Assembly (NCBI GenBank): GCA_022841745.1
Contig: JALHQW010000002.1
Coordinates: forward strand, 118,520-182,519
Direction of reading: 5' to 3'
Length of the DNA: 64,000 nt
Source: Saprospiraceae bacterium
GTDB lineage: Bacteria > Bacteroidota > Bacteroidia > Chitinophagales > Saprospiraceae
Positions 1-64,000 of this stretch are shown here, piece by piece. The stretch's first letter is position 1. Each line of letters begins with the position of its first letter. The position numbers were made by a program, and so were the translations under genes. The notes beneath the pieces were generated by a model that was given only the letters and a program-made list of their open reading frames with translations, was not told where the DNA came from and searched no databases.

Positions 1-462
1 GCCGAAGACTTCGCCAAAGCGCAGCCCCGCCCACAATGCCAACAGGCCGCCCATTGAGCTGCCGATGATGCCCGTCGTTTCAGCTTGTGGCAAGGTTCGG
101 TAGCTCTTGTCAACCTGGGGCTTTATTTCATTGATAATGTAATGCACGAAATCCGAGCCTCCCCCACCCTGGTGGCCCCGCTTGTAGGGCGCATATTCAT
201 AAATCCGGTTTGAGCCAGCATTGTCTATGCCTATATAAATAGCTTGCAACCGCTTGGGCATTTTGGCCATGGATTCCGGTACTTGCCAGTGGCGTCCCCC
301 GAAGGCATCTTCTGCGCGAAACAAGTTTTGCCCGTCCAGTGCATACACGACCGGGTAGCGGTAGTTGGTCGTTGCATAGTTGAATGGGAGCAACAGCCGC
401 AGCTTTCGTGGGGCGTTGTCCGGTGGTATTTTTATGTCAAATAGCTGGAGCATTGGGTTCAT
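1..462 (-). CDS. Putative alpha/beta-hydrolase esterase (5' part; gene runs off the window)
   Basis: Reading leftwards from an ATG at 462, an open frame of 154 codons runs off the left edge, so the C-terminus is missing. The protein has a strand followed by VVYALDGQNLF, then a GSSMGG nucleophile elbow near residue 139, the catalytic-serine motif of alpha/beta hydrolases. The layout (short N-terminal strand, Y-P-V-x-Y-x-L-D-G, then GxSxGG about 80 residues later) fits the esterase D / Fes-like 'putative esterase' family (PF00756). A second in-frame ATG lies three codons downstream. No signal peptide is evident. Substrate cannot be inferred. The reading frame is closed by a TGA at 484-486, so the start cannot be further upstream than about 480. 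Confidence 0.8.
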   Translation of the reverse strand, partial: MNPMLQLFDIKIPPDNAPRKLRLLLPFNYATTNYRYPVVYALDGQNLFRAEDAFGGRHWQVPESMAKMPKRLQAIYIGIDNAGSNRIYEYAPYKRGHQGGGGSDFVHYIINEIKPQVDKSYRTLPQAETTGIIGSSMGGLLALWAGLRFGEVFG

Positions 463-1152
463 ACCGACGCTTTTTTGCAACGTTCACGCCAAGCTATATT
501 TGGAAGAATAAAGCTCTAGGTCCGCTGGTCGTTGCATATGGAGGTTGCACAATTTTAGTGCGTTTTTTGGCAAGAGGATTTGTTTTTCACAAAAAACGCC
601 CCCTACTAAGCAGTGTAAGTTATCGGAAAAGGCAAAAAAAAGCTGGATAAATGGGTATTTTAAATAGGTTGTTTTGGTCTTCGCAAAAAAAACGGAACGG
701 TTATTGCAAAACACTAAAATCTTCTTCTCAAAAAAAACAGTTAAAACAGCACTAAAGGGTTTTTGCGTAGCGGCTGAACTGCCCTCGTATTTTTTTTAAG
801 TTTTGAATCGAACAAATACCAGGTTAACTACCTTTCTGCTTTGTCCAATTCCTGACACAGCCACCTGAACCTTTCCTGTTTTACCTGATTTCCCCTATTT
901 TCATCAAAATTCCTTAACCCTCGTAGCTACACGCTGAGCTCATTACGGTATTCTATCGAAAGCAAACAGCATTGTTGCATTCGGAAGATCTAATTGCCTT
1001 GCGGCAAAAGGTTATTCCCATGCCCAGTGCCCCCAATAATTCGAAAGCAAACTGTACCGTTGGCTTCGGAACATTCAATTGCCTTGCGGCAAAAGGCCAT
1101 TCCCATGCCCGCTAACAGTATTTAACTGTCTCATTCTTTTAACAAAAAACAC
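463..1152. other. Gene-free intergenic region with hairpin and direct repeats
   Basis: About 690 bases between two divergent genes; the short open frames here have no recognisable composition or start context. It holds an inverted repeat with 10-bp arms (GCGTTTTTTG at 560-569 and CAAAAAACGC at 590-599), a segment at 590-610 that matches 9549-9569 in 19 of 21 positions, and the two direct repeats listed at 957-1110. A single CTTAACC occurs near 913 but is not phased with further repeats, so I do not call a Pho box here. Confidence 0.5.
957..1110. repeat. Two 69-bp imperfect direct repeats, 85 bp apart
   Basis: Copies at 957-1025 and 1042-1110 align without gaps. Each begins CGAAAGCAAAC and ends TTCCCATGCCC, and each contains the small hairpin TTGCC-TTGC-GGCAA. 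They lie just upstream of the secreted protease gene at 1153. They look like a duplicated leader segment or a dispersed non-coding repeat; no function can be assigned. Confidence 0.65.
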
Positions 1153-3942
1153 ATGTTTATGAAGTTCATCTCACAAATACTTTGTCTGCTCTTGTTGCCA
1201 TTGCTTGGTTTTTCGCAAGACCATATCCTATCGCAAAAGGTAAGGGAGGCAAAGGCCAACAAACAGGTTTTTACCAAGCCAAGCCTTTTCAGTTTTGGCG
1301 GACAGGCGAAGGCCAGTGGAAAGTTCAGCGACATCCTTGATGAAGGCCAGCTGCTCACGCTCGACCTTGGGAACTTGAAGTCGCTTTATACGGCGGCACC
1401 TGCCGCACTCGAAATCGAACTGCCGACAGGCACCAACAAACCACTCAAACTGGAGTTGGTCAAGCACCAGTTGCTAACCGAGGATTTCACGCTCCTCACC
1501 AGTGGCTCCAATGAACCGCTGCCTTACCAGCCGGGCGTCTATTACCGGGGCGTGGTGAACGGCGATGCCCATTCTTTTGCGGCCATCAGCATTTTTGAGG
1601 ACGAAATCATCGGGGTGCTCGGCACGGAAAAAGAAGGCAACATGGTACTGGGCCGAACCGACGGCATCGCAAAATCCGCCAATTACATCTTCTATAAAGA
1701 TAGCGACCTGCTACTCGACCATAACTTCGAGTGCGGGGCCAGCGAGGAGCCTGTTTCCGAAGGGAAATACGAACATGGCGACGGCAACGAAAAAGTGGCC
1801 AAATGCGTGCGTGCCTATCTCGAAGCCGAGTACGACCTCGTGACCGAAAAGGGCGGCGCCACTGGTGCAACCAATTTCCTCACGGGCCTTTTCAACGCAG
1901 TGGCTGCCGCCTACCAACAGGAGACCATTACGACCTACGTCTCGCAGATTTTTACCTGGACAACCCCTGACTCCTACCCCACCAGTTCCTCTTCAGCTGC
2001 ATTGACCTCGTTCCGTACCACCCGGCCCACCTTTAATGGTGACGTGGCGGCACTCATTTCACGGGGCGCACCCACGGGAGGCGGCATTGCCTGGGTGGAT
2101 GCACTCTGCACCAGCTACGCTTATTCGTACAGTTATATCTATAGCACCTACAACAATTTCCCGACCTACTCATGGTCGGTAAACGTAATAGCCCACGAAA
2201 TGGGCCACAACCTCGGCTCGCCGCATACCCATGCCTGCGCCTGGAATGGCAACAACACGGCCATTGACGGCTGTGGGCCAGCGGCTGGCGCAAACGAAGG
2301 CTGCTCGGGCCCAATGCCCACGGCAGGCACCATGATGAGCTATTGTCACTTGATAAACGGCGTAGGCATCAATTTCAACCTTGGATTTGGCCCGCAGCCG
2401 GGCGATAAAATCCGCTCGGAAGTGACTGGGGCTGCGTGCCTTACGACCTGTTCTTCGCAATGCCTTACCGTAACCACCAGCGGCAACAACGTTAGCTGTA
2501 GCGGCGGCAATAATGGCACCGCCACTGCCACCGCTACTGGGGGCAACGGCACTTATACCTATCTATGGTCGAACGGCGCCACCACGCAGACCATCGGCAA
2601 CCTGGTAGCAGGTACCTATACCGTCACGGTCTCTGCTGGAACTGCCTGCTCGGGAACGGCCAGCCGCACGGTGACGGCCCCAGCCGTACTGGCTGGCACT
2701 ACCGTAGTCACCAATACATCCGGTGGCTTGAACAATGGTGCCATCAATTTGACCGTAAGTGGTGGAACGCCATCCTACTCATTTATTTGGTCAAACAGCG
2801 CAACAACAGAGGATATCATCAACTTGGCCCCTGGCACCTACACCGTTACCATCACTGATTCCAAGGGGTGCACTGCCACCAGGTCGGCCACGGTGGGTAG
2901 CAGCACTGCCCCGTCCATGACGCTCAGCTTCTCGGTTACGAATGCCAGCAGTGGCCAAAACAACGGCGCCATCAACCTGACCGTGAGCAACGGCACAGCT
3001 CCGTTTACCTATCTCTGGTCGAATGGCGCTACCACGGAAGATTTGGTAAACCTCGCAGCAGGTACCTACTCCGTTACCGTTACAAGTGCCTCATCTGGCA
3101 CGGCCACTGGAAGCGCCACGGTCGGCACAAACACATCGGGCTGCCAATCTTTGCCCCATGCACAGAGCTTCGAAAACGGCCTCGGCCTTTGGACACAAGC
3201 CACCAACGACCAGATGAACTGGACGCTGTTGAACGGCCCCACGCCCACCGCTGCCACCGGCCCTGATGCTGCTGCGCAAGGCTCGTTTTTCATCTACACA
3301 GAGGCTACTGGCAACTCGAACAAATTGGCTTACCTCCTCAGCCCATGCTTCAATATTACTGGCATGAACAAGTTTAGCTTCTCGTTCAACTACCACATGT
3401 ATGGTGCCAACACGGGCAACCTGCGGGTGCAGTTCAGCATGAACAACGGCCAAACTTGGAGCAATGCCTGGAGCAAATCGAACAATGTTGGCAACAGCTG
3501 GTACTCGACTTCCATGACCTTCACCAACAATGGGAACACCAGCATCCGTTTCAGGCTTTATGGTAAAACAGGCAATGGCGAGGCCAGCGACATGGCCTTC
3601 GACAATTTCAATCTCGTACAGGTCAACAACCTGACGGATGGCGAAGCGGAGGAAACTTCCATCGTGCTGAACCCAGAAATGGCCAACGAATCGTCGCTCT
3701 ACCTCAGCCCAAATCCTGTTTCGGATGAAATGAGAGTGGCTTTCTATTCCCATAAGGGCCAACCAACCACCATTTCCATTGCCGACCAAACTGGCAGGAT
3801 CATTCGTACAATGAACATGGACGTTGCCGAAGGCAACAACTACCAGACAATAGATATAAAAGGATTGCCCGCAGGCATGTACTTCCTTACCCTGGAAGAC
3901 GGCCAAAGCCGCCAAGTCGAGCGGTTCATCGTGCTCCGATAA
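1153..3942 (+). CDS. Secreted reprolysin-like zinc metalloprotease with SprB repeats, MAM-like domain and T9SS sorting domain
   Basis: 929 residues. A signal peptide ends near residue 22. A pro-region follows (about 40-210), then a metzincin catalytic domain with H348-E-x-x-H352-x-x-x-x-x-H358 (HEMGHNLGSPH) and a Met-turn GTMMSYCH near residue 394. Both are hallmarks of M12B/reprolysin-type peptidases. From about 435 to 660 there are three SprB-like repeats with the core LWSNGATT and AGTYTVTV. Residues about 670-825 resemble a MAM-type domain (FDNFNL end). The last 80 residues form a type A T9SS sorting domain (SPNPVSDEM near its start, basic end). The protein should be exported, pass the outer membrane through the type IX system and act outside or on the cell surface. 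It stands alone, with its own terminator at 3981. An alternative ATG lies two codons downstream. Confidence 0.9.
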   Translation: MFMKFISQILCLLLLPLLGFSQDHILSQKVREAKANKQVFTKPSLFSFGGQAKASGKFSDILDEGQLLTLDLGNLKSLYTAAPAALEIELPTGTNKPLKLELVKHQLLTEDFTLLTSGSNEPLPYQPGVYYRGVVNGDAHSFAAISIFEDEIIGVLGTEKEGNMVLGRTDGIAKSANYIFYKDSDLLLDHNFECGASEEPVSEGKYEHGDGNEKVAKCVRAYLEAEYDLVTEKGGATGATNFLTGLFNAVAAAYQQETITTYVSQIFTWTTPDSYPTSSSSAALTSFRTTRPTFNGDVAALISRGAPTGGGIAWVDALCTSYAYSYSYIYSTYNNFPTYSWSVNVIAHEMGHNLGSPHTHACAWNGNNTAIDGCGPAAGANEGCSGPMPTAGTMMSYCHLINGVGINFNLGFGPQPGDKIRSEVTGAACLTTCSSQCLTVTTSGNNVSCSGGNNGTATATATGGNGTYTYLWSNGATTQTIGNLVAGTYTVTVSAGTACSGTASRTVTAPAVLAGTTVVTNTSGGLNNGAINLTVSGGTPSYSFIWSNSATTEDIINLAPGTYTVTITDSKGCTATRSATVGSSTAPSMTLSFSVTNASSGQNNGAINLTVSNGTAPFTYLWSNGATTEDLVNLAAGTYSVTVTSASSGTATGSATVGTNTSGCQSLPHAQSFENGLGLWTQATNDQMNWTLLNGPTPTAATGPDAAAQGSFFIYTEATGNSNKLAYLLSPCFNITGMNKFSFSFNYHMYGANTGNLRVQFSMNNGQTWSNAWSKSNNVGNSWYSTSMTFTNNGNTSIRFRLYGKTGNGEASDMAFDNFNLVQVNNLTDGEAEETSIVLNPEMANESSLYLSPNPVSDEMRVAFYSHKGQPTTISIADQTGRIIRTMNMDVAEGNNYQTIDIKGLPAGMYFLTLEDGQSRQVERFIVLR

Positions 3943-3980
3943 AACGCATAAATCCTTTACTAACTGTTTAGATCCAACAG

Positions 3981-4020
3981 CGGTCGTGTCCTTTGACAGG
4001 GGCACGGCCGTTCGTTTTTT
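3981..4020 (+). terminator. Rho-independent terminator of the metalloprotease gene
   Basis: CGGTCGTGTCC (3981-3991) pairs with GGGCACGGCCG around a short loop, with two G-U pairs, and is followed by TTCGTTTTTT. It sits 38 bases after the protease stop codon. Confidence 0.75.
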
Positions 4021-4109
4021 ATACATGGTTAGCAGGGTTTTTTGGTTAAATGATGCACGAATTGCGGATGTACCGCCAAAAAATTTACTTTTGGGCAAAA
4101 CATTTCACC

Positions 4110-4991
4110 ATGAAAAAAACAACCACCCGCCGCACCGCCATGAAGAACATCGCCCTTGGCACCGCCACCGCACTTGCGCTACCCAGCCTCCGGGCCACTG
4201 ATTTGTCATTCCCGAAGGGAACCTCCACCGTCAGCCGTTTCAATCACAGCGTCTGCCGATGGTGCTTTGGTTCCATGAAATTGGAAGAACTTGCGGAGCA
4301 AGTGAAGCCGATGGGCATCACCTCTATTGAACTGACCACGCCCGATGAATGGCCTATCTTAAAAAAATACGGCCTGACCTGCGCCCTTGGCTCGCATCCT
4401 GACCAGAGCCTCAGTGATGGCTACAACCAGCCGGGCCTTCACGAGATGCTCAACAAACGCTATTTCGACCTCGCCCAAAAAGCTGCCGATGCGGGCATAC
4501 CAACTATCATCGTCTTTTCCGGCAACCGCAAAGGCTTGGATGACAAATTGGGTGTGGAGTTCTGTGCAAAGGGCATCGAGCCATTGGCTAAATATGCTGA
4601 AAAGCTTGGCATCCAAGTAGTTATGGAACTATTGAATAGCAAGGTGAACCACCCCGACTACCAATGCGACCATACCGAATGGGGCGTGGAACTGGTGGAG
4701 AAGGTCGGCTCGCCCAATTTCAAGCTGCTATACGACATCTACCACATGCAAATCATGGAAGGCGACGTGATTGCCACCATCAAAAAGCACAAGGACCACA
4801 TCGGCCACTACCACACCGCCGGGGTGCCGGGCCGCAACGAGATTGATGAAACGCAGGAACTATACTACCCCGCCATCATGCGGGCCATCGCCGACACGGG
4901 CTACAACCGCTACGTGGCACAGGAGTTCATCCCCAAGGCAAAGGATGGCATGGCGTCGTTGAGGAAAGCGGTGGAATTGTGCAATGTTTAA
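4110..4991 (+). CDS. Hydroxypyruvate isomerase-like TIM-barrel protein with twin-arginine leader
   Basis: 293 residues, sugar phosphate isomerase/epimerase superfamily, closest in pattern to hydroxypyruvate isomerase (Hyi). Diagnostic segments are LLYDIYHMQIMEGDVI, a following HIGHYHTAGVPGRNE and a late QEFIPK. The conserved Glu (VMELLN), Asp (YDIYH), His and Glu (AQEF) are the usual metal ligands of this barrel. The N-terminus TTRRTAMKN followed by a hydrophobic stretch ending LPSLRA looks like a Tat signal, so the enzyme is probably periplasmic. I place the start at 4110 rather than 4050 because a TAnnTTTG-type -7 element (TACTTTTG, 4086-4093) lies between the two ATGs. The stop codon (4989-4991) lies inside the first palindrome of the following array. 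Confidence 0.85.
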   Translation: MKKTTTRRTAMKNIALGTATALALPSLRATDLSFPKGTSTVSRFNHSVCRWCFGSMKLEELAEQVKPMGITSIELTTPDEWPILKKYGLTCALGSHPDQSLSDGYNQPGLHEMLNKRYFDLAQKAADAGIPTIIVFSGNRKGLDDKLGVEFCAKGIEPLAKYAEKLGIQVVMELLNSKVNHPDYQCDHTEWGVELVEKVGSPNFKLLYDIYHMQIMEGDVIATIKKHKDHIGHYHTAGVPGRNEIDETQELYYPAIMRAIADTGYNRYVAQEFIPKAKDGMASLRKAVELCNV

Positions 4992-5322
4992 TTCCGTCGA
5001 ATTCGATGGAATTAAAGGCATCGAATTCGAGGCGTTTAATTCCATGCGGCTGCATGGAATTGGGTTAATCCCTTCGAAATCGCAGGGATTAGAATTCGAG
5101 GTGATTAAACTGGTCGAATTCGACCAGTTTAATCTAATGTGGTGGAATTCCACCACAATAAAGTCTGATTTTAATGGTAATGAATTCGTTAGGTTTAGAC
5201 CGTTCTAATTCTATCGAATTCGATAGAATTAGGTTTAATTTGGTGGGATTGCAACAAATCGAATCTAAAAAAAATTGCCTTCCCAAGATTCTAATCACAT
5301 CGAATTCGATGTGATTAGAATC
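4987..5322. repeat. Chain of GAATTC-centred palindromes upstream of the KilA-N gene
   Basis: The 345 bases between the isomerase and the KilA-N gene are almost entirely palindromes. With GAATTC at the centre: 4987-5016 (30 nt, one mismatched pair), 5006-5045 (40 nt, two mismatches, sharing its arms with its neighbours), 5103-5134 (32 nt, perfect), 5138-5157 (20 nt, perfect), 5205-5232 (28 nt, perfect) and 5287-5322 (36 nt, perfect). Weaker copies are centred at 5094 and 5184. Two more without GAATTC are at 5038-5061 and 5066-5091. The outer arms are often TTTAAT/ATTAAA or CTAAT/ATTAG and the core is usually TCGAATTCGA, while the bases between differ from copy to copy. Most copies read in one forward frame as (F/S)N-x-x-EF-x-x-I(K/R), the motif encoded by the palindrome inside the KilA-N gene. 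The first copy overlaps the stop codon of the isomerase gene. Confidence 0.9.
5287..5322. promoter_or_regulatory. Perfect 36-nt palindrome 14 bp before the KilA-N start; candidate operator
   Basis: Arms GATTCTAATCACATC and GATGTGATTAGAATC flank GAATTC without a mismatch. The inner 26 bases match the palindrome inside the coding sequence (5534-5565) except at one position. Position and symmetry suggest an operator for a dimeric DNA-binding protein, most simply the KilA-N protein itself; that is inference. Confidence 0.55.
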
Positions 5323-5336
5323 CATACAACTTCATA

Positions 5337-6203
5337 ATGGCAAAATCGCATACATCCTTAAAAGTTGACAATTTTACCATTAGGCTTTACAACGTCGAAA
5401 AGGAAGACTACTTTTCACTTACAGACATGGCCAAGAAGTCCAGCGCCAGAACGGAAATCGTTATCCAAAACTGGATGCGTGGAAGAAACACGATTGAGTT
5501 TTTAGGGCTTTGGGAAAGCCTGAACAACCCAAATTTTAATCACATCGAATTCAATGTGATTAAAAGCAAAGTGGGGCTAAACACTTTTGTGCTGACAGTC
5601 AGCGATTGGGTCAAAAGCACTAATGCAATAGGTATCCAAGCAAGTGCAGGTCGTTACGGCGGCACCTACGCCCACAAGGACATCGCCTTCGAGTTCGGCT
5701 CATGGCTGAACCCCTCGTTTAAGTTATTGATTATCAAAGAATTCCAACGCCTCAAAACCGACGAATCCACCCGCCTCGGTCTCGACTGGAACCTCAAGCG
5801 GCAGCTTGCCAAGGCCAATTGGCACATCCACACGGAGGCGGTGCGGGAGCACCTCGTGCCCATCATTGACTGGAACACCCGCCGGGAAGCCTACGCACAG
5901 GCCAGCGAGGCTGACCTACTCAACCTCGCCCTATTTGGCATGACGGCCCGTGAGTGGAAAGCCGCCAACCCCGACCTATCCGGCAATCTTCGTGACCATG
6001 CCTCCACCGAGCAACTGCTCGTGCTGGCCAACCTCCAATCGCTCAATGCCAAGCTGCTGGAATGGGACAGCCCTAAAGACCAGCGCCTCGAAATCCTGAA
6101 CAAAACGGCAAGGGAACAAATGGAAATCCTTGTGAACACCCGTGCCGTGCAGAACATAGGACAATTACAGGAGGGCGGCAACTCAGGGCTAATAGAAGGT
6201 TGA
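5337..6203 (+). CDS. KilA-N domain DNA-binding protein
   Basis: 288 residues. The KilA-N domain spans about residues 15-115, recognisable by SLTDMAK, NWMRGRNTIEFLGLWE, TNAIGI and GRYGGTYAHKDIAFEF. A family-specific C-terminal part follows (IKEFQRLK, then ASEADLLNLALFGMTAREW and a helical tail to 288). KilA-N is a predicted DNA-binding fold first noticed in phage and large DNA virus proteins; the targets of the bacterial members are not known to me. There is no signal peptide, so it acts in the cytoplasm. Residues 67-76 (FNHIEFNVIK) are encoded by a near-perfect palindrome, and the upstream region is a chain of related palindromes, one ending 14 bp before the start. The ATG at 5337 is the only good start before the domain. 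Confidence 0.85.
   Translation: MAKSHTSLKVDNFTIRLYNVEKEDYFSLTDMAKKSSARTEIVIQNWMRGRNTIEFLGLWESLNNPNFNHIEFNVIKSKVGLNTFVLTVSDWVKSTNAIGIQASAGRYGGTYAHKDIAFEFGSWLNPSFKLLIIKEFQRLKTDESTRLGLDWNLKRQLAKANWHIHTEAVREHLVPIIDWNTRREAYAQASEADLLNLALFGMTAREWKAANPDLSGNLRDHASTEQLLVLANLQSLNAKLLEWDSPKDQRLEILNKTAREQMEILVNTRAVQNIGQLQEGGNSGLIEG
5534..5565. repeat. Intragenic 32-nt palindrome encoding FNHIEFNVIK
   Basis: Arms TTTTAATCACAT and ATGTGATTAAAA flank CGAATTCA; only the pair C5546/A5553 is not complementary. A single change AAT to GAT (Asn to Asp) at codon 73 would make it perfect. The sequence lies in frame inside the KilA-N domain and matches the promoter-proximal palindrome at 5287-5322. Confidence 0.85.
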
Positions 6204-6315
6204 TTTTCAATACTTTACAAAACTGAACAGTAACCTGTTTTGATGAAAACAATGGTTGTCCAACTGTTACTATTCAACTTCTCACTCTCTCACGTCTCTC
6301 ACCCTCTCACCCTCT

Positions 6316-6352
6316 AAAAAAAAATGCGACGCCAGTTTTACCCAGCGCCGCA
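6316..6352 (-). terminator. Rho-independent terminator of the TonB receptor gene
   Basis: Read leftwards, TGCGGCGCT (6352-6344) pairs with GGCGTCGCA (6333-6325), with G-U pairs, and runs into nine Ts (6324-6316). A second, stronger hairpin without a T run lies at 6392-6416 (11-bp stem TTGACACCTTT, 3-nt loop), directly after the receptor stop codon. Confidence 0.75.
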
Positions 6353-6426
6353 CAAGCTTAATTACAGAAAACTCTTTTCGGTTTTTTAGGATTGACACCT
6401 TTCAGAAAGGTGTCAACCCTGCTGTT

Positions 6427-9213
6427 TTAGCCTTTCCCGAAGTTATAGCTGAAGCCCAGCGTCACGTTCGTCCCAAAGCGCTGGCCAATGATTTTTGTAT
6501 CGTCCTTTTCATCGAATTTGCCGTTGTCGTTCTGGTCTTGGTAGAACACGGCCTGTTGGTTTAGTATATCGCCAACGGTCAGTTTCAACTCGCCGTTCTG
6601 ACCAATTTTCTTCACCACTTGGCAGTCCAACACCGTGCGGGGGTTCTCCCAGGTGTGCAGGTACTGGTCTTGGCCCACTACCCAGATGCGGCGTCCTATG
6701 CGGTTGACGAGTACCGTGGCACCCAAGCCGAGGTCGGAATTATCGTAACTAAGTCCGCCGTTTACGAGGTAAGGCGACTGACCAAATAGCGGTCGCTCCT
6801 GCGCACCGGCAACTTGGCTCACGTCCACGTCGGAGTAGATATAGGACAAGTTTCCGAAGAAGGTCACGTCACGCAGTGCAGCAGCGATGCGGCTCAGTTT
6901 CAGGCGATACTCCAACTCCACGCCGAGGTCAATGGCACTAGGTACGTTGCGCCACTGGAAGTTGCGGGTACCGGCACCTTGTGCGTTGTTGAACACCTGT
7001 TCGATTGGGTTTTTAAAGTGTTTGTAGAACACCGAACCAGCGAAATACTGCGCCCCCTTGCGGTAAGTCTCAAAGCGAAGGTCGGCGTTGAGGATGTTCG
7101 TGCGCTGCAATTCGGGGTTGCCGTCCACACCTGCAAACAGGAAGAAATCGAAGAAGGAGAACGGTGCCAGTTCCCGGAAGCTCGGGCGGGCAACAGTCTT
7201 CGATACCGAGGCACGCAGGTTCGTGCTATCGCTGAGGGAGTAGATGAAATGGGCACTCGGAAGCACGTCAACGAAAGCAGTGTCCAAGATGACGGGCGTG
7301 GTGCTCAATACCTTGAACGAGTTCAATTCCTGGTGGAACTTCTCCACCCTTGCACCGCCGATGAAGCGAAGGCGGTTTGTCAGGGACTGCTCTACCATTG
7401 CGTAGCCCGCCGAAAGCGTAGAGCCAGCATCGTAGCTGTCAGAACGGTCAGTGGTTTCTTTCATGCGGAAGCCGTTTTCGCCAATGTTCTTCTGCTCAAA
7501 AATCTGGTCAATAGGCAGCGTGTATAGGTCTTGGGAAGTCTGGAAAGAAGCAATGAAGCCGAACAAACGGGCGTTGAAGTCCCTTGACTTGTCCTCCACC
7601 ATGCCGCCGACTTTTACATTGCCTTTCCTTTTGTTGATAAAATAGGGCACTGTCACGTCCACCCGGCCCGTGAGGAAATCCTCTGCTTGGTCAGCATAAA
7701 AATTGCCTGCAAAATTGGGAGAAGGATTGCCGAAAGGAACCACCGCAGAATATGGCTCTTCTGGAGAGGCATCAAAATTCCTCAGGTAGAGCATCCTGCG
7801 GTAGGATGGAACGTCACGGTTGAGGCGGGTATAACCAAGGCCCCAGTTCAACTTGATTTGACGGGAAGTAAGCGCATGTTCGCCCAACAACTGGCTCGAC
7901 AACATACGGTTGCTGGTATAGAAAAAAGCGTTGGACTGCACATAGCGTTGCTGCTCGATGTCCGTGCCCGTGCGCTCGAACAACTGGTCTTCGCTGCTGT
8001 TGGTCAGGGTGTTGTTCAACTGGATTTTGCTGCGATCGCCAAGTTTGTAGGCGAAGTTGAGCAAGCCACCAACGTTCACGGAATTCTTATAAATTCGGTC
8101 GAAGTAGTTGTAAAGCTGCGATTTGTCAACGTTGAAGTCGCTGCGCTCGCCTGTCACGATGCGGGGCGTATTGTTGTAGGTGAGCGCACCCACCATGCCC
8201 AATTTGCCGAAGCTACGGCCTGCCGAAAACTGGAGACCAAGCGCCGGGCGCATCATGGATTCCTTGGTGATGCCCCAATCGTTGGGGAAGGCCTGTGCAT
8301 ACTTGACCTGATTGGTCGAGTTGACGTTGAAAGTATCCCGATTGATGTTTTTGATAGCCTCCGGCAATGCCCTCGTGCCATCGTCGTAGCCTAACCAATC
8401 GGTCTTGCCGGTCTTATAGGTAAGGTATTCCTGTCCGGTGCTCTGGGAGTTGTAGCCTGTGCTAACGCTCAGGCTGGAGAATCCTTCCTCTGGTATTTCC
8501 TTGGTGTTCAACTGAACGACGCCACCTGCCCACTCACCGGGGAGGTCTGGCGTGGAGGTCTTGAAAATCAACAAGTTGTCCAGCAGGTTGGCTGGGAAGA
8601 TGTCGAAGGAGAAGGCCCTTTTGTCCGGCTCGGTGCTGGGCAGGGGCAGGCCGTTGATGAGCGCCGTATTATAGCGGTCGCTGAGGCCACGGATAACCAC
8701 GTAGCGGTTTTCCTGCACGCTGGCACCAGCTACCCGCTTGAGCACGTCGCTGGTGTTGCGGTCGGGGGAGCGCTTCATCTGGTCGGCGGAGATACCCGTC
8801 ACAACAGCCACGCTTTTTTGTTGGAGCAACATTAGGTTGGCGGCAGAATTTCGCTTGGCAGCCCCCGTAATCACCACCTCAACGAGGTTGGCGGTTTCGG
8901 TGCCTAGTGCAAAATCCATCTTGATGTTCTCACCGCCCTTTATTTCGAGGTCGGTGATTTTTTGCGTCTGGTAACCGATGGAGCTAATCTCCAAAGTGTA
9001 TTTTCCTGGGTCGAGTTTCAGTTCGAAGGAGCCATCAATGTCCGAAACAGCTCCACCGCCAGTTTCCATGACCAAAATCGAAGCGCCGATGAGCGTCTCA
9101 TTACTGGATTCATCAGAAACGATGCCGTAGATACGGCCAGTCTGGGAGAAGGAAACGCCAATTGCGAAGCAAACAATGGCTAAGATTGCAAAGAGTTTTC
9201 TGTAAAGATTCAT
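6427..9213 (-). CDS. TonB-dependent outer membrane receptor with CarboxypepD_reg-like N-terminal domain
   Basis: 928 residues from the ATG at 9213; the frame extends ten codons further, but MNLYRKLFAILAIV starts a normal signal peptide and the promoter lies at 9241-9308. After the signal peptide (cut near SFSQ) there is a carboxypeptidase-regulatory-like domain (GRIYGIVSDE to about residue 95), a plug domain (DQMKRSPDRNTSDVLKRVAG, then YNTALINGLPLP) and a long beta barrel ending in alternating hydrophobic residues. It should import a ligand across the outer membrane, driven by TonB. The ligand is unknown. It lies downstream of, and is probably co-regulated with, the secreted protein at 9584, since both carry 11-nt phased repeats in their promoters, which suggests a phosphorus-containing substrate. 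Confidence 0.88.
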   Translation of the reverse strand: MNLYRKLFAILAIVCFAIGVSFSQTGRIYGIVSDESSNETLIGASILVMETGGGAVSDIDGSFELKLDPGKYTLEISSIGYQTQKITDLEIKGGENIKMDFALGTETANLVEVVITGAAKRNSAANLMLLQQKSVAVVTGISADQMKRSPDRNTSDVLKRVAGASVQENRYVVIRGLSDRYNTALINGLPLPSTEPDKRAFSFDIFPANLLDNLLIFKTSTPDLPGEWAGGVVQLNTKEIPEEGFSSLSVSTGYNSQSTGQEYLTYKTGKTDWLGYDDGTRALPEAIKNINRDTFNVNSTNQVKYAQAFPNDWGITKESMMRPALGLQFSAGRSFGKLGMVGALTYNNTPRIVTGERSDFNVDKSQLYNYFDRIYKNSVNVGGLLNFAYKLGDRSKIQLNNTLTNSSEDQLFERTGTDIEQQRYVQSNAFFYTSNRMLSSQLLGEHALTSRQIKLNWGLGYTRLNRDVPSYRRMLYLRNFDASPEEPYSAVVPFGNPSPNFAGNFYADQAEDFLTGRVDVTVPYFINKRKGNVKVGGMVEDKSRDFNARLFGFIASFQTSQDLYTLPIDQIFEQKNIGENGFRMKETTDRSDSYDAGSTLSAGYAMVEQSLTNRLRFIGGARVEKFHQELNSFKVLSTTPVILDTAFVDVLPSAHFIYSLSDSTNLRASVSKTVARPSFRELAPFSFFDFFLFAGVDGNPELQRTNILNADLRFETYRKGAQYFAGSVFYKHFKNPIEQVFNNAQGAGTRNFQWRNVPSAIDLGVELEYRLKLSRIAAALRDVTFFGNLSYIYSDVDVSQVAGAQERPLFGQSPYLVNGGLSYDNSDLGLGATVLVNRIGRRIWVVGQDQYLHTWENPRTVLDCQVVKKIGQNGELKLTVGDILNQQAVFYQDQNDNGKFDEKDDTKIIGQRFGTNVTLGFSYNFGKG

Positions 9214-9240
9214 AAAGATGGATATTTTGAAATGACGCTG

Positions 9241-9308
9241 CAAAGTTCAGGTGGGGCTTGCGCAAATCCGGGTTTTCAATATTAAGTTTGGGTTAAGCGA
9301 ATATTAAG
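9241..9308 (-). promoter_or_regulatory. Pho-box-like promoter of the TonB receptor gene
   Basis: On the minus strand three consecutive 11-mers CTTAATATTCG, CTTAACCCAAA and CTTAATATTGA (9308-9276), then two less similar units, then GAACTTTG (9248-9241) in the -7 position, 28 bases before the start codon. The -7 element begins 5 bases into an 11-nt unit, the phase also seen at the other arrays of this window. Confidence 0.7.
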
Positions 9309-9320
9309 TTTCTGTCGCAT

Positions 9321-9560
9321 GGCTTTTTTCGCAAAAGCAACGCTGGCAGGGTTGCGAACCCTGCCAGCGTTGTTCTTGCGAAAAAAGCCGCCCAACACTC
9401 ACTGCTGGGCGGCTTGCCGAATAAATGGTAATAGATTGAGTACGAATTATATAACTTTTTAGGAGGGCTTGGGAGGAGAGAAAAAATTTCATTTTTTCTC
9501 TCCTCCCAGATTTTTGGGTGTTTTTTGATAAAAATTTTCAATTTTTATCAAAAAACACCC
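9321..9560. repeat. Cluster of four long inverted repeats between two minus-strand genes
   Basis: (1) 9321-9389: outer stem of 14 bp (GGCTTTTTTCGCAA with TTGCGAAAAAAGCC) and perfect inner stem of 16 bp (9338-9353 with 9357-9372). (2) 9387-9413: 8-bp stem GCCGCCCA/TGGGCGGC. (3) 9471-9507: perfect 17-bp stem GGGAGGAGAGAAAAAAT around TTC. (4) 9516-9560: perfect 21-bp stem starting GGGTGTTTTTTGATA. The stems are much longer than typical terminators and the last lacks a following T run. They may end transcription or stabilise the transcript of the gene at 9584; their number and perfection are notable. Confidence 0.85.
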
Positions 9561-9583
9561 CCTGCTAAGTAATTACCTAATTA

Positions 9584-12500
9584 TTACTTCACGACCGACA
9601 AACGAACCGTCTGTTGGCCCTCAGCTGAGAGCAAACGCAGGAAGTAAACGCCGCTGTTGAGGCCATTGGCGTCAATGCTATGGCGGTTGAAGCCAGCACG
9701 GAACTCAGCGTTTGCGGAGCGCACCACCCTACCATTCAGGTCGAGCAACTGCACGTTCATTTCCATTTGGTTTTTAAGCATAAACTCAACAGTGGCAAGA
9801 CCGCTCGTCGGGTTCGGGAAGACCTTGAGGGCAGACAAACCAGCCACTTCGTTGGTGGCAGTGAGGAGAACGGTGGTGGTGGCCTCAGCCACACAACCAC
9901 GGGCAGAGGTCACGGTCAGCGTCACATCAACTGGTCCAACGCTACCAGCATAAGTATGTGTTGGGTTCTCTTCCGTGCTGGTGTTGCCATCGCCAAAATC
10001 CCAGCTATAGCTAACAGCGCCCGCAGTCGTACCCGTGAAGGCCACCACATGGTCGTTGGGGGTAAAGGCAATGCCTGGCGTGAGGCCATAGTTGATGGCA
10101 TTGGTATAATCAGCATTGACTGGGTCCCACTCTGTCCAGCAATCCGTCCAGTCGGTGTCGCCCATGGCACCACGGTAGGTAGTGGTGGTGAAAAATGCGT
10201 CCATGACCGTTGGGCTGGTAAAATCAGCCCCACCGAGGAGTGGGGAGCCAGTGGCTGGGCGGAAGTCTGGGTTGTTGCTGGCAAAGGCAAATGGGTCTGC
10301 CAGTTTCAGGTCTGTCACCGTGGCTAAGCTGTCGTTGCCGGAGGCATCGAACTCAGTTTTCACTGCGGGCAGCGAAGCTGCTTGGCCGGAAGCAACCGTC
10401 ACGTTTGCACCTGCCTGACAAGCCATTGTGTTGGCCACGAATTCTACTTCGCCGTTTACTGCGAAACCATCCACGGTGCAAGCGCCATCAAGCTGAAGCC
10501 CCCTTGGGAAGCCTGCGAACGCAGAGTTGAATACGTCAAGGTAAGAGCAACGGCGGATATGCAGTGCCCGCTGGAAGTTTGCATTAGGCGTACCTTGGCC
10601 GATGGGTCCGAGGATGGTCACGTTGCTGAAATCGGCATCTGTTTTCGGGCCGTTGGTGGTACCCTGAGCATCGTTGTCAGACTCAAAAGCATTGGAACCG
10701 CTCACGTCGGCGATGGCTGGGTCGCTGATGCCGAGCACCCACTGGTTTTTGCCTTGGTAGCCAAAATCCGTGTCGAACATATCGTCAACGGTGCGGAAAG
10801 TGACGAGGAACTTGCCATTCACCGTGCCGCCGAACCATTCGAAGGCATCGTCGCCACCGTAGCTGCTCTGTACGTGCTCGATGGTAGTGCCTGTGCCTAC
10901 ACCGCCCATGGTGAGCGAGTTCAACTCGTTGTTCGGCTGGAACGGAATGCCCGCAAACTCAATGCGCACATAGCGCAGTGTGCCAGAGTTATCGGCAGCA
11001 TCGGTGCCACCGTAAAGCGCCTCGGAGCAACCACCCTCTACAGTTGCTTCACCGCCGGGGACGTTGATGGGAGCACGGCCCAAAAGGATGATACCGCCCC
11101 AGTCGCCGGGGGCACGCTGACCTACAGGTTTGTTGGAAGTGAACACAATAGGCTCGGTAGCAGTACCTTCGGCTATAAGCTTCGAGCCGCGCTGCACGAT
11201 AAGCGCAGCACCCTCACCACGGATGACCGTACCTGGCTCGATAGTCAGCGTAGCGTTGCTACGGACATAAATACAGCCGCCTTGGAAAACATAGATATTG
11301 TTTTTCGTCCAAGTTGTATTGGAAGTGATGTCGGCGTTTACGATGGTCACGGTCGGTGCTTGAACGCCAGTCACGGATTTGCAAACTTGGTTCGTACAGC
11401 CAGCGGTCGTATTTGCCGTGAGGCATACATTGTAGGTGCCAGCCGTTGCATAAGTGTGCGAAAGGCTGGCAGCAGTGGAGGTCGTGTTGTCGCCAAAATT
11501 CCAGAGGTAGGTGTTTGCGCCAGTTGAGGTGTTTTGGAACACGACCGTTGAGCCGTTAATGGTGAAGTTGAAGTCGGCGGTCGGGTTCGGGTTCACGGTA
11601 ACTGTTGTTGCGGCGGAAACGGCAGTACAGCCACGGGCGTTACTCACCGTTACGGTATAGCTGCCAGCGGCGTTCACCATGATTGTTTGCGTGGTAGCGC
11701 CATTGCTCCACAAGTAGCTAAGGCCGTCCGGAGCGCTGAGTGTCACGCTGCCGCCAGCGCAGAAAGTGGTTGTGCCGCTGGCAGTGATGGTTGCAGCGGG
11801 CTGATAGTTGATGCCAGCCACGTCGTAGTTGGCGTTGCGGGCATCGAACTCGCACCAGCAGTCGGTCCAGTCGGTGTCACCGAAAGCGCCACGGTAGGTA
11901 GTCGGGGTGAAAAAGCTGCTAAGTGATGCGCTGGTGAAATTTGCGCCACTGAGCAATGGAGAGCCAGGCGTTGGGCGGAAGTCGGGGTTGCCCGTGAAAT
12001 TGAAAGGATCGGCAAGCCTGAGTTCGGTCACGGAGGCAAGGCTGTCGTTGCCGGAGGCAGTGAACTGCGTGAAAACAGCAGGGAGCGAAGCCGCTTGGCC
12101 GGAAGCAACGGTCACGTTTTTACCCGTTGCGTTGGCAAAAGTATTGGCCACCAATTCTACTTCGCCGTTGGTGGTGAAGCCATCCACGGAGCAAGCACCG
12201 TCAAGGAGCAGGCCAGTTGGGAAGCCAGCGAGCGCTGAGTTGAAAATGTCAAGGTAGGAGCAGCGACGGATATGCGCTACCCTGCGGAAATTGGTAGCAG
12301 GAGTGCCTTGGCCAATTGGGCCGAGGATGGTCACGTTACTGAAGTCAGCGTCAGTTTTTGGCGTGTTGGTGGTGCCCTGTGCGTCGTTGTCGGTCTCGAA
12401 GGCGTTGGAGCCGCTCACGTCGGCCAACAGTGGGTCGCTGATGCCGAGCACCCATTGGTTTTTGCCTTGGTAGCCGAAATCTGCGTCGAACATGTCGTCA

Positions 12501-13123
12501 ACCGTTGCTTGCGCAACGAGCCATTTGCCGTTCACGGTGCCACCGAACCACTCATAAGCATCGTCGCCACCGTAACTCAATTGTACATGCTCGATGATGG
12601 TGCCGTTGCCCACGCCACCCATCGTGAGCGAGTTCAACTCGTTGTTGGGTTGGAATGGGATGCCTGCAAACTCGATGCGGACATAGCGTAGGATGCCGGA
12701 GTTGTCAGCGGGGTCAGTGCCACCGTAGAGCGCTTGGGCGCAGCCACCTTCAACCGTGGCCTCGCCGCCCGGTACGTTGATGGGCGCATTGCCACAAAGC
12801 ATCACGCCACCCCAGTCGCCGGGATTACGTTGGCCAGCAGGCTTGCTGGAAGTAAAAACGATGGGCTGCTCGGCTGTGCCATCGGCAATGAGCTTTGAGC
12901 CGCGGGTGACGATGAGCGCCGCTTGGTCGCCCCTGATGATGGTGCCTGGCTCAATGGTGAGCGTGGCGTTATTGGTTACGTAGAGGCAGCCGCCCTGGAG
13001 CAGGTAGATATTGTTCCTCGTCCAGGTGGTGTTCGTGGTGATGTCAGCGTTCACAACGACTTGTGCCGTTGCTGCGCAGACAACTGTCCATAGTGTTAAA
13101 AACAGGAGTACACTCTTTTTCAT
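9584..13123 (-). CDS. Large secreted protein with two tandem homologous domains, Ig/PKD modules and T9SS sorting domain
   Basis: 1179 residues. Signal peptide [21 protein letters not shown]. Residues about 22-440 and 590-1010 are two copies of one domain; each starts ADIT(T/S)NTTWT(R/K)NNIY and contains [46 protein letters not shown] and [13 protein letters not shown]. The repeated short strands suggest a right-handed beta-helix fold. Between the copies lie an Ig-like repeat ([12 protein letters not shown]) and a PKD domain ([11 protein letters not shown]); a second PKD ([11 protein letters not shown]) follows copy two. The last 80 residues are a T9SS sorting domain (KVFPNPTSG). I do not know the biochemical activity. 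Pairing with the TonB receptor downstream and a Pho-box-like promoter suggest a surface role in phosphorus acquisition; that is inference. Confidence 0.85.
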
Positions 13124-13167
13124 AATAAATTGAATTGTGTAGAAATATGCCTTATTGAAAGACGCTG

Positions 13168-13246
13168 CAAAACTCCCTATGCGATATGAAGCAAACCTTA
13201 AGTCAAGATGAAGAAGAGGTTAAGTGAAGCTGAAGAAATTGTTAAG
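13168..13246 (-). promoter_or_regulatory. Pho-box-like promoter of the 1179-residue secreted protein
   Basis: Six consecutive 11-mers on the minus strand: CTTAACAATTT, CTTCAGCTTCA, CTTAACCTCTT, CTTCATCTTGA, CTTAAGGTTTG, CTTCATATCGC (13246-13181). The -7 element GAGTTTTG (13175-13168) begins 5 bases into the next unit. CTTAA and CTTCA alternate. This is one of the two clearest arrays in the window. Confidence 0.8.
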
Positions 13247-13427
13247 CGGGGTCGGTAGCAACGGCCTTGAGGCTGTCCTGTCAACGGCGTTCACGCCGAC
13301 ACCAACCTGAAGCGGCCTAAAGGCCTTAATTACCGAGAATGAAAAATAGCCACCGATTTTTTCCAACCAGCCTACCTTTGCCAAGCGCATGTTGCGCAGC
13401 AAAACCATTTAAACATCATTTTACAAA

Positions 13428-13907
13428 ATGAAAAACTTACGCTTTTTCGCCGCTTTCCTGTTGGCATTTGCCTCCTGCAAAAACGAAGTATCTACCGAGG
13501 CTTCTGAAGCTACCAATGTGGATACCACTGCATCCACTGCACCTATCGCCGAACCCGCCGAACCACAGCCCATGTGCTTTCTTCGTGCGGAGGGCAAGGA
13601 CAGCACCACGGCCAGCATCACCATTGCCGCCGATGGCACGGTGACGGGCAGTTTTGATTGGTCGCCTTATGGTACGGACGGCGCACATGGAACACTTACC
13701 GGCAAACAAGAGGGCGACCTGCTAAAAGTGACCTACGACTACACCATCGAAGGCTCGAACCAACAGGAGGAAAAGGTCTTTAAGCTCGCTGGCGACCAGC
13801 TTCAAGAGGGCGAAGGCGAACTGACCGAGGGCGAGGGCGGCATCCTAAAAATCAAGGATCCCGCCAACTTGAAATGGAATCCGATGGCGAAAGTGGCGTG
13901 TAAATAG
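13428..13907 (+). CDS. Small secreted lipoprotein, unknown function
   Basis: 159 residues. MKNLRFFAAFLLAFASC is a lipoprotein signal with the lipobox AFAS-C, so the mature protein begins at Cys17 and is membrane-anchored. A Thr/Ala/Glu-rich linker follows (about 20-45), then a compact domain with DSTTASITIAADGTVTGSFDW, KVTYDYTIEGSNQQEEKVFKL and a run of Glu-Gly. I do not recognise a named family, though the pattern resembles small calycin-like or META-type lipoproteins of Bacteroidota. A -7 element TACCTTTG lies at 13373-13380, 48 bases before the start; no phased CTTAA repeats precede it, so it is probably outside the presumed Pho regulon. Confidence 0.75.
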   Translation: MKNLRFFAAFLLAFASCKNEVSTEASEATNVDTTASTAPIAEPAEPQPMCFLRAEGKDSTTASITIAADGTVTGSFDWSPYGTDGAHGTLTGKQEGDLLKVTYDYTIEGSNQQEEKVFKLAGDQLQEGEGELTEGEGGILKIKDPANLKWNPMAKVACK

Positions 13908-14283
13908 CGTAGAATGCCCTTTTTAGGCTATTGAGCTATTTCGATAAATTAAAAAAGAGACTAAGCCGTCTTGTTTGAAGCCAAACGGCAATAGTCCCTA
14001 TCTAAAATTGTTCATTTTAAAACATGCAAATGTATGAAAAACATACAGGTTTTTCATACTTTGCTTGCGGACTCCATCAGCCATCCCCACCGCTTCGCTA
14101 GCCGATGCGGTGTCGGAGCTGTTGGACAAGGCCAAGGCTACAAACGGGGTGCCGGAGGGGGCTTGATTGACTTGCCTCCTTGTTTTTAGGCCAAAAAGAT
14201 TAGTGGTTCATAGCCGCCGGATTGGGTACAGTCCGGCGGCTTTTTTTTGTCCCAAACGTTGGCGATGTTTCACCGGACTGCGT
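13908..14283. other. Gene-poor segment with a decayed coding tail and hairpins
   Basis: It holds an imperfect inverted repeat at 13959-13996 (GACTA and GCCGT arms), a perfect one at 14033-14060 (GTATGAAAAA / TTTTTCATAC) and a frame ending TGA near 14166 that reads DAVSELLDKAKATNGVPEGA without a proper start. The tail plus the strong terminator at 14212 suggests the remnant of a plus-strand gene. I do not recognise the protein. Confidence 0.4.
14212..14248 (+). terminator. Strong Rho-independent terminator
   Basis: AGCCGCCGGA (14212-14221) pairs perfectly with TCCGGCGGCT (14232-14241) and is followed by eight Ts. No intact plus-strand gene precedes it closely; it may have served the decayed gene ending near 14166, and it shields the convergent regulator gene. 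Confidence 0.8.
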
Positions 14284-14619
14284 TCACTGGTTGGGGCCGT
14301 TCCCTATCTGCTGTTCCAACTTGAATAGGCGGGCTTTGCTGGATTCGAGTTCTTGGGCCATATTGTTGTTGTAAACATTATAGCCAACCTGGCCAATATG
14401 GCCACTGTTATTAAGGTATTGTGAAGGCTCAAAGTTGATGAGGTCTTGCACTTTTACTCCCAAGACTTCCGCTATTTTTTCTACCTGAGAGAAAGACGGG
14501 TCGTGCCCGTTCTCAATCTTGCTGTAAGTGGTCTGGTGGATGTCCAACGCCTTGGCCATGTGCTTTTGGTCGAAGTTACGCAGTTCCCGGAAGTGCTTGA
14601 TTTTTTCTCCGATATTCAT
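14284..14619 (-). CDS. XRE-family HTH transcriptional regulator
   Basis: 111 residues from the ATG at 14619. Residues 1-60 are a Cro/C1-type helix-turn-helix (IGEKIKHFRELRN, QKHMAKALDIHQTTYSKIENG, SFSQVEKIAEVLGVKVQDLI). A short linker leads to a predicted coiled coil at the end (ELESSKARLFKLEQQI) that probably mediates dimerisation. The frame extends to 14745, but the extension crosses the promoter and operators at 14644-14702 and is poor coding sequence, so the shorter start is preferred. The operators imply autorepression. The neighbouring genes do not reveal a further target. Confidence 0.85.
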   Translation of the reverse strand: MNIGEKIKHFRELRNFDQKHMAKALDIHQTTYSKIENGHDPSFSQVEKIAEVLGVKVQDLINFEPSQYLNNSGHIGQVGYNVYNNNMAQELESSKARLFKLEQQIGNGPNQ

Positions 14620-14643
14620 GTTTGTTGCTTTTATGTTGGAAGG

Positions 14644-14702
14644 CAAAGGTAGGGAATATTCCGTTGGGGAATAACGTATTCCCGTGGGGAATATATTATT
14701 CC
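14644..14702 (-). promoter_or_regulatory. Promoter with three operator palindromes of the XRE regulator
   Basis: The -7 element TACCTTTG lies at 14651-14644. Directly upstream are GGAATATTCC (14653-14662), GGGAATA-ACG-TATTCCC (14667-14683) and GGAATA-TAT-TATTCC (14688-14702). The shared half-site GGAATA and the dyad symmetry indicate binding of a dimeric repressor over the polymerase site, most simply the product of the gene itself. Confidence 0.7.
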
Positions 14703-15108
14703 AAAACCAGTGAAGCGGCTCGGTATTGAAGCTGTTCCTTTGCAATCGCTCTATGCCTTTGCTTTAGTGCAAAGGCATCGTCTTATATCATAAGGATGCC
14801 CGTAAAAGTTTATGGCCTTCCCGAAAAATCATAAATCTGGGTGAAGGCACTAAAAACAAAGAAACTGAATCAAGATGCACTTGGCAGTGGGTCGCTACCA
14901 TTGGCACAGGCTAAAAAGTAGGAAAATAACTGAAAAAAATAAAACGAAAAATAAAGAGATAGGACGAAAAATAAAAAGTAAGCACTCGTTTTCAGCATCA
15001 AGCAATAATTCCTGCAAAACCGTGTTCCTTTCTATTTTGCTACCTTTGGGAGCAGCATCTCCATCTTCCTCAGCAATATTGCAATGGAGAAAAAAACCAT
15101 CACAAGCC

Positions 15109-16563
15109 ATGAAAAATCTCAAGATTCTGGCAATTTTCGCACTGCTTGCATTTTCCGAAAGTTCTCTTTACAGCCAAATCGTGCCAGAAGGCAGGACAAG
15201 GCTAAATGTGCAGGAATGCACCAAACTCAACAAAACCATCAGAGACCCCCTGAACACCGCATTGGAGGAATGGGTAATGTCAATTGAGGGCAACGGCTTC
15301 ATCAAGTTCAACATGGAGAAGATGCAGAACGCCCCTGATTTGGAAACGGTCAGACCCTTGTTGGGGATGTCCGCACCGAACTCCTTTGTGGTGACAAATG
15401 AGTCGGAATCGCCCAACGGCAAGGACGTTACCTTTGTCACGGCACAGCAATATTACAATGGTATTCTCGTCGAAGGAGGGGGCTATATACAGGGCTATAT
15501 TGGCTGCGTGACCTTCTTCCTCAATGCCTTCATCTTGGAAGACATCAATATCGGCCTCACGCCGGGCACCACCAAACAGCAAGCCATCACCGCCGTCCAG
15601 GGCCATGAAGCTGGTACTACCGTGTCCATTCCAGAAGACAAGGTGCAGTTGGTGATTGACCAAGACTTGACGGTGTCCTGCGATTACATACTGGCTTGGA
15701 AACTGAGCTACGTAAAGGGTGGAAGGAGCAAAATCGCCTACGTGAAAGCAGGCAATGGGGCATATTACCGGGAGGATGTTCCGCATAGCCATGAGATATC
15801 AGCACCTACTGTGGACTATGGCAGTCCTATATTGCAGGATTGGCTTGACGTGCCGAACTCGCTTATCTATCTCAAGACCCCAAATTCATCAGTCATCACC
15901 TTCGATAAGAGCGCAACGAATGAATTCGGTTATTTTGGTGGAACCAACCAATTCCTTCCCGAATTTGAAGAAAGCATTCCTTCTTCACTAGGCGCATGGC
16001 CAACCTCAGGAACAAACGGGCATCCAGCAGTAGTCTATCAAGCACATTACGTGGCGACGGAAGCGAGGGATGTACTTGTACCTTTTGGCTTAAACTTTCC
16101 TGCCACCATGTATGTAGCAGCCAACCTAAAGGACTATAAAAATGCAAGTTACGATGGCTTTATTTTACCCGATGGGACCTCTCAACAAGCACTCACCATT
16201 GGTAGTAAAGATGATAAAACGTTCGCATTGCTTGATGTTGCAGGCCATGAAATCACCCACATGCACCTTGCGATTGCTGGGAAATCGTTCAGTACAACTG
16301 GTGAACCAAGTGGAATTGAAGAAGCAATTTGTGATATTTTTGGAGAGTACACAGAAAAGAATGCCCCCGGTGGCCTTGATGATTGGATGGTAGCAGGACA
16401 AAATGGACACAACCTTAGGAATATGTCGAGTCCCATATTTCCAAACTACTTCTCGGCAATAGGGAGCAATTCCGATGAGCATAAAATATCCGGCCCAATG
16501 GGAAGATGGTTCACCATCCTTGTGGACGGGGCACTTTCACCTACCTTGGGGAAAGCTATGTAG
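15109..16563 (+). CDS. M4 (thermolysin-like) metallopeptidase, N-terminal and catalytic part; frameshifted
   Basis: Starts at the ATG 15109 (MKNLKILAIFALLAFSESSLYSQ, a signal peptide); the frame is open from 14875, but that extension is low-complexity and not credible. A propeptide follows (FTP-like, YNGILVEGGGYIQGYIG), then the catalytic region: HEITH near residue 383 with the third zinc ligand in GIEEAICDIFGE, and DEHKISGPMGRWF corresponding to the region of the catalytic histidine. The frame then breaks: after WFTILVDG it reads ALSPTLGKAM and stops at 16563, whereas the +1-shifted frame continues GTFTYLGESY. One base appears to be missing in the G run at 16528-16531. If the frameshift is real, the enzyme lacks its C-terminal half and the sorting domain. 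Confidence 0.75.
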   Translation: MKNLKILAIFALLAFSESSLYSQIVPEGRTRLNVQECTKLNKTIRDPLNTALEEWVMSIEGNGFIKFNMEKMQNAPDLETVRPLLGMSAPNSFVVTNESESPNGKDVTFVTAQQYYNGILVEGGGYIQGYIGCVTFFLNAFILEDINIGLTPGTTKQQAITAVQGHEAGTTVSIPEDKVQLVIDQDLTVSCDYILAWKLSYVKGGRSKIAYVKAGNGAYYREDVPHSHEISAPTVDYGSPILQDWLDVPNSLIYLKTPNSSVITFDKSATNEFGYFGGTNQFLPEFEESIPSSLGAWPTSGTNGHPAVVYQAHYVATEARDVLVPFGLNFPATMYVAANLKDYKNASYDGFILPDGTSQQALTIGSKDDKTFALLDVAGHEITHMHLAIAGKSFSTTGEPSGIEEAICDIFGEYTEKNAPGGLDDWMVAGQNGHNLRNMSSPIFPNYFSAIGSNSDEHKISGPMGRWFTILVDGALSPTLGKAM

Positions 16564-17399
16564 TGCCCGGCATGGACAAAAACGAAGCCACCAAACTCGT
16601 ACTCACAGCCATCAACTACATGGACGGTAACACCGATTATGCCAATGCAAGGCTGGCGACCATCTATGCAGCTGAAGAGATTTATGGCGACTGTTCAGAT
16701 GAGGTTGAGGCCGTTGCCACGGCGTGGTACGCTGTCAACGTCGGTTCTCCAGACCGATGCAAATTGAAGGTACAGGGCCCGATAGTTTACTGCGAGGAAT
16801 ATTTGGGAACACAAGGTGGAAACGTTGACCTTACGCTCATGAACCCAGAACCTGCCTACACCTATAAATGGACATTCCCTTTTGGCTGGCATGCAATAGG
16901 TGAGTCAAGCCCACAGACCTATATCGGCACCCACCTGCGCATGTACGAGTACAGCACGATGCTGAATTTCCCCCGTTACTATACCATCATCTTGAAAGAG
17001 TACGGGCCAACGAACAATTTCCTGAGGCATAAATACATCACTATTACCATCAATGACTGTGATGGCGACGACCCCACCAACCCATGTGGAGAGAACCCAC
17101 CTGCTTTTATTGTGGGGAATTTAGACGAGCAAAATACCCAAATTGAGCAACAAGCGGCACAAGCGGCCGTTCATACTACTATCAGTGGCAACAGGCGCTT
17201 CTTGCCTGGGAATTACGACACAAGCCTTGAACACGAGTTCAAAGTCTATGATATTTCCGGTCGTGAGGTGGACAGCGGAAAACTCGATGGCAGCAGCCAA
17301 CAACTCGACCTTCCAAATTCCGGAATGTACATCTATCATGTGCTCGATAGGCAGCATAAAACGGTGCAAATCGGCAAGATTTGCTTCATAAAACAATAA
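16506..17399 (+). CDS. M4 metallopeptidase, C-terminal part with sorting domain (continuation after frameshift)
   Basis: Only the part from about 16530 is likely to be genuine coding sequence: GTFTYLGESY directly continues the catalytic domain of the preceding frame. Residues about 22-80 complete the alpha-helical subdomain (NEATKLVLTAINYM, DEVEAVATAWYAVNVG). An Ig-like or PKD-like segment follows (YTYKWTFPFGWHAIGE), and the last 60 residues resemble a divergent T9SS sorting domain (KVYDISGREVDSGKL and LPNSGMYIYHVLD). With the upstream part this would give one protein of about 763 residues. It is either a broken gene or the result of a homopolymer error in the assembly. Confidence 0.7.
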   Translation: MVHHPCGRGTFTYLGESYVVPGMDKNEATKLVLTAINYMDGNTDYANARLATIYAAEEIYGDCSDEVEAVATAWYAVNVGSPDRCKLKVQGPIVYCEEYLGTQGGNVDLTLMNPEPAYTYKWTFPFGWHAIGESSPQTYIGTHLRMYEYSTMLNFPRYYTIILKEYGPTNNFLRHKYITITINDCDGDDPTNPCGENPPAFIVGNLDEQNTQIEQQAAQAAVHTTISGNRRFLPGNYDTSLEHEFKVYDISGREVDSGKLDGSSQQLDLPNSGMYIYHVLDRQHKTVQIGKICFIKQ

Positions 17400-17416
17400 G
17401 ACGATTGGTTGACTTG

Positions 17417-17451
17417 TGGCAAGGTTGGCATTACAACCTTGCCATATTTTT
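17417..17451 (+). terminator. Rho-independent terminator of the M4 peptidase gene
   Basis: TGGCAAGGTTG (17417-17427) and CAACCTTGCCA (17434-17444) form a perfect 11-bp stem with loop GCATTA, followed by TATTTTT. Confidence 0.85.
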
Positions 17452-17471
17452 CCAACTAAATAAAATTCCCC

Positions 17472-18164
17472 ATGACATTTAATAGCAATATTTTTCGTTC
17501 CATTCAAACTTTGATTTTATTAAGTTTCATTACTAGTTTGGCATCTATTTGTCCAAGCCAAGCACAATCTATTGTAGGCATCCAAATTGGAAAATGCTAT
17601 TCCAAATTTGATGCAGTGGAAGGAAGTATCAAAGTTGACGAATTTTCAAAAGAACACGACCATAAAAACCCAATCATAAGAATGTTCTATTCATATTTTC
17701 CCATCAAACAATTGGGGATTAAACAGAACATAGGCTATGAAAAAAGAGGTGCCATTGTTAAAGAAGCTCATGGGATTGTAGGCTATACTAAATATTCTCT
17801 CAACTATCTCCACCTTTCAACATCCCTCAACCTACGACCGATAAAATATTTGAACCTTTATTGCGGATTAAATTACAACTACTTAATCAAAGCGGTTGGA
17901 TACTATGACAAAAACGGAAGAGGAGAAATTACAGATAGCTATGGAAAATTTGATATTGGATATGATGTCGGAGGAGCAATAATCATAAGAGGAGTGTTCA
18001 TCGAAGGCAGTATTTTTAAAAGTATCAAGCCTATATCAAGTTATGGATTGTCCATAATTGACCCAAGTCTCAAGGATACTAAAAATTGGAACAACTCCTT
18101 TCAGATTTCCATTGGCTACCAAATGGAACTGAGGAAGATTTTCAAGAAGAAGGAAAAGCAGTAA
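17472..18164 (+). CDS. Predicted outer membrane beta-barrel protein, unknown function
   Basis: 230 residues. Signal peptide to about residue 32 (SLASICPSQAQS). The mature part has short alternating strands and the pattern VGIQIGKCYSKFD, LGIKQNIGYEKRG, YLHLSTSLNLRPIKYLNLYCGLNYNY and FQISIGYQMEL, typical of small eight-stranded PorT/OmpW-like outer membrane proteins of Bacteroidota. The final KIFKKKEKQ is basic. Base composition is clearly more AT-rich than the neighbours, which may mean acquisition by transfer. A truncated second copy follows at 18176. Confidence 0.65.
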   Translation: MTFNSNIFRSIQTLILLSFITSLASICPSQAQSIVGIQIGKCYSKFDAVEGSIKVDEFSKEHDHKNPIIRMFYSYFPIKQLGIKQNIGYEKRGAIVKEAHGIVGYTKYSLNYLHLSTSLNLRPIKYLNLYCGLNYNYLIKAVGYYDKNGRGEITDSYGKFDIGYDVGGAIIIRGVFIEGSIFKSIKPISSYGLSIIDPSLKDTKNWNNSFQISIGYQMELRKIFKKKEKQ

Positions 18165-18175
18165 AGGCGCAACTC

Positions 18176-18394
18176 ATGAGGGTTCAATTTTTGTACTTTT
18201 TCCAAGCCGTGGCCATTCTTTCGGTTTTGGTCTTGGGGTTGGGTTGTTCGTTACGAGCACAATCTACAGTAGGCATCCAATTTGGGAAATGCTACTCAAA
18301 ATTTGATGCAGTGGAAGGAAGTATCAAAGTTGACGAATTTTCATTTTTGATTCCTGCTCAAGCCGAAAAACTTAACATTGGAACTGAACCATAG
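18176..18394 (+). pseudogene. Truncated duplicate of the preceding outer membrane protein gene
   Basis: 72 codons. The signal peptide is different (FLYFFQAVAILSVLVLGLG, C, SLRAQ), but the first mature residues repeat those of the upstream gene: VGIQFGKCYSKFDAVEG and then SIKVDEFS. The DNA match of about 75 bases ends abruptly at GACGAATTTTCA (near 18341). The remaining 18 codons are unrelated and end in a stop. It therefore encodes at most a short secreted peptide. Start ATG at 18176, 12 bases after the upstream stop. Confidence 0.6.
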
Positions 18395-18440
18395 GTCGTA
18401 ACTTTGTCAGTTCAAACTTATTCATTCAAAAATAATTTCT

Positions 18441-18824
18441 ATGGGAAAGAAAGAAAAACAGTCGAAGAAACTGCCAAAAGAGCAGCCCAACACAGCAACT
18501 GCCATGCAACGGATTTCAGAAATCGAACATGCCCTGGAATTGCTGAAAGCAGAAAAAGAGGCTTTAAAAGCCGAATTGAAAGCCGCCAAAAAGCAGTTGA
18601 AAAAGGCGGATAAAGCACAGCCTAAGAAGGCAAAGGCCAAAAAAGACGAACCTAAAAAGGTGGCTAAGAAGGCAAAGGCCAAAAAAGACGAACCTAAAAA
18701 GGACAAGGCAGCCAAGACCAAGGAGGCAGCCAAGCCGAAGGCTCAAAAGCCACCCGCAGCCAAGCCAAAAGCAACCAAGCCAAAGGCTGAAAAGCCTACG
18801 AAGAAGGCCGTTGCCAAGACTTAA
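18441..18824 (+). CDS. Lys/Ala-rich low-complexity protein (histone H1-like tail)
   Basis: 127 residues. Residues 20-55 form a helical, coiled-coil-like segment (EIEHALELLKAEKEALKAEL). The rest is a Lys/Ala/Pro tail with a near-exact repeat of KKAKAKKDEPKK, visible in DNA as two copies 42 bases apart from about 18628. The composition resembles the C-terminal tails of histone H1-like nucleoid proteins, and nucleic-acid binding is plausible, but no conserved domain supports it. No signal peptide. The stop codon (18822-18824) lies inside the first unit of the phased repeat array at 18820. Confidence 0.6.
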   Translation: MGKKEKQSKKLPKEQPNTATAMQRISEIEHALELLKAEKEALKAELKAAKKQLKKADKAQPKKAKAKKDEPKKVAKKAKAKKDEPKKDKAAKTKEAAKPKAQKPPAAKPKATKPKAEKPTKKAVAKT

Positions 18825-18876
18825 CCCATACTTAACCTGTACCTAAACTTCGCTTTACTTGGCCTGTTGAATTTTG
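18820..18876 (+). promoter_or_regulatory. Pho-box-like array, first of two between 18820 and 19040
   Basis: Four 11-mers in exact phase: CTTAACCCATA, CTTAACCTGTA, CCTAAACTTCG, CTTTACTTGGC (18820-18863). GAATTTTG at 18869-18876 sits in the -7 position, again 5 bases into a unit. A transcript from here would first cover about 80 bases ending in the hairpin at 18922-18953, and then the second array before the SusC gene. Confidence 0.7.
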
Positions 18877-18921
18877 CAACAGGTTTCAATCAAAGTTTAG
18901 TGAAAGTAAAACTTAGTTGCG

Positions 18922-18953
18922 CAGCCACACCTCGGAATGTTGGGGTGTGGCTG
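18922..18953 (+). other. Hairpin between the two phased arrays
   Basis: CAGCCACACC (18922-18931) pairs with GGTGTGGCTG (18944-18953). There is no T run after it. It could be the 3' end of a short regulated RNA started at the 18820 array, or part of the SusC leader; neither is proven. Confidence 0.4.
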
Positions 18954-18961
18954 CTGTGCAT

Positions 18962-19040
18962 ATTAACCTTCCGTTCATATCAACTTCAGGTATAATTAAC
19001 GCTCGCTTAATCCTTCCTTTTTATTCCCTTCCAACCTTTG
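18962..19040 (+). promoter_or_regulatory. Pho-box-like promoter of the SusC/SusD operon
   Basis: Seven consecutive 11-mers: ATTAACCTTCC, GTTCATATCAA, CTTCAGGTATA, ATTAACGCTCG, CTTAATCCTTC, CTTTTTATTCC, CTTCCAACCTT (18962-19038). The -7 element AACCTTTG is at 19033-19040, 27 bases after the start of the CTTAATCCTTC unit. The leader then forms a hairpin (AGCCGGG 19068-19074 with CCCGGCT 19091-19097) before the SusC start at 19132. Confidence 0.75.
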
Positions 19041-19131
19041 CGGCGCTGCTGGAAACAGCAACAAAAAAGCCGGGAACAGCCCCAAGCTGCCCCGGCTAAA
19101 AGTTATTTGTTTAATTAAAACTCACAAATTT

Positions 19132-22100
19132 ATGGAACGAACAAGACTTGCGCTAAGCCAAAGGGCTTGGCGGGTAGCGGTTATGCTATTTTTAGCAATC
19201 GGTGCCTGCACGACCGGCCTTTTTGCACAGAAAACCGTGAAGGGCATCGTGAAGGATGCATCGAACAACGAACCCGTGGTGGGCGCTACTATCATGGTGA
19301 AGGGAAGCTCGGTGGGCACCGTTACAGAGCCTGATGGCAGCTTTGAAATCAGGCTCGCCGACCCCAACGTGCCGCTCGTTTTTTCCTTTATCGGCTTTGA
19401 AACACAGGAGGTCGTCGTTGCGGAGCAAAGCTTCATCAATGTAATGATGGCAGCAGGTGCAGAGCAACTGACGGAAATCGTGGTGGGCGGCCTTGGCATT
19501 GCGAAGGAAAAAGCCCGTGTTGGCTACGCCGTGCAGGACGTGAAAGGCGCCGACATGATCAAGGCACGGGAGCCGAACCCCATCAACTCGCTCACCGGGC
19601 GGGTGGCTGGCCTCACGGTCGGCTCCTCGGCGGAGCTGCTCGGCGGCCCATCGGTGCTGCTGCGGGGCGACAAGCCGCTTTACGTGGTGGACGGCGTGCC
19701 TATCCAGTCGGACACCTGGAACATCAACCCAGATGATATTGAAACCATCACGGTGCTAAAAGGCCCTAACGGCTCGGCCCTCTATGGCAGTCGGGGACAA
19801 TACGGCGCTATCCAGATTACCACGAAACGTGGCACGAAGGACCAGCGGGGCTTCCGGGTGGAACTCAACAACTCGACGATGATGGAGTACGGCTTCCTGA
19901 CCATACCGAAGGTACAAGATGAGTACGGCCCCGGCGACCACGGGCGCTATGCTTTTGCCGATGGCAAGGGCGGTGGCCTCTACGATTCCGACTACGATGT
20001 TTGGGGGCCAAAATTCGAAGGACAGCTTATCCCGCAGTACGATGGCGAGTACACGCCCGACCAGACCTATACCACTGAGTTCCCCAATGGCGCAACGTTC
20101 ACGGGTAATATCAAGCCGACGCCCTGGACGGCCCGTGGCAAGGACAATTTACAGGAATTCCTCCGCCCTGGCCTACTCCAAACAACCAACCTCGCCGTGA
20201 GTGCCGCCAATGAGGCATTTGACATACGGGTTTCGGGCACCTATACTTACCAGCAGGGCATTGTGCCAAACACAGAGCTGAACACGGGCAATTTCAACAC
20301 GACCATTGGCTATAATTTCAACAAAAAACTGCGCTTCGAAAGTGCGCTCAACTACAACCGCCAGTTCTCCGAGAACTTCCCCGACGTGCAGTACGGACCC
20401 AATTCGATGATTTATAACGTCATCATCTGGGGCGGTGCCGATTGGAGCATGGACGATATGCGGGACTACTGGCAACCCGGCAAGGAGGGCATCCAGCAGA
20501 TTTATGCCGATTACACCCGCTACAACAACCCTTGGTTCAGCGCCTATGAATGGCTGAGGGGGCATCAGAAAACAGATGTATATGGTTTCGCATCGCTTAC
20601 CTATAGCTTCTCGGATGCACTCAAGCTGATGGGCCGCACACAGGTCACTACTTATGATTTGTTCCGAAGCGAGAAACTCCCCTACTCTGCCACTACCTAC
20701 GGTCGTGAGCAAGCCAAGGGCGACTACCGGGAAGACCGCCGCAATCTTTTTGAGAACAACACCGACTTGATGCTGACCTTCGACAAGGATGTTGCCCCTA
20801 AATTCAATATCGCAGGCTCTTTGGGTGGGATTATCCGTACCTTCAGCTACAACTCAAACTTTGCCAGCACCGACTACCTGAACGTGCCCGGCTGGTACAA
20901 CCTGAACAACTCCCTCTTCACCCGCCAAGTGTTCAACTACGGTGCCGATATGCGGGTGCTGAGCGCCTTCAGCTACGTTGACTTGACCTACGACCGTGCC
21001 ATCACGCTTTCGCTGACCGGCCGCTGGGACAAGCACTCGACGCTGCCAGCCAGCAAGAACAGCTATTTCTACCCATCCGCCAGCTTGAGCGTGCAGCTTT
21101 CCGAGTTGATGGAAATGCCTGACTTCATTTCGTTCCTCAAAGTCCGTGGCAGCTATGCCTATGTTGGTTCCGGCCTTACCCGCTCGACCATCCCGGCGGC
21201 TTACCTCGTGGCTGGACGTGACATCATTGATTACGGCAACGATTACTATACGCCATACGATGGCCCGAACTATATCAATACGATTGGTTACGGCATCAGC
21301 TTCCCGTACAACAACCAGCCGAGCGCCTACTCCCCCACGACCATCGTGAACCCAAACCTGGAGCCTTCCTTCTCAACGGCTTATGAAACAGGCGTTGACA
21401 TGAAGTTCTTCAACAACCGACTTGGCCTTGACCTGACTTACTTCAACGCCACCGACGGCCCGAACGTGTTCAACCTGCCACTTTCCGATGCAACAGGTTA
21501 CGGCGCAGCCGTAGAGAACGGCATCAAGACCCGCAAGAAAGGCTTTGAAGTAGTGGGCATGATTCGCCCAGTGAAGAAGCCTGACTTCAACTGGCAAGTG
21601 GACGTGAACTGGAGCACTTGGCGGGAGACCCTTGATGAGATTTACCCCGGCGTTGACAAGCTCGGGCAGTTCCTGAAAGTGGGCGACCGCATTGACTCCT
21701 ACTATGCAAGGGCCTTCGTGCGTGACCCGAACGGCAACCTCGTTATTGACGGCAGCGGTAGGCCATTTGCCAACCCCGTAGCACAGTTCCTCGGCCACAC
21801 CAACCCAGATTGGACTTGGGGCGTGCGCAATACCATCAGCTACAAGAATTTCGGCTTCGGCTTCCAGTTCGACGGAGCAGTGGGCGGCAATATCGTCAAC
21901 TATATCCAGCGCCAAACCTTCCGGGGTGGCCGCCACGAGGAGACCGTGCTGAACAATATCAAGGATGCCAATGGCCAAGGCATGGGCGATGCCCGCTACC
22001 AGGACTACCTCGGCAATAAAACCTGGTTGGCCGAAGGCGTGGTCATTTCCAATGGCGTTGCACCTGAGTACGACGTGGATGGCAATATCACCAACTACGA

Positions 22101-22440
22101 CGAGTTGGAGTTCGCACCGAACACCAACCCGACCTTCTTGCAGGATTATATCAGCCGCTATTATTCCTTCGAGGAGGCCAACCTGATGAGCCGCACCTTC
22201 GCCAAACTGCGGGAGGTGACGATTACCTACAACTTCCCTGCGGATAAACTGAAGGGCAAGTTCTTCCAAGGTGCCAGCGTCAGCCTCGTGGGTCGCAACC
22301 TTTTCTATTTCGCCGAGGAAAACAACATGGACGTAGAGCAGTTCACGGGCACCACCGACCCCAGCAACGTGCAGGGCTACGCCGGCTTGCAATCGCCGAC
22401 GCTGCGGAGGTTTGGAGTGAACTTCAACTTAACGTTTTAA
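19132..22440 (+). CDS. SusC/RagA-family TonB-linked outer membrane protein
   Basis: 1102 residues. After a signal peptide (cut near TTGLFAQ) comes a CarboxypepD_reg-like domain (VKGIVKDASNNEPVVGATIMV, residues about 35-110), then a plug domain with NSLTGRVAGLTVG, GDKPLYVVDGVPIQ, IETITVLKGPNGSALYGSRG, which is diagnostic of SusC/RagA proteins. The barrel ends RRFGVNFNLTF. It imports an oligomeric or bulky ligand delivered by the SusD lipoprotein encoded next. Classic substrates are glycans or peptides, but the promoter here has Pho-box-like repeats and the next transcription unit degrades phosphonates. I therefore suspect a phosphorylated or phosphonate-bearing polymer, which is inference. Confidence 0.92.
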   Translation: MERTRLALSQRAWRVAVMLFLAIGACTTGLFAQKTVKGIVKDASNNEPVVGATIMVKGSSVGTVTEPDGSFEIRLADPNVPLVFSFIGFETQEVVVAEQSFINVMMAAGAEQLTEIVVGGLGIAKEKARVGYAVQDVKGADMIKAREPNPINSLTGRVAGLTVGSSAELLGGPSVLLRGDKPLYVVDGVPIQSDTWNINPDDIETITVLKGPNGSALYGSRGQYGAIQITTKRGTKDQRGFRVELNNSTMMEYGFLTIPKVQDEYGPGDHGRYAFADGKGGGLYDSDYDVWGPKFEGQLIPQYDGEYTPDQTYTTEFPNGATFTGNIKPTPWTARGKDNLQEFLRPGLLQTTNLAVSAANEAFDIRVSGTYTYQQGIVPNTELNTGNFNTTIGYNFNKKLRFESALNYNRQFSENFPDVQYGPNSMIYNVIIWGGADWSMDDMRDYWQPGKEGIQQIYADYTRYNNPWFSAYEWLRGHQKTDVYGFASLTYSFSDALKLMGRTQVTTYDLFRSEKLPYSATTYGREQAKGDYREDRRNLFENNTDLMLTFDKDVAPKFNIAGSLGGIIRTFSYNSNFASTDYLNVPGWYNLNNSLFTRQVFNYGADMRVLSAFSYVDLTYDRAITLSLTGRWDKHSTLPASKNSYFYPSASLSVQLSELMEMPDFISFLKVRGSYAYVGSGLTRSTIPAAYLVAGRDIIDYGNDYYTPYDGPNYINTIGYGISFPYNNQPSAYSPTTIVNPNLEPSFSTAYETGVDMKFFNNRLGLDLTYFNATDGPNVFNLPLSDATGYGAAVENGIKTRKKGFEVVGMIRPVKKPDFNWQVDVNWSTWRETLDEIYPGVDKLGQFLKVGDRIDSYYARAFVRDPNGNLVIDGSGRPFANPVAQFLGHTNPDWTWGVRNTISYKNFGFGFQFDGAVGGNIVNYIQRQTFRGGRHEETVLNNIKDANGQGMGDARYQDYLGNKTWLAEGVVISNGVAPEYDVDGNITNYDELEFAPNTNPTFLQDYISRYYSFEEANLMSRTFAKLREVTITYNFPADKLKGKFFQGASVSLVGRNLFYFAEENNMDVEQFTGTTDPSNVQGYAGLQSPTLRRFGVNFNLTF

Positions 22441-22503
22441 TCAAAACACTTGACCCAGCCCCTGACCCCTAAAGGGGCTGTGGGCCGGGGTAAAATTCTG
22501 ACA

Positions 22504-23997
22504 ATGAAAAATCTAAAATACCTCTTCATCATCACCGTCCTCGCCTTAGCAGGTTGCGAAAAAAGCTTTGAGGACTTGCAGTTAAACCCAAACCAGCCTA
22601 CATCGGCACCGCCTTCACTGATATTTCAGGGGGTGCTGAACGACATGTACGAGGCCTGCTGGAACGACAATATCGTGATGCGTTACAGCCAGTTCCACCT
22701 TTGCAATTACAACTACTACGGCAACAACGAATACAACTGGACGACTTCGGGCTTTGATTTTTACACGCTGAACAACGTGAAGCAGATGGAAATCGAGGCA
22801 GAGAAACTGGCTGGCGGCACCAGCAACCCCTACTCGGCATTGGGGAAGTTCTTCAAGGCCTATTTTTCCATCAAGATGAGCTTGAAGTTTGGGGACATAC
22901 CATTCTCCCAGTCGCTGCAAGGCTTGGAGAACACGACACCCGTTTATGATTCACAAAAAGAGGTCTTCGTCGCTGCGCTCAATTTGCTGAACGAGGCCAA
23001 CGACCTGATGGCTACCTCCATCGAAAAGGGGGACAACTCCTTGCAAGGTGACATCTACCTCGGCAATGACCTCCGCAAATGGCAGAAGGTCATCAATACC
23101 TACAAGCTGCGGGTGCTCATCCACCTCAGCAAGCATGCCGACGACAGCGAGCTGAACGTGAAGGGCCGCTTTGCCGAGGTGCTGAACAACCCGTCGAAGT
23201 ACCCCATCATGGAAAGCCTCGACGACAACATGGCCTATATCTACAATAGCTCGACGAACACTTACCCCACCAATCCCGGCAACAGTGGCTTCGACGCCGG
23301 TCGCTACAACCATTGCGATACCTACCTGGGCAAGTTGGTTGCGATGCAAGACCCCCGAACTTTCGTGGTGGCCGACCCAGCTCCGGCCAAGCTGGCGCAA
23401 GGTTTGACCGAAAACGATTTTGAAGCCTACGTGGGCGCTCCTGCTGGCGAAGGCCTCGACGACATGACCTTCAAAATGGGCAACGGAGAGTACAGCGCCA
23501 TTGACCAAGAGCGCTACTACAGCAGTTTCAGCGGGCCAGAGCCTTGTGTCCAAATCGGCTATGCCGAGCTTTGCTTCAACATCGCCGAGGCCATAAACCG
23601 GGGCTGGGTGAGCGGCGACGCTGGCGACTGGTACGATAAAGGCATCACAGCCAGCATGAACTTCTACGGCATCACCGATGCTGGTGCTTTGAATGCTTAC
23701 CTACAACGCACCGCTGTGGCATACGCTGGCGACAATGCCACTGGCTTGGAGCAGATATTGACGCAGAAGTACTTAGCCTTCTTCCAGAACAGTGGTTGGG
23801 AAGCTTTCTACAACCAGCGCCGCACGGGCGTCCCGGCCTTCCATGTCGGCCCCGGCACAGGAAATGGCGACCGCATCCCGAAGCGCTTCCAGTACCCTGC
23901 CAACGAGCGCATCACCAATACCGCCAACTACGACGCTGCTGTGACGAGGCAGTTCGGCACGGATGATATCAATGCGGAGATGTGGTTGATAAAATGA
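22504..23997 (+). CDS. SusD/RagB-family nutrient-binding outer membrane lipoprotein
   Basis: 497 residues from the ATG at 22504; the open frame begins at 22450, but MKNLKYLFIITVLALAGC is a clear lipoprotein signal (Cys18). The sequence EKSFEDLQLNPNQPTSAPPSLIFQGVL is typical of the SusD-like_2 subgroup. The remainder is a helical TPR-like fold with FQNSGWEAFYNQRRTGVP near residue 430, a conserved SusD feature. It caps the SusC transporter and binds the substrate at the cell surface. The 63-base gap after SusC contains a hairpin (CAGCCCCT 22456-22463 with AGGGGCTG 22473-22480) that could lower downstream expression. Two hairpins after the stop end the operon. Confidence 0.9.
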   Translation: MKNLKYLFIITVLALAGCEKSFEDLQLNPNQPTSAPPSLIFQGVLNDMYEACWNDNIVMRYSQFHLCNYNYYGNNEYNWTTSGFDFYTLNNVKQMEIEAEKLAGGTSNPYSALGKFFKAYFSIKMSLKFGDIPFSQSLQGLENTTPVYDSQKEVFVAALNLLNEANDLMATSIEKGDNSLQGDIYLGNDLRKWQKVINTYKLRVLIHLSKHADDSELNVKGRFAEVLNNPSKYPIMESLDDNMAYIYNSSTNTYPTNPGNSGFDAGRYNHCDTYLGKLVAMQDPRTFVVADPAPAKLAQGLTENDFEAYVGAPAGEGLDDMTFKMGNGEYSAIDQERYYSSFSGPEPCVQIGYAELCFNIAEAINRGWVSGDAGDWYDKGITASMNFYGITDAGALNAYLQRTAVAYAGDNATGLEQILTQKYLAFFQNSGWEAFYNQRRTGVPAFHVGPGTGNGDRIPKRFQYPANERITNTANYDAAVTRQFGTDDINAEMWLIK

Positions 23998-23998
23998 T

Positions 23999-24085
23999 TT
24001 TGTAGCGGTGAGCGATGCTCGCCGCTACAAAAATCTATTTGGGGTTTTGGAACGACCAACGTCGTTCCAAAACCCCATTTTTATT
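23999..24085 (+). terminator. Double hairpin terminator of the SusC/SusD operon
   Basis: First stem 23999-24031: TTTGTAGCGGTGAGC with GCTCGCCGCTACAAA, 3-nt loop, one G-U pair. Second stem 24041-24076: perfect 16-bp stem beginning GGGGTTTTGGAACGAC, loop CAAC, followed by ATTTTTATT. Confidence 0.85.
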
Positions 24086-24090
24086 ATAGA

Positions 24091-24136
24091 CTTAACCCTC
24101 CCTTCATATTCACTTCACACACCCTTTCGACCTTGG
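24091..24136 (+). promoter_or_regulatory. Pho-box-like promoter of the phosphonate cluster
   Basis: Four 11-mers in exact phase: CTTAACCCTCC, CTTCATATTCA, CTTCACACACC, CTTTCGACCTT (24091-24134). GACCTTGG (24129-24136) is in the -7 position. It lies 6 bases after the SusD terminator and upstream of the HD oxygenase gene. Confidence 0.75.
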
Positions 24137-24234
24137 TCCCCGAAACTAAGCGCCTAATTATGATTCAAAATCAAGCCTTTCGCAGAAGAACGAGTACGCC
24201 ACTGACCATTTTCCAAACAAGAAAAATAGTAGCC

Positions 24235-24837
24235 ATGCCCATCAAGAAAAGCCCAACCGAAGTGACCGATGAAATCTTTGCCCTCCTTCAGCGCCGAGGG
24301 CAGGAGGACTATTTCGGGGAGCCAGTCAGCCAAATCGAACATGCCTTCCAATGTGCCCAATTGGCGGAAGGGGAAGGCTTTGGGGAGGAGGTCATCCTCG
24401 CTGCTTTGCTGCACGACATCGGCCATATCTGCGCCCTTCCGGGCGAGGAGGAAATGCCCGGCCTCGGCATCCTGCGCCACGAGCAGGTGGGCGCTTTTTA
24501 CCTGCGCAAATGGGGCTTCTCGGAAAAAATCTGCCGCCTCGTCGAAGGGCACGTGCAGGCCAAACGCTACCTTACCTTCAAGAACAACGACTACTATGAG
24601 CACCTCTCTGATGCCAGTCGCCAAACGCTGAAACTACAAGGGGGCAAAATGGATGCAGAGGAAGCAGAAGCCTTTGAGACCAATTTCCTTTTTGAAATGA
24701 TGGTGAAAATGCGGCTGTGGGACGAGGCAGGGAAGGAGGTAGGCAAAGTACTGCCAGCTATAGAACGGTACAGGGAGATGTGCCTTCGGCATTTGTTCAA
24801 GAATGTGAACACTGGTATTAGGTCGGAGGCGGCCTAA
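24235..24837 (+). CDS. PhnZ-like HD-domain oxygenase of phosphonate degradation
   Basis: 200 residues. The active-site residues of PhnZ, which oxidatively cleaves 2-amino-1-hydroxyethylphosphonate to glycine and phosphate with a di-iron centre, are visible in matching spacing: Y26, E29, H36, H60-D61, H82 and H106 (segments DYFGEPVSQIEH, ALLHDIGH, LRHEQVG, EGHVQAKRY). This is the 'phosphonate degradation HD-domain oxygenase' family. The chosen start MPIKKSPTE gives the normal family length; in-frame ATGs at 24160 and upstream would add an unlikely Arg-rich extension. The gene follows a Pho-box-like promoter. Its stop overlaps that of a convergent gene (24834). No gene for a PhnY-type hydroxylase, which would supply its substrate, lies in the window. 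Confidence 0.88.
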   Translation: MPIKKSPTEVTDEIFALLQRRGQEDYFGEPVSQIEHAFQCAQLAEGEGFGEEVILAALLHDIGHICALPGEEEMPGLGILRHEQVGAFYLRKWGFSEKICRLVEGHVQAKRYLTFKNNDYYEHLSDASRQTLKLQGGKMDAEEAEAFETNFLFEMMVKMRLWDEAGKEVGKVLPAIERYREMCLRHLFKNVNTGIRSEAA

Positions 24838-25250
24838 TGCAGTTCCTTCAAGTCAAGATTTAAGACGTCTGACCATGATTCGAGTCCTTCCGAAGCGCCC
24901 TTGTTTTTTGAATACCTGTGCCATTCACCGTTCTCAAAGTTTAGCACGAACCCCTCTAAAATACCGTACTCAGTTTCATCTATAAGCCGCTTCATTTTAT
25001 TGAAATCGGTTTTCCAGCCCCGTGCAGTTGCTATCTCAATAATTATGGGGACTGTAGAGGCTTGGTTGTCCTGAAGAATCAAATCTGGGCATTTGCTTTC
25101 TGGATTTCCAGGGTCAATATCGGTTTCAGGCAAAGGTTCAAGGCTGATTAGCCCAGCTTGGTAAAGCTTTTCTAAGCCAAATAGAAGCCGTTTGATAGCT
25201 CTTTGGTGGTGGGTGGTTGCAAGATGTCCCATTTCGATTTCAGCAATCAT
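24834..25250 (-). CDS. Uncharacterised protein with PD-(D/E)XK-nuclease-like (Uma2-like) signature
   Basis: 138 residues from the ATG at 25250 (the frame continues to 25304, but the extension is hydrophobic and overlaps the divergent promoter region). The segment PDLILQDNQ followed by VPIIIEIATARGWKTDF has the spacing P-D ... (I/V)E(I/V)-x of PD-(D/E)XK nuclease-fold proteins such as Uma2. I do not recognise a named family. The gene is inserted backwards between two phosphonate genes: its stop overlaps that of the HD oxygenase by 3 bases and its start is 47 bases from the divergent phosphonatase-like gene. Its AT-richer sequence compared with the neighbours supports acquisition as a cassette. 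Confidence 0.6.
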   Translation of the reverse strand: MIAEIEMGHLATTHHQRAIKRLLFGLEKLYQAGLISLEPLPETDIDPGNPESKCPDLILQDNQASTVPIIIEIATARGWKTDFNKMKRLIDETEYGILEGFVLNFENGEWHRYSKNKGASEGLESWSDVLNLDLKELH

Positions 25251-25297
25251 GCGATTTGGATTTTTTACAAAAATACAAAAGTTTAAACAAACATAAA

Positions 25298-25987
25298 ATG
25301 TCATTAAAACTCATCGTATTCGACATGGCGGGCACCACCGTCCATGACAGTGACAACGTTCACGAAGCCCTCATCAAAGCTTTTTCGCAGTTCGGTTATG
25401 AAATAGACCGGGAAGACGCCAACAGCGTCATGGGCATCCCGAAGCCGGTGGCCATCCGGGTCTTGCTGACGCAAAAATTCCAGCTAGAACCCTCCTCCGA
25501 CGATATTGACGCCATCTTTCGGGAGTTCGAGGACAATATGCTTTACCACTACCGCACCAGCCCTGATGTGCGCCCCACTCCATTTGCGGAGCGCACTATT
25601 CGCACGCTGCGCAAAATCGGTGCGAAAGTGGCCCTGAACACGGGCTTCTCTTCCAACATCACCAACACCATCATCGAGCGCCTCGACTGGCAGGACATGG
25701 TGGACGCTTGGGTTAGTGCCGACGAAGTGGAAAGGGGTCGCCCCTATCCCGACATGATTAAGCTATTGATGGAAGAGTTTGAAATTTATGACCCAGCGCA
25801 TGTGGCCAAGGTGGGCGACACGCCCGCCGACCTCCAGGAGGGCACCAATGCAGGCTGCGGCTGGGTCATCGGTGTCACCAGTGGTTCGCATACCCGTGAG
25901 GAACTGTCTCCCTACCCGCACACCCACCTCGTGGACGACATCTGGCAGGTTGTGAAAATAACCGTTGATGAATTCGCCCATGCTTAG
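25298..25987 (+). CDS. Phosphonatase-like HAD hydrolase
   Basis: 229 residues. HAD motifs: I, FDMAGTT with nucleophile Asp9; II, LNTGFSS; III, GRPYPDM; IV, VGDTPADLQEG. The start MSLKLIVFDMAGTTVHD and the cap sequence fit the 'phosphonatase-like hydrolase' subfamily found in phosphonate clusters, related to phosphonoacetaldehyde hydrolase PhnX. It may hydrolyse phosphonoacetaldehyde or a phosphate ester produced in the pathway; the Schiff-base lysine of true PhnX cannot be assigned with certainty here. The start at 25298 is preferred over the open frame from 25217. It overlaps the following gene by 20 bases, so the two are translationally coupled. Confidence 0.85.
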   Translation: MSLKLIVFDMAGTTVHDSDNVHEALIKAFSQFGYEIDREDANSVMGIPKPVAIRVLLTQKFQLEPSSDDIDAIFREFEDNMLYHYRTSPDVRPTPFAERTIRTLRKIGAKVALNTGFSSNITNTIIERLDWQDMVDAWVSADEVERGRPYPDMIKLLMEEFEIYDPAHVAKVGDTPADLQEGTNAGCGWVIGVTSGSHTREELSPYPHTHLVDDIWQVVKITVDEFAHA

Positions 25988-27344
25988 CGCCATGGGAGCC
26001 GAATTTGCCGAAGGCAAAATAGACTTGTCGAGTGCCTCGCCGTCCATCGCCAACCGTCCATCGTCCATCGTTTTAGCCGCCCTCGCTGCCGCGGCCACCT
26101 ACACCTGCATGTACGCCTTCCGAAAACCGTTCACGGCGGCTACTTTCGAGGGCTTGGTCTATGCTGGCATCAACTACAAGGTATGGCTCGTGGTAGCACA
26201 AGCGCTCGGCTATATGTCGAGCAAATTTTTTGGCATCCGCTATATATCCGAACTGAAATCAGCGGGGCGCTACCAAAGCATCGTGCTGCTAATCGGGTTT
26301 GCTTGGCTCTCGTTGCTGGGCTTTGCGCTGGTGCCTGCCCCTTGGAACATCGTTTTCCTGTTCCTCAATGGTCTGCCGCTTGGCCTCATCTGGGGCATCG
26401 TTTTCAGCTACCTCGAAGGTCGCCGTACCACCGAACTGCTCGGCGTGGCCTTGGCCAGCACCTTTATTTTTGCTTCCGGGTTTGTAAAAAGCATTGGCAG
26501 TTGGCTGTTGTTGGACTGTGGGAAAAGCCCGTTTTGGATGCCATTCATCGCAGGGTCACTGTTCATCATGCCATTGGCGGGCGCCGCTTGGCTGCTGAAC
26601 CGCACCCCGCCGCCTGATGCACTCGACCTCGCCGCCCGCTCCGAGCGCCGCTCCATGACGAAGGCGGAGCGCCGGGCCTTCCTCCAAAAATTCTTGCTGG
26701 GGATCGTGTTACTGGTTGGGGCCTACCTGCTGCTCACCGTGCTGCGTGACCTCCGTGACAACTTCGCCGCCGAGCTTTGGACGGAGCTTGGCTACGCCGA
26801 CCAGCCTGATATTTTCACCCAAACCGAATTGCCCGCCACGCTGGTCATTCTACTTGGCCTGAGCTTGTTGGTATTGGTGAAAAACAATCACAAAGCCTTG
26901 TTTCTCAATCACTCTACTATTCTCTTTGGCTTGGTGCTGGTCTTTGTCAGCACCCTGCTTTTTTCCCAAAAACTGCTCGCCGCCCCACTTTGGGCCATGC
27001 TCAATGGGGTGGGCCTCTACCTTGCCTACGTGCCGTTCAACTGCTTGATTTTCGAGCGGCTGATAGCGGCCTATCGCCAACCGGGGAATATTGGTTTCAT
27101 CATGTACGTGGCAGATGCGATTGGCTACCTCGGCAGTGTGGCCGTGCTGCTGGTGAAGGAGTTCGTGAACTTGGAAGTGACGTGGAGCAATTTCCTGGTG
27201 GGGGCGAACCTGTGGGCAAGTGTGGTGGGGATGGTGTTAGTGGGAGTTTCGGCATTGTATTTTTTGAAAAAACGACTTACTCAACAACCGGAAAGTCAGA
27301 ATAGTCAGCAAGGAAACTTGTCAAATCCAATTTTGAACACCTAA
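25968..27344 (+). CDS. DUF5690-family MFS-like membrane protein
   Basis: 458 residues, about twelve hydrophobic segments. The segment YTCMYAFRKPFTAATFEG followed by YKVWLVVAQALGYM and GIRYISEL is the mark of the DUF5690 family, distantly similar to organophosphate:phosphate antiporters of the major facilitator superfamily. In context it may carry a phosphonate or its breakdown product over the inner membrane. The start overlaps the phosphonatase gene (ATG at 25968; in-frame ATGs also at 25980 and 25992). The first 35 residues are encoded partly by short repeats of CGTCCATCG (26040-26070) and look like a recent extension. The last 68 bases overlap a convergent gene. Confidence 0.8.
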   Translation: MNSPMLSAMGAEFAEGKIDLSSASPSIANRPSSIVLAALAAAATYTCMYAFRKPFTAATFEGLVYAGINYKVWLVVAQALGYMSSKFFGIRYISELKSAGRYQSIVLLIGFAWLSLLGFALVPAPWNIVFLFLNGLPLGLIWGIVFSYLEGRRTTELLGVALASTFIFASGFVKSIGSWLLLDCGKSPFWMPFIAGSLFIMPLAGAAWLLNRTPPPDALDLAARSERRSMTKAERRAFLQKFLLGIVLLVGAYLLLTVLRDLRDNFAAELWTELGYADQPDIFTQTELPATLVILLGLSLLVLVKNNHKALFLNHSTILFGLVLVFVSTLLFSQKLLAAPLWAMLNGVGLYLAYVPFNCLIFERLIAAYRQPGNIGFIMYVADAIGYLGSVAVLLVKEFVNLEVTWSNFLVGANLWASVVGMVLVGVSALYFLKKRLTQQPESQNSQQGNLSNPILNT

Positions 27345-27750
27345 CGCCAGCAGGCTCAAAACTAAACTGGAGGTTGAGACGGTCCTTGTACCTTGAGCCT
27401 ATTTGTTCATTTTCAAATAAGTCAAGTAAATAGTCTTGACGAATGATAACAGGCGTTGACCAAGCTCCATTGTGCCGTACAATAAAAACATAGTGAACCA
27501 AGATATTGGAAATATTCCTGAGCTGTCTGATTGGGAGCGAGAACTGCACCCGGAAGCCATTTTTGGTTGTTTTGGAAGCAGACGTTTTTACTTGAACCCG
27601 TTGCAAAGTGCCATTTTCGTCTTGTACTACAAAAATATCATCACCAATATCAACTTCTGGAATGGCGACATTCCATCCCCTTTTCAGGAATTCGGACATG
27701 ACTGCAAGATGCCCAGCCTTGCCCAAGTAAAGGTTATAGTTGCCCTTCAT
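27277..27750 (-). CDS. PD-(D/E)XK nuclease-like protein
   Basis: 157 residues. GKAGHLAVMSEFLKRGWNV, then IPEVDIGDDIFVV and RVQVKTSAS reproduce the arrangement E ... D ... (Q)VK of PD-(D/E)XK endonuclease-fold proteins similar to archaeal Holliday-junction resolvases and DUF4365-type proteins. The catalytic Asp is probably in GDDI and the QVK lysine follows. Its start overlaps the stop of the upstream small gene by 4 bases, so the two form a unit. The 3' end overlaps the DUF5690 gene on the other strand by 68 bases, which suggests insertion next to an existing gene. It could be a defence or toxin-like cassette; no evidence for either beyond fold and layout. Confidence 0.65.
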   Translation of the reverse strand: MKGNYNLYLGKAGHLAVMSEFLKRGWNVAIPEVDIGDDIFVVQDENGTLQRVQVKTSASKTTKNGFRVQFSLPIRQLRNISNILVHYVFIVRHNGAWSTPVIIRQDYLLDLFENEQIGSRYKDRLNLQFSFEPAGVRCSKLDLTSFLADYSDFPVVE

Positions 27751-28046
27751 GCGGCCATCTTGTGCTTGTGCAAAACAAGTCCTGTTTGCGAATCCACAAA
27801 AAGGATTTCGTCAACTTTTTTCTTCAATTCTTCTTGGTCGCCGACGCCAAACAAAACCGGAAATATATTAACCTCAAACTTATCAAACGGAAGCTGGAAA
27901 TCGCTCTTGATATCATAAGACAGAAACAAACTGTTGGCAGGGTAAGCATTTGGAAACCAGCTTTTTAGCTTTTTCCTCACTGACGGGCCTATGCTAAAAG
28001 CATAACCGTCCAATTGCTTATTTACATTAATTTTCAATGCTTCCAT
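27747..28046 (-). CDS. Small protein of unknown function, coupled to the nuclease-like gene
   Basis: 99 residues from the ATG at 28046 (MEALKINVNKQLDGY). It contains SVRKKLKSWFPNAYPANSLFLSYDI and DEILFVDSQTGLVLHKH; I recognise no family. No signal peptide or membrane segment. The 4-base overlap (27747-27750) with the downstream nuclease-like gene indicates translational coupling, as in toxin-antitoxin or effector-immunity pairs. Its start faces the divergent FAD oxidoreductase gene 78 bases away. Confidence 0.55.
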   Translation of the reverse strand: MEALKINVNKQLDGYAFSIGPSVRKKLKSWFPNAYPANSLFLSYDIKSDFQLPFDKFEVNIFPVLFGVGDQEELKKKVDEILFVDSQTGLVLHKHKMAA

Positions 28047-28124
28047 GATTGTTGTTTTTAAAAACAAAGCTAACGAAAAATCATGGATAGCGAATTCAAT
28101 ATTCTGCACAATCAAAACCATTCA

Positions 28125-29243
28125 ATGAAATCAGCCATCATCATCGGCGCAGGCATCGTCGGCCTCGCAACAGCACGGGCGCTTGCCGTGCGGGGGTACA
28201 AAGTCAAGGTCTTCGAGCGTAGCCAACAGGCCAGCGGGGCCAGTGTGCGCAATTTCGGCATGGTTTGGCCCATCGGGCAGCCGACGGGAGAGCTGTACGA
28301 GACCGCATTGCGCAGCAGGGCCATCTGGAAGGAAAGCTGCACGGAGGCGGGCATCTGGCACAACGAAAACGGTTCGCTGCACCTCGCCTACCACAACGAT
28401 GAATGGGCCGTACTGGAGGAATTCGTGGCTGAAAACCAAGCCGTTAGACCAGCAGTTTCTTTGCTTCCCAAAAAACAGGTGCGGGACAAATCCGCCGTGG
28501 CCGTGCTGAAGGGGCTGCGGGCGGCGCTTTGGAGCAGCGACGAGGTCATCGTTGACCCACGGGAGGCCATTGCGAAGCTGCCCGCTTATTTCAATGAAAA
28601 ATACGGCGTCGAGTTCCATTTCGGCGTGGCCGTGGCGGAGGTGCAGTCGGGCCGGGTTCGCACGGGCGGTGGCCGCTGGCACGAGGCCGACCAAGTGTTC
28701 ATCTGCTCTGGCCAGGACTTCGAGACACTGTACCCGCAAGTCTTCGCCAAGAGTGGCATCACCCGTTGCAAGCTGCAAATGATGCGAACCCCGGCGCAGC
28801 CTGCCCGCATTGGCGCATCACTCTGTGCTGGCCTGACGCTCATCCATTACAAAGCTTTTGAAAAATTGCCTTCGCTGCCCGGTTTGCGCAGCAGGTTTGA
28901 GGTGGAAATGCCCGCCTACCTGAAATGGGGCATCCACGTACTTGTTTCTCAAAACGACGCTGGCGAAGTGACCCTCGGCGATACCCACGAGTACGGCCTG
29001 CACCACGGCCCTTTCGACCGTTCGGAACTCAACGAATTGATTATCATGTATTTGGAAACGTTTTGCAGATTGCCAAAGCCACAGGTAGCCGAGATCTGGC
29101 ACGGCATTTATGCCAAAATGACGGATGGCAAAAACTGGTTCCACCATGAACCAGAGCCGGGCGTCACCATCCTGAATGGCCTTGGTGGGGCGGGCATGAC
29201 GCTGTCGTTTGGATTGGCTGAGCGCCTGGTTGGTGGTCAGTAA
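28125..29243 (+). CDS. FAD-dependent oxidoreductase of the phosphonate-associated type (TIGR03364-like)
   Basis: 372 residues from ATG 28125. GAGIVGLATARALA is the FAD dinucleotide-binding motif, followed by the ribose-binding acidic residue in KVFERS; ASGASVRNFGMVWPIGQ and GLGGAGMTLSFGLAE are typical of the D-amino-acid-oxidase-like (DAO) family. The closest group I know is the FAD oxidoreductase found in phosphonate utilisation clusters (TIGR03364), which is thought to oxidise an amino- or N-methylaminophosphonate. It completes the gene set begun by the HD oxygenase, but is separated from it by the nuclease-like cassette. I see no phased promoter in front of it. Confidence 0.8.
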   Translation: MKSAIIIGAGIVGLATARALAVRGYKVKVFERSQQASGASVRNFGMVWPIGQPTGELYETALRSRAIWKESCTEAGIWHNENGSLHLAYHNDEWAVLEEFVAENQAVRPAVSLLPKKQVRDKSAVAVLKGLRAALWSSDEVIVDPREAIAKLPAYFNEKYGVEFHFGVAVAEVQSGRVRTGGGRWHEADQVFICSGQDFETLYPQVFAKSGITRCKLQMMRTPAQPARIGASLCAGLTLIHYKAFEKLPSLPGLRSRFEVEMPAYLKWGIHVLVSQNDAGEVTLGDTHEYGLHHGPFDRSELNELIIMYLETFCRLPKPQVAEIWHGIYAKMTDGKNWFHHEPEPGVTILNGLGGAGMTLSFGLAERLVGGQ

Positions 29244-29341
29244 ATTAGCGGCCTATCAAAATATTCGGTGCAGTTCGTTGTAGTTAGAAAGCCTCCTTAG
29301 AATTTGGTGGCTTTGACACTTCTGCAGAAAAATAGGGTGTT

Positions 29342-30304
29342 TTAGTTTTTCTGAAAGACCAAGAAAACAGCGCCCACTACCAGTATGAAATAGTAAGTTA
29401 GAAGCCGCCAACCCAGCATGGCCGTGCCTGCCATCCCTAAAGGCAAGTTGCCCGAAAAAACGAGCAGGAAGGCGGCCTCCGCACCGCCCGTTGCTCCTGG
29501 CACTGGTGTGACGAGCATGGCCACGAACACCATCCATTGGAGCAGCAGCAGTTTCGCCATATCGGCCTCCAGCCCCAGCATGCGCACGACCGCCAAGAGG
29601 ATGCCGAAGCGGGTAAGCCATTGCGCCGAATTGGCTAACAGGCTCCAAATGAATGGCTTTCGCCCCCTTGACATGATGAGCCCAAATGCTGCCCGACATT
29701 CTGATAACAACTTATGAAGCCTTGCCCGCCAAGCCACCATTGGCCCTGAACGCAGCATCAGCTTTTTGAAAATGAGCAAAAGGGCAACGATTACAATTAG
29801 TACAGCGGCGGCGGCCAATTTGTTCTTTTTGAAAAATTGACCAACGGACACCCAAAGCGGGTTGTCCCAGTTTTTGGTCAGAACAAGGGAAACAGGAATG
29901 GCCATCGTATAAAACAGCACGTCTTCTATGCTCCCCCAAAGTGTCAGGGTGGCGGCTTGGCCAGGCCGGTAGCCTTGTTGAACAAGCATGGTCATCTTCA
30001 AGGGTGCCCCGCCCACGGCGGCTGGCATCACCACGCCCCCCACATCGGTTGCGACGGCAATACGGAATAGGTTTTTCCAAGGAATTTCCACCCCAAAAAA
30101 CCTGCCCCAAATGGCCAAGCGCAGTGTGTGCCAAGCCCAGGGAAGCAAGGCTAAAAGCATGGCAACCAATAGCCACCAAATTGAAAAACCAGAAAACCCA
30201 ACTGTTTTGTGGTCGCTGGCGAACCATGCAAAAGCCAAATTCCCCAAAACCCCAAGGCAAATGATGGGCAAGAGCCGGCGAAGGAGTTTGTCAAGGTTGA
30301 ACAT
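29342..30304 (-). CDS. Lysylphosphatidylglycerol synthase transmembrane-domain (flippase-like) protein
   Basis: 320 residues and about eight membrane helices, with the conserved segments ATDVGGVVMPAAVGGAPLKM, LTLWGSIEDVLFY and VTPVPGATGGAEAAF of the UPF0104/LPG_synthase_TM family. Members without the catalytic domain are believed to flip or transfer glycolipids. It is the last gene of a minus-strand row (33195 to 29342) with nonulosonic acid and glycosyl genes, fitting a role in moving a glycosylated lipid. Start taken at ATG 30304; TTG at 30328 would overlap the upstream gene's stop. Confidence 0.8.
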   Translation of the reverse strand: MFNLDKLLRRLLPIICLGVLGNLAFAWFASDHKTVGFSGFSIWWLLVAMLLALLPWAWHTLRLAIWGRFFGVEIPWKNLFRIAVATDVGGVVMPAAVGGAPLKMTMLVQQGYRPGQAATLTLWGSIEDVLFYTMAIPVSLVLTKNWDNPLWVSVGQFFKKNKLAAAAVLIVIVALLLIFKKLMLRSGPMVAWRARLHKLLSECRAAFGLIMSRGRKPFIWSLLANSAQWLTRFGILLAVVRMLGLEADMAKLLLLQWMVFVAMLVTPVPGATGGAEAAFLLVFSGNLPLGMAGTAMLGWRLLTYYFILVVGAVFLVFQKN

Positions 30305-30328
30305 GGATGTTCTGGACTGCTTCGACAA

Positions 30329-31132
30329 TCAATGGAGCTTCGCCTTGTAAAACTCAAAAGCCCCTTCGGGCTGCCCGAACTTGTGCCCGAACCAGTCCCG
30401 GCGCAATGGCTTCACCACATCAAGTTCGCCCTGCTCCAACAAGTAAGCGGCAAAAGCCCACTGCTGCAGATTATCGAGGTCAACGGCGTACTCGTGCGGC
30501 ACAATACAGGGCAGAATCACGTCGCCGGTAAGGCTCTGCTTTTTCACGATGGTGTTGAAACGGATGGCCTCCACATGGCCCGTCTGCCAGTAGGTGGATG
30601 GCAACGCTTGCCTATGCATATTATACGCCTCATGGAAACTGGTGTGCAGGAGCGGCTGCATCATACCATCCTCGATTTCCCACATTTTAAAGGGGTTTTC
30701 GCCAGCAGGTGATACGGCCCGAACGCTGTCGGCACTAGGGTTTTGGAGTAATTGCTGTACGGCCTCGTCCACCAGCCCCGGTGGGCGAAGCGGCGAGGTT
30801 GGGCGAAGCTGCACGACGATGTCAGCACGGTAGTCCTCGTTGAACTCCAGCCAGCGCACGGCGTGTTCCATTACCGGAAAGTCGGTGGTGGCGTCTTCGG
30901 CCAGTTCTTTGGGGCGGAGGAAAGGCACTTCAGCCCCCCATTCCCTTGCCAAGTCGGCAATCACCTCATCGTCAGTGCTGACGATGATGCGGTCAACCAG
31001 TTTCGACCTTTCTGCTGCTGCAATGCTATAGGCCAGCAGCGGTATGCCGTTCAGGAATTTTATGTTCTTTCGGGGGATGCTCTTAGAGCCGCCACGTGCG
31101 GGAATGATGGCTACAATGTGCTTTTTTTCCAT
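30329..31132 (-). CDS. Acylneuraminate cytidylyltransferase-family protein (CMP-nonulosonate synthetase-like)
   Basis: 267 residues. The N-terminal IIPARGGSKSIPRKN is the nucleotide-binding signature of CMP-NeuAc/CMP-Kdo synthetases; STDDEVIADLA and RPTSPLRPPGLVDEAV follow in the expected order. It should activate a nonulosonic acid with CTP before transfer to a glycan. The matching synthase (39272) and phosphatase (40188) lie 9 kb away on the same strand, separated by a phosphorus-scavenging block. The upstream oxidoreductase is 12 bases away, so they are co-transcribed. Confidence 0.85.
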   Translation of the reverse strand: MEKKHIVAIIPARGGSKSIPRKNIKFLNGIPLLAYSIAAAERSKLVDRIIVSTDDEVIADLAREWGAEVPFLRPKELAEDATTDFPVMEHAVRWLEFNEDYRADIVVQLRPTSPLRPPGLVDEAVQQLLQNPSADSVRAVSPAGENPFKMWEIEDGMMQPLLHTSFHEAYNMHRQALPSTYWQTGHVEAIRFNTIVKKQSLTGDVILPCIVPHEYAVDLDNLQQWAFAAYLLEQGELDVVKPLRRDWFGHKFGQPEGAFEFYKAKLH

Positions 31133-31144
31133 GCTCTGAATTGT

Positions 31145-32161
31145 TTAAATTGTGAAACCATTTCTGTGCGGTTCCTTAGCGAATGTTTCTGTATTTTCGA
31201 TATACGCTTTAGCCGCAAGGCAAAGCTCTAAAGCCCGAATACCGTCGTGCATTGTGCAAGCGGGCGCTTGGTCCTGAAGGATACAATCCATGAAATCGGC
31301 GGTCTGGTCGAGGAACATTTCGTTGCGCTCGAAGTGGCGACCCGGCGTCAGTGTTTCAAATGCCCTCCCGCTTTGTGAGTAGATTTTTGCGCTGCCGCAA
31401 AGGGCAACCCACTCGATGCGCCCCTCTGTGCCGATAATTTGGAGCGTGTGCATGGGCGGCTGGCTTATATAGTCGAGGTAAACCAAGCCAACGGCCCCAG
31501 ACTGGAAGCGCAAGCTGGTAAGTGCCGTGTCCTCTGTGTCTAATTCCAGTTCAGATAGCTTCCCGCCAATGGCCGATACCACCTCATATTCGCCCAGCAT
31601 CCAGCGCAGGTAATCGAAGGGGTGGCAGAGCGTGAGCAACACGCCGCCGCCGAGGTCGTTACGGGCCGAGTAGCCTTTTCGGTAGTCTTCCAAAGGGTGC
31701 CAGCCGGGCAGCCACTCCCCCCAGTGCGCATGGGCGGCAATTGGTTTTCCTATTTTTCCTTCGGCAATGGCCGACCGAATCCCCTTCAAAACACCGTGGT
31801 ATCGCCACTGGAAGCCAACCTGTAATTTCAATTGCTTCACCTCTGCCAGTGCGGCCAGTTTTTCAAGGCCATCCAAGTTGTGCGATACGGGCTTTTCCAA
31901 GAAGATATGACAGCCAGCCCCCGCAGCAGCCAGTGCCGTTTCGAGGTGAAGCGCTGTTGGGTTGCAGACGAAAACCACATCGGGATGCTTGGCAAGGGCG
32001 TCGGCAAGGTTGATTTCCTTGCAAACACGCAGGCCTGCCAGGTTTCCGATACCTGTCAGGTCTTGGCTCGTCAGCACCTGAAAATCACGGTATCCGAGCA
32101 CCACAAGGTTGTTGAAGTGGCGCTTTCCGATGGAACCGAAACCGACAATGAGTATTTTCAT
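31145..32161 (-). CDS. Gfo/Idh/MocA-family oxidoreductase
   Basis: 338 residues from ATG 32161. MKILIVGFGSIGKRH is the Rossmann NAD(P)-binding motif, VVFVCNPTALH and FLEKPVSHNLDGLEKL the usual EKP catalytic segment, and GVLLTLCHPFDYLRWMLGE the conserved C-terminal domain motif with a catalytic His. The family oxidises sugar hydroxyls or reduces imines in sugar nucleotides; next to a CMP-nonulosonate synthetase a role in nonulosonic acid tailoring is likely. Confidence 0.85.
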   Translation of the reverse strand: MKILIVGFGSIGKRHFNNLVVLGYRDFQVLTSQDLTGIGNLAGLRVCKEINLADALAKHPDVVFVCNPTALHLETALAAAGAGCHIFLEKPVSHNLDGLEKLAALAEVKQLKLQVGFQWRYHGVLKGIRSAIAEGKIGKPIAAHAHWGEWLPGWHPLEDYRKGYSARNDLGGGVLLTLCHPFDYLRWMLGEYEVVSAIGGKLSELELDTEDTALTSLRFQSGAVGLVYLDYISQPPMHTLQIIGTEGRIEWVALCGSAKIYSQSGRAFETLTPGRHFERNEMFLDQTADFMDCILQDQAPACTMHDGIRALELCLAAKAYIENTETFAKEPHRNGFTI

Positions 32162-32164
32162 GCT

Positions 32165-32240
32165 GTTTGTCATTGAAGTCATTTTTCATCAAGGTCATTG
32201 GATGCCTAAATGACCAATGACTCCAATGACAAATGACCAT
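32165..32240. repeat. Degenerate GTCATTGG / CCAATGAC repeats
   Basis: The spacer between two glycan genes contains several copies of the octamer GTCATTGG and its complement, for example TGACCAATGACTCCAATGAC. The same repeat makes up most of 40169-40345. Confidence 0.55.
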
Positions 32241-32241
32241 T

Positions 32242-33195
32242 TCACAGGTACTCCCGACAAATACCCGCAATCCTTTCTGCCGACCTCCCGCCGTTCTGCA
32301 AGGGGGTCAGTTTTTCCAGAAAAGCAGCATCCACGTCGCTGTGTACTGGCTTGCCAAGGCCCAATGCCGTCAACAGCACGGAGGAATATTTCGTCACCAT
32401 TGCTTCGCAATTGGCAATCATGTGGTTGGTATTTCCTGCATGGAAAATCATGGCTTCTGGGGCATAGCGCTCTATCTCCCAACGGGCACGCTCATGGTTT
32501 TCCCTTGGGTGCAGCTTGAACATTACGGGGCGGCCTTCGGCAATGGTCAAAGTCTTTAGGATAAAGCTTTTGCGGTCTTCGTACTGCCAGCTTTCCCGCA
32601 GCCAGGAGGTGGCACCGAGCACGTAGCGCCGAAAAGGGAAGTCGTTCTCCCGATACTTGTCGAGGTCGTCGAAATTGGGGATGCCCGTGACGGCGATCTT
32701 CGCAGGATCTATTCCTTTGCGCACGTACAGTTCCTTAAAGCCTTCCGAGGCCACGCAAAATCGCTGGTAGGCGTGGCTCAATCCCGTCATGGAGGTGTTG
32801 CCAAGGTAGCGTGGCAGCCTAAGCGCACGGATGAGGTGGTAGGCAAGGTTTTCAGGGGTCATCATGCCTTCCTGCACGAGGATGAAACGCTTGGTGCGCA
32901 CGTTGCGGGGCAATACAGTGTCGTTGGTCGTCACCACAAGGTCGTAATCGTTGCGGATTCCTTTGAAATCTATGAGCAGCCCGTATTTTTCAAAATAAGC
33001 CTCGGCGGAATGGCGGGTCGCCTTGCTGAGGATGGTGAACTCGACCATGCCCCGCTCGGCCAACCATTGTAGCAGGCCATCGCAATAATAGGGGGTGAAC
33101 CAGCACTCACAATCAGGTGGCATGGCCTCAGCAATGCGATGCACCATCGTGGTTTGGTTGTGGGAGCCGCCAATAAAGAGTATTTTTTTTGCCAT
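32242..33195 (-). CDS. Probable glycosyltransferase (UDP-GlcNAc 2-epimerase / GT-B fold-like)
   Basis: 317 residues from ATG 33195. The N-terminus KKILFIGGSHNQTTMVHRIAEA begins a Rossmann-like domain; the C-terminal half has VMFKLHPREN, FHAGNTNHMIANCEAMVTKYSSVLLTALGLGKPV, the acceptor/donor layout seen in GT-B enzymes and CDP-glycerol-transferase-like proteins. No signal peptide. First gene of the row leading to the CMP-nonulosonate synthetase and the flippase-like protein, with a phased Pho-box-like promoter directly upstream. The specificity cannot be predicted. Confidence 0.65.
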   Translation of the reverse strand: MAKKILFIGGSHNQTTMVHRIAEAMPPDCECWFTPYYCDGLLQWLAERGMVEFTILSKATRHSAEAYFEKYGLLIDFKGIRNDYDLVVTTNDTVLPRNVRTKRFILVQEGMMTPENLAYHLIRALRLPRYLGNTSMTGLSHAYQRFCVASEGFKELYVRKGIDPAKIAVTGIPNFDDLDKYRENDFPFRRYVLGATSWLRESWQYEDRKSFILKTLTIAEGRPVMFKLHPRENHERARWEIERYAPEAMIFHAGNTNHMIANCEAMVTKYSSVLLTALGLGKPVHSDVDAAFLEKLTPLQNGGRSAERIAGICREYL

Positions 33196-33221
33196 GCTGA
33201 CTTTCGTGAAAGGGGTCAGCA

Positions 33222-33278
33222 CGAAGGTAGGAAGGCAGCATTAAGCCAGTTGGAAGGCAAGGTTAAGTTTGGGTGAAA
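33222..33278 (-). promoter_or_regulatory. Pho-box-like promoter of the glycosyltransferase-nonulosonate row
   Basis: Minus strand: TTTCACCCAAA, CTTAACCTTGC, CTTCCAACTGG, CTTAATGCTGC (33278-33235), then the -7 element TACCTTCG (33229-33222), 5 bases into the next unit. The start codon is 26 bases further on. Confidence 0.78.
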
Positions 33279-33292
33279 GAATGGCACCAGCA

Positions 33293-34969
33293 TTACTTAG
33301 CTGCGCTCGTGGTGGATGCGCTGCTGGTCGTTTCCTCATTTTTCGCGAAAGCGGCAGGTAGTGCGGCTTTCACCACCCTTTTTTCACCCACATACTCGCC
33401 AGCCGTGCGCTGGCGTATGCTCTCCACGAAGCGCCATTCAGCCACGGCGTCGTAAGGGGTGAGCGAAAGGAGCAAGTAGCCGTGGTTGCTCAGGTCGAGA
33501 TAGCGGAGGTGCGGGTTCACATTGTCGGAGGCGAAGGTCTTTTCCATGAAATCAACTGTTTTGGCCCCCTTGTGCTCGTCGAAATTGGCGCTCGTTACGC
33601 TGGGGGTGGCGAACTCGTAAGCCACAATCTTGCCAGCTTTTTTCTTTTTGTACTGCTTGTAATCGAGCGGAATATCGAAGCACCAGGAAGCATGGGTATC
33701 GCCTGTGGCGAAAATGACATTGTTGATGCCTTCGTTGGAAAGCAGGTTCTTGATGGCCTGCCGTTCCGTAGGGTAACCGTCCCAGGCATCGAAGTTGACG
33801 AAGATTTTGGACAGCACGGGCATCACGCTGAACTCGGCAAAAAGCACCTGATTCCCAACCACCTTCCAGGTCGAGTCCGAGGATTTTAGCCCGTTTTTCA
33901 ACCACTCCAGCTGTGGCTCGCCAAGCATGGTGCGCTCGGTGTTCAGTTTTTTGGCCCGCTTGCTGTCGGGCTGCGGCTCCCGCCCGCTCACCCGCTCGTC
34001 GAGCATGAAAAGGTCAACGAGTTGGCCAAATGAAAACTGCCGATACAGGTTCTCCCCTTCACGTATCGGCAGCCATTCGTAATATGCTTTTACAGCTGCG
34101 AATTTCCGTTGGTTAAAATCCCCTTCCTCGGGCTGGTGGTTCTGGGCGCCTGTGGCGTTTGCGTTGTTTGCAATCTCATGGTCGTCCCAAACGCAGATGA
34201 AGGGGTGCATCTGGTGGGCTGCTTGTAGGTCGGGGTCTAGGCGGTACTGGGCGTAGCGGGTGCGGTAGTCCTGAAGGCTTACTATTTCATGAGGTGGTAA
34301 ATGGCTGCGGTCGTGTACAGCGGTATCGGCATACTGGTGCGCCCCATATTCGTAGATATAGTCGCCCAAGTGGATGACGGCGTCCAAGTCCTCGATTTCG
34401 GCGATGCGGGCAAAACCGTTGAAATAGCCCGCCTCATAGTTGTTGCAGCTCACGACTGCAAGGCGAACCAGTTCATTGGGCGATGGGTAGGAACGGGAAT
34501 TTTGGTTTTTTGGGGCACCAAGGCTGGCAAAAACGGCTTGGCTTTGCTGTTGTTCTTCGCTCGTAGTTTTTGTGCGTCCAACGGGAGATGTGCTTCCCAG
34601 CGCCTCAAATCGGTAGTAATGATAAGCGCCTGACAGCAAACCCTTGGCGTCAATTTTAACCGTGAAATCGTGCTCGGCAGTTGCAAGCGCCATGCCTTCC
34701 GCTTCCAAATGGGTGAAATGTTCGTCCAAGGCCACCACCCATTTTACCTTCACTGAATCCATGCCCAACGATGGCGTAACCCTTGTCCAGATTATGACGG
34801 CATCGTTCAAAGGGTCGCCAGAGGCCACACCGTGGTAGAAAGGTTTTAATTTGGGGTCAAAATATATGGCAGTGCCATCTGTTGGGAATTCATGGGCGGC
34901 TTGGGGCACTTGTGCCAGCAGTTCAAACGAACAGGCAATCAGGAGTATCAGTAGGCTTAGGCGGCTCAT
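33293..34969 (-). CDS. Alkaline phosphatase D (PhoD) family protein
   Basis: 558 residues with a signal peptide (cut near ELLAQ). The N-terminal domain has FYHGVASGDPLNDAVIIWTR, the catalytic domain VIHLGDYIYEYG, CVWDDHEIANN and FATGDTHASW, the metal ligands of PhoD enzymes (Fe/Ca-dependent phosphodiesterase/monoesterase). It should release phosphate from organic esters in the periplasm or at the surface. Unlike many PhoDs it has no Tat motif. It ends with a Ser/Thr-rich tail. A phased Pho-box-like promoter precedes it, consistent with phosphate-starvation control. Confidence 0.9.
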   Translation of the reverse strand: MSRLSLLILLIACSFELLAQVPQAAHEFPTDGTAIYFDPKLKPFYHGVASGDPLNDAVIIWTRVTPSLGMDSVKVKWVVALDEHFTHLEAEGMALATAEHDFTVKIDAKGLLSGAYHYYRFEALGSTSPVGRTKTTSEEQQQSQAVFASLGAPKNQNSRSYPSPNELVRLAVVSCNNYEAGYFNGFARIAEIEDLDAVIHLGDYIYEYGAHQYADTAVHDRSHLPPHEIVSLQDYRTRYAQYRLDPDLQAAHQMHPFICVWDDHEIANNANATGAQNHQPEEGDFNQRKFAAVKAYYEWLPIREGENLYRQFSFGQLVDLFMLDERVSGREPQPDSKRAKKLNTERTMLGEPQLEWLKNGLKSSDSTWKVVGNQVLFAEFSVMPVLSKIFVNFDAWDGYPTERQAIKNLLSNEGINNVIFATGDTHASWCFDIPLDYKQYKKKKAGKIVAYEFATPSVTSANFDEHKGAKTVDFMEKTFASDNVNPHLRYLDLSNHGYLLLSLTPYDAVAEWRFVESIRQRTAGEYVGEKRVVKAALPAAFAKNEETTSSASTTSAAK

Positions 34970-35004
34970 CGAATGGGTCTCTTTGCGGAGGTTTAAAATT
35001 GGTA

Positions 35005-35061
35005 CAAAGGAAATCCCGCAATCAGAAGCCCAGATGAACGATTTTTTAAGTTTATGTAAAG
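35005..35061 (-). promoter_or_regulatory. Pho-box-like promoter of the PhoD gene
   Basis: Minus strand: CTTTACATAAA, CTTAAAAAATC, GTTCATCTGGG, CTTCTGATTGC (35061-35018), then TTCCTTTG (35012-35005) as -7, again 5 bases into a unit and 36 bases before the start. Confidence 0.7.
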
Positions 35062-35068
35062 AAAGCCC

Positions 35069-36157
35069 TCATTGGCCTTGCGTAATAGCCTTCAGCACCT
35101 CACTGGCTGGCACAAGTTTGAAATTCTGCGGCAACGCCTTCAATTTCTCATCCCTGTTATCCCCATCCTGCGCCACAAACAATCCCTGTTCAAAAACGCC
35201 GCCGAGGTTGCTGGCCGTCACATCAATCCCATCCGTGTCATAAGTCCCGTCAAAAGCTCCATCACCGATGACAAAGCTGCCGAGGTAGCGGTTGCCGCCC
35301 TGGCGCTCGAAGACGGCGTAGCTGTTGTTGCCCTGCGACGAGGCGATGAGGTAGCCCGTGCTGTCGCTGGTGGGGTAAATACAAAGCCCTTCGATGTCGT
35401 AAGCCAATTTGGGGTTTTCTTCGCCGCTATCCGGCACAAATTCGGGAGGCCCTTCGCTGTAGGGCTCGGCACCAGCCTTCCAGATGCCCTTGTCCTCTTC
35501 GCCAAAATAGGCCACGCCGAGTTGGTCGTCGGCTACCATGCCCTCTGGCTGCGACTGGAGCTTCAGCCTGCGCACGAGCTTCGCCGTGACTTCGCTTTCG
35601 CCAAACGGCATCAGCTTGTACTGCTCCACCGTGCCGTCCTTGCCGTTCAGGAAGATATAGAATGCATTGTTTTTCAAGCTTTTATAAAAACAAATGCCAT
35701 ATACTTCGCCCAGCGCAGATTGGATGCGCCCGCCGCTGATAAGTGCCAGGCTGGCATCGCTGGGATTGATTTTGAAGACCAAAATCTCGTTCGTGCTGCG
35801 GTCGGAGCAGGCCGCCAAGTCCACCGGGGCGCCGTTGGCCAAGGGGAAGCCGGGGCGCACATCCACGTTGTTCGGGTTGCCGGTTTTGTAGCTGTGCAGT
35901 AGCTTGCCTTGCAGGTCATAGACCTCCAGCCCGTATTTTTTCACCGTGCCGATGATGGCGCTCTTGGATGAATCCAAGGGATTGACCCAAATGGCCGGGT
36001 CGTCGGCGGCATCGTCGCCCGTGCGGGCCTGCACGGCGGGGGTTTAAGCGGCGGCCAGCACGGTGGGGACGCCTTGGAGGGTAGATTTTGGTTTTTCAGT
36101 GCAGGACATTCCCAAAACGGCAAGGGCCAAGCCCAGTGTGATTTTGATTTGTGACAT
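35069..36157 (-). pseudogene. Beta-propeller phytase-like gene with an in-frame stop
   Basis: From ATG 36157 the frame reads a lipoprotein signal (LALAVLGMSC, Cys19) and a short linker, meets TAA at 36046-36044 (codon 38), and then continues in the same frame as a complete beta-propeller phytase: DDAADDPAIWVNP, NNVDVRPGF, DLAACSDRS, YGICFY, QPEGMVADD, AYDIEGLCIY, DGIDVT, all in family order. The domain ends normally at 35069. The simplest explanation is a G-to-T change turning GAA into TAA. A downstream GTG could start the mature domain, but without a secretion signal. The enzyme would otherwise hydrolyse phytate at the cell surface. It sits between PhoD and a decayed TonB receptor gene. Confidence 0.8.
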
Positions 36158-36177
36158 GGTTTGATTTGTAAAAATGC

Positions 36178-36650
36178 TCAAATATTCAACCGAACCCCCA
36201 CCCTTCCCCACCATGAATAAAATTCCTGTTTCTTCACCCGGCTACTGTCGCCAAGGTAATGCTTCAGTGGTGTGTTCGTCAGATTGACTGCCGTCAGGTA
36301 AAACTGGAAGTGCTTCGTCAGGTGGTAGTTTAGGTTGAAATCGAGGTGCAAATTGCGCTCATAATAAATATCCCAAGTTGGTTTGATGCCCAGCTCCGTC
36401 AAAAAAGCGTCGTTGAAATTCGCCTACACATTGGCGTAGAGTTTTTTCGAGTCAAAAAACAGCGCCAGGTTGGCCGCATGGGGCGACTGGCCGGGGAGTT
36501 GGATGCGCTCGTTTTTGTTGTTTCGGCGCACGGTGGCCTCCGACCAAGTGTAGGTATAATTGAAATAGACCCCGAAATGCTGCCAAATGCCCGGCAGCCT
36601 GAAAAACTGCTGGTTCCAACTGATTTCAGCGCCCAGCACCTGCGCCCTTG
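36178..36650 (-). pseudogene. C-terminal remnant of a TonB-dependent receptor gene
   Basis: The minus strand encodes VLGAEISWNQQFFRLPGIW, YFNYTYTWSEAT, AANLALFFDSKKLYANV, then TAG (36426-36424), and in the same frame ANFNDAFLTELG, DIYYERNLHLDFNLNYHLTKHF, YLTAVNLTNTPLKHY, ending VGVRLNI. These are the last strands of a TonB receptor barrel, interrupted by a stop codon; the N-terminal three quarters are absent. The remnant is joined upstream to an unrelated secreted-protein fragment near 36645. Together with the phytase this looks like a phytate-uptake locus in decay. Confidence 0.8.
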
Positions 36651-36895
36651 GGCACGTTCACGCACCGGTAGCGAAGGCCCGTGGAAACGACGTTGAATTC
36701 GTCGCCTTCCCAGCCGATGTCGAGGTCATCGTCGTAGAGCTTGTCAATTTCGTTGTTGATTTGCTCGGCGTCGTCGGTGGAGACTTCTACGCCGCTGTCA
36801 AGCCCGGTCATCTGGATGCGGACGCTGTCCACCCATTGGCCAAAAGCGAGGTTTGACAAGAAGATTGGTAGGAAAACAAGTAGATTTTTTTTCAT
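36626..36895 (-). pseudogene. N-terminal fragment of a secreted protein, fused to the TonB remnant
   Basis: 89 codons. MKKNLLVFLPIFLSNLAFGQ is a signal peptide; the mature part has SGVEVSTDDAEQINNE, DDDLDIGWEGDEFNVV, TGLRYRCVNVPKGA, the opening of a beta-sandwich module common in secreted Bacteroidota proteins, where the text normally continues with further strands. Here it breaks after PKGA at about 36641 and runs into TonB receptor sequence in another frame, then stops. The gene keeps a Pho-box-like promoter. Confidence 0.65.
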
Positions 36896-36911
36896 AAAAC
36901 AAGTTTTCCGG

Positions 36912-36957
36912 CGAAGGTCAATCGGGCAGTTTAAGTGGGTGTGTAGCAGGGGTTAAG
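36912..36957 (-). promoter_or_regulatory. Pho-box-like promoter in front of the fragmented phytase-TonB locus
   Basis: Minus strand: CTTAACCCCTG, CTACACACCCA, CTTAAACTGCC (36957-36925), then GACCTTCG (36919-36912) in the -7 position, 17 bases before the start of the fragment. The array abuts the stop codon of the next gene at 36958. Confidence 0.7.
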
Positions 36958-39210
36958 TTAACGTAAAATCGCCCGCACCTCAATTATCTTATCGTCCCCC
37001 GGCCTAATGGCCTTCTTCCCGTTCCCGCTGATTTCCATGTTGGAGGTACAAAGGAAGATGCGCCCATCCGGCGCAATCAGCACATCTCGGAGCCGCCCGA
37101 AAGTGTTGTTGAAATAGTCCTGTTGCGCTACTATGCGCTGGCCCGATTCGTCCAATTTGAAAACGGTCATACGTTGGCCGAGCTTGCCTTTTCCCTTTTT
37201 CAAAAAGACCTGCATCAGCGAGTTGCGCCATTCGGGAATGGCCTGGTGGTCGTAGTATTCGAGGGCGCAGGGTGCCACGGTCGGCGTCCAGGCGATGGCG
37301 GGTTCCACCACTTGGTTTGCTTCGCAAAAACGGCGCTCCGAACGGAGGTCGCACATGCCCTGCACCTTGGGCCAGCCGTAGTTGCGGCCTTTCAGGATGA
37401 TGTTCAGCTCGTCGTCGTTGTTGGCACCGTGCTCGCTGCTCCAGAGCGTGCCGTTGGGCAGCAATGCAAGGCCCTGCGGGTTGCGGTGGCCGTAGCTCCA
37501 GATGAGCGAGCCGGGGAAGGGGTTGTCGGCGGGCACTGAGCCGTCAAGGTTCAGCCGAAGGATTTTGCCGTTGATGCCGTTCAAGTCTTGGGCCAGTTCC
37601 GGCGTATAGGCTTCGCCCATGGCGAAGAACATTTCTTTATCGGGTGTGAAAACCATGCGGCTGCCGTTGTGGCTTTCGTTGGCAATAATGCGTGGGATGA
37701 TGGAAAGGCTGTCCACCAGTTCGTCCTTTATGAAATCATAGCGGAAGCGCACCAGTTTCGAGTTCGTTGGCGAGTTGGTGTAATGCAAAAATAAGTAAGG
37801 TTCCTTCGGAAAATCAGGGTGGAAGGCCAGCGAATAAATGCCCGGATTGCCCCACGAGGTATGGCAATCGCCCAATTTCAATAGTGTATCGAGCTGGCCC
37901 GTGGCAGGGTCGAGGCGCTTCACCCAGCCGCCGTTTTCGGTGAACCAGATGCGGTTGTCGAAGCCCCAGGTCATGTCCCAGGGGTGTACGAGGTCCGTGG
38001 TCAGGATACGGACTTCGAGCGTGGTAGAGTCGAGTTGGAGAGCGGTGGACGGCTCACGGTGGACGGCTTGCCCCTGTGGGGTGGACGGCTCGGCAGTTGG
38101 CAGACTTGCTGAATCTTGGTTTGGAATTACTTCCAAAATTCGGTCGCTTCCAGGTGGCTGTGCGCCGTAATTGTCTGAATTGGAGGTGGTTACGAAAATT
38201 CGGCCATCTGGCGTAACCAGCACATCACGGAGGCGGCCCGCCTCGCTCAGCACGTCCTTTTCCGACAAGAACTTCATGCCATTGGGCGTCAGCTTCACCG
38301 ATTTCAGGCTCTGCTCGAAGAGGTTGGCCATCAAAAAACTGCCCTGCAAACCGGGATACCGCTCGTGGTCGTAAAGAGCCAAACCGCAAGGCGCAATGGT
38401 CGGCGTCCAAGCCTTTAGTGGTTCTATTGCATTGATTTTGAGGCAATTGCCGGCAGGTTCGTCATCGCAATAACCTGCCACGAGCTGCCATCCATAGTTG
38501 CCGCCTTTTTGAATAAGGTTCAATTCATCATCGCTCATCGTGCCATGCTCGGTGCAGTAGAACTGACCGTTCATCATGGCTATACCCTGCGAATTGCGAA
38601 GCCCCAGTGCCCAGACAGGGCTGCCAAGAAAGGGGTTGTCGGCAGGAATCGTTCCATTCAAATTGATGCGCAAAATCTTGCCGTTGAGCGAGTTCAAGTC
38701 CTGCGCCCGTTCCGTCTGCTCCAAGTCCCCGACCGTCAGGAAGAGGTAGCCGTCCGGCGTGGCCAACAGCCGCCCGCCGATGTCAGTGGGGCCAGCGGGA
38801 ATATTGTCATAGATGATTTTTGAAAACGCAAGCCGCTCATTTTCAGGAGTATAAACAAGTTCAGCAATTCTTAGCACGAGCGCATCACCTTTGTAGGAAG
38901 TATAGGCGACATAGACTTTTTTGCTCCGCAAAAAATCGGGGTGCAGTGCCAGGCCGAGTAGCCCAGCCTGCATCTCCCTTGCTACTTCGGGCATTTGAAG
39001 CAGGGTTTTCACCTCGCCTGTTTCGAGGTCCACCTTGCCGATTCGCCCATTGATTTCTGTAAAAATAAGCTGGTTGTGGGGGAGGTATTCGATATCCCAA
39101 GGCACGCTCAGGCCACTGCAGACGCTACGGGGTTCTGACTGCGCCCAACCAATATTTACAAGCAATAACAGCCAAATCGTTTGGCTGATTCGTTTCGACA
39201 AAAGCCTCAT
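36958..39210 (-). CDS. Secreted protein with two tandem PQQ-type glucose/sorbosone dehydrogenase domains
   Basis: 750 residues from ATG 39210 with a signal peptide (LLLLVNIGWAQ). Two homologous six-bladed beta-propellers follow, about 30-370 and 410-745. Each has the family order: VPWDIEYLP / HPWDMTWGF, LGLALHPDF / YSLAFHPDF, LNGKILRINLNGTIPADNPF / INGKILRLNLDGSVPADNPF, RNSQGIAMM / RNPQGLALL, CTEHGTMSDDELN / SSEHGANNDDELN, GRLRDVLV / GRLRDVLI. Single-domain members are about 350-400 residues. The linker (about 375-410) is Pro/Ser-rich and encoded by short GTGGACGGCT repeats (38040-38095). It may oxidise sugars with PQQ in the periplasm, though not all members bind PQQ. The gene lies 61 bases after the NeuB-like gene and could be read through from it. 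Confidence 0.85.
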   Translation of the reverse strand: MRLLSKRISQTIWLLLLVNIGWAQSEPRSVCSGLSVPWDIEYLPHNQLIFTEINGRIGKVDLETGEVKTLLQMPEVAREMQAGLLGLALHPDFLRSKKVYVAYTSYKGDALVLRIAELVYTPENERLAFSKIIYDNIPAGPTDIGGRLLATPDGYLFLTVGDLEQTERAQDLNSLNGKILRINLNGTIPADNPFLGSPVWALGLRNSQGIAMMNGQFYCTEHGTMSDDELNLIQKGGNYGWQLVAGYCDDEPAGNCLKINAIEPLKAWTPTIAPCGLALYDHERYPGLQGSFLMANLFEQSLKSVKLTPNGMKFLSEKDVLSEAGRLRDVLVTPDGRIFVTTSNSDNYGAQPPGSDRILEVIPNQDSASLPTAEPSTPQGQAVHREPSTALQLDSTTLEVRILTTDLVHPWDMTWGFDNRIWFTENGGWVKRLDPATGQLDTLLKLGDCHTSWGNPGIYSLAFHPDFPKEPYLFLHYTNSPTNSKLVRFRYDFIKDELVDSLSIIPRIIANESHNGSRMVFTPDKEMFFAMGEAYTPELAQDLNGINGKILRLNLDGSVPADNPFPGSLIWSYGHRNPQGLALLPNGTLWSSEHGANNDDELNIILKGRNYGWPKVQGMCDLRSERRFCEANQVVEPAIAWTPTVAPCALEYYDHQAIPEWRNSLMQVFLKKGKGKLGQRMTVFKLDESGQRIVAQQDYFNNTFGRLRDVLIAPDGRIFLCTSNMEISGNGKKAIRPGDDKIIEVRAILR

Positions 39211-39271
39211 TGTCAATAGTTTGCAAAAAATCTTTACGAATTGAAAGCGGATGTAAGAATTTGTAAAAAAA

Positions 39272-40168
39272 CTACACCGTCACCGCTTCTTCCTCCTTCA
39301 CCCGGCGCAACTTAGCCCTCGGCCCCAACTCGCTTTCGTACAGCTTTTTCACCCCGTCGCCCATCGCCTCTTCGATAGCCCGGATGTCCTTCACGAGGCG
39401 CTTCATACCCGTTGGCTCCACGCTGGCGGCCTGGTCGCTGCCCCACATGGCCCGGTCGAGGGTGAAATGGCGCTCCACGAAGCAGGCGCCCATGGCGACA
39501 GCAGCCACTGTCGTGGCCAGCCCGGTTTCATGGCCGGAGTAGCCGATGGGCGTGTTCGGAAACCACTCCTTCAAGGTGTTTATCATCCTGAGGTTCAGTT
39601 CGTGGAGCGGGCAAGGATAGGCCGAAGTGGAATGGGCAATCAGCACGTTGTCCAAGCCGAGTACATCGGCTGCGTCGAAGATTTCGTGCATGGTGCTCAT
39701 GCCCGTGCTGAGCATCAGCGGCTTGCCCGTGGCCTTCATGGCCCGCAGCAGGGAGTGGTCGGTGAGGGAAGCGGAGGCAGCCTTGTAAATGGGCGTATCG
39801 AACTGCTCGATGAAATCCACGGCTTCTTCGTCCCAGCAGGAAACGAACCAGTCAATGCCCAGTTCCCGGCAGTAGCGGTCAATCTCGGCGTATTCGGCGA
39901 TGCCAAATTCCACCTTGTAGCGGTACTCCATGTAGGTGATGCGGCCCCAGGGCGTGTCCCGCTTTTGGTTGCGCTGCTCCCTTGGCACGCAAAGCTCAGG
40001 GGTGCGCTTCTGGAATTTCACGGCGTTGCAGCCGGCCTCGTGGGCCTCCCGGATGAGGTGCTTCGCAATGTCCAGCGAGCCGTTGTGGTTGATGCCGATT
40101 TCGGCAATGATGTAGGCAGGTGCATTGCCCCCAATACGGGAGCCGGTGGAAAGTTGAACAGTGGTCAT
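39272..40168 (-). CDS. N-acetylneuraminate/nonulosonate synthase-family protein without SAF domain
   Basis: 298 residues. AYIIAEIGINHNGSLDIA is the start of the NeuB TIM barrel; KFQKRTPELCVP, LSTGMSTM, GYSGHETG and FVERHFTLDRAMWGSDQA are conserved and include metal and substrate contacts. It should condense phosphoenolpyruvate with an N-acyl hexosamine or hexose phosphate. Typical NeuB proteins have a C-terminal antifreeze-like (SAF) domain of about 60 residues, missing here; the barrel itself is complete. The partner HAD phosphatase (40188) suggests the 9-phosphate route known for KDN synthesis in Bacteroides. Confidence 0.85.
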   Translation of the reverse strand: MTTVQLSTGSRIGGNAPAYIIAEIGINHNGSLDIAKHLIREAHEAGCNAVKFQKRTPELCVPREQRNQKRDTPWGRITYMEYRYKVEFGIAEYAEIDRYCRELGIDWFVSCWDEEAVDFIEQFDTPIYKAASASLTDHSLLRAMKATGKPLMLSTGMSTMHEIFDAADVLGLDNVLIAHSTSAYPCPLHELNLRMINTLKEWFPNTPIGYSGHETGLATTVAAVAMGACFVERHFTLDRAMWGSDQAASVEPTGMKRLVKDIRAIEEAMGDGVKKLYESELGPRAKLRRVKEEEAVTV

Positions 40169-40345
40169 TTTTTTATGGTCATTTTAGTCATTGGACATTA
40201 TTGTCATTGGGGTCATTGGACATTGGACATTGGTCATTGGGGTCATTGGTCATTGGGGGTATGCCGTTTAGGGGCACATCAATGACCAATGACGAATGAC
40301 CAATGACAGCATCGCCAATGACAGCATCGCCAATGACAGTTTTTG
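40169..40345. repeat. GTCATTGG tandem repeat with inverted second half
   Basis: The plus strand carries about eight copies of (G)GTCATTGG or GACATTGG from 40177 to 40256, then from 40280 to 40340 the complement CCAATGAC, including two exact units of CAATGACAGCATCGC. The two halves can pair. The repeats extend into the 3' end of the KdsC-like gene. The same octamer occurs at 32165-32240. Confidence 0.75.
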
Positions 40346-40829
40346 CCTTTATGATCAGCTCCGCAAATTCTCGGAAGGCCCCGTGCCCACCGTAGTTGCG
40401 GCAGCGGTAGTCGGCGATGTCCTTGATTTCCTGCATGGCATCGGCGGGGCAGGCGCTGAGGCCGACCATTTTCAGCACGGCCTCGTCGTTCAGGTCATCG
40501 CCGATGAAGGCGATTTCTTCAAGGCCGAGCTGGTTCTTTTCGGTGATAGCAAGCAGGGTGCGCACCTTGTCCTTGCAGCCGAGGTGCAGTTCCGAGATAT
40601 TCAGTTTTGCTGCCCTTCGGGCAACCGGCAGGGAGTTTTCCCCGGTCACGATACCGACCTCCACGCCTGCCAGTTTGCGGAGCCGCTCCACGCCCATGCC
40701 GTCCCGCATGGAAAAGCGCTTCATTTCTTCGCCATGGGCCGTGTAATACACGCCCGCATCGGTCAGCACTCCGTCGCAGTCGGTGAGCAGGAGCTTGATT
40801 TGTGCAGCTTTTCTTTCGATGTTCGTCAT
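40188..40829 (-). CDS. KdsC-like HAD phosphatase (nonulosonate 9-phosphate phosphatase-like)
   Basis: 213 residues from ATG 40829. Motifs LLTDCDGVLTDAG (nucleophile Asp), VGIVTGENS and FIGDDLNDEAVL with the C-terminal DYRCRNYGGHGAFREF match the KdsC/YrbI family (3-deoxy-manno-octulosonate-8-P or KDN-9-P phosphatases, usually about 165-175 residues, tetrameric, no cap). The last 45 residues (AVIGDAVIGHSS, NDPNDQCPMSNDPNDNN) are encoded by the GTCATTGG repeats and are not part of the family; the original stop was probably lost by repeat growth. The NeuB-like gene follows after 19 bases. Confidence 0.85.
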   Translation of the reverse strand: MTNIERKAAQIKLLLTDCDGVLTDAGVYYTAHGEEMKRFSMRDGMGVERLRKLAGVEVGIVTGENSLPVARRAAKLNISELHLGCKDKVRTLLAITEKNQLGLEEIAFIGDDLNDEAVLKMVGLSACPADAMQEIKDIADYRCRNYGGHGAFREFAELIIKAKTVIGDAVIGDAVIGHSSLVIDVPLNGIPPMTNDPNDQCPMSNDPNDNNVQ

Positions 40830-40935
40830 GGTAGAAACTGGGCAAAAGCCTCGAACCCATGGCGTCGTGCGCATGGCGATGGTGCTGGAATGCCGACTTG
40901 TTTTAGGCTATTTTCCTTGGCGAATGAAATTCGTG

Positions 40936-40992
40936 CAAGATTAGGGATCCAGCATAAATTGATGATTAAGCGGGGGTTAAGTTCTGGCTAAG
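40936..40992 (-). promoter_or_regulatory. Pho-box-like promoter of the KdsC-NeuB unit
   Basis: Minus strand: CTTAGCCAGAA, CTTAACCCCCG, CTTAATCATCA (40992-40960), one weak unit, then TAATCTTG (40943-40936) in the -7 position. The start codon is about 107 bases downstream. Confidence 0.7.
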
Positions 40993-41009
40993 CAGTGGTT
41001 TATTTAATG

Positions 41010-41819
41010 TTAAACCGCTGTCCAACCACCATCCACCACAAGGTTGGCCCCGGTCATATAGGCCGAGGCATCGCTTGCGAGGAAGAGGAGCGCACCACGG
41101 TAATCCGTGGGCTGCGCCATGCGTCCTAGCGATGTTCGGCGGCTGTAGTTTTCTACGAACCAAGCTTCCTGCCCGTTCTCCACGCCGCCCGGCGAGAGGG
41201 CATTCACCCGGATGCCCGCCTTGCCCCAATAGGCGGCCAAGTAACGGGTAAAATTGAGCACGGCGCCCTTTGTCGTCGGGTAGCTGGGGCTTTTGAAGAA
41301 AACTTGTTCGCCGTCCGGCTTGAGGTAGAGCGACTGGTCGGGTCCGACCATGCCGTAGGTGCTGGCCACGTTGATGATGCTGCCTCCCCTACCCTGTTCC
41401 ACCATTGCAGAACCAAAGATTTGCGAAGCAAGGAAAACCCCGGTCAAGTTAACTTCCAACGAGCGAAGCCAATTTTTCAAAGGGTAATTCTCAAATTTGG
41501 ACTGTTCGGCGGCCAGTGCGGGCGACTCGAATTTGTCGTCCACAGCGGCATTGTTCACCAGCACATCGAGGCACTCGTATTTTTTCAAAACAGCGTTGCG
41601 GCCCGTTCTCACAGAATGCGGCACTGCCACGTCGAGCGCCAAGGGCAGGTGATCTTCGCCAGGCAATTCTTCGGCAAGGTGGCGGCATTCACCGAGGTTC
41701 AGGTCGGCCACTACGACTTTTGCGCCCGCCGCTGCCAAAGCATGGCAATGCTGCCTGCCGAGCAGCCCCGTGGCACCCGTGACGATGGCGACTTTGCCTT
41801 CTAGGGAGAATATTTCCAT
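41010..41819 (-). CDS. Short-chain dehydrogenase/reductase (SDR) family protein
   Basis: 269 residues from ATG 41819. TGATGLLGRQH is the NAD(P)-binding glycine motif, DVLVNNAAV the NNA motif, NVAST and Y-P-T-T-K the catalytic Ser and YxxxK, and ALSPGGV the usual following element. A classical SDR, probably acting on a sugar or nonulosonic acid derivative given its neighbours. The open frame to 41879 is an extension with no conserved sequence. Last gene of the unit starting at 43798. Confidence 0.88.
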   Translation of the reverse strand: MEIFSLEGKVAIVTGATGLLGRQHCHALAAAGAKVVVADLNLGECRHLAEELPGEDHLPLALDVAVPHSVRTGRNAVLKKYECLDVLVNNAAVDDKFESPALAAEQSKFENYPLKNWLRSLEVNLTGVFLASQIFGSAMVEQGRGGSIINVASTYGMVGPDQSLYLKPDGEQVFFKSPSYPTTKGAVLNFTRYLAAYWGKAGIRVNALSPGGVENGQEAWFVENYSRRTSLGRMAQPTDYRGALLFLASDASAYMTGANLVVDGGWTAV

Positions 41820-41891
41820 GTTTTGCTGTTTGCTATTTGCTATTTGCCATTGGCTGGGCCAACAGCTAACGGCCAACATCCAATAGCCATT

Positions 41892-42029
41892 TCAATAATA
41901 AGACCCAATAGCCGGTATTACCTCGCTGCCCAGCAAGAAGAACATACCCGCCAGCAATACGAGCAGTGAAAGTACCCAACGCAACCTGCGCTCGGCCTTG
42001 CCCCTGTTTGTCAGTCGTTTTTTGTTCAT
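41892..42029 (-). CDS. Small single-span membrane protein (45 residues)
   Basis: ATG at 42029, stop TGA at 41894-41892. It has a basic N-terminus (MNKKRLTNRGKAERRLR) followed by one hydrophobic segment (WVLSLLVLLAGMFFLLGSE) and a short tail. The start overlaps the stop of the preceding membrane protein gene as ATGA (42029-42026), a classic sign of translational coupling, which makes this short frame credible. Positive-inside rule predicts the N-terminus in the cytoplasm. Function unknown; perhaps a subunit or stabiliser of the large membrane protein. Confidence 0.6.
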   Translation of the reverse strand: MNKKRLTNRGKAERRLRWVLSLLVLLAGMFFLLGSEVIPAIGSYY

Positions 42030-43798
42030 AAAATATGGGGCTGTGCAATTAGGCCACCTTCAACTTTGTACAGAAGCACTCGCCAAAACCGTCCCTCGAA
42101 CACCCCAGCAAGCCGCAGCCCAATCGCTGGGGCGTTTTCAATTTCTACCGCCGAAAACAAGTAGCAACTGCCCATGCCGCAGAGTGCCTCGGCATTGAGG
42201 CCGAGTTGGCAAATGGCCCGTGGCATGTTTTTGTTGCAAAGAAAGGCGTCGTAGTCCTTGCCCAGTTCGGCGGAATAGAGGTAGCAACGGTTTCCGAAAT
42301 GGTCGAACTCCTTTTGCACGCTGGCGTTTTTGGCCAATTCCGCCGCCATGATTTCCCGAAACTGGCGCTTGTACCTAAGGTCGTAGAGCGAGGCATGGCG
42401 GTCGAGGGTGAAAAAGCCGTTGTACTGCGCCACCGAGGGGTGCATGCCTAAGGAAACCACTCGATAGCTTTCCTTTGGTAGGCCGATGTGGCGGTCTATT
42501 TCTGCAAAGAGTTTTTCGTCGAAAAAAGCTTGGAAATTGGGCTTTCGGGGATGCCCGGTCAATTGGCGCAGGTTCTGTGTGAACTCGTCCTGGGCGAAGA
42601 TGCAGATGGCAAATTGCGCAGCAAGAAAGGCAATGGACAGCCGACCGTTCCACGCCGCCAATTGCCGAAGCACCACTGCGAACAGCACGAGCCATAGCAA
42701 TGGCAACAGCACGATGGCCCGCTCGAACTTGAAGGACTTCAGCAGTTCAAAATGCCCTTCGCCCAACCAGACGATGTAGTTGTAAAAACCATAGAACAGG
42801 CTGAAGCCCAAGATGGCCAGGAGCAGTTGGGCCACGGTTTTGTCCAAGCCGAAACGCCGCCAGGCCACGCCCACCGCCAGCAGGATGGGCACGCTCACGA
42901 ATACGCCAACATGGTAGTGACAGAGCAGGAAGGCAAAGGCCGACTCTTTCAGGCTATGCCAAAGGCTAAGGGGCTTGTTGTAGAAATAGTCGTATTCTGC
43001 CCTGTGGGAAATGAAGTCGCCGGGTGAAAGGGTAAGCTGGAACAATTGCCAATTCACCCCTACATAAAGCAGTGCCATCAGGCTAGTGGCCAGCAACAAT
43101 AATGCATTCAACTGCCTGTTTTTCAAGACATTGTATAGCCAAAAAAAGCCACCGATCGCCAATACGGGCAGCCCTGCCCAAACAAGGTCGGAGTAAAATG
43201 GGAAGAACAGCAGCACGAACCAAGCGGGGGGCTTTTGGCCATTTTCTGATTGTAGGTTCTTGAAGGCCCAAGCCACCCAAGGCAGCCCGGCCACCGACAT
43301 GCCGAGCATGGTGAAAACAGGAAGCCAGCCATAGCAAAGCGCCACGCCGAGCACCAACCAGGTGTGTTTGGAGTCAGGCAATACCGTTTTGCGCATCAAA
43401 AAATACATTCCTGAAAACGCCGCCAAATGCACCAACACGTAATTCAAGATATAGCCCCAGTACAACCCAAAAAGCCAGTGCCAAAGCGCAATGAACGACC
43501 AACCTGTCTTCACGGCGGCACGGGGGAGGCCGTTCATTACTTGTTCGATTTTTGCGCCAGCGGTATAATCGAAGGTCATGCCTGCGGCAAAGAGGTTTTG
43601 GTAGTCAATGCCTTCCAAGGTATCGTGGATGCGGATATAGGCTTCGTCCCAGAGGAGGATATAGGGCAGGAATTGCACCATCATCAGCAAAACTGCTACC
43701 GCCAATGCTTTTTTGCCATCATTGGCTGCGATGGAAATATACCTGCCTGTGGCATCAAGCTGGGTCGTAAGTGGCAATGTAGCAGTAGAATTTCCCAT
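42026..43798 (-). CDS. Polytopic membrane protein, DUF6044-like
   Basis: 590 residues, about ten to twelve transmembrane segments in the first 430 residues (LAVAVLLMMVQFLPYILLW, WGYILNYVLVHLAAFSGMYF and others) and a soluble C-terminal domain (about 435-590). DEAYIRIHDTLEGIDYQNLFAAG near residue 50, with acidic residues in the first loop, resembles GT-C glycosyltransferases and DUF6044 proteins. Probably transfers or polymerises sugars on a lipid carrier. It starts a unit with the small membrane protein and the SDR, behind a phased promoter. Confidence 0.75.
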   Translation of the reverse strand: MGNSTATLPLTTQLDATGRYISIAANDGKKALAVAVLLMMVQFLPYILLWDEAYIRIHDTLEGIDYQNLFAAGMTFDYTAGAKIEQVMNGLPRAAVKTGWSFIALWHWLFGLYWGYILNYVLVHLAAFSGMYFLMRKTVLPDSKHTWLVLGVALCYGWLPVFTMLGMSVAGLPWVAWAFKNLQSENGQKPPAWFVLLFFPFYSDLVWAGLPVLAIGGFFWLYNVLKNRQLNALLLLATSLMALLYVGVNWQLFQLTLSPGDFISHRAEYDYFYNKPLSLWHSLKESAFAFLLCHYHVGVFVSVPILLAVGVAWRRFGLDKTVAQLLLAILGFSLFYGFYNYIVWLGEGHFELLKSFKFERAIVLLPLLWLVLFAVVLRQLAAWNGRLSIAFLAAQFAICIFAQDEFTQNLRQLTGHPRKPNFQAFFDEKLFAEIDRHIGLPKESYRVVSLGMHPSVAQYNGFFTLDRHASLYDLRYKRQFREIMAAELAKNASVQKEFDHFGNRCYLYSAELGKDYDAFLCNKNMPRAICQLGLNAEALCGMGSCYLFSAVEIENAPAIGLRLAGVFEGRFWRVLLYKVEGGLIAQPHIL

Positions 43799-43811
43799 TT
43801 CCGGTGGACTG

Positions 43812-43868
43812 CAAAGAACGGACAGGGTGTTTACGCCGAATTTAAGGATGGATGAAGTTTTCGTTAAT
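43812..43868 (-). promoter_or_regulatory. Pho-box-like promoter of the DUF6044-SDR unit
   Basis: Minus strand: ATTAACGAAAA, CTTCATCCATC, CTTAAATTCGG (43868-43836), one weak unit, then GTTCTTTG (43819-43812) at the -7 phase; the start codon is 13 bases further. Confidence 0.68.
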
Positions 43869-43904
43869 CAATTGGCGAAAACCGGATTAGGGCCAAACAT
43901 GCGC

Positions 43905-44852
43905 TTAGTTAACTGCGAAGGTGACTGTCCGGCGCTGGAGGAACTGCCGCAGCCTGCCAAGTTCATCCGTGTTGATGAGGTCACAGCCGGATGAAAGCAT
44001 CTGGCCCCACACGGCCTCATCCTCTGGGCTGGCCCAAAGCCGCAGTTTTTTGCCTTCGCCGTGTACCAACCTAGCGAGGCGGCGCAAGACCTGCCATTGG
44101 TGTTCGGTGCGCTCCTGCCCCAGCACCTCCCAACCAAAAATGCTCGAAAACCGCTCGCTGACCATCGGCATGAGGTCGGGTGGGATGCCCTTGCCAAGGT
44201 CTTCGATGCGGCCATCGAGGCACATAAACGTGTTTTTTTCTTCCAAAATCTGTTGCACGGGCCTGTTGCCAGAAAGGAAAACGGTGATGGCCCGCTCTGT
44301 TTTCATTCCTTTTTTAAAAGACGTTAGCAAATGCTGATAGGGTTGGAGATAGGTTTTCAGTGCTTCATGCGTGGCGTCGGCCTCTGTCTTGATATCAATC
44401 ATCAGGTAGAGCGGCAGGTCGTCCGAGGGGAAGACGCTGCCGCCATTTGACCTGACTACTAAATCCAAAGGCTCAAGGTAGAGCGCCCGCAAGGTTTTTT
44501 CATTGGACGGCAACAACGGGCTGTTGTGAGAGACGTAGAGTTCTCCGCCAATAAGGTGAACGTCTGCTTCTATATATGTGAAACCCTGTTCAAGGGCATC
44601 GAAGAGTGGCCGCTCGTGTTCATAGTCATTGTGTGCGTGGGCTTGGAGCAGGGGTTTTCTGGATATGCAGCGTTGGGATTTTTGCCAAGCTGTGCTATTG
44701 GCCAGGCAAGAAGATTGCGTGGCGAGTATGTCCGTGACCTTGCAGAAGCCGTTCAGTGAAGCTGAAGCAGCAGTCTTCGTTTGCATGGGCGTGAAAAAAA
44801 CACCGCCGGAGTAGCTCGCCACGCAAAAAAACAAGAGATGTTTGAGCCTCAT
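43905..44852 (-). CDS. Glycerophosphodiesterase / PI-PLC-like secreted protein
   Basis: 315 residues with an N-terminal hydrophobic segment (LKHLLFFCVASYSGGVFF) and a spacer, then a TIM-barrel domain: LLQAHAHNDYEHERPLFDALEQ, YIEADVHLI, LYLMIDIKTEAD, ending GCDLINTDEL. HAHNDY and EADV are the general-acid and metal-binding segments of the GDPD/PI-PLC superfamily. It may cleave phosphodiesters from lipids, releasing glycerophosphate. Starts 9 bases after the HhH protein gene and shares its promoter. Confidence 0.82.
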   Translation of the reverse strand: MRLKHLLFFCVASYSGGVFFTPMQTKTAASASLNGFCKVTDILATQSSCLANSTAWQKSQRCISRKPLLQAHAHNDYEHERPLFDALEQGFTYIEADVHLIGGELYVSHNSPLLPSNEKTLRALYLEPLDLVVRSNGGSVFPSDDLPLYLMIDIKTEADATHEALKTYLQPYQHLLTSFKKGMKTERAITVFLSGNRPVQQILEEKNTFMCLDGRIEDLGKGIPPDLMPMVSERFSSIFGWEVLGQERTEHQWQVLRRLARLVHGEGKKLRLWASPEDEAVWGQMLSSGCDLINTDELGRLRQFLQRRTVTFAVN

Positions 44853-44861
44853 TGTCCCGAA

Positions 44862-45167
44862 TTATTCTTCTTCGCCTTCGGCGGCAACTACCTTGCCACC
44901 GTCGAGTTCTGCCTGCCAAGCTTGCAGTTCGTCCCACTTGCCTTCAGCGGCCAGGGATGCTTGCTGGGGCCAAGTGGTGGTGTCACGGAAGGAGAAGCCT
45001 GGGCCAGCTTCTGACATCAGTTCGTTCAGCGATTCGGCAGACATGTTGGCGAGGTCGGTGTAGGTGTGGATGCCCACGCCATTCATTACTTCGGCCACAT
45101 CAGGGCCAATGCCCTCAATTTTGGTCAGGTCGTCGGTTGCGACGGCGGTTGTGGTCATTTCGTCCAT
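44862..45167 (-). CDS. Helix-hairpin-helix domain protein
   Basis: 101 residues. DDLTKIEGIGPDVAEVMNGVGIHTYTDLA is a helix-hairpin-helix pair with the DNA-binding hairpin GIGP; the rest (TTWPQQASLAAEGKWDELQAWQ) is typical of a small 'predicted flap endonuclease-1-like 5' DNA nuclease' family common in Bacteroidota, whose nuclease activity is not shown. The Glu-rich tail is acidic. It shares a transcript with the following phosphodiesterase gene. Confidence 0.82.
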   Translation of the reverse strand: MDEMTTTAVATDDLTKIEGIGPDVAEVMNGVGIHTYTDLANMSAESLNELMSEAGPGFSFRDTTTWPQQASLAAEGKWDELQAWQAELDGGKVVAAEGEEE

Positions 45168-45218
45168 ATTCGATTTTATTTAAAAGGTGATGAATCAATC
45201 AGGCTTCAATATTCAAAA

Positions 45219-45263
45219 CAAGATATGACCAAAACATGAAGGCATTATTAAGTATGGGTAAAA
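45219..45263 (-). promoter_or_regulatory. Weak Pho-box-like promoter of the HhH-phosphodiesterase unit
   Basis: Minus strand: TTTTACCCATA, CTTAATAATGC, CTTCATGTTTT, GGTCATATCTT (45263-45220), with ATATCTTG near the expected -7 position but one base off phase. Confidence 0.5.
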
Positions 45264-45698
45264 TATTGGAAATTATTTGGGTGCTGCGAGATGGGAAATA
45301 AAAAATGAAATACTGCCTACGTTGATATTTCTCCACCGAAAACAACAGGGCTCACCTTTAAAAAATGAAGGCTGTGCATTTTCACCGTTTTGGGCTTCTT
45401 TGTCATGGCCTTTAGGCCATGACAAAAGGGATGCAGAAGCCTTCAAAATTTTTATGGGAAAGCCCTTCCGAAAACAAGCGCTTACTGGCCAAGACATACA
45501 CCATATTTCCCTAAAAGTTAACGGAGGATTTATTTAAACTTTAAATTGGTGACGGTCTTTTGTCCTATAGTTTATTGAGTGAGAGTAACGCAAATTAGTT
45601 TTGTAAGCAGTCATGTTTTCCTTTGGACATGGCTGCTTTTTATTTTATAGCTGCACGCATTTAAAATTTAAAATTCATAATAATCGTCTTCACCCAAT
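45264..45698. other. Gene-free spacer with one strong hairpin
   Basis: About 435 bases between an HhH gene and the terminator of the TonB receptor gene. The only clear structure is an inverted repeat at 45400-45425 (TTGTCATGGCCT with AGGCCATGACAA). Open frames on both strands (around 45273-45537) have no recognisable start context or composition. Confidence 0.45.
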
Positions 45699-45735
45699 AA
45701 AAAAATGGCGGCGGCACCAAAGATGCCACCGCCAT
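45699..45735 (-). terminator. Rho-independent terminator of the TonB receptor gene
   Basis: Read leftwards, ATGGCGGTGGCA (45735-45724) pairs with TGCCGCCGCCAT (45716-45705), with one G-U pair, and runs into seven Ts (45705-45699). Confidence 0.85.
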
Positions 45736-45762
45736 TTTATTTGCACTATATTTTGCCTAAAA

Positions 45763-48700
45763 TTAAAAAATATAGCGGATGCCCAATTGCGCCTGCCAAA
45801 CGCTATTCAGGGATATGTCCTTCGAGAGTGCCTCGGTAGGATATACACCGCTTGTTGGGGCAAATGTATAAATAGGCTGGTTCGCTGTGGTATCTGCCTT
45901 CACGAAGCGGAGGGGAAAGTTGTTGCGAACCACATCGGCCACGCCCCATTTGCTGCTGAGCAGGTTTCCGAAATTATAAAAGTCGGCCCTGAGTTGGATG
46001 GTGTGCTTGCGCTCCTTCACCTTCACAGAGAACTCCTGCTGCACGGAAACGTCGAATGTGGTCAACCAAGGTAGCAATGCGCCGTTGCGCTCGGCGTACT
46101 GGCCCTTGCGCTCGCTCAGGTAGTCGTTGTTGTCAACGAAGGCCATGAAAGCTGCTCGCTGCGCATCGGCAGTGGCAGTCACGTTGCCATCGGCATCCTT
46201 GATGTCGTCGAAAAGCAGTTCACTGCCGCTGTTCGGGATGTAGAGCAGGTCGTTGCTGGTGAGTTGGTCGCCATTCACGTCACCATTCACAGCAAAGGTG
46301 TAGCGGCCCTGATTGCTGCTCTGCATGAACACGGAGAAGGTAGTTGCAGCGAAGTCATAATCCAAACGGTAGGACAAGGCACCGATGATGCGATGGCGCT
46401 GGTCGAAATCGGAGAAGGCCAGTTCCTGCAGGTTGTTACCGAAGCGGCTTGGGTTGTCCCTCCAAGAAGAGAAGGCAATGGAGCCAGCTGTCATCAGGTC
46501 TTTCGACTCGCTGAAATTGTAGGCCAACATGGTGTAGAAGCCCTTCTTGAACTGGCGTTCCAACTTGGCCGTCAGGCTATAGGTGGAGCCTTCATTGGTG
46601 TTGGTCAGCACGATGGCGTCGGTGATTTTGTCGTTGATGCGAAGTGCATTGTTGGAGGCAGCACCAGTGAGGCCAAGGCCAGCGTAGGTTGGACGGTCAT
46701 CGCTGCCGGAGTAGGTAGCTTTTGATGGCTCCAGATTGGCATTGACGTAGTAAACGTTGTTCAGGTTTTTGTTGAAAATACCTTCCACTGAGCCTACGAA
46801 ATCGAATGGCAACTTGAAGTCAACGGCGAGGTTGGTCCTCCAAAGTTGCGGGAACTTGAAGTCCTGCTCGGTCACGGCGATGTTGAAGGTTGGCGGCGTG
46901 GTCGCATTCTCAGGGATATAGGCCGTCACGTCAGGGCTGAAGCGGCGGTTATACACATTGTTCAATGACTCGGAGCCGGTCAGGACACCGTTGTTTCCTA
47001 CTTGGTTGGAAATCCAAACGAAGGCGGGGCGACCAGCGAAAAGTCCTGTTCCGCCACGAAGCTGCAAGGAGCGGTCGCCCTTGATGTCGTAGTTGAAGCC
47101 GATGCGGGGTGAGAACAATGGGTTCGTCTTTGGCAGTTCGTCGGTACGGTACTTGACGGTTTTGCCGTCAGCGTTGATGAAGTTCATCGTGTCGAGCGCC
47201 GGGTTGTTGAGGGCCGTTTTGCCATAGATAGGCACGTCCACCCGGATACCAGCGGTCAGTTTCAGCTTGTTGTCCATCAATGCGATTTCATCCTGTATAT
47301 AAGCGCCCGGCTGCGCCACCTTGGTGGTTGCCGTTGGCAATGCGCCACCTTCAAGGGCAGAGTAGGTGAGGTTGTAGCGTCGAAGCTCCAAGGAGTCCAC
47401 GCCGTTCACGTCGTCATAAAAATCCTGCAATGAGTTGTAAATGAACTGGCCGTAGTAGGTCGGCGTGAAGGTATTGTCGAACTTGAAGTACTCAAAGTTC
47501 ACGCCTGCCGTGATGGTGTGCGCACCATTGTACATCGTGAAATTGTCCTGGAACTGCCAAGTATCGGTGTTCAGGCGGTTGTTCGGCGTAAACGGCTCGT
47601 AACCAAAGGTGGTGTAGTTGCGGCCGCCCTCCAAGATGTCCACAAGGGGGAACACGTCGCCGCCACTGCTGCGGTAGTCACGGTTGGCGGTGTAACCAAA
47701 CTGAACCTTGTTGGAGGCTTTGGTGCCAATCATGGTGTTCAGCTCGAAGATGCCGGAATAGATGTCGTTGTTGATGACGTAGTTGGAGTTCGAGAAGTTG
47801 AGGGCAAAGCCGTTGTCACGGCGGTTCTGGAACGAGCCACTATTGCTGGTAAGCACGTCACGGGACGACTTCAGGTAGTTGAAACGAAAGCTGAGGCGGT
47901 TGGATTTGTTCATATTGTAGTCCAATTTCACCAGTGCCTTGTCGCTCTGGGTGTTCAGGAGGTAATTCTCATAATCTCCTGGGTCGTAATCAAAGCGGTC
48001 AATCAAGAACTGCTTCAAGCCATCGAGGTCGGAGGCGAGCACCCGGCTCACGTTTTCGCCCTCCACGCCCCGGTCGGCTACCCAAGAAGTGGCGGGATCG
48101 TCACGGCGCTCTATCTCCGCATTCACGAAGAAGAACAGCTTGTTTTGGATAATGGGGCCACCAAGGCGGAAGCCAGTTTGTTTTACGCTGAAATCGTTCT
48201 TGGTGATGGTGGTGGTGTCTGCCTTATCGCCAGCCAGTGACTCGCTGCGGGTGTTGTAAAACACGGAGCCTTCTAACTTGTTGGTGCCTGAACGGGTCAC
48301 TGCATTCACGCCAGCGCCCGTGAAGCCACCTTGGCGCACGTCGTAGGGGGCGAGGTTGATTTGTATTTCGTCAATGGCCTCCAAGGAGATGGGCGAGGAG
48401 TTCGTCTGGCCGCCTGGTGCACCTGCGAGACCGAAGCTGTTGTTGAAGATAGAGCCGTCGAGCGTCAGGTTATTGAAGCGGCTATCCTGGCCGGCGAAGG
48501 AGACACTGTTGCCAGTGGTGGCGGCCACGCTGCTGGAGCGGCTTTGTGGTGTAAGTCGCACAAAGTCGTTGAGGCTGCGGCTGAGGGTCGGCAGCGAGTT
48601 GATGGCTTCTTTCTTGATGTTGGTGGCTGCGCCCGTGCGCTCCGAGTTGAGGATTTCGTTTTCAACGGCCACCACCACCACTTCGCCGAGGGTGGTGCCT

Positions 48701-49047
48701 TCCTGGAGCTTCACGTCGAGGCGGAAGTTTTGACCAAGGCCGATGTTGACGTTTTCCAGGATATAAGTCTCGAAACCCGTGAAGCTAACCTCGATGCGGT
48801 ACGGGCCGCCAATGCGCACATCGGGGAGGTTGAAGCGGCCATCATCCCTTGTGGCTGTGCCATAGAAGCTGCCGGAAGGGATGTGCGTGGCAGTCACGTT
48901 GGCACCTGGTAGCATCTCCCCTTTTGCATCGGTGACCTGACCCAAGAAACTGGAACTTTGGGCCATACCAGCTGTTGAAAAAATTGCAAGAAAAATTAAT
49001 GCCATGAACAGCCTCATAGCATTGGAAGGTGTGAAGTTGCATTTCAT
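45763..49047 (-). CDS. Oar-like TonB-dependent outer membrane receptor
   Basis: 1094 residues. Signal peptide (LIFLAIFSTAGMAQ), carboxypeptidase-regulatory domain (FLGQVTDAKGEMLPGANVTAT, 32-115), then a plug domain (ERTGAATNIKKEAINSLPTL, NNLTLDGSIFNNSFG, YDVRQGGFTGAGVNAVTRSG) and a long barrel ending AQLGIRYIF. The plug with IQINLAPYDVRQGGFTGAG is typical of Oar-type receptors. Such receptors import large ligands or assist secretion. The gene is far downstream of its promoter (49326-49382), leaving a leader of about 270 bases. It follows the di-heme peroxidase and PhoX genes and shares their regulatory signature, suggesting a role in phosphorus acquisition. Confidence 0.9.
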   Translation of the reverse strand: MKCNFTPSNAMRLFMALIFLAIFSTAGMAQSSSFLGQVTDAKGEMLPGANVTATHIPSGSFYGTATRDDGRFNLPDVRIGGPYRIEVSFTGFETYILENVNIGLGQNFRLDVKLQEGTTLGEVVVVAVENEILNSERTGAATNIKKEAINSLPTLSRSLNDFVRLTPQSRSSSVAATTGNSVSFAGQDSRFNNLTLDGSIFNNSFGLAGAPGGQTNSSPISLEAIDEIQINLAPYDVRQGGFTGAGVNAVTRSGTNKLEGSVFYNTRSESLAGDKADTTTITKNDFSVKQTGFRLGGPIIQNKLFFFVNAEIERRDDPATSWVADRGVEGENVSRVLASDLDGLKQFLIDRFDYDPGDYENYLLNTQSDKALVKLDYNMNKSNRLSFRFNYLKSSRDVLTSNSGSFQNRRDNGFALNFSNSNYVINNDIYSGIFELNTMIGTKASNKVQFGYTANRDYRSSGGDVFPLVDILEGGRNYTTFGYEPFTPNNRLNTDTWQFQDNFTMYNGAHTITAGVNFEYFKFDNTFTPTYYGQFIYNSLQDFYDDVNGVDSLELRRYNLTYSALEGGALPTATTKVAQPGAYIQDEIALMDNKLKLTAGIRVDVPIYGKTALNNPALDTMNFINADGKTVKYRTDELPKTNPLFSPRIGFNYDIKGDRSLQLRGGTGLFAGRPAFVWISNQVGNNGVLTGSESLNNVYNRRFSPDVTAYIPENATTPPTFNIAVTEQDFKFPQLWRTNLAVDFKLPFDFVGSVEGIFNKNLNNVYYVNANLEPSKATYSGSDDRPTYAGLGLTGAASNNALRINDKITDAIVLTNTNEGSTYSLTAKLERQFKKGFYTMLAYNFSESKDLMTAGSIAFSSWRDNPSRFGNNLQELAFSDFDQRHRIIGALSYRLDYDFAATTFSVFMQSSNQGRYTFAVNGDVNGDQLTSNDLLYIPNSGSELLFDDIKDADGNVTATADAQRAAFMAFVDNNDYLSERKGQYAERNGALLPWLTTFDVSVQQEFSVKVKERKHTIQLRADFYNFGNLLSSKWGVADVVRNNFPLRFVKADTTANQPIYTFAPTSGVYPTEALSKDISLNSVWQAQLGIRYIF

Positions 49048-49325
49048 GTTATGTAGTTTAATTAGTGAAAATGGACGGGCGTCATGCCCTCTTATAAAGA
49101 AAAATAGACAAAGAATAAGGCGTTATTACGACTTGGTGGGAGAGGGTGAGGTACTACTCAAATCAGTCCAGCAATCATCAGCAAAGATTGCTAAACTTTC
49201 AAAATTTGCATTCAAAATTGCTGGAATTGTTTTTAAAATAGTTTGTTAGGTAGGGTCCAAATTGAGTAACATCGTCAATGTACAGGCTGTGTCAACACTC
49301 TCCTATATGCTGAATTAATTCGGGG

Positions 49326-49382
49326 CAAAAGTATTAAGGACTTCTTTGTTCAATATTAAGCGAATATTACAATGAGGTTAAT
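49326..49382 (-). promoter_or_regulatory. Pho-box-like promoter of the Oar-like receptor gene
   Basis: Minus strand: ATTAACCTCAT, TGTAATATTCG, CTTAATATTGA, ACAAAGAAGTC (49382-49339), then a unit CTTAA carrying TACTTTTG (49333-49326), a perfect TAnnTTTG -7 element 27 bases after the start of CTTAATATTGA. The following 278 bases up to the start codon hold no open frame I can support; they are probably a long leader. Confidence 0.75.
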
Positions 49383-49423
49383 TCTGTGTATTGGGCTGGC
49401 ACCAACTTTAAATGCCTTCACCT

Positions 49424-49470
49424 AAAAAAGAAGATGGGGTGAGAGGAAAAATCACTTTCCCCTCACCCCA
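49424..49470 (-). terminator. Rho-independent terminator of the di-heme peroxidase gene
   Basis: Read leftwards, TGGGGTGAG (49470-49462) pairs with CTCACCCCA (49443-49435), followed by TCTTCTTTTTT. Confidence 0.7.
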
Positions 49471-49502
49471 CGTAAAGTAGTTGCCTTTCTATTTTTTACG
49501 GC

Positions 49503-51452
49503 CTAGTAAGACTCTCCAATTTTCCGAGCGTTCCAAACCGTGTTTTTCTCAAAAACCGGCAATTTGTCGGGTGCCGAGAACTTCGACATATCGCCAGTGA
49601 GCGCCTTCATAAATGCCACAAGGTCAGCCTGCTCCGCTTTCGTCAGTTTTAGCTCGTCAAATGGCAGGGTCTGGTGCGGAACATCCAGCTTGAGGCCAGT
49701 ACCGCCGCCCCGGTTGTAGAAGTCCACCACTTCTTCCAGTGTCTTGAAAGCGCCGTTGTGCATGTACGGGGCAGTGAGTTCCACATTGCGCACGGTCACT
49801 GTCTTGAAAGAGGTTTTATAAAAATCGGCCTTTGAACGGGGCATACCGTTGGCGTATTTGCCCAGGTCTGTGTCCAGGCTGGGGTTCAAGGTATCGGCAG
49901 TAGCAGTGATGCCCAGCACTTCCGACTCCGATTCGTCGTAGCTCGGTGGTACCGTGCCGTTGAACACGGGGGCGAAATGGCAGGTGCCGCAGGCCGCCTT
50001 TCCCATGAAGAGGTTGAAGCCCCGTGTTACCGCTGCATCTATGACACCCGTTTTGCCCTGCACATACTGGTCAAACGGGCTGTCGAAATCCGTAAGGCTG
50101 GCCACGTAGGCGCTCAGCGCATCGCTGATGGTGTAGGTGGACAACTGGTATGCAGGCTGCTCGGGATACGCCGCTGCAAACAGCTGCTTGTACTCGCTAC
50201 TTTGGCTCAGTTTCTCGATGATTTCGGGGTAGTCAGTGTCGAACTCCTCCTCGCTCTTGATGACGTGCAGCATCTGGCGGTCGAGGCGAGACTCCCGCAA
50301 GTCCCAAAAATATTGGTCGGCGAAAACTGAATTGACCAAAGTGGGCGAATTACGGAGCAAAGTATGCTTACCGTCGCTGGCAAGGCTCTTGGACTGGCCA
50401 TCGGTGAACGCCTTCTCCGGGTGGTGGCAGGAGGCACAGGAACGGTCAATCTTTTTTGATAAAATCGGGTCGAAAAAAAGCGTGCGGCCCAGTTCCCGCC
50501 GCTTATCCATGAGGGGTTGCTTAAGGTCGAGGTTGGCGTAGTAGCCTGCATTCAGGAAGTCCGGTGCGAAGAGACTGACTGCATGGTAGTTCACGGCACG
50601 GGGCATTTTGTCCACTTCCTCGGCGAACTCAACACCCATTGATTTATGCACTTCGTAAAAAAGCTGGTACTGTGGCTCAATATGTTCCATCAAGAAAGCC
50701 AAGCGGTCGAAGCTATCGAAATCGTCGTTTTCGGTCAAGTATTTCAGGGTATATTCCATGCGGGCATCCAGCACGATGGCGAGGCCCCGGTCCTTCTGTT
50801 CCAGCAGGGGCATATAGTTCCTAAAGGCTTCGTACATGCCAGCGAAGGCTGCCTTTGCCTCTGGAATTGCGTTGGCCGAGCCGGGCGTGTCGAAGCCCGT
50901 GACGCCGAGCGTGAACGTGCGCACCAACTGCTGCCGGATGGCCTCCATCACATGGCGGTGCTCCAAGGGCAGCCGGGATTGGTGCTGCGCAACGTCCTTG
51001 AAGTCCTGGATGAGTTTGTCGCAAAGCGACAACATGGCCTCCTTCTCAGCGGTGGGGTTTTCTGAAAATGCCATTTCGTCGAGCACTTGAAGGCCACATG
51101 GCTCAATGACCATCACATCAGGAATTGCAGGGTCAACGCTGGGCAACGGCGCACCGTTGATGTTTTTTTTCACCGCAAAGCCGTCAAGGTAAGCGATGAG
51201 AAATTCCGATTTCTTATAGGCCATGCGTGCATTGGTCACTGCCTCCTGCACCGCCAGTTCGCTGGCCGTGCTGCCGTCGAGCCGCACTATCGCTGCCTTC
51301 ATGCTGGCAATGGCGGTGGTCGTTTGGATCAAATCCGTGTGGAACTGTTCAGTGGTTTTTTTCAGGGCAAGGGCCGCCTCGTTTTCCTTGAAGCCAACAG
51401 CTAAAAAGAAGCAGGCCAGTAGGGCAGATATGGTCAGCGTTTTTTTGTTCAT
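49503..51452 (-). CDS. Di-heme cytochrome c peroxidase-family protein with imelysin-like N-terminal domain
   Basis: 649 residues from ATG 51452, signal peptide (ISALLACFFLAVGF). Residues about 25-290 are helical and resemble imelysin-type domains; about 300-640 are the CcpA/MauG fold with two c-heme motifs, CASCHH near 338 and CGTCHF near 486, and the conserved RELGRTLFFDPILS, FWDLRESRLDRQ, YMHNGAFKTLEEVVDFYNRGGG. It could reduce peroxide or carry out oxidative modification in the periplasm. It follows the PhoX gene by 71 bases and precedes a TonB receptor, a grouping often seen near imelysin proteins in metal or phosphate uptake. Confidence 0.87.
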   Translation of the reverse strand: MNKKTLTISALLACFFLAVGFKENEAALALKKTTEQFHTDLIQTTTAIASMKAAIVRLDGSTASELAVQEAVTNARMAYKKSEFLIAYLDGFAVKKNINGAPLPSVDPAIPDVMVIEPCGLQVLDEMAFSENPTAEKEAMLSLCDKLIQDFKDVAQHQSRLPLEHRHVMEAIRQQLVRTFTLGVTGFDTPGSANAIPEAKAAFAGMYEAFRNYMPLLEQKDRGLAIVLDARMEYTLKYLTENDDFDSFDRLAFLMEHIEPQYQLFYEVHKSMGVEFAEEVDKMPRAVNYHAVSLFAPDFLNAGYYANLDLKQPLMDKRRELGRTLFFDPILSKKIDRSCASCHHPEKAFTDGQSKSLASDGKHTLLRNSPTLVNSVFADQYFWDLRESRLDRQMLHVIKSEEEFDTDYPEIIEKLSQSSEYKQLFAAAYPEQPAYQLSTYTISDALSAYVASLTDFDSPFDQYVQGKTGVIDAAVTRGFNLFMGKAACGTCHFAPVFNGTVPPSYDESESEVLGITATADTLNPSLDTDLGKYANGMPRSKADFYKTSFKTVTVRNVELTAPYMHNGAFKTLEEVVDFYNRGGGTGLKLDVPHQTLPFDELKLTKAEQADLVAFMKALTGDMSKFSAPDKLPVFEKNTVWNARKIGESY

Positions 51453-51523
51453 GTCAATCGTTTTAAATGAAAAAACGTCGGCGAGGCATACACCCCGCCG
51501 ACGCTGCAATACGCAAGAATTGC

Positions 51524-53374
51524 TTATTGCACGGAAAGCTTCAAAGTCTCACCATCGGCATTTTTCAGGTAGTAAATGCCAGTGGACAGGTTGGATACAT
51601 CCAATTGGTTCGTGTTGCGCTGAACGAGCACCCGCTTGCCATTGGCGTCATAGAGTGCCACGTCGGTGGTCTTGTTCATGAAAACCACACGAGTAACAGG
51701 GTTCGGGTAAACGGAGAATACAGCGTTCTCGTCGTTTTTAGCCATTTCAGGGTCGAGGTCTTGGCTACGGCTGCCGAGGCGAGCATAGTCAAGCTGGTCG
51801 AGACCGTGGATGGCGAAGGTTAACGAGTGGTTGTAAGGGAACGGGTTGTCGGTGCGTGGGTGCTGTGAGTTGATGAGCAGCGATTTTCCGTCCGGTGTTT
51901 GCGCCACACCCGTGATTTCAGCACCAGCAGGAACAGCGGTCAAGCGGATGAGGTCGTTCACGGTCGGGTTCTGGATGCTGAGGTCAAGCAGGAACATCTC
52001 GCAGGTACGGTTGGTCACGCCAGCAGGTACACGACCCCTTGAGGTACCGTTGAGGTCTTCCTGGATGGCGAGGAACGGGCGGCCATCAATCATGATGACG
52101 TTCAGGCCATCGGGGTTGGACAGGTGCTTGGCCGGGTAGTTGGCCTCCGTAGGGCTGTCGGCGAACACAGGACCGCCTTCGAGGTAAACGCTCAACTCAG
52201 CAGTGCGAGGGTCGTACTTCCAGATGCGGCCGTAGAAGTCACGGTAGTTTGGGTCGGTAGGGCCAGTCCAGCCATTTGCCTGCGCCCTTGCGATGGTAGC
52301 TGGGTGGAAAACGCCGCCAGCTGCGAGGTTATCTGCCCAAGCATTTACGGGGTTGTCAAGGCCAGTTTCGGCGAAATAGATGAAATTGTCCACAGGGTTG
52401 ATGGCCACCCACTCAATGCGGTTGAACATGGTACAGCCCTTGGAGGTAGCCAGGTTGTTGTGGTCAAGCATCAGGCCTGGCTCCCAAATGGGCACCCACT
52501 TCCAGCCCGCCTTGTCGTGCTTGTAGGCGAAGAGCGTGCCCTTCGTGAAGTCGCCCGGCGTATTGGCCACGAACATGCCGAAAAAGCCAGGAACGTCATC
52601 TGGGCCGAGGTAAACGATGCGGTTGTCCGGTGCGATGACGCCACCCTCAAATCCCTGACGGCCCCAGTTGTACTGCTTGCGGATGGCCTTGGCCTGCTTA
52701 GGGTCAATCTCCGTCATGTAGTTGAAGTTCTGGTACTTTTTCAGCACCTTGCCGTTCATGCCGGGGATGTCTGAGTTGGTGATGGTAAAATTGGAGGTGT
52801 CACGTACGCCATTTCCACCATTGAAAATATCAAGGTTTGACTCTTGGAACCACTCCTCCGCCGTCCAGATGCGGCCATCCACGATGGAATTGATGCCACC
52901 GCAGTTCATGCCTGTCTCGCCTGTAGTGTTGACGAAATCCACGTTGAAGAACTTGCCAGTCCGACCGTCGTTCAGTGTTTGGTTCAGAATTTCCAAGGTG
53001 CCGTCTGCCTTCCTTGCAATCTTAAAGGAGGTCATGCCGCCGCCGTCGCCGAGCTTGTTGGAGGCGTAAATCATTTCATGGTTAACCGTCACCCAGCCTT
53101 GCGACTGGCCGCTTGGGTCTGGCGTGATGCCGATGAAGTCGTGCCATTCCTTGGCAACCTCCTCCCCAGCAGGATTGCCGTAGGTGGGGGTTGACTGCAC
53201 CATGTCCACGCCCCCGATGAAGAGGATTTGCATGGAAAGTGGTGATGGAGGCATAACAACGGAAGTAGGGGCATAGCCCGCTGGAATGGTAATCTCGTTG
53301 TCGAATAAGGTCTGTGCATTTGCCACAAGGCATGAGAATGCCAGGGCAAAGAAGAGGTAGAACTTCTTTGTCAT
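51524..53374 (-). CDS. PhoX-like (DUF839) secreted phosphatase with T9SS sorting domain
   Basis: 616 residues, signal peptide (FFALAFSCLVANAQ). The main domain shows the DUF839/PhoX pattern WVTVNHEMIYASNKLGDGGGM, NCGGINSIVDGRIWTAEEW, GFEGGVIAPDN, EPGLMLDHNNLATSKGCTMF, IEWVAINP and FAETGLDNPVN. PhoX enzymes are calcium/iron-dependent alkaline phosphatases. The classical CSGG and TCEE segments are altered to NCGGINS and TAEEW, so activity is likely but not certain. The last 75 residues form a T9SS sorting domain (SVYPNPVTR). It has a phased Pho-box-like promoter and begins the unit with the di-heme peroxidase. Confidence 0.85.
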   Translation of the reverse strand: MTKKFYLFFALAFSCLVANAQTLFDNEITIPAGYAPTSVVMPPSPLSMQILFIGGVDMVQSTPTYGNPAGEEVAKEWHDFIGITPDPSGQSQGWVTVNHEMIYASNKLGDGGGMTSFKIARKADGTLEILNQTLNDGRTGKFFNVDFVNTTGETGMNCGGINSIVDGRIWTAEEWFQESNLDIFNGGNGVRDTSNFTITNSDIPGMNGKVLKKYQNFNYMTEIDPKQAKAIRKQYNWGRQGFEGGVIAPDNRIVYLGPDDVPGFFGMFVANTPGDFTKGTLFAYKHDKAGWKWVPIWEPGLMLDHNNLATSKGCTMFNRIEWVAINPVDNFIYFAETGLDNPVNAWADNLAAGGVFHPATIARAQANGWTGPTDPNYRDFYGRIWKYDPRTAELSVYLEGGPVFADSPTEANYPAKHLSNPDGLNVIMIDGRPFLAIQEDLNGTSRGRVPAGVTNRTCEMFLLDLSIQNPTVNDLIRLTAVPAGAEITGVAQTPDGKSLLINSQHPRTDNPFPYNHSLTFAIHGLDQLDYARLGSRSQDLDPEMAKNDENAVFSVYPNPVTRVVFMNKTTDVALYDANGKRVLVQRNTNQLDVSNLSTGIYYLKNADGETLKLSVQ

Positions 53375-53410
53375 GATGGATTTTGTTTAAAAATTAATTA
53401 ATATGAGGTG

Positions 53411-53478
53411 CGAAGGTATCCGGCCTATGTAAAGAGAACGTATAGCCAATTTTAATAAATAATGAAGGGAATATTAAA
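53411..53478 (-). promoter_or_regulatory. Pho-box-like promoter of the PhoX gene
   Basis: Minus strand: TTTAATATTCC, CTTCATTATTT, ATTAAAATTGG, CTATACGTTCT, CTTTACATAGG (53478-53424), then TACCTTCG (53418-53411) as -7, 5 bases into the next unit; start codon 36 bases further. Confidence 0.72.
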
Positions 53479-53487
53479 TCAAGAAAC

Positions 53488-54984
53488 CTATCTTGCCTTG
53501 TTCTCCAGCACCACGAACGGGATGCCATTTTTCACCCATTTATCCACCTCGCCACCATCCGGCACCACTTCGAAGGCCATGCTGCCCAGCACGAGGTCAA
53601 GGTCGCCGTCCGTATCGAAATCGGCGGCGTCCATCAGGAGCCAGCGGCCCTTGTCGGAGAAAGGAAAGGTGCGTGCCTTCATTTTCATGCCGCCTTGATT
53701 TTCAAAAAACACAAAACCCGACTGTGGCGCATGTTGAAAATCAGGGAAAAACGAAATAGCAGCGATGTCCAAGTCGCCGTCGAGGTCGAAGTCGGCGGGA
53801 ACGGCACCGTAAGCGCCTTGGAGGGGTTGGAAAAACACTTCTTTAAAATTTGCTTTGCCATCGTTCTGAAAAATGCGGATGCCGTGGTAGGGCTTGCGCA
53901 AGGGCGGGAAGTCGGCGAGGTCGCCGCAGGTGTACAAGATGTCTGGATGCCCATCGGCGTTGAAATCGAAAAGCCGGAAAGAACTGGAGCCGTAGGCTGG
54001 CGGGAAGCGGAGCAGCAGCCGCTCCTCGAACTGGCCGACACCTTTGTTTATATAGCCAAAAAATCCCTCGTCGCCCTGGCCGAACAGCGCCACGATGTCG
54101 GGCAACCCGTCGCTGTTCAGGTCAGTGACCTCGGTACGGGTGGCGCCCGGCATATTGCGGAGCAAACGCCGCTCGAAACCGCCCCGCCCATCGTTCTTCC
54201 ACCAACCGAGGCTGCCCGCCCATTTGCCGAACTCGCTGATTATCAGATCAAAACGTCCGTCGGCATCGAGGTCGGCGAGCGAGGTATGGACGGGTCGGCG
54301 CAGGCTGTCAATCAGTACGAGCGGTTGGGTGTTTTCTTTTTTCGGCAAAAAGACCACGCTGCCCATGGCATCGTCCGTGGGCGAGAACGAGCCGATGCAG
54401 GTGGCCACCTCGCCTTCGGCAATGCCCGTGAGGGACACCACGCCGCTGGGCAGCTTGGCCGTGCGCTGCAATTCGAGGTCATTGTCGAAGCTGAAAAGCT
54501 GCGATTTATGAACGTCGCCGAGGAGCAGCTCCGTGCCTTCAAATTGCGCCAGCAAGGTGCCCGGCGGGCTTAGGAAATAATCGGGGAAACGGGCCTCGAA
54601 TTGCGGCAGCGATACTTCCAATTCCAAGGCGGTGACAGGCAGTTCCGCAAGCGCATTATCCAAAAAATAATGGCGGATAGCTGCCCATTCTTCCTTGGAA
54701 ATGCTGGACTCCCTGCGAATGATGGAGGGGTTTGCCAAGGTCAGAACTACCGGATTGATGAACTGGCCGCCCGCACTATCCAGGGGTAGCACGCCCATGA
54801 GTGCGCCCATGCGGGGCAGCACGTATTGGTCCCAAGTGGCCTTGTCCAGGTCGCTGGGCGACGGCAGGGCATGGCAGGTGCCGCACTGGGCTTTGGCGAG
54901 GGCTTCGCCGTCGGTTTCCGCTGGGTTTGCGCAGCGAAACAGCAGAAAAAGCATGGCGCAGCAAGCAAATAAATGCTTTTTCAT
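53488..54984 (-). CDS. Lipoprotein with c-type heme motif and VCBS/FG-GAP repeats
   Basis: 498 residues. MLFLLFRC is a lipobox (Cys18). A c-type heme site CGTCH is at 34-38, in a mini-domain with ALPSPSDLDK and YVLPRMGALMG. From about residue 230 there are five FG-GAP/VCBS-type calcium-binding repeats: DLDADGRFDLI, DLNSDGLPDIV, DFNADGHPDIL, DFDLDGDLDIA, DFDTDGDLDLV, which form a beta-propeller. The combination of a heme domain and a calcium propeller is seen in a set of secreted Bacteroidota proteins of unknown function. The start overlaps the stop of the upstream membrane protein gene (ATGA, 54981-54984). Confidence 0.82.
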   Translation of the reverse strand: MKKHLFACCAMLFLLFRCANPAETDGEALAKAQCGTCHALPSPSDLDKATWDQYVLPRMGALMGVLPLDSAGGQFINPVVLTLANPSIIRRESSISKEEWAAIRHYFLDNALAELPVTALELEVSLPQFEARFPDYFLSPPGTLLAQFEGTELLLGDVHKSQLFSFDNDLELQRTAKLPSGVVSLTGIAEGEVATCIGSFSPTDDAMGSVVFLPKKENTQPLVLIDSLRRPVHTSLADLDADGRFDLIISEFGKWAGSLGWWKNDGRGGFERRLLRNMPGATRTEVTDLNSDGLPDIVALFGQGDEGFFGYINKGVGQFEERLLLRFPPAYGSSSFRLFDFNADGHPDILYTCGDLADFPPLRKPYHGIRIFQNDGKANFKEVFFQPLQGAYGAVPADFDLDGDLDIAAISFFPDFQHAPQSGFVFFENQGGMKMKARTFPFSDKGRWLLMDAADFDTDGDLDLVLGSMAFEVVPDGGEVDKWVKNGIPFVVLENKAR

Positions 54985-55709
54985 GTGACAGCTTTTTTAC
55001 CTGAAGAAAGCAGCACGGGCAGCAGCGCCAGCACGAAGCAAACCAAGGCGACGCCCTCGCTGACGAGCAGGTACCAAGGGTACGGGCCGAGGTAGTCGAA
55101 GGCGGAGGCAGTGGGCGGCTTGCCCATGAGGTAGGCATAGTTGGAGCCGAGCAGGAGGTTGATGCCGTACAGCGCCAGGACGTAAACTTGGAGCAGCAGG
55201 AAGGCTCGCCAAAGGCTTTTCCAGGTCGGGCGGATACCGAAAACGAAAGTGGCATAGACGGCGAAAACGACCAGCCCACCATGCACGGCCCAATATTTCA
55301 CGAAGGTATAATGCGGGAAGCCCTCGAATAGGTGCGGCGTGAGCACGGCCTGGGTCGTGCCAGCGAAAATCCAGAAATAGAGCACCTCCTGCACCCGGTG
55401 CTTGGGCGTCCACATGAGCACGGGCAGCAGCAGGGCGGTGAAATTGCAGATGTCGAAGGGCAGGTCGGTCTTGGGGTCAAAAACCCCCTCCCACATCCGC
55501 AGGGCTATCCAGCCGACGACGGCCACGGCCATGACGAGGGTCATCGCACGGGCCAAGCTGACTTGCTGTGCTTCCGTTAGTTTCCGCTTCGCAAAAATAG
55601 ACAGTCCGATGGCCAAGAGCAGTATGAGTGCCATCATCATAAGGTGCTGGTTTCCAAACAGTTGGAAGTCGGTGTTCGGCTTGAAGAACAGGTATTCGCT
55701 GGGCAGCAT
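54981..55709 (-). CDS. TIGR02206/YwaF-family integral membrane protein
   Basis: 242 residues from ATG 55709, seven predicted membrane segments. FGNQHLMMMALILLLAIGL, WIALRMWEG, DLPFDICNFTALLLPVL and GPYPWYLLVSEGVALVCF match the TIGR02206 (YwaF) family. Its role is unknown. The open frame extends to 55838 without conserved sequence. It is translationally coupled to the heme/VCBS lipoprotein gene. Confidence 0.85.
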   Translation of the reverse strand: MLPSEYLFFKPNTDFQLFGNQHLMMMALILLLAIGLSIFAKRKLTEAQQVSLARAMTLVMAVAVVGWIALRMWEGVFDPKTDLPFDICNFTALLLPVLMWTPKHRVQEVLYFWIFAGTTQAVLTPHLFEGFPHYTFVKYWAVHGGLVVFAVYATFVFGIRPTWKSLWRAFLLLQVYVLALYGINLLLGSNYAYLMGKPPTASAFDYLGPYPWYLLVSEGVALVCFVLALLPVLLSSGKKAVT

Positions 55710-55759
55710 GGTCGGTCGTTTTGTTTGAAGCTGCTGATTACGGCGAAGCTGGGAAATTG

Positions 55760-55801
55760 CGAAGGAAAAGGGGGTTATTTTTGGGTTAAGTCGTTTTGAA
55801 A
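55760..55801 (-). promoter_or_regulatory. Possible weak Pho-box-like promoter of the YwaF-VCBS unit
   Basis: Minus strand: TTTCAAAACGA, CTTAACCCAAA, AATAACCCCCT, then TTCCTTCG (55767-55760). The -7 element is about 4 bases off the phase seen elsewhere, so this is a weak case. Confidence 0.4.
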
Positions 55802-55859
55802 GGTAAGGGCGGTCGTTGGATAGCCGCATCTTTGCCACGTCTATTGACCTTATTTAGCC

Positions 55860-56159
55860 TTGGGATTAGAACAAGAAAAATCAGCCACATTGAAATTCGG
55901 CCTTGTCCTGAACCATGTGGAAGCGAGGTTTGAAATATGGCTGCTGGGTCAAACTGGCGATGTCCAAAAAAAGTATTGGAACCTGTTAAAAGCCACCAAA
56001 TGGAACCGGGAAAGGACGAGCATGCCCAAATATTCCGTCCTTGAAGCGGTGATGGTTTAAAGCCCTGATTTCAACGAATTGGATGCATTGAGCAAAGAAA
56101 TTGAATTGAGGCTGGTTCAAGTTTCTGATGAAATCTTGGACGAACTGAACGCTTTGTAA
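55860..56159 (+). pseudogene. Remnant of a DUF7000-like gene with an in-frame stop
   Basis: The frame reads LKFGLVLNHVEARFEIWLLG, VQKKYWNLLKATKWN, YSVLEAVMV, then TAA (56058-56060), then in the same frame SPDFNELDALSKEIELRL to a second stop at 56159. The whole resembles the C-terminal two thirds of small DUF7000-type proteins, which continue through this point as one chain. The N-terminal part is missing, and no proper start codon is present (TTG at 55860). Confidence 0.6.
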
Positions 56160-56257
56160 AAGCAATAAAATCGATATAAAATGCAACTAGTAACCACGGC
56201 AACAAAACGGCGCTGGCCTAAATTCGAGCAACGCTGAGCCGCAGTTTTTACCTCGAT

Positions 56258-56740
56258 TCAAATTGGCAATTTCGCCACCTCAAAAGCATGAAAATGCACC
56301 TCACGCACAAACGGCATATTCCCAAACAGTTTTTTGCCGCCAGGCAAAATCTTCATGCGCCCAAGCCGCCGGTTCCCTCGCTCCATTTCGGTAGCCGTGG
56401 GTGCCCGCCGCTCGCCGAGGGTGCCATAGATTTTGGTCATGGGCGGGGTCTCGAATTTGCCAAACAGCAGGCTTTTCAGCCAAAACCATTTACTGCTGTT
56501 CACGGACATGACGCAGACCTTGGGGTTGGCCTTCGCATTGGCGGGGATGTTTTTGGTAAAAATTTCAAAGTAAAAACCTGAAAACCCGTCACGGTTCAGG
56601 AAGAAGGAGCCAATGGGCGTGGCGTTTGGCTGCCCGTCGGCGTCCACCGTGGCGATGGCGACGTGGAGGTTGCTGGCAAAACCGTGTCGGAAATTGCGGC
56701 GGATGATTGGCCAGTTTTCCGCTGTGATGGGTGAAGGCAT
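56258..56740 (-). CDS. Pyridoxamine 5'-phosphate oxidase-family protein
   Basis: About 160 residues from ATG 56740 (an ATG at 56776 would add 12 residues). LHVAIATVDADGQPNATPIGSFF and YFEIFTKNIPANAKANPKVCVM are the flavin-binding split-barrel of the PNPOx-like / general stress protein 26 family. WFWLKSLLFGKFETPP and LGRMKILPGGKKLFGNMPFV are less common. It could bind FMN or F420 and act as a reductase; true pyridoxamine-phosphate oxidases are longer. Monocistronic. Confidence 0.75.
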   Translation of the reverse strand: MPSPITAENWPIIRRNFRHGFASNLHVAIATVDADGQPNATPIGSFFLNRDGFSGFYFEIFTKNIPANAKANPKVCVMSVNSSKWFWLKSLLFGKFETPPMTKIYGTLGERRAPTATEMERGNRRLGRMKILPGGKKLFGNMPFVREVHFHAFEVAKLPI

Positions 56741-56847
56741 GGAACTGATTTTTTGAAAGAAACAGGGTGGTTTCATAAAGGTTTTGATTTTAGCATTTGA
56801 CAAAATCGAGCAAGAAATGCCTTAACTATTACGAGCATACCGTCTGT

Positions 56848-56937
56848 CTTAACCTTGGCTTCAGTTTCCCTTAACCTAAACTTTAGCCAACCTTAACCCT
56901 TACTTAATCCAGCCCCAATTTTATGAAAATAGCTTTG
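56848..56937 (+). promoter_or_regulatory. Pho-box-like promoter of the giant phytase-like protein gene
   Basis: Six exact 11-mers: CTTAACCTTGG, CTTCAGTTTCC, CTTAACCTAAA, CTTTAGCCAAC, CTTAACCCTTA, CTTAATCCAGC (56848-56913), one spacer unit, then a perfect TAnnTTTG element TAGCTTTG at 56930-56937, 27 bases after the start of the last CTTAA unit. The clearest array in the window. The -7 element overlaps codons 3-5 of the ATG at 56923, so that ATG cannot be the translation start. Confidence 0.88.
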
Positions 56938-56961
56938 CCGTTTAACAAAATTCAAATGCAA

Positions 56962-59900
56962 ATGGCAAAACGATTTACAATCATCTATCTTATCAGTTTG
57001 TTTTTCTCGTTGGAAGTCCTCGCCCAATTGCCCCGTCAGGGCTTTGAAGGCACGGCTTCCGACACTTGGTCCTTTACCGCTACGCCCAATGAATACAACG
57101 TCACCGTTGACGAGGACTTCTGGACGGACACTACCGTGACACCCCAGATTGCCCCTTTTGCCGATGGCCGTTTCTGGTTCATGCGGGACTTGGACAACCC
57201 AAACGGCGGCTTCAATGGCTTCCATACCCTTGATTTTCAGGCAATTGACATCACTGGCCAAAATGCCGGTTTAGTCTCCTTTGCCTATTGGACAACCGAG
57301 TTCGAGCCTTCCGATAGCATTGGCTATATCATCGCCTTTGACAATGGCACGGATTGGAACATGGCCAACTACATTGACCTTGACCGCAACACCGGGGCTT
57401 GGGCCGTGGTGCAGTACCCCATCCCGCCGGGCAGCACCCACGTCCGCCTACGCCTCATGGCCAAGCAGAATGGCGGCTCTGACTGGGCCGGCTTTGACGA
57501 AGTGCAAATCGAAGCTGGACTGCCACCTGCCGTCATCGCTTTTGACAAAAAATCGAGCTACGTGAAGGAGGGGACGGCGACGGCCAGCGTCAAACTGAAC
57601 ATCACCAACTCGAACACGAACCCTTCTTCAGTAAATGTAAAAATACTGTCCGCCTCCTCGGCGTTGGCAGGTGTTGACCACGGCTACGCCGAAACGACCA
57701 TAACCTTTCCTGCAAGTTCTACTACCTCCATCCATGTGGACGTCCCCGTCACCGACGATGCTGCCGAAGACGGTGGCACCTATTTGATACTCGAACTTGG
57801 CGACTTCGTCAATGCCGAGGCTGGCAGCCAGACGCAACATATCCTGCTCATCGCCGACAACGACCTTCCAGTGCCTGCGGCAAAAGCTGACGCCATCGCC
57901 AGCCTACGCTACGTGACCAGTATTGACGCCGATACCACGGCTGGCAACAGCGCCGAAATCGTTGCCTTTGACAAGGCATCGAATCGGCTGTATGCCCTGA
58001 ACAGCATCCAAAACCGCTTGGCCATTTGGAATTTCACCGACCCATCCTTGCCCACCTATTTTAAAAACGTGGACCTCGCACCATACGGCGGCGGCGGTAA
58101 CTCGGTGGCCGTGCACAACGGCACGGTGGCCTGCGCTGTGCAGGGAAATACGACCGCCGACAACGGCAAGGTCGTGTTCTTCAACACCAACGGCGATTTC
58201 CTCAGTTCGGTTAACGTCGGCAACCTTCCCGATATGTTGATTTTCACCCCGGACGGCACCAAAGCAATCACTGCCAACGAGGGCGAACCCAGCGACGACT
58301 ACCTCACCGACCCAGAAGGCTCGGTCAGCGTGATTGACATGACCCCCGGTGCAGCCAACCTCACCGATGCCAACGTGACCACAATTAATTTCAATGCTTT
58401 TGACGGACAAATCGCCAGCCTGCGTGCGAGCGGGGTTCGTATTTATGGCCCCAACGCCAGCGTGTCGCAAGATTTAGAGCCGGAATATGTTTGCGTAAGC
58501 CCTGACGGGCAAAGCATTTTGGTGACCTGCCAAGAGAACAATGCCGTCGTTTCAATCAACCTTGCGACTTTACAAGTGACTGGTATTCTGCCACTTGGCA
58601 CTATTGACCGCTCGCTCATTGGCAGTGCGCTCGATGCCAGCGACCGCTCGCTGAACACTTATTTTGCCAAATGGGACAACCTCGTGGGCATGTACCAGCC
58701 GGATGCCATTGAGTGCTTCACGGTGGGCGGAACGACCTACGCCATCTCCGCCAACGAAGGCGACGCCAGGGCTTATACAGGCTTCACGGAGGAAGTGCGG
58801 GTGAACAACCTCACGCTCGACCCCACTGCTTTTCCCAATGCCAGTTTTTTGAAAAAAGATGAGCTGCTGGGCCGCCTGCGTTGCACCAACGCCACGGGCG
58901 ATACGGACGGTGACGGCGATATTGACATAATACACGCCTTCGGTGGCCGCTCGTTCAGCATTTGGAACGTGGGAACAGGTGCGCTCGTCTGGGACAGCGG
59001 CGACGACCTGGAGCAGATTACCGCTGCCGACCCAATCTATGGCCCGGTCTTCAACGCAAACGGCACAAGCAATACGAGAAAAGACCGCAGCGACGACAAA
59101 GGCCCAGAACCGGAAGGCGTTGCCATTGGCACAATTGAAGGGGTGACTTATGGCTTCATCGCCCTGGAACGCATCGGAGGGGTGGCCATGTACGATTTGA
59201 GCGACCCGGCTTCGCCGAAATTCGTGCAGTACATCAACAACCGCAGCACTTCTGGCACTGCCGTCACGGGCGATATTGGCCCAGAAGGCTTGAAGTTCAT
59301 TGCGAAAGCAGATAGCCCGAACGGGCGTGACCTGCTCGTGGTGGCCAACGAGGTGAGCGGTACCTTGACCATTTACGAAGTAAGAATAGACCGTACCAAG
59401 AACGGCGAGTACAGCTTGGAAACCTTTGATTACACGCCCACGACCCAAATCACGCAGTGGAACGGGCAGCCGATTTTCGACGGCGGCATCTCTGGCCTAC
59501 ACTATATCCCCGGCACGGACAAGGAGTTCTTCGCCGTGAGCGACCGTGGCCCCAACGCAGACGCTGGCAGCCACCCCAATGCAACTGGCACTACGCTGCT
59601 TTTCCCGGAACCCGATTATGCCCCGGTCATCACCCGCTTCAAGGCCGAAAACGGTGCTTGGACGGTGCAGAGCATCGAGGAAATCAAGCGCCCAGGCGGT
59701 ACGCCCATCAGCGGCCTGCCACTCCCTACTGGCGCAGGCAACACGGGCGAAATAGCTTGGTCGGACACTATCCCCACCGTGCTGACGCCAGACCCGTGGG
59801 GCATGGACTCGGAGGGCATCTTGGAGGACAATTTCGGCAACCTCTGGCTCTGCGACGAGTACGGCAGCAGCGTTTGGAAGCTGAACAAAGCGACCAAACA

Positions 59901-62043
59901 GGTCATCAAGCGTTACACGCCCTTCCCGACCCTGTCCGAGGATGTGGCACTGCCAGCCGCCATCGGCATGCGCCGCCCGAACCGTGGTTTCGAGGGAATT
60001 GCACTGACACCGAACGGGAAGATTTACACCATCCTGCAAAGCCCAGCCAATAACCCGACTGCTGCCGTGGGCAATACAAGCCGCCTGACCCGCCTCGTGG
60101 AAATTGACCCAGAGACCGATGCCGTGCGCATGTTTGCCTATGAAATGCTGCCGACCACGGGCCAAATCCGCACCCGTGACTGGAAAGTCGGCGATATGGT
60201 GGCCATCAACAACAATGAACTATTGCTGGTGGAGCACGGCGAGCGCAACGGCACGAACAGCAAAATCATTTACAGGGTCAATATCTCCAACGCCACGCCG
60301 CTGACCACTGAGGACTACAACGGCCAGACCTACGAACAGCTCAATACGGCTGCCAATGCCGCTGCTTTTGGCATTGTGCCCGTGCAAAAAACGGCCATGT
60401 TCGACCTCATCGAAGCAGGTTGGGACTTAACGCACGACAAGCCAGAGGGTTTGTCCATCCTGGACGATACACATATCGCCGTAGTGAACGACAACGACTT
60501 CGGCATCAACAGCCCCGCAGCCGACGGCGAAATTGTTTTCACCGGGAAAACGACCCGATTATATGTTTATGGCCTACCGCAGCCGCTCGGCTATGTGTCG
60601 CCGTACTGCTCCTACGCTGCGCCAGTAGCAACCGCAAGCGGCTGTGATGGCGAAACCGTGACGCTTGATGCTGGTTCCGGCTTCACCAATTACCAGTGGA
60701 GCAACGGCTCGACTGCCCAGACTGCTGGTGTGACCGCTGAAGGCAATTACAGCGTGACCGTGACGAACGACGTGGGCTGCAAAGCGATTGACAGCATTTT
60801 CGTGAACATTAACCCGGCTTCGGTTTTCAACCTTTCGCAAACGCTTTGCCCCGGTAGTAGCTTAACGGTGAACGGCACGGTTTACGACGAATCCAATCCA
60901 ACTGGAACGGAAATACTACAGGGGGCAAATGTCAATGGTTGCGACAGCGTCATCAACGTGCAATTGGCTTTTTATCCAGTGGCAGCGGGTGCGGTTTCGG
61001 CCTCCATTTGCCAAGGCGAAACGTACACATATAATGGACAACCCTTAACTGGTCCCGGTTCTTTTACATTTGTATTCACCAGCGTGAATGGTTGTGACAG
61101 TACCGTTACCGTGACGCTGGAAGTACTACCAGTACCCATGCCGAGCCTCGGCAACGACCAGACGATATGTGAGGGTCAGTTTACTACGCTCGACGCAGGT
61201 GCTGGCTTCGCAAGCTATCTTTGGAACAACGGCGCTACCACGCAAACCATCCAAGCGACAACGGCTGGAACCTATTCTGTTATTGTTACCCATGCCATCA
61301 ATGTCTGTGATGGGTTCGATGCGCTGACCCTGACCGTGAACCCAGCACCCAGCGTTAGCCTCGGCGACAACCAGGCCATTTGCGAAGGCGAAAACGCCAC
61401 GCTGACAGCTGGCGCTGGTTTCAGCAGCTATGCCTGGAGCACGGGCACCACGGGCCAAAGCATCCAAGTGACACAAACGGGCACCTACTCCGTGGTGGTG
61501 AGCAACAGCTTTGGCTGCACGAACCTCGACGCTGCAACGGTATTCGTGAACCCCGCCCCGGATGTTGACCTCGGCCCTGATACGATTGTTTACGAACCGA
61601 ACAGCTACGTGCTGGATGCTGGCGCAGGCTTCAACCAGACCTACCTATGGAGCAATGGCGCTAATTCGCAAACCATTACCGTTACTGCCGATGGCACGTA
61701 CAGTGTCGTCGTGACCAGCGCCAGCGGTTGTACCAGTACCGACGAGGTGACGGTGAGCATCGAACCGAATGCCGTGAAGGAGCAGGCGTTGGCTGGCAAG
61801 TTGAACCTGTTCCCGAACCCGACTTCAGGCTGGGTGAACCTGGCATTCAGCGAGTTTGAAACTGGTGCTTACAACATCGGTTTTTACGACGTGACGGGCA
61901 GGCTTTTGCTATCGCAAAACCTTGATATTCAAACTGCATTGCAAACATCACAGCTCGACTTGAACCATTTCCCGAAGGGGGCTTATTTGGTGAAAATAGG
62001 CTCAGAGAAGGGGATGATGGCTAGACGGGTTGTGGTGCAGTAA
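56962..62043 (+). CDS. Giant secreted protein: choice-of-anchor I and phytase-like esterase domains, Ig-like repeats, T9SS sorting domain
   Basis: About 1693 residues. The start is taken at ATG 56962 (or 56956) because the -7 element lies at 56930-56937; the first ATG (56923) would be upstream of transcription. Signal peptide MAKRFTIIYLISLFFSLEVLAQ is cut near residue 22. Then a jelly-roll module (about 25-185), a Calx-beta domain (about 190-300, DAAEDGGTYLILEL), a choice-of-anchor I propeller (about 310-810, SAEIVAFDKASNRLYALNS, TANEGEPSDDY, EPEYVCVSPDGQ, GPEPEGVAIG), an esterase-like phytase domain (about 835-1205, GGISGLHYIPGTDKEFFAVSD, DSEGILEDNFGNLWLCDE), Ig-like repeats to about 1600 ([18 protein letters not shown]) and a sorting domain (LNLFPNPTSG). 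It likely degrades organic phosphate esters at the surface under phosphate limitation. Confidence 0.87.
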   Translation: MAKRFTIIYLISLFFSLEVLAQLPRQGFEGTASDTWSFTATPNEYNVTVDEDFWTDTTVTPQIAPFADGRFWFMRDLDNPNGGFNGFHTLDFQAIDITGQNAGLVSFAYWTTEFEPSDSIGYIIAFDNGTDWNMANYIDLDRNTGAWAVVQYPIPPGSTHVRLRLMAKQNGGSDWAGFDEVQIEAGLPPAVIAFDKKSSYVKEGTATASVKLNITNSNTNPSSVNVKILSASSALAGVDHGYAETTITFPASSTTSIHVDVPVTDDAAEDGGTYLILELGDFVNAEAGSQTQHILLIADNDLPVPAAKADAIASLRYVTSIDADTTAGNSAEIVAFDKASNRLYALNSIQNRLAIWNFTDPSLPTYFKNVDLAPYGGGGNSVAVHNGTVACAVQGNTTADNGKVVFFNTNGDFLSSVNVGNLPDMLIFTPDGTKAITANEGEPSDDYLTDPEGSVSVIDMTPGAANLTDANVTTINFNAFDGQIASLRASGVRIYGPNASVSQDLEPEYVCVSPDGQSILVTCQENNAVVSINLATLQVTGILPLGTIDRSLIGSALDASDRSLNTYFAKWDNLVGMYQPDAIECFTVGGTTYAISANEGDARAYTGFTEEVRVNNLTLDPTAFPNASFLKKDELLGRLRCTNATGDTDGDGDIDIIHAFGGRSFSIWNVGTGALVWDSGDDLEQITAADPIYGPVFNANGTSNTRKDRSDDKGPEPEGVAIGTIEGVTYGFIALERIGGVAMYDLSDPASPKFVQYINNRSTSGTAVTGDIGPEGLKFIAKADSPNGRDLLVVANEVSGTLTIYEVRIDRTKNGEYSLETFDYTPTTQITQWNGQPIFDGGISGLHYIPGTDKEFFAVSDRGPNADAGSHPNATGTTLLFPEPDYAPVITRFKAENGAWTVQSIEEIKRPGGTPISGLPLPTGAGNTGEIAWSDTIPTVLTPDPWGMDSEGILEDNFGNLWLCDEYGSSVWKLNKATKQVIKRYTPFPTLSEDVALPAAIGMRRPNRGFEGIALTPNGKIYTILQSPANNPTAAVGNTSRLTRLVEIDPETDAVRMFAYEMLPTTGQIRTRDWKVGDMVAINNNELLLVEHGERNGTNSKIIYRVNISNATPLTTEDYNGQTYEQLNTAANAAAFGIVPVQKTAMFDLIEAGWDLTHDKPEGLSILDDTHIAVVNDNDFGINSPAADGEIVFTGKTTRLYVYGLPQPLGYVSPYCSYAAPVATASGCDGETVTLDAGSGFTNYQWSNGSTAQTAGVTAEGNYSVTVTNDVGCKAIDSIFVNINPASVFNLSQTLCPGSSLTVNGTVYDESNPTGTEILQGANVNGCDSVINVQLAFYPVAAGAVSASICQGETYTYNGQPLTGPGSFTFVFTSVNGCDSTVTVTLEVLPVPMPSLGNDQTICEGQFTTLDAGAGFASYLWNNGATTQTIQATTAGTYSVIVTHAINVCDGFDALTLTVNPAPSVSLGDNQAICEGENATLTAGAGFSSYAWSTGTTGQSIQVTQTGTYSVVVSNSFGCTNLDAATVFVNPAPDVDLGPDTIVYEPNSYVLDAGAGFNQTYLWSNGANSQTITVTADGTYSVVVTSASGCTSTDEVTVSIEPNAVKEQALAGKLNLFPNPTSGWVNLAFSEFETGAYNIGFYDVTGRLLLSQNLDIQTALQTSQLDLNHFPKGAYLVKIGSEKGMMARRVVVQ

Positions 62044-62066
62044 TTTTGCACGAGTATACAATGCAA

Positions 62067-62106
62067 AACCCCCGCTTCGGCTTGCGCTGGAGCGGGGGTT
62101 TTTTAT
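62067..62106 (+). terminator. Rho-independent terminator, usable in both directions
   Basis: AACCCCCGCT (62067-62076) pairs with AGCGGGGGTT (62091-62100) and is followed by TTTTTATTT. It ends the giant gene and may also stop the convergent LpxH-like gene. Confidence 0.85.
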
Positions 62107-62179
62107 TTGAAAACTGGTTTTTTTTAAAATCTAATCCTTACGTGGGCTTCAAAAACTTCGATATCTGCCCATCCACAAC

Positions 62180-63043
62180 TTATCTCGTACCCTGCTTCGT
62201 AGCCGTCACCGTGGCCAAAATCTCCATCAAGGAAGCGTCCTCCTGCAATTCCTGCTCGTCGTCGAGGTCATGGTGGGCCTCCTTCACCCTGAGCTTTGGG
62301 TTGGCAAAATCAAAATCAGCCTCGTCGTATTCGTAAATGCTCCATTTGCCGAAATTGAATTCGAGGGCTGTCAGGCTTTCCACCCAGTCACCGGAATTGA
62401 GGTAGGTGACGCCGTTTTCTTGCCGGATTTGCGGTTGGTGGATATGCCCGCAGACCACGTAGTCATAGCCCTTTTCCCTTGCCATTCGGATAGCTGTTTC
62501 CTCGAAGTCGCCGATGAACTTCACGGCCTCTTTCACCTTGGATTTTACATTGGCGGCAAAGGACATCCTCGATTTGCCCACCATGGCCCGCCACTTGTTC
62601 ACGAGGCGGTTCAGGCGGATGAGCCAGTCGTAGCCGTGGCCTCCGAGCTTGGATAGCAGGGGCGAATATTGGATGACGAGGTCGAACACATCGCCGTGGA
62701 ATATCCAGTGCTGTTCGCCGTTGATCTGAATCAGGAGGCTGTCACGCAGGTGGATGTTTCCAATAGAAAAGCCGGAGTAGCGGCGCAGGGCGTCGTCGTG
62801 GTTGCCAGTGATATAATAGACCTTGGTGCCGCCCATCGCCATCTTCATGATGCGCTGTACGACTTTTACGTGCTCGGCGGGAAACCATTTTTTATTGAAT
62901 TGCCAAATGTCGAAGAAGTCGCCGTTGAGGATGAGCACCTTTGGCTTGATGCTCTTGAGGTAGTTTAGTAGTTCCTTTGCGTGGCAGCCATAGGTGCCAA
63001 GGTGTACATCGGATACGATGCAGATTTCAAGCGTTTTTTTCAT
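62180..63043 (-). CDS. LpxH-like metallophosphatase (UDP-2,3-diacylglucosamine hydrolase family)
   Basis: 287 residues. Metal-binding motifs in order: SDVHLGT (residues 10-16), LNGDFFDIW, TGNHDDAL (about 80), FHGDVFD and GHIHQPQI (about 199). GYDWLIRLNRLVNKWR and the GDFEETAI segment are typical of the Bacteroidota LpxH-like family. It would cleave the pyrophosphate of UDP-diacylglucosamine in lipid A synthesis, or a related substrate. The acidic C-terminal tail (DLDDEQELQED) is not conserved. A possible phased promoter lies upstream. Confidence 0.85.
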   Translation of the reverse strand: MKKTLEICIVSDVHLGTYGCHAKELLNYLKSIKPKVLILNGDFFDIWQFNKKWFPAEHVKVVQRIMKMAMGGTKVYYITGNHDDALRRYSGFSIGNIHLRDSLLIQINGEQHWIFHGDVFDLVIQYSPLLSKLGGHGYDWLIRLNRLVNKWRAMVGKSRMSFAANVKSKVKEAVKFIGDFEETAIRMAREKGYDYVVCGHIHQPQIRQENGVTYLNSGDWVESLTALEFNFGKWSIYEYDEADFDFANPKLRVKEAHHDLDDEQELQEDASLMEILATVTATKQGTR

Positions 63044-63096
63044 GTATTGAACAGGTTATGGAATAGCCATCGTTCATAGTTCTTGCTTTAAAGCGG

Positions 63097-63153
63097 TAAA
63101 AGTCGCAGCAGCGTATAAAATATATATAAAGCCAATCTTATGAAATGGTTAAG
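63097..63153 (-). promoter_or_regulatory. Possible Pho-box-like promoter of the LpxH-like gene
   Basis: Minus strand: CTTAACCATTT, CATAAGATTGG, CTTTATATATA, TTTTATACGCT (63153-63110), then GACTTTTA at the -7 phase (63104-63097). Only the first unit is a strong match. Confidence 0.45.
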
Positions 63154-63203
63154 AATGCTGCTTTGAGTGGTGCAATAAGCGCCTAAGTCCTTTTTTTCGC
63201 CCC

Positions 63204-64000
63204 ATGAAAATCCTTTACGCCATTCAAGGGACCGGAAACGGGCATATAAGCCGGGCAAGGGACATTGTCCCCATCTTGTCCAAACTGGGGGAATTGGACC
63301 TATTGGTGAGCGGCATTCAGGCAGATGTGACCCTGGGATTCCCCGTCAAATATCAATTCAAGGGACTCAGCCTCATCTTCGGCAAAAAAGGCGGCGTGGA
63401 CGTGGTGGAGACCTACCGTAAGAGCAATATGCTCCGCCTCATCCGTGAAGTGCGCAGCCTGCCCATCCTCGACTACGACCTCGTCATTTCCGACTTTGAG
63501 CCGGTGAGCGCATGGGCTTGTTTCCTTAAACGGAAAACCTGCATCGGCCTCAGCCACCAAGCCGCCGTACTGCACGAAGCTGCGCCACGCCCTGAAAAAT
63601 TCGATCCCATCGGCAAGGCCGTGCTGAAACGCTACGCACCCGTCACGCATAGTTATGGCTTCCATTTCCAAGCTTACGCCAAGGGCATTTTCACGCCCAT
63701 CATTCGGCAACAGGTGCGGGAATTGAAGGTGGGCGACGAAGGGCATTACACCGTTTACTTGCCCGCCTACGCCGATTTGCTCATCCTGAAAACGCTCGTC
63801 AAGTTCAAGCAGGTGCGCTGGCAGGTCTTTTCAAAGCATACCAAAAGGGCCTACCAGACCGAGAACATTTTTGTGCGACCCATTCAAAACGAGGCTTTTC
63901 TGCAAAGCCTCGCCACTTGCCGTGGTATCCTTTGCGGCGCAGGCTTCGAGACGCCCGCCGAGGCGCTTTTCCTCGGCAAGAAACTGATGGTAATACCCAT
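63204..64000 (+). CDS. Glycosyltransferase of the GT-B fold (5' part; gene runs off the window)
   Basis: ATG at 63204; 265 codons are visible and the frame is open at the right edge. MKILYAIQGTGNGHISRARDIV is the nucleotide-fold opening of the MurG/glycosyltransferase-28-like group (GxGxGH), and DLVISDFEPVSAWACFLK, AAVLHEAAPRPEKF, YTVYLPAYAD and CRGILCGAGFETPAEALFLGK complete the GT-B layout, the last segment being the donor-binding site. It is likely cytoplasmic and transfers a sugar to a lipid or surface glycan. It is divergent from the LpxH-like gene. Confidence 0.82.
   Translation, partial: MKILYAIQGTGNGHISRARDIVPILSKLGELDLLVSGIQADVTLGFPVKYQFKGLSLIFGKKGGVDVVETYRKSNMLRLIREVRSLPILDYDLVISDFEPVSAWACFLKRKTCIGLSHQAAVLHEAAPRPEKFDPIGKAVLKRYAPVTHSYGFHFQAYAKGIFTPIIRQQVRELKVGDEGHYTVYLPAYADLLILKTLVKFKQVRWQVFSKHTKRAYQTENIFVRPIQNEAFLQSLATCRGILCGAGFETPAEALFLGKKLMVIP

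Follow-up and report, generated by a model that had tools for sequence, protein, structure and literature searches.

KilA-N genes from bacteria and archaea appear to carry the DNA site of their own protein within the coding sequence

Why should a gene for a putative regulator be preceded by a chain of palindromes of one common design, and why should another of them lie within the gene itself? The question is raised by a locus in the 8.43 Mb genome of a Saprospiraceae bacterium (GCA_022841745.1), where a window of 64,000 nt, i.e., the whole stretch of DNA that was analyzed, was taken from contig JALHQW010000002.1. A preliminary description regarded the upstream array as variant copies of one short coding segment and considered that it could be a library of operators for a family of paralogues, a reservoir for recombination into the gene, or a mobile palindromic element. 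We think it probable that the gene encodes a winged-helix protein with its own predicted site in its coding sequence, that the protein binds there and silences its own gene, and, with less certainty, that the array consists partly of old operators.

The palindrome array and the gene behind it

A sugar isomerase-like gene with a TIM barrel (4050–4991, forward strand; PF01261, Pfam E 9e-24) is followed by the gene of a KilA-N protein of 288 aa (5337–6203, forward strand; PF04383, E 4e-19, 68.9 bits vs. a curated cut-off of 23.8). Upstream of the latter stand array palindromes 1 (4987–5016; arms TCCGTC/TCCATC, 30 nt, one mismatch), 2 (5006–5045; arms GGCATC/CGCCTC, 40 nt, two mismatches), 3 (about 5066–5091; arms CCCTTC, ~26 nt, two mismatches, centre GAAATC), 4 (5103–5134; arms CTGGTC, 32 nt, perfect) and 5 (5138–5157; arms GTGGTG, 20 nt, perfect), then a decayed palindrome recognized from its sequence and its alignment in congeners (5173–5196; GGTAAT-GAATTC-GTTAGG), and palindromes 6 (5205–5232; arms TCTATC, 28 nt, perfect) and 7 (5237–5260; arms TTGGTG, decayed in the window and perfect in the genomes G006 and G001). 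Next to the gene lies a start-proximal palindrome, the proposed operator (5287–5322; arms CACATC, 36 nt, perfect), 14 nt from the start codon at 5337; 34 nt of it are identical in its own genome and three aligned congeners, in which the flanks differ. The internal palindrome (5534–5565; arms CACATC, 32 nt, one mismatch) covers codons 66–76, in the region of helix 69–78, is centred at codons 71|72 and represents an element found family-wide. Across the inner 24 nt, the start-proximal and internal sites differ by a single base, and with up to three mismatches allowed the CACATC site has two matches in the 8.43 Mb genome, one inside the gene and one just ahead of its start codon.

The four perfect palindromes reported earlier (20, 28, 32, and 36 nt) are all present in the window at these lengths, and they are the only perfect ones of ≥ 18 nt in its 64 kb, with 0 to 2 obtained per shuffle in 30 dinucleotide shuffles. 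Six GAATTC palindromes with a long stem and an exact centre lie upstream and one lies in the gene; the earlier count of at least eight is reached only if the decayed copy at 5173–5196 is included. The first two palindromes overlap, as described before, and the common core TCGAATTCGA (≤ 1 mismatch) occurs 10 times in the window vs. 1.5 times expected. The shared reading (F/S)N-x-x-EF-x-x-I(K/R) does occur, but it is a by-product that any copy of the element gives in that frame. Because this motif follows from the DNA element, the array need not be made of coding copies, and a reservoir of such copies was rejected as an explanation. The association with KilA-N genes was confirmed in the whole genome, where 12 of the 14 forward-strand matches to a degenerate pattern were located in or beside such genes (seven of the 12 being the window locus itself). 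Only two of the 14 lay away from them, and a dispersed mobile palindrome was not seen in this genome.

The internal palindrome and the helix residues in the family

The palindromes proved not to be a local accident: the same internal element is common in KilA-N genes of bacteria and archaea. The family sample comprised 185 non-redundant KilA-N genes, and a genome scan confirmed at least 572 relatives. Inside the genes, the element keeps the same codon position in relatives that belong to many phyla. All six variable-arm positions are paired in 107 of the 185 genes, with 38 different arms, where synonymous codon choice alone predicts 1.34 perfect genes. On average, 5.31 of the six positions are paired when a gene's own arms are compared, vs. 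2.56 when the left and right arms are taken from different genes, and residue sets that permit a palindrome are found in 132 of the 185 genes, vs. a mean of 23 and a maximum of 36 among 500 shuffles. In 78 of the 185, one or more arm pairs are missing, and some genes have lost the element. The GAATTC centre occurs in 121 of the 185 relatives, but it is not essential: centre mismatches such as CAA|ATG and GAT|TTC are tolerated, and a second KilA-N subfamily, with a similar element in another frame and with other residues, has other centres too. Judging from these sequence comparisons, codons 66–76 form a DNA site of two-fold symmetry, in which the arms differ from gene to gene yet stay paired, and a widespread bacterial and archaeal family appears to carry the DNA site of its own protein in this way.

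The covariation of HTH residues with a palindromic site by which an autoregulatory repressor may be recognized was observed, at the sequence level, for residues 41, 44, and 45 of the predicted recognition helix (helix 39–47, with codons 36–45 at 5442–5471, forward strand, covering its start) and for residue 85 in a second covarying patch (codons 85–90; 5589–5606, forward strand). Residue 41 is the same in 384 of 431 same-arm pairs, with 70 expected. When 27 arm-switch pairs were compared with 32 same-arm pairs, each gene being used once per set, residue 41 differed in 89% vs. 3%, residue 44 in 85% vs. 6%, residue 45 in 56% vs. 0%, and residue 85 in 81% vs. 16% of the pairs. The mean excess at these residues was 0.461 for the real arms and -0.09 to 0.075 for 18 pseudo-arms located elsewhere in the gene, some of which have strong partners of their own (e.g., 81–82 with residue 51). 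The data were also split into halves that share 18 arm types and contain related genes: nine residues learned on one collection scored 0.272 in the rest, a value reached by none of 20,000 random residue sets, vs. -0.008 for the other residues. The helix residues and residue 85 held in this split; residue 126 was not borne out, and residues 88 and 90 hardly were. Residues 52–65 and 78–83 also differ more often (6.4 per switch pair vs. 2.2), as an exchanged block would give, and linkage therefore adds to the signal.

Particular residues go with particular bases in the 107 genes: K44 with G4 in 26 of 26 cases and R44 with G4 in 16 of 17 (G4 overall in 59 of 107), Q44 with A4 in 17 of 22 (A4 overall in 33), and D45 with G5 in 13 of 13, while S44 has no base preference (8 G vs. 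7 A). The strongest couplings involve arm positions 3–5, at a distance of 5 to 7 bp from the centre. Corresponding bases in the two half-sites are therefore separated by 9 to 13 bp, or about one helical turn, a spacing that suits an HTH dimer on a single face of the DNA. Because paired arms covary with helix residues, and because the second subfamily has a similar element, the palindrome within each gene is most probably the binding site of the protein encoded there.

The mechanism that we propose would start from a DNA-binding protein of the winged-helix type, probably dimeric, which has its own site in its coding DNA. By binding the internal palindrome it would silence its own gene, since the polymerase would be stopped within the gene body; where there is a start-proximal copy, as in the window (245 bp away), this copy would add to the silencing, either through looping or because the start region is covered. 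The KilA-N domain could thus be a cassette of reader and target, in which recombination would move lock and key together.

Domain exchange and the origin of the array

An isomerase gene (E ≤ 1e-60) was detected in 9 of 14 genomes of the genus, the window genome included, and a KilA-N gene directly follows it in all nine. In the six genomes that have both palindromes at the locus, the start-adjacent arms are always the internal ones, namely CACATC in five (in the window with one mismatch internally) and TCTATC, the type of array palindrome 6, in G013. Between G013 and the five CACATC genomes, the C-terminal domain (from about codon 133; 5733–6200, forward strand) is 85–89% shared, vs. 54–56% for residues 31–92 outside the palindrome, and nucleotide identity changes from about 50% in codons 121–132 to over 90% in codons 133–144. 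This pattern indicates that, in this genus, the KilA-N domain that follows the isomerase gene has been exchanged between types at least twice, with the C-terminal domain kept; the recombination into the gene that had been suggested before anticipated such an exchange.

The best, though less certain, reading of the array is that its members were operators for specificities of the past, some probably from earlier versions of the gene; much of it may be start-proximal operators that earlier cassettes left behind, the older ones farther out. The suggested library of operators came close to this, but operators for present paralogues are unsupported, since array arms other than CACATC were found in none of the 13 paralogues read in the same genome. 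As for the individual types, TCCGTC of array palindrome 1 is the internal arm type in the KilA-N genes of G003 and G005, GTGGTG of palindrome 5 is the last palindrome ahead of the start codon in G012, which has no intact internal site, and G013 has a single good palindrome ahead of its gene. Within the sample, 7 of 11 array arms tested (TCCGTC, TCCATC, GGCATC, CTGGTC, TCTATC, TTGGTG, and CACATC) occur as perfect internal arms; this is weak evidence, because chance matches to a known arm are expected for 23% of arms with a similar composition and some of the seven come from genes of the same locus. Identical arms within one genome were not seen among 39 genes (0 pairs vs. 2.5 expected, P 0.055; 12 congeneric genomes listed), which is only suggestive of arms being unique in a genome.

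The array could instead be a working set of operators, through which KilA-N proteins of other elements control the gene by cross-regulation or in sensing incoming elements. Several array members are still perfect, with symmetric changes between species, the seven known arms would fit, and the nearest upstream palindrome has foreign arms in six other genes (L003, L020, L028, L032, L097, and L152). Nor is the array order strict: G006 and G011 have GTGGTG and CTGGTC in different order, a second CACATC copy lies further upstream in G011 and half a CACATC copy in G006, and TTGGTG is decayed in the window while older types are perfect. Still, the 13 paralogues read lack the arms other than CACATC, chance would account for part of the arm matches, and the KilA-N gene is kept in G004, where CACATC remains alone, and in G003 and G005, which show no array. 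A working set is thus possible but doubtful.

A general rule of an own-arm operator upstream was sought in the 160 nt ahead of 106 genes with intact arms and was not found, a perfect copy being present in 5 of the 106 (the four CACATC orthologues and L076) and a weak one in two more; the own-arm upstream score was in the best 5% for nine genes vs. about five expected. Noncoding palindromes occur ahead of start codons and, in L007 and L073, immediately 3' of the stop codon. Where a gene has no internal site, the helix residues can be used to predict an arm; the prediction agrees with the neighbouring palindrome in L008 (Q44 beside a CCCATC palindrome, as the code predicts) and disagrees in L007, with no clear match or mismatch in L049 and L073.

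A wider version of our reading is offered tentatively, as less likely than not: the regulator would be self-describing, the coding DNA of its binding domain being its target, and cassette exchange would leave old operators as a record of specificities, driven by the avoidance of cross-silencing among phage, satellite, plasmid, and chromosome copies.

Other sources of the symmetry, and related systems

Palindromes may also be made by mutation rather than kept by selection: if the nascent strand folds into a hairpin, one arm can serve as the template for the other (quasi-palindrome correction), changes would pass to both arms, and the array would be passive. The noncoding array does have symmetric double changes, AAACTGGTC..GACCAGTTT in the window vs. 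AATCTGGTC..GACCAGATT in G006, as well as the centre GGAATTCC in G006 vs. GCAATTGC in G001. However, this process leaves unexplained why helix residues 20–30 codons away follow the arms, why the codon position is fixed across many phyla, and why four genomes have the same 34 nt in the start-proximal copy; it is unlikely as the main cause, and may act in addition. To our knowledge, paired changes on both arms are not the signature of a diversity-generating retroelement.

Since the arms encode residues 69, 70, 73, and 74 of helix 69–78, DNA and protein effects are tied together, and packing within the protein could account for some of the covariation. That packing is the whole cause, with the palindrome-encoded helix touching the recognition helix and the DNA symmetry having another origin, is an improbable alternative: the same arms (CACATC, TCTATC) recur in noncoding start-proximal copies, in the second subfamily both the frame of the element and the encoded residues are different, residue 44 goes partly with base 3 even where residue 69 differs, and L008, with no internal site, fits the code (L007 does not). 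Least probable of all is an RNA hairpin in the mRNA (a translational switch or RNase site, the protein binding RNA), for although a stem with an AAUU loop is possible in the transcript and the tolerated centre mismatches would fit a loop, G-U is not favoured (20 G.T vs. 43 A.C mismatches at arm positions 4–9 of the coding strand, related genes being counted repeatedly), some copies are outside coding DNA, ahead of start codons or (in two genes) 3' of stop codons, and both the one-turn spacing and the K/R-G and Q-A pairs fit double-stranded DNA.

A protein binding a DNA site within its own gene, the reading that we prefer, has partial parallels. The operators gal OI and lac O2 are dyads that lie in coding sequence and may work in a pair with another near the start codon, as the KilA-N site may; the latter differs in lying in the proposed repressor's own binding domain, at one codon position and with arms that covary with the helix. 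The stoperators of phage L5 are repressor sites in transcribed regions, many across the phage genome, and possible roadblocks, and the L5 immunity groups hold many diverged repressor–operator pairs. The KilA-N genes resemble them in the transcribed location, the possible roadblock, and the diverged pairs, but have one site inside the repressor gene, which is exchanged together with the specificity domain. A parS site lies inside spo0J of Bacillus subtilis, much like the proposed KilA-N site in its own gene, but parS is nearly invariant and the KilA-N arms are hypervariable. HsdS of Type I restriction also swaps recognition domains in a conserved frame; its module is without its own DNA target, whereas the KilA-N reader and its proposed target share one DNA stretch. 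Rickettsia palindromic elements are likewise palindromic DNA read in frame, but they are inserted in unrelated genes, while the KilA-N palindrome is homologous across one family and nearly confined to KilA-N loci in the window genome (12 of 14 matches). In Saprospira grandis, a mobile unit at pyrF was considered separately; the two copies form an exact tandem duplication, which carries no information on integration, and this candidate was rejected.

If the self-site reading holds, the KilA-N genes that contain the binding site of their own product number in the hundreds at least (≥ 572 relatives confirmed), and the DNA recognition code of the fold could be derived from raw sequence without a binding experiment and afterwards be tested at little cost. 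It would also offer mobile regulators a simple route to a changed specificity with self-control kept, help to explain 18 such genes in one genome, and perhaps preserve, at one locus, the succession of specificities that the regulator has had.

Among solved structures, a sequence search gave one chance match (E 0.29), and a fold search returned Deinococcus DdrC (E 2e-4, though with a TM of 0.28) and, as a weak match, the PCG2–DNA complex (E 1.8). No description of palindromes inside KilA-N genes was found in the titles and abstract beginnings covered, or in the accessible parts of PMC12813430 and PMC12737573 (subscription journals and preprints were outside the scope). The window protein matches the transcriptional regulator phrog_2657 (E 7e-46) and, over residues 1–276, the PADLOC profile PDC-S22 (E 2e-116), which PADLOC treats as a single-gene phage defence candidate. 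The accessible part of PMC12813430, the one paper found to mention PDC-S22 by name, reports co-occurrence in S. suis genomes and contains no functional test. A role in defence, like the repression and the binding by the KilA-N protein, is an inference, and the self-site model would, if right, give this candidate family a concrete mechanism to test. Two relatives, L091 and L114, likewise match PDC-S22.

Palindromes inside and beside KilA-N genes

In the window, a TIM-barrel isomerase gene (4050-4991) is followed by the KilA-N gene (5337-6203, forward strand), and the gap between them is filled by a row of palindromes (the array); a further palindrome lies inside the KilA-N gene (5534-5565, the internal site). 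The chain upstream of the gene, with four perfect members, had been reported in the preliminary description and was confirmed: these four were the only perfect palindromes ≥ 18 nt in the window, against 0 to 2 in 30 shuffles. The start-proximal copy (5287-5322; arms, i.e., the variable six-base halves, CACATC) is identical over 34 nt in its own genome and three aligned congeners, while the flanks differ. A search for the 20-mer of the window's own site with ≤ 3 mismatches retrieved two sites in the genome (8.43 Mb), one before the start codon and one inside the gene.

The association with KilA-N genes at large, a check suggested in that description, proved to be common to the family. In the genome there are 18 KilA-N matches, and 12 of the 14 forward-strand matches to a degenerate palindrome pattern lie in or adjoin KilA-N genes (seven of the 12 at the window locus); internal palindromes (score ≥ 9) were present in 8/14 of this genome's genes of the first subfamily and 3/4 of those of the second. 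One palindrome-like match (L025, C23:47822-47845), possibly a relic or a chance occurrence, is on a contig without KilA-N match, and one KilA-N paralogue (L018, C4:126277-126672) is interrupted by a TAA stop. Among 40 genomes of the genus, family, and order (own included), 21 contained KilA-N. The sample of relatives comprised these genomes, the best 80 of at least 572 confirmed ones from genome contigs, the best 80 of 105 from viral contigs, and nine annotated plasmid and phage regions, i.e., the nearest relatives and not a random set; its labels, many of them of metagenome bins, include Bacteroidota, Verrucomicrobia, Clostridia, Proteobacteria, Methanosarcina, Woesearchaeota, staphylococcal phage EW, and streptococcal satellite phages.

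In 185 genes (< 95% identity), arms were counted at a single column of the alignment, which falls between codons 71 and 72 in the window gene. The variable arm, comprising pairs 4-9 as numbered outward from the centre, was paired at 5.31 of six positions, compared with 2.56 when left and right arms were taken from different genes. All six pairs were perfect in 107 genes with 38 different arms (the other 78 were imperfect), where codon choice alone would give 1.34, and the amino-acid sets permitted a palindrome in 132/185 genes vs. a mean of 23 after shuffling. The best score elsewhere in the same genes was 2 to 8 (149 genes), and GAATTC formed the centre in 121/185. Upstream copies with the gene's own arms are not general in the family (5/106 genes with a perfect one, two more with a weak one), and in six genes the start-proximal palindrome differs from the internal one in its arms. 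Directly after the KilA-N stop codon, locus L014 (5495-5534; C20:98494-98533), whose internal site is decayed, carries a perfect 40-nt palindrome with arms CCTCTC, and L073 one of 46 nt with arms CTAGTC. A different perfect palindrome of 68 nt (TTCGAGAGGAGGGGTTATC...) near the KilA-N gene of L013 (5181-5248) and its imperfect 66-nt relative in another genome (L032, ~744 nt upstream of the KilA-N frame) probably represent another repeat family.

Residues that follow the arms

Residue agreement when arms agree was compared in gene pairs at equal overall identity (160 genes). Residues agreeing with the arms were mainly 31-51 and 85-90, led by 41, 85, 45, 88, 36, 42, 37, and 44, with a weaker patch at 122-126 and no covariation at residues 55-65, which adjoin the palindrome. 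In the structure model of the window protein (mean pLDDT 84.5), a predicted helix 39-47 comes after helix 28-32, at the place of the HTH in KilA-N and APSES folds. When 27 arm-switch pairs were set against 32 same-arm pairs (each gene once per set), residues 41, 44, 45, and 85 differed sharply and residues 1-30 gave no contrast (9.1 vs. 9.2 differences per pair); a further contrast was seen at residues 52-65 and 78-83 (6.4 vs. 2.2), as expected if a block had been exchanged. Eighteen pseudo-arms elsewhere in the gene had no link to the arm-linked residues, some having partners of their own.

As the residues had been found and tested in one set, the data were split. A set of nine residues derived from the genome contigs (73 genes) scored 0.272 in the remaining 87 genes, a value reached by 0/20,000 random sets and compared with -0.008 for other residues, the two halves having 18 arm types in common. 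In the 87 genes on their own, residues 41, 44, 40, and 45 lead; residues 88, 90, and 126 did not hold up in this split. G at arm position 4 (59/107 overall) accompanies K44 in 26/26 and R44 in 16/17 cases, A at the same position accompanies Q44 in 17/22, and G at position 5 accompanies D45 in 13/13, with no base preference at position 4 for S44. To judge from the sequences, the pairs K/R44-G, Q44-A, and D45-G look like known contacts; the coupled positions sit 5 to 7 bp to either side of the centre, with equivalent bases 9 to 13 bp apart.

In the second KilA-N subfamily, 12 of the 17 reading frames found have an internal palindrome (score ≥ 8). For L059 and L070 the second frame, in each case another piece of the one gene, was left out of this count, as was L009, which is the L001 gene again. 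The motif RYxxxxx(I/N) occurs in nine (L001, L037, L043, L059, L064, L070, L071, L072, L115), whose palindromes (24-34 nt; seven perfect, two with one mismatch) lie in another frame than those of the first subfamily, the perfect ones centred on GGAATTCC, CGAATTCG, CAGATCTG or GCGATCGC. Compared by eye in these nine genes, the other three having arms of another build, the recognition helix has N with arm TAC (3/3), A or G with arm TAT (6/6), and D where GGGA comes next (4/4). This pattern, though from few sequences (n = 9), argues for DNA reading over protein packing.

Exchange and the array behind the isomerase gene

The isomerase was found in 9/14 genus genomes (own included), in all nine with a KilA-N gene directly after it. 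Across the genus genomes, the C-terminal domains track the isomerase in relatedness and the KilA-N domains do not. Relative to the genomes with CACATC, G013 shows 85-89% C-terminal identity vs. 54-56% over residues 31-92 outside the palindrome, and G012 79-85% vs. 42-44%; the contrast is smaller in G003 and G005 (68-72% vs. 51-57%). The change in identity is abrupt near codon 132. Elsewhere, loci L176 and L185 have near-identical flanks, the stretch from approximately codon 31 to 102 being replaced and the arms different.

G003 and G005 (isomerase 58-59% identical to that of the window) carry TCCGTC inside the gene, without array. The array of G012 (78%) runs from a TCCGTC-like copy to GTGGTG, the internal site being lost, and G013 (86%) has a single good palindrome, TCTATC, also found inside its gene. 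In the window, G001, G006, and G011, TCTATC (decayed in G006) and TTGGTG are followed in the array by CACATC, the arm type also present inside their genes; G004 has CACATC only. Start-proximal and internal arms are the same in 6/6 genomes having both, and TCCGTC, GTGGTG, and TCTATC, located in or beside the gene at the relatives' locus, lie farther upstream in the window. On these two grounds we read the array as successive cassettes, each of which would have left its operator behind. The odds of this reading are lowered by the different order of CTGGTC and GTGGTG in G006 and G011, by a second CACATC copy (G011) or half copy (G006) farther upstream, and by palindrome decay that does not track distance; some array members may still be in use.

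Possible action and genomic neighbourhood

Bound to the internal site, the protein would block transcription of its own gene, whichever promoter upstream it came from. This would suit a gene behind host genes (ybeY, pyrF, or the isomerase in some records) or on phages beside an integrase, which the KilA-N gene adjoins in some phage records. In its working the system would resemble autorepressors that have an intragenic operator, as well as systems with exchangeable recognition domains. Self-carried palindrome sites in KilA-N genes were not described in the titles and abstract openings covered by a literature search, and, to our knowledge, the joining of reader and target within a single coding segment is new. 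The family matches PDC-S22 of PADLOC, a profile for a single-gene phage defence candidate; its role in defence is putative. In line with this label, the KilA-N gene of a Xenorhabdus plasmid (L246, 1087-6819) lies ~3 kb downstream of the annotated Qat anti-phage genes qatC and qatD. On an Alistipes plasmid (L250, 5992-8883), an ORF6N gene and one annotated as putative phage abortive infection protein follow a short way downstream of the KilA-N gene. On a Saprospira grandis plasmid (L253, 1-3107), the 3' end of pyrF together with the 5' part of a KilA-N gene is exactly duplicated in tandem, the second KilA-N copy being complete.
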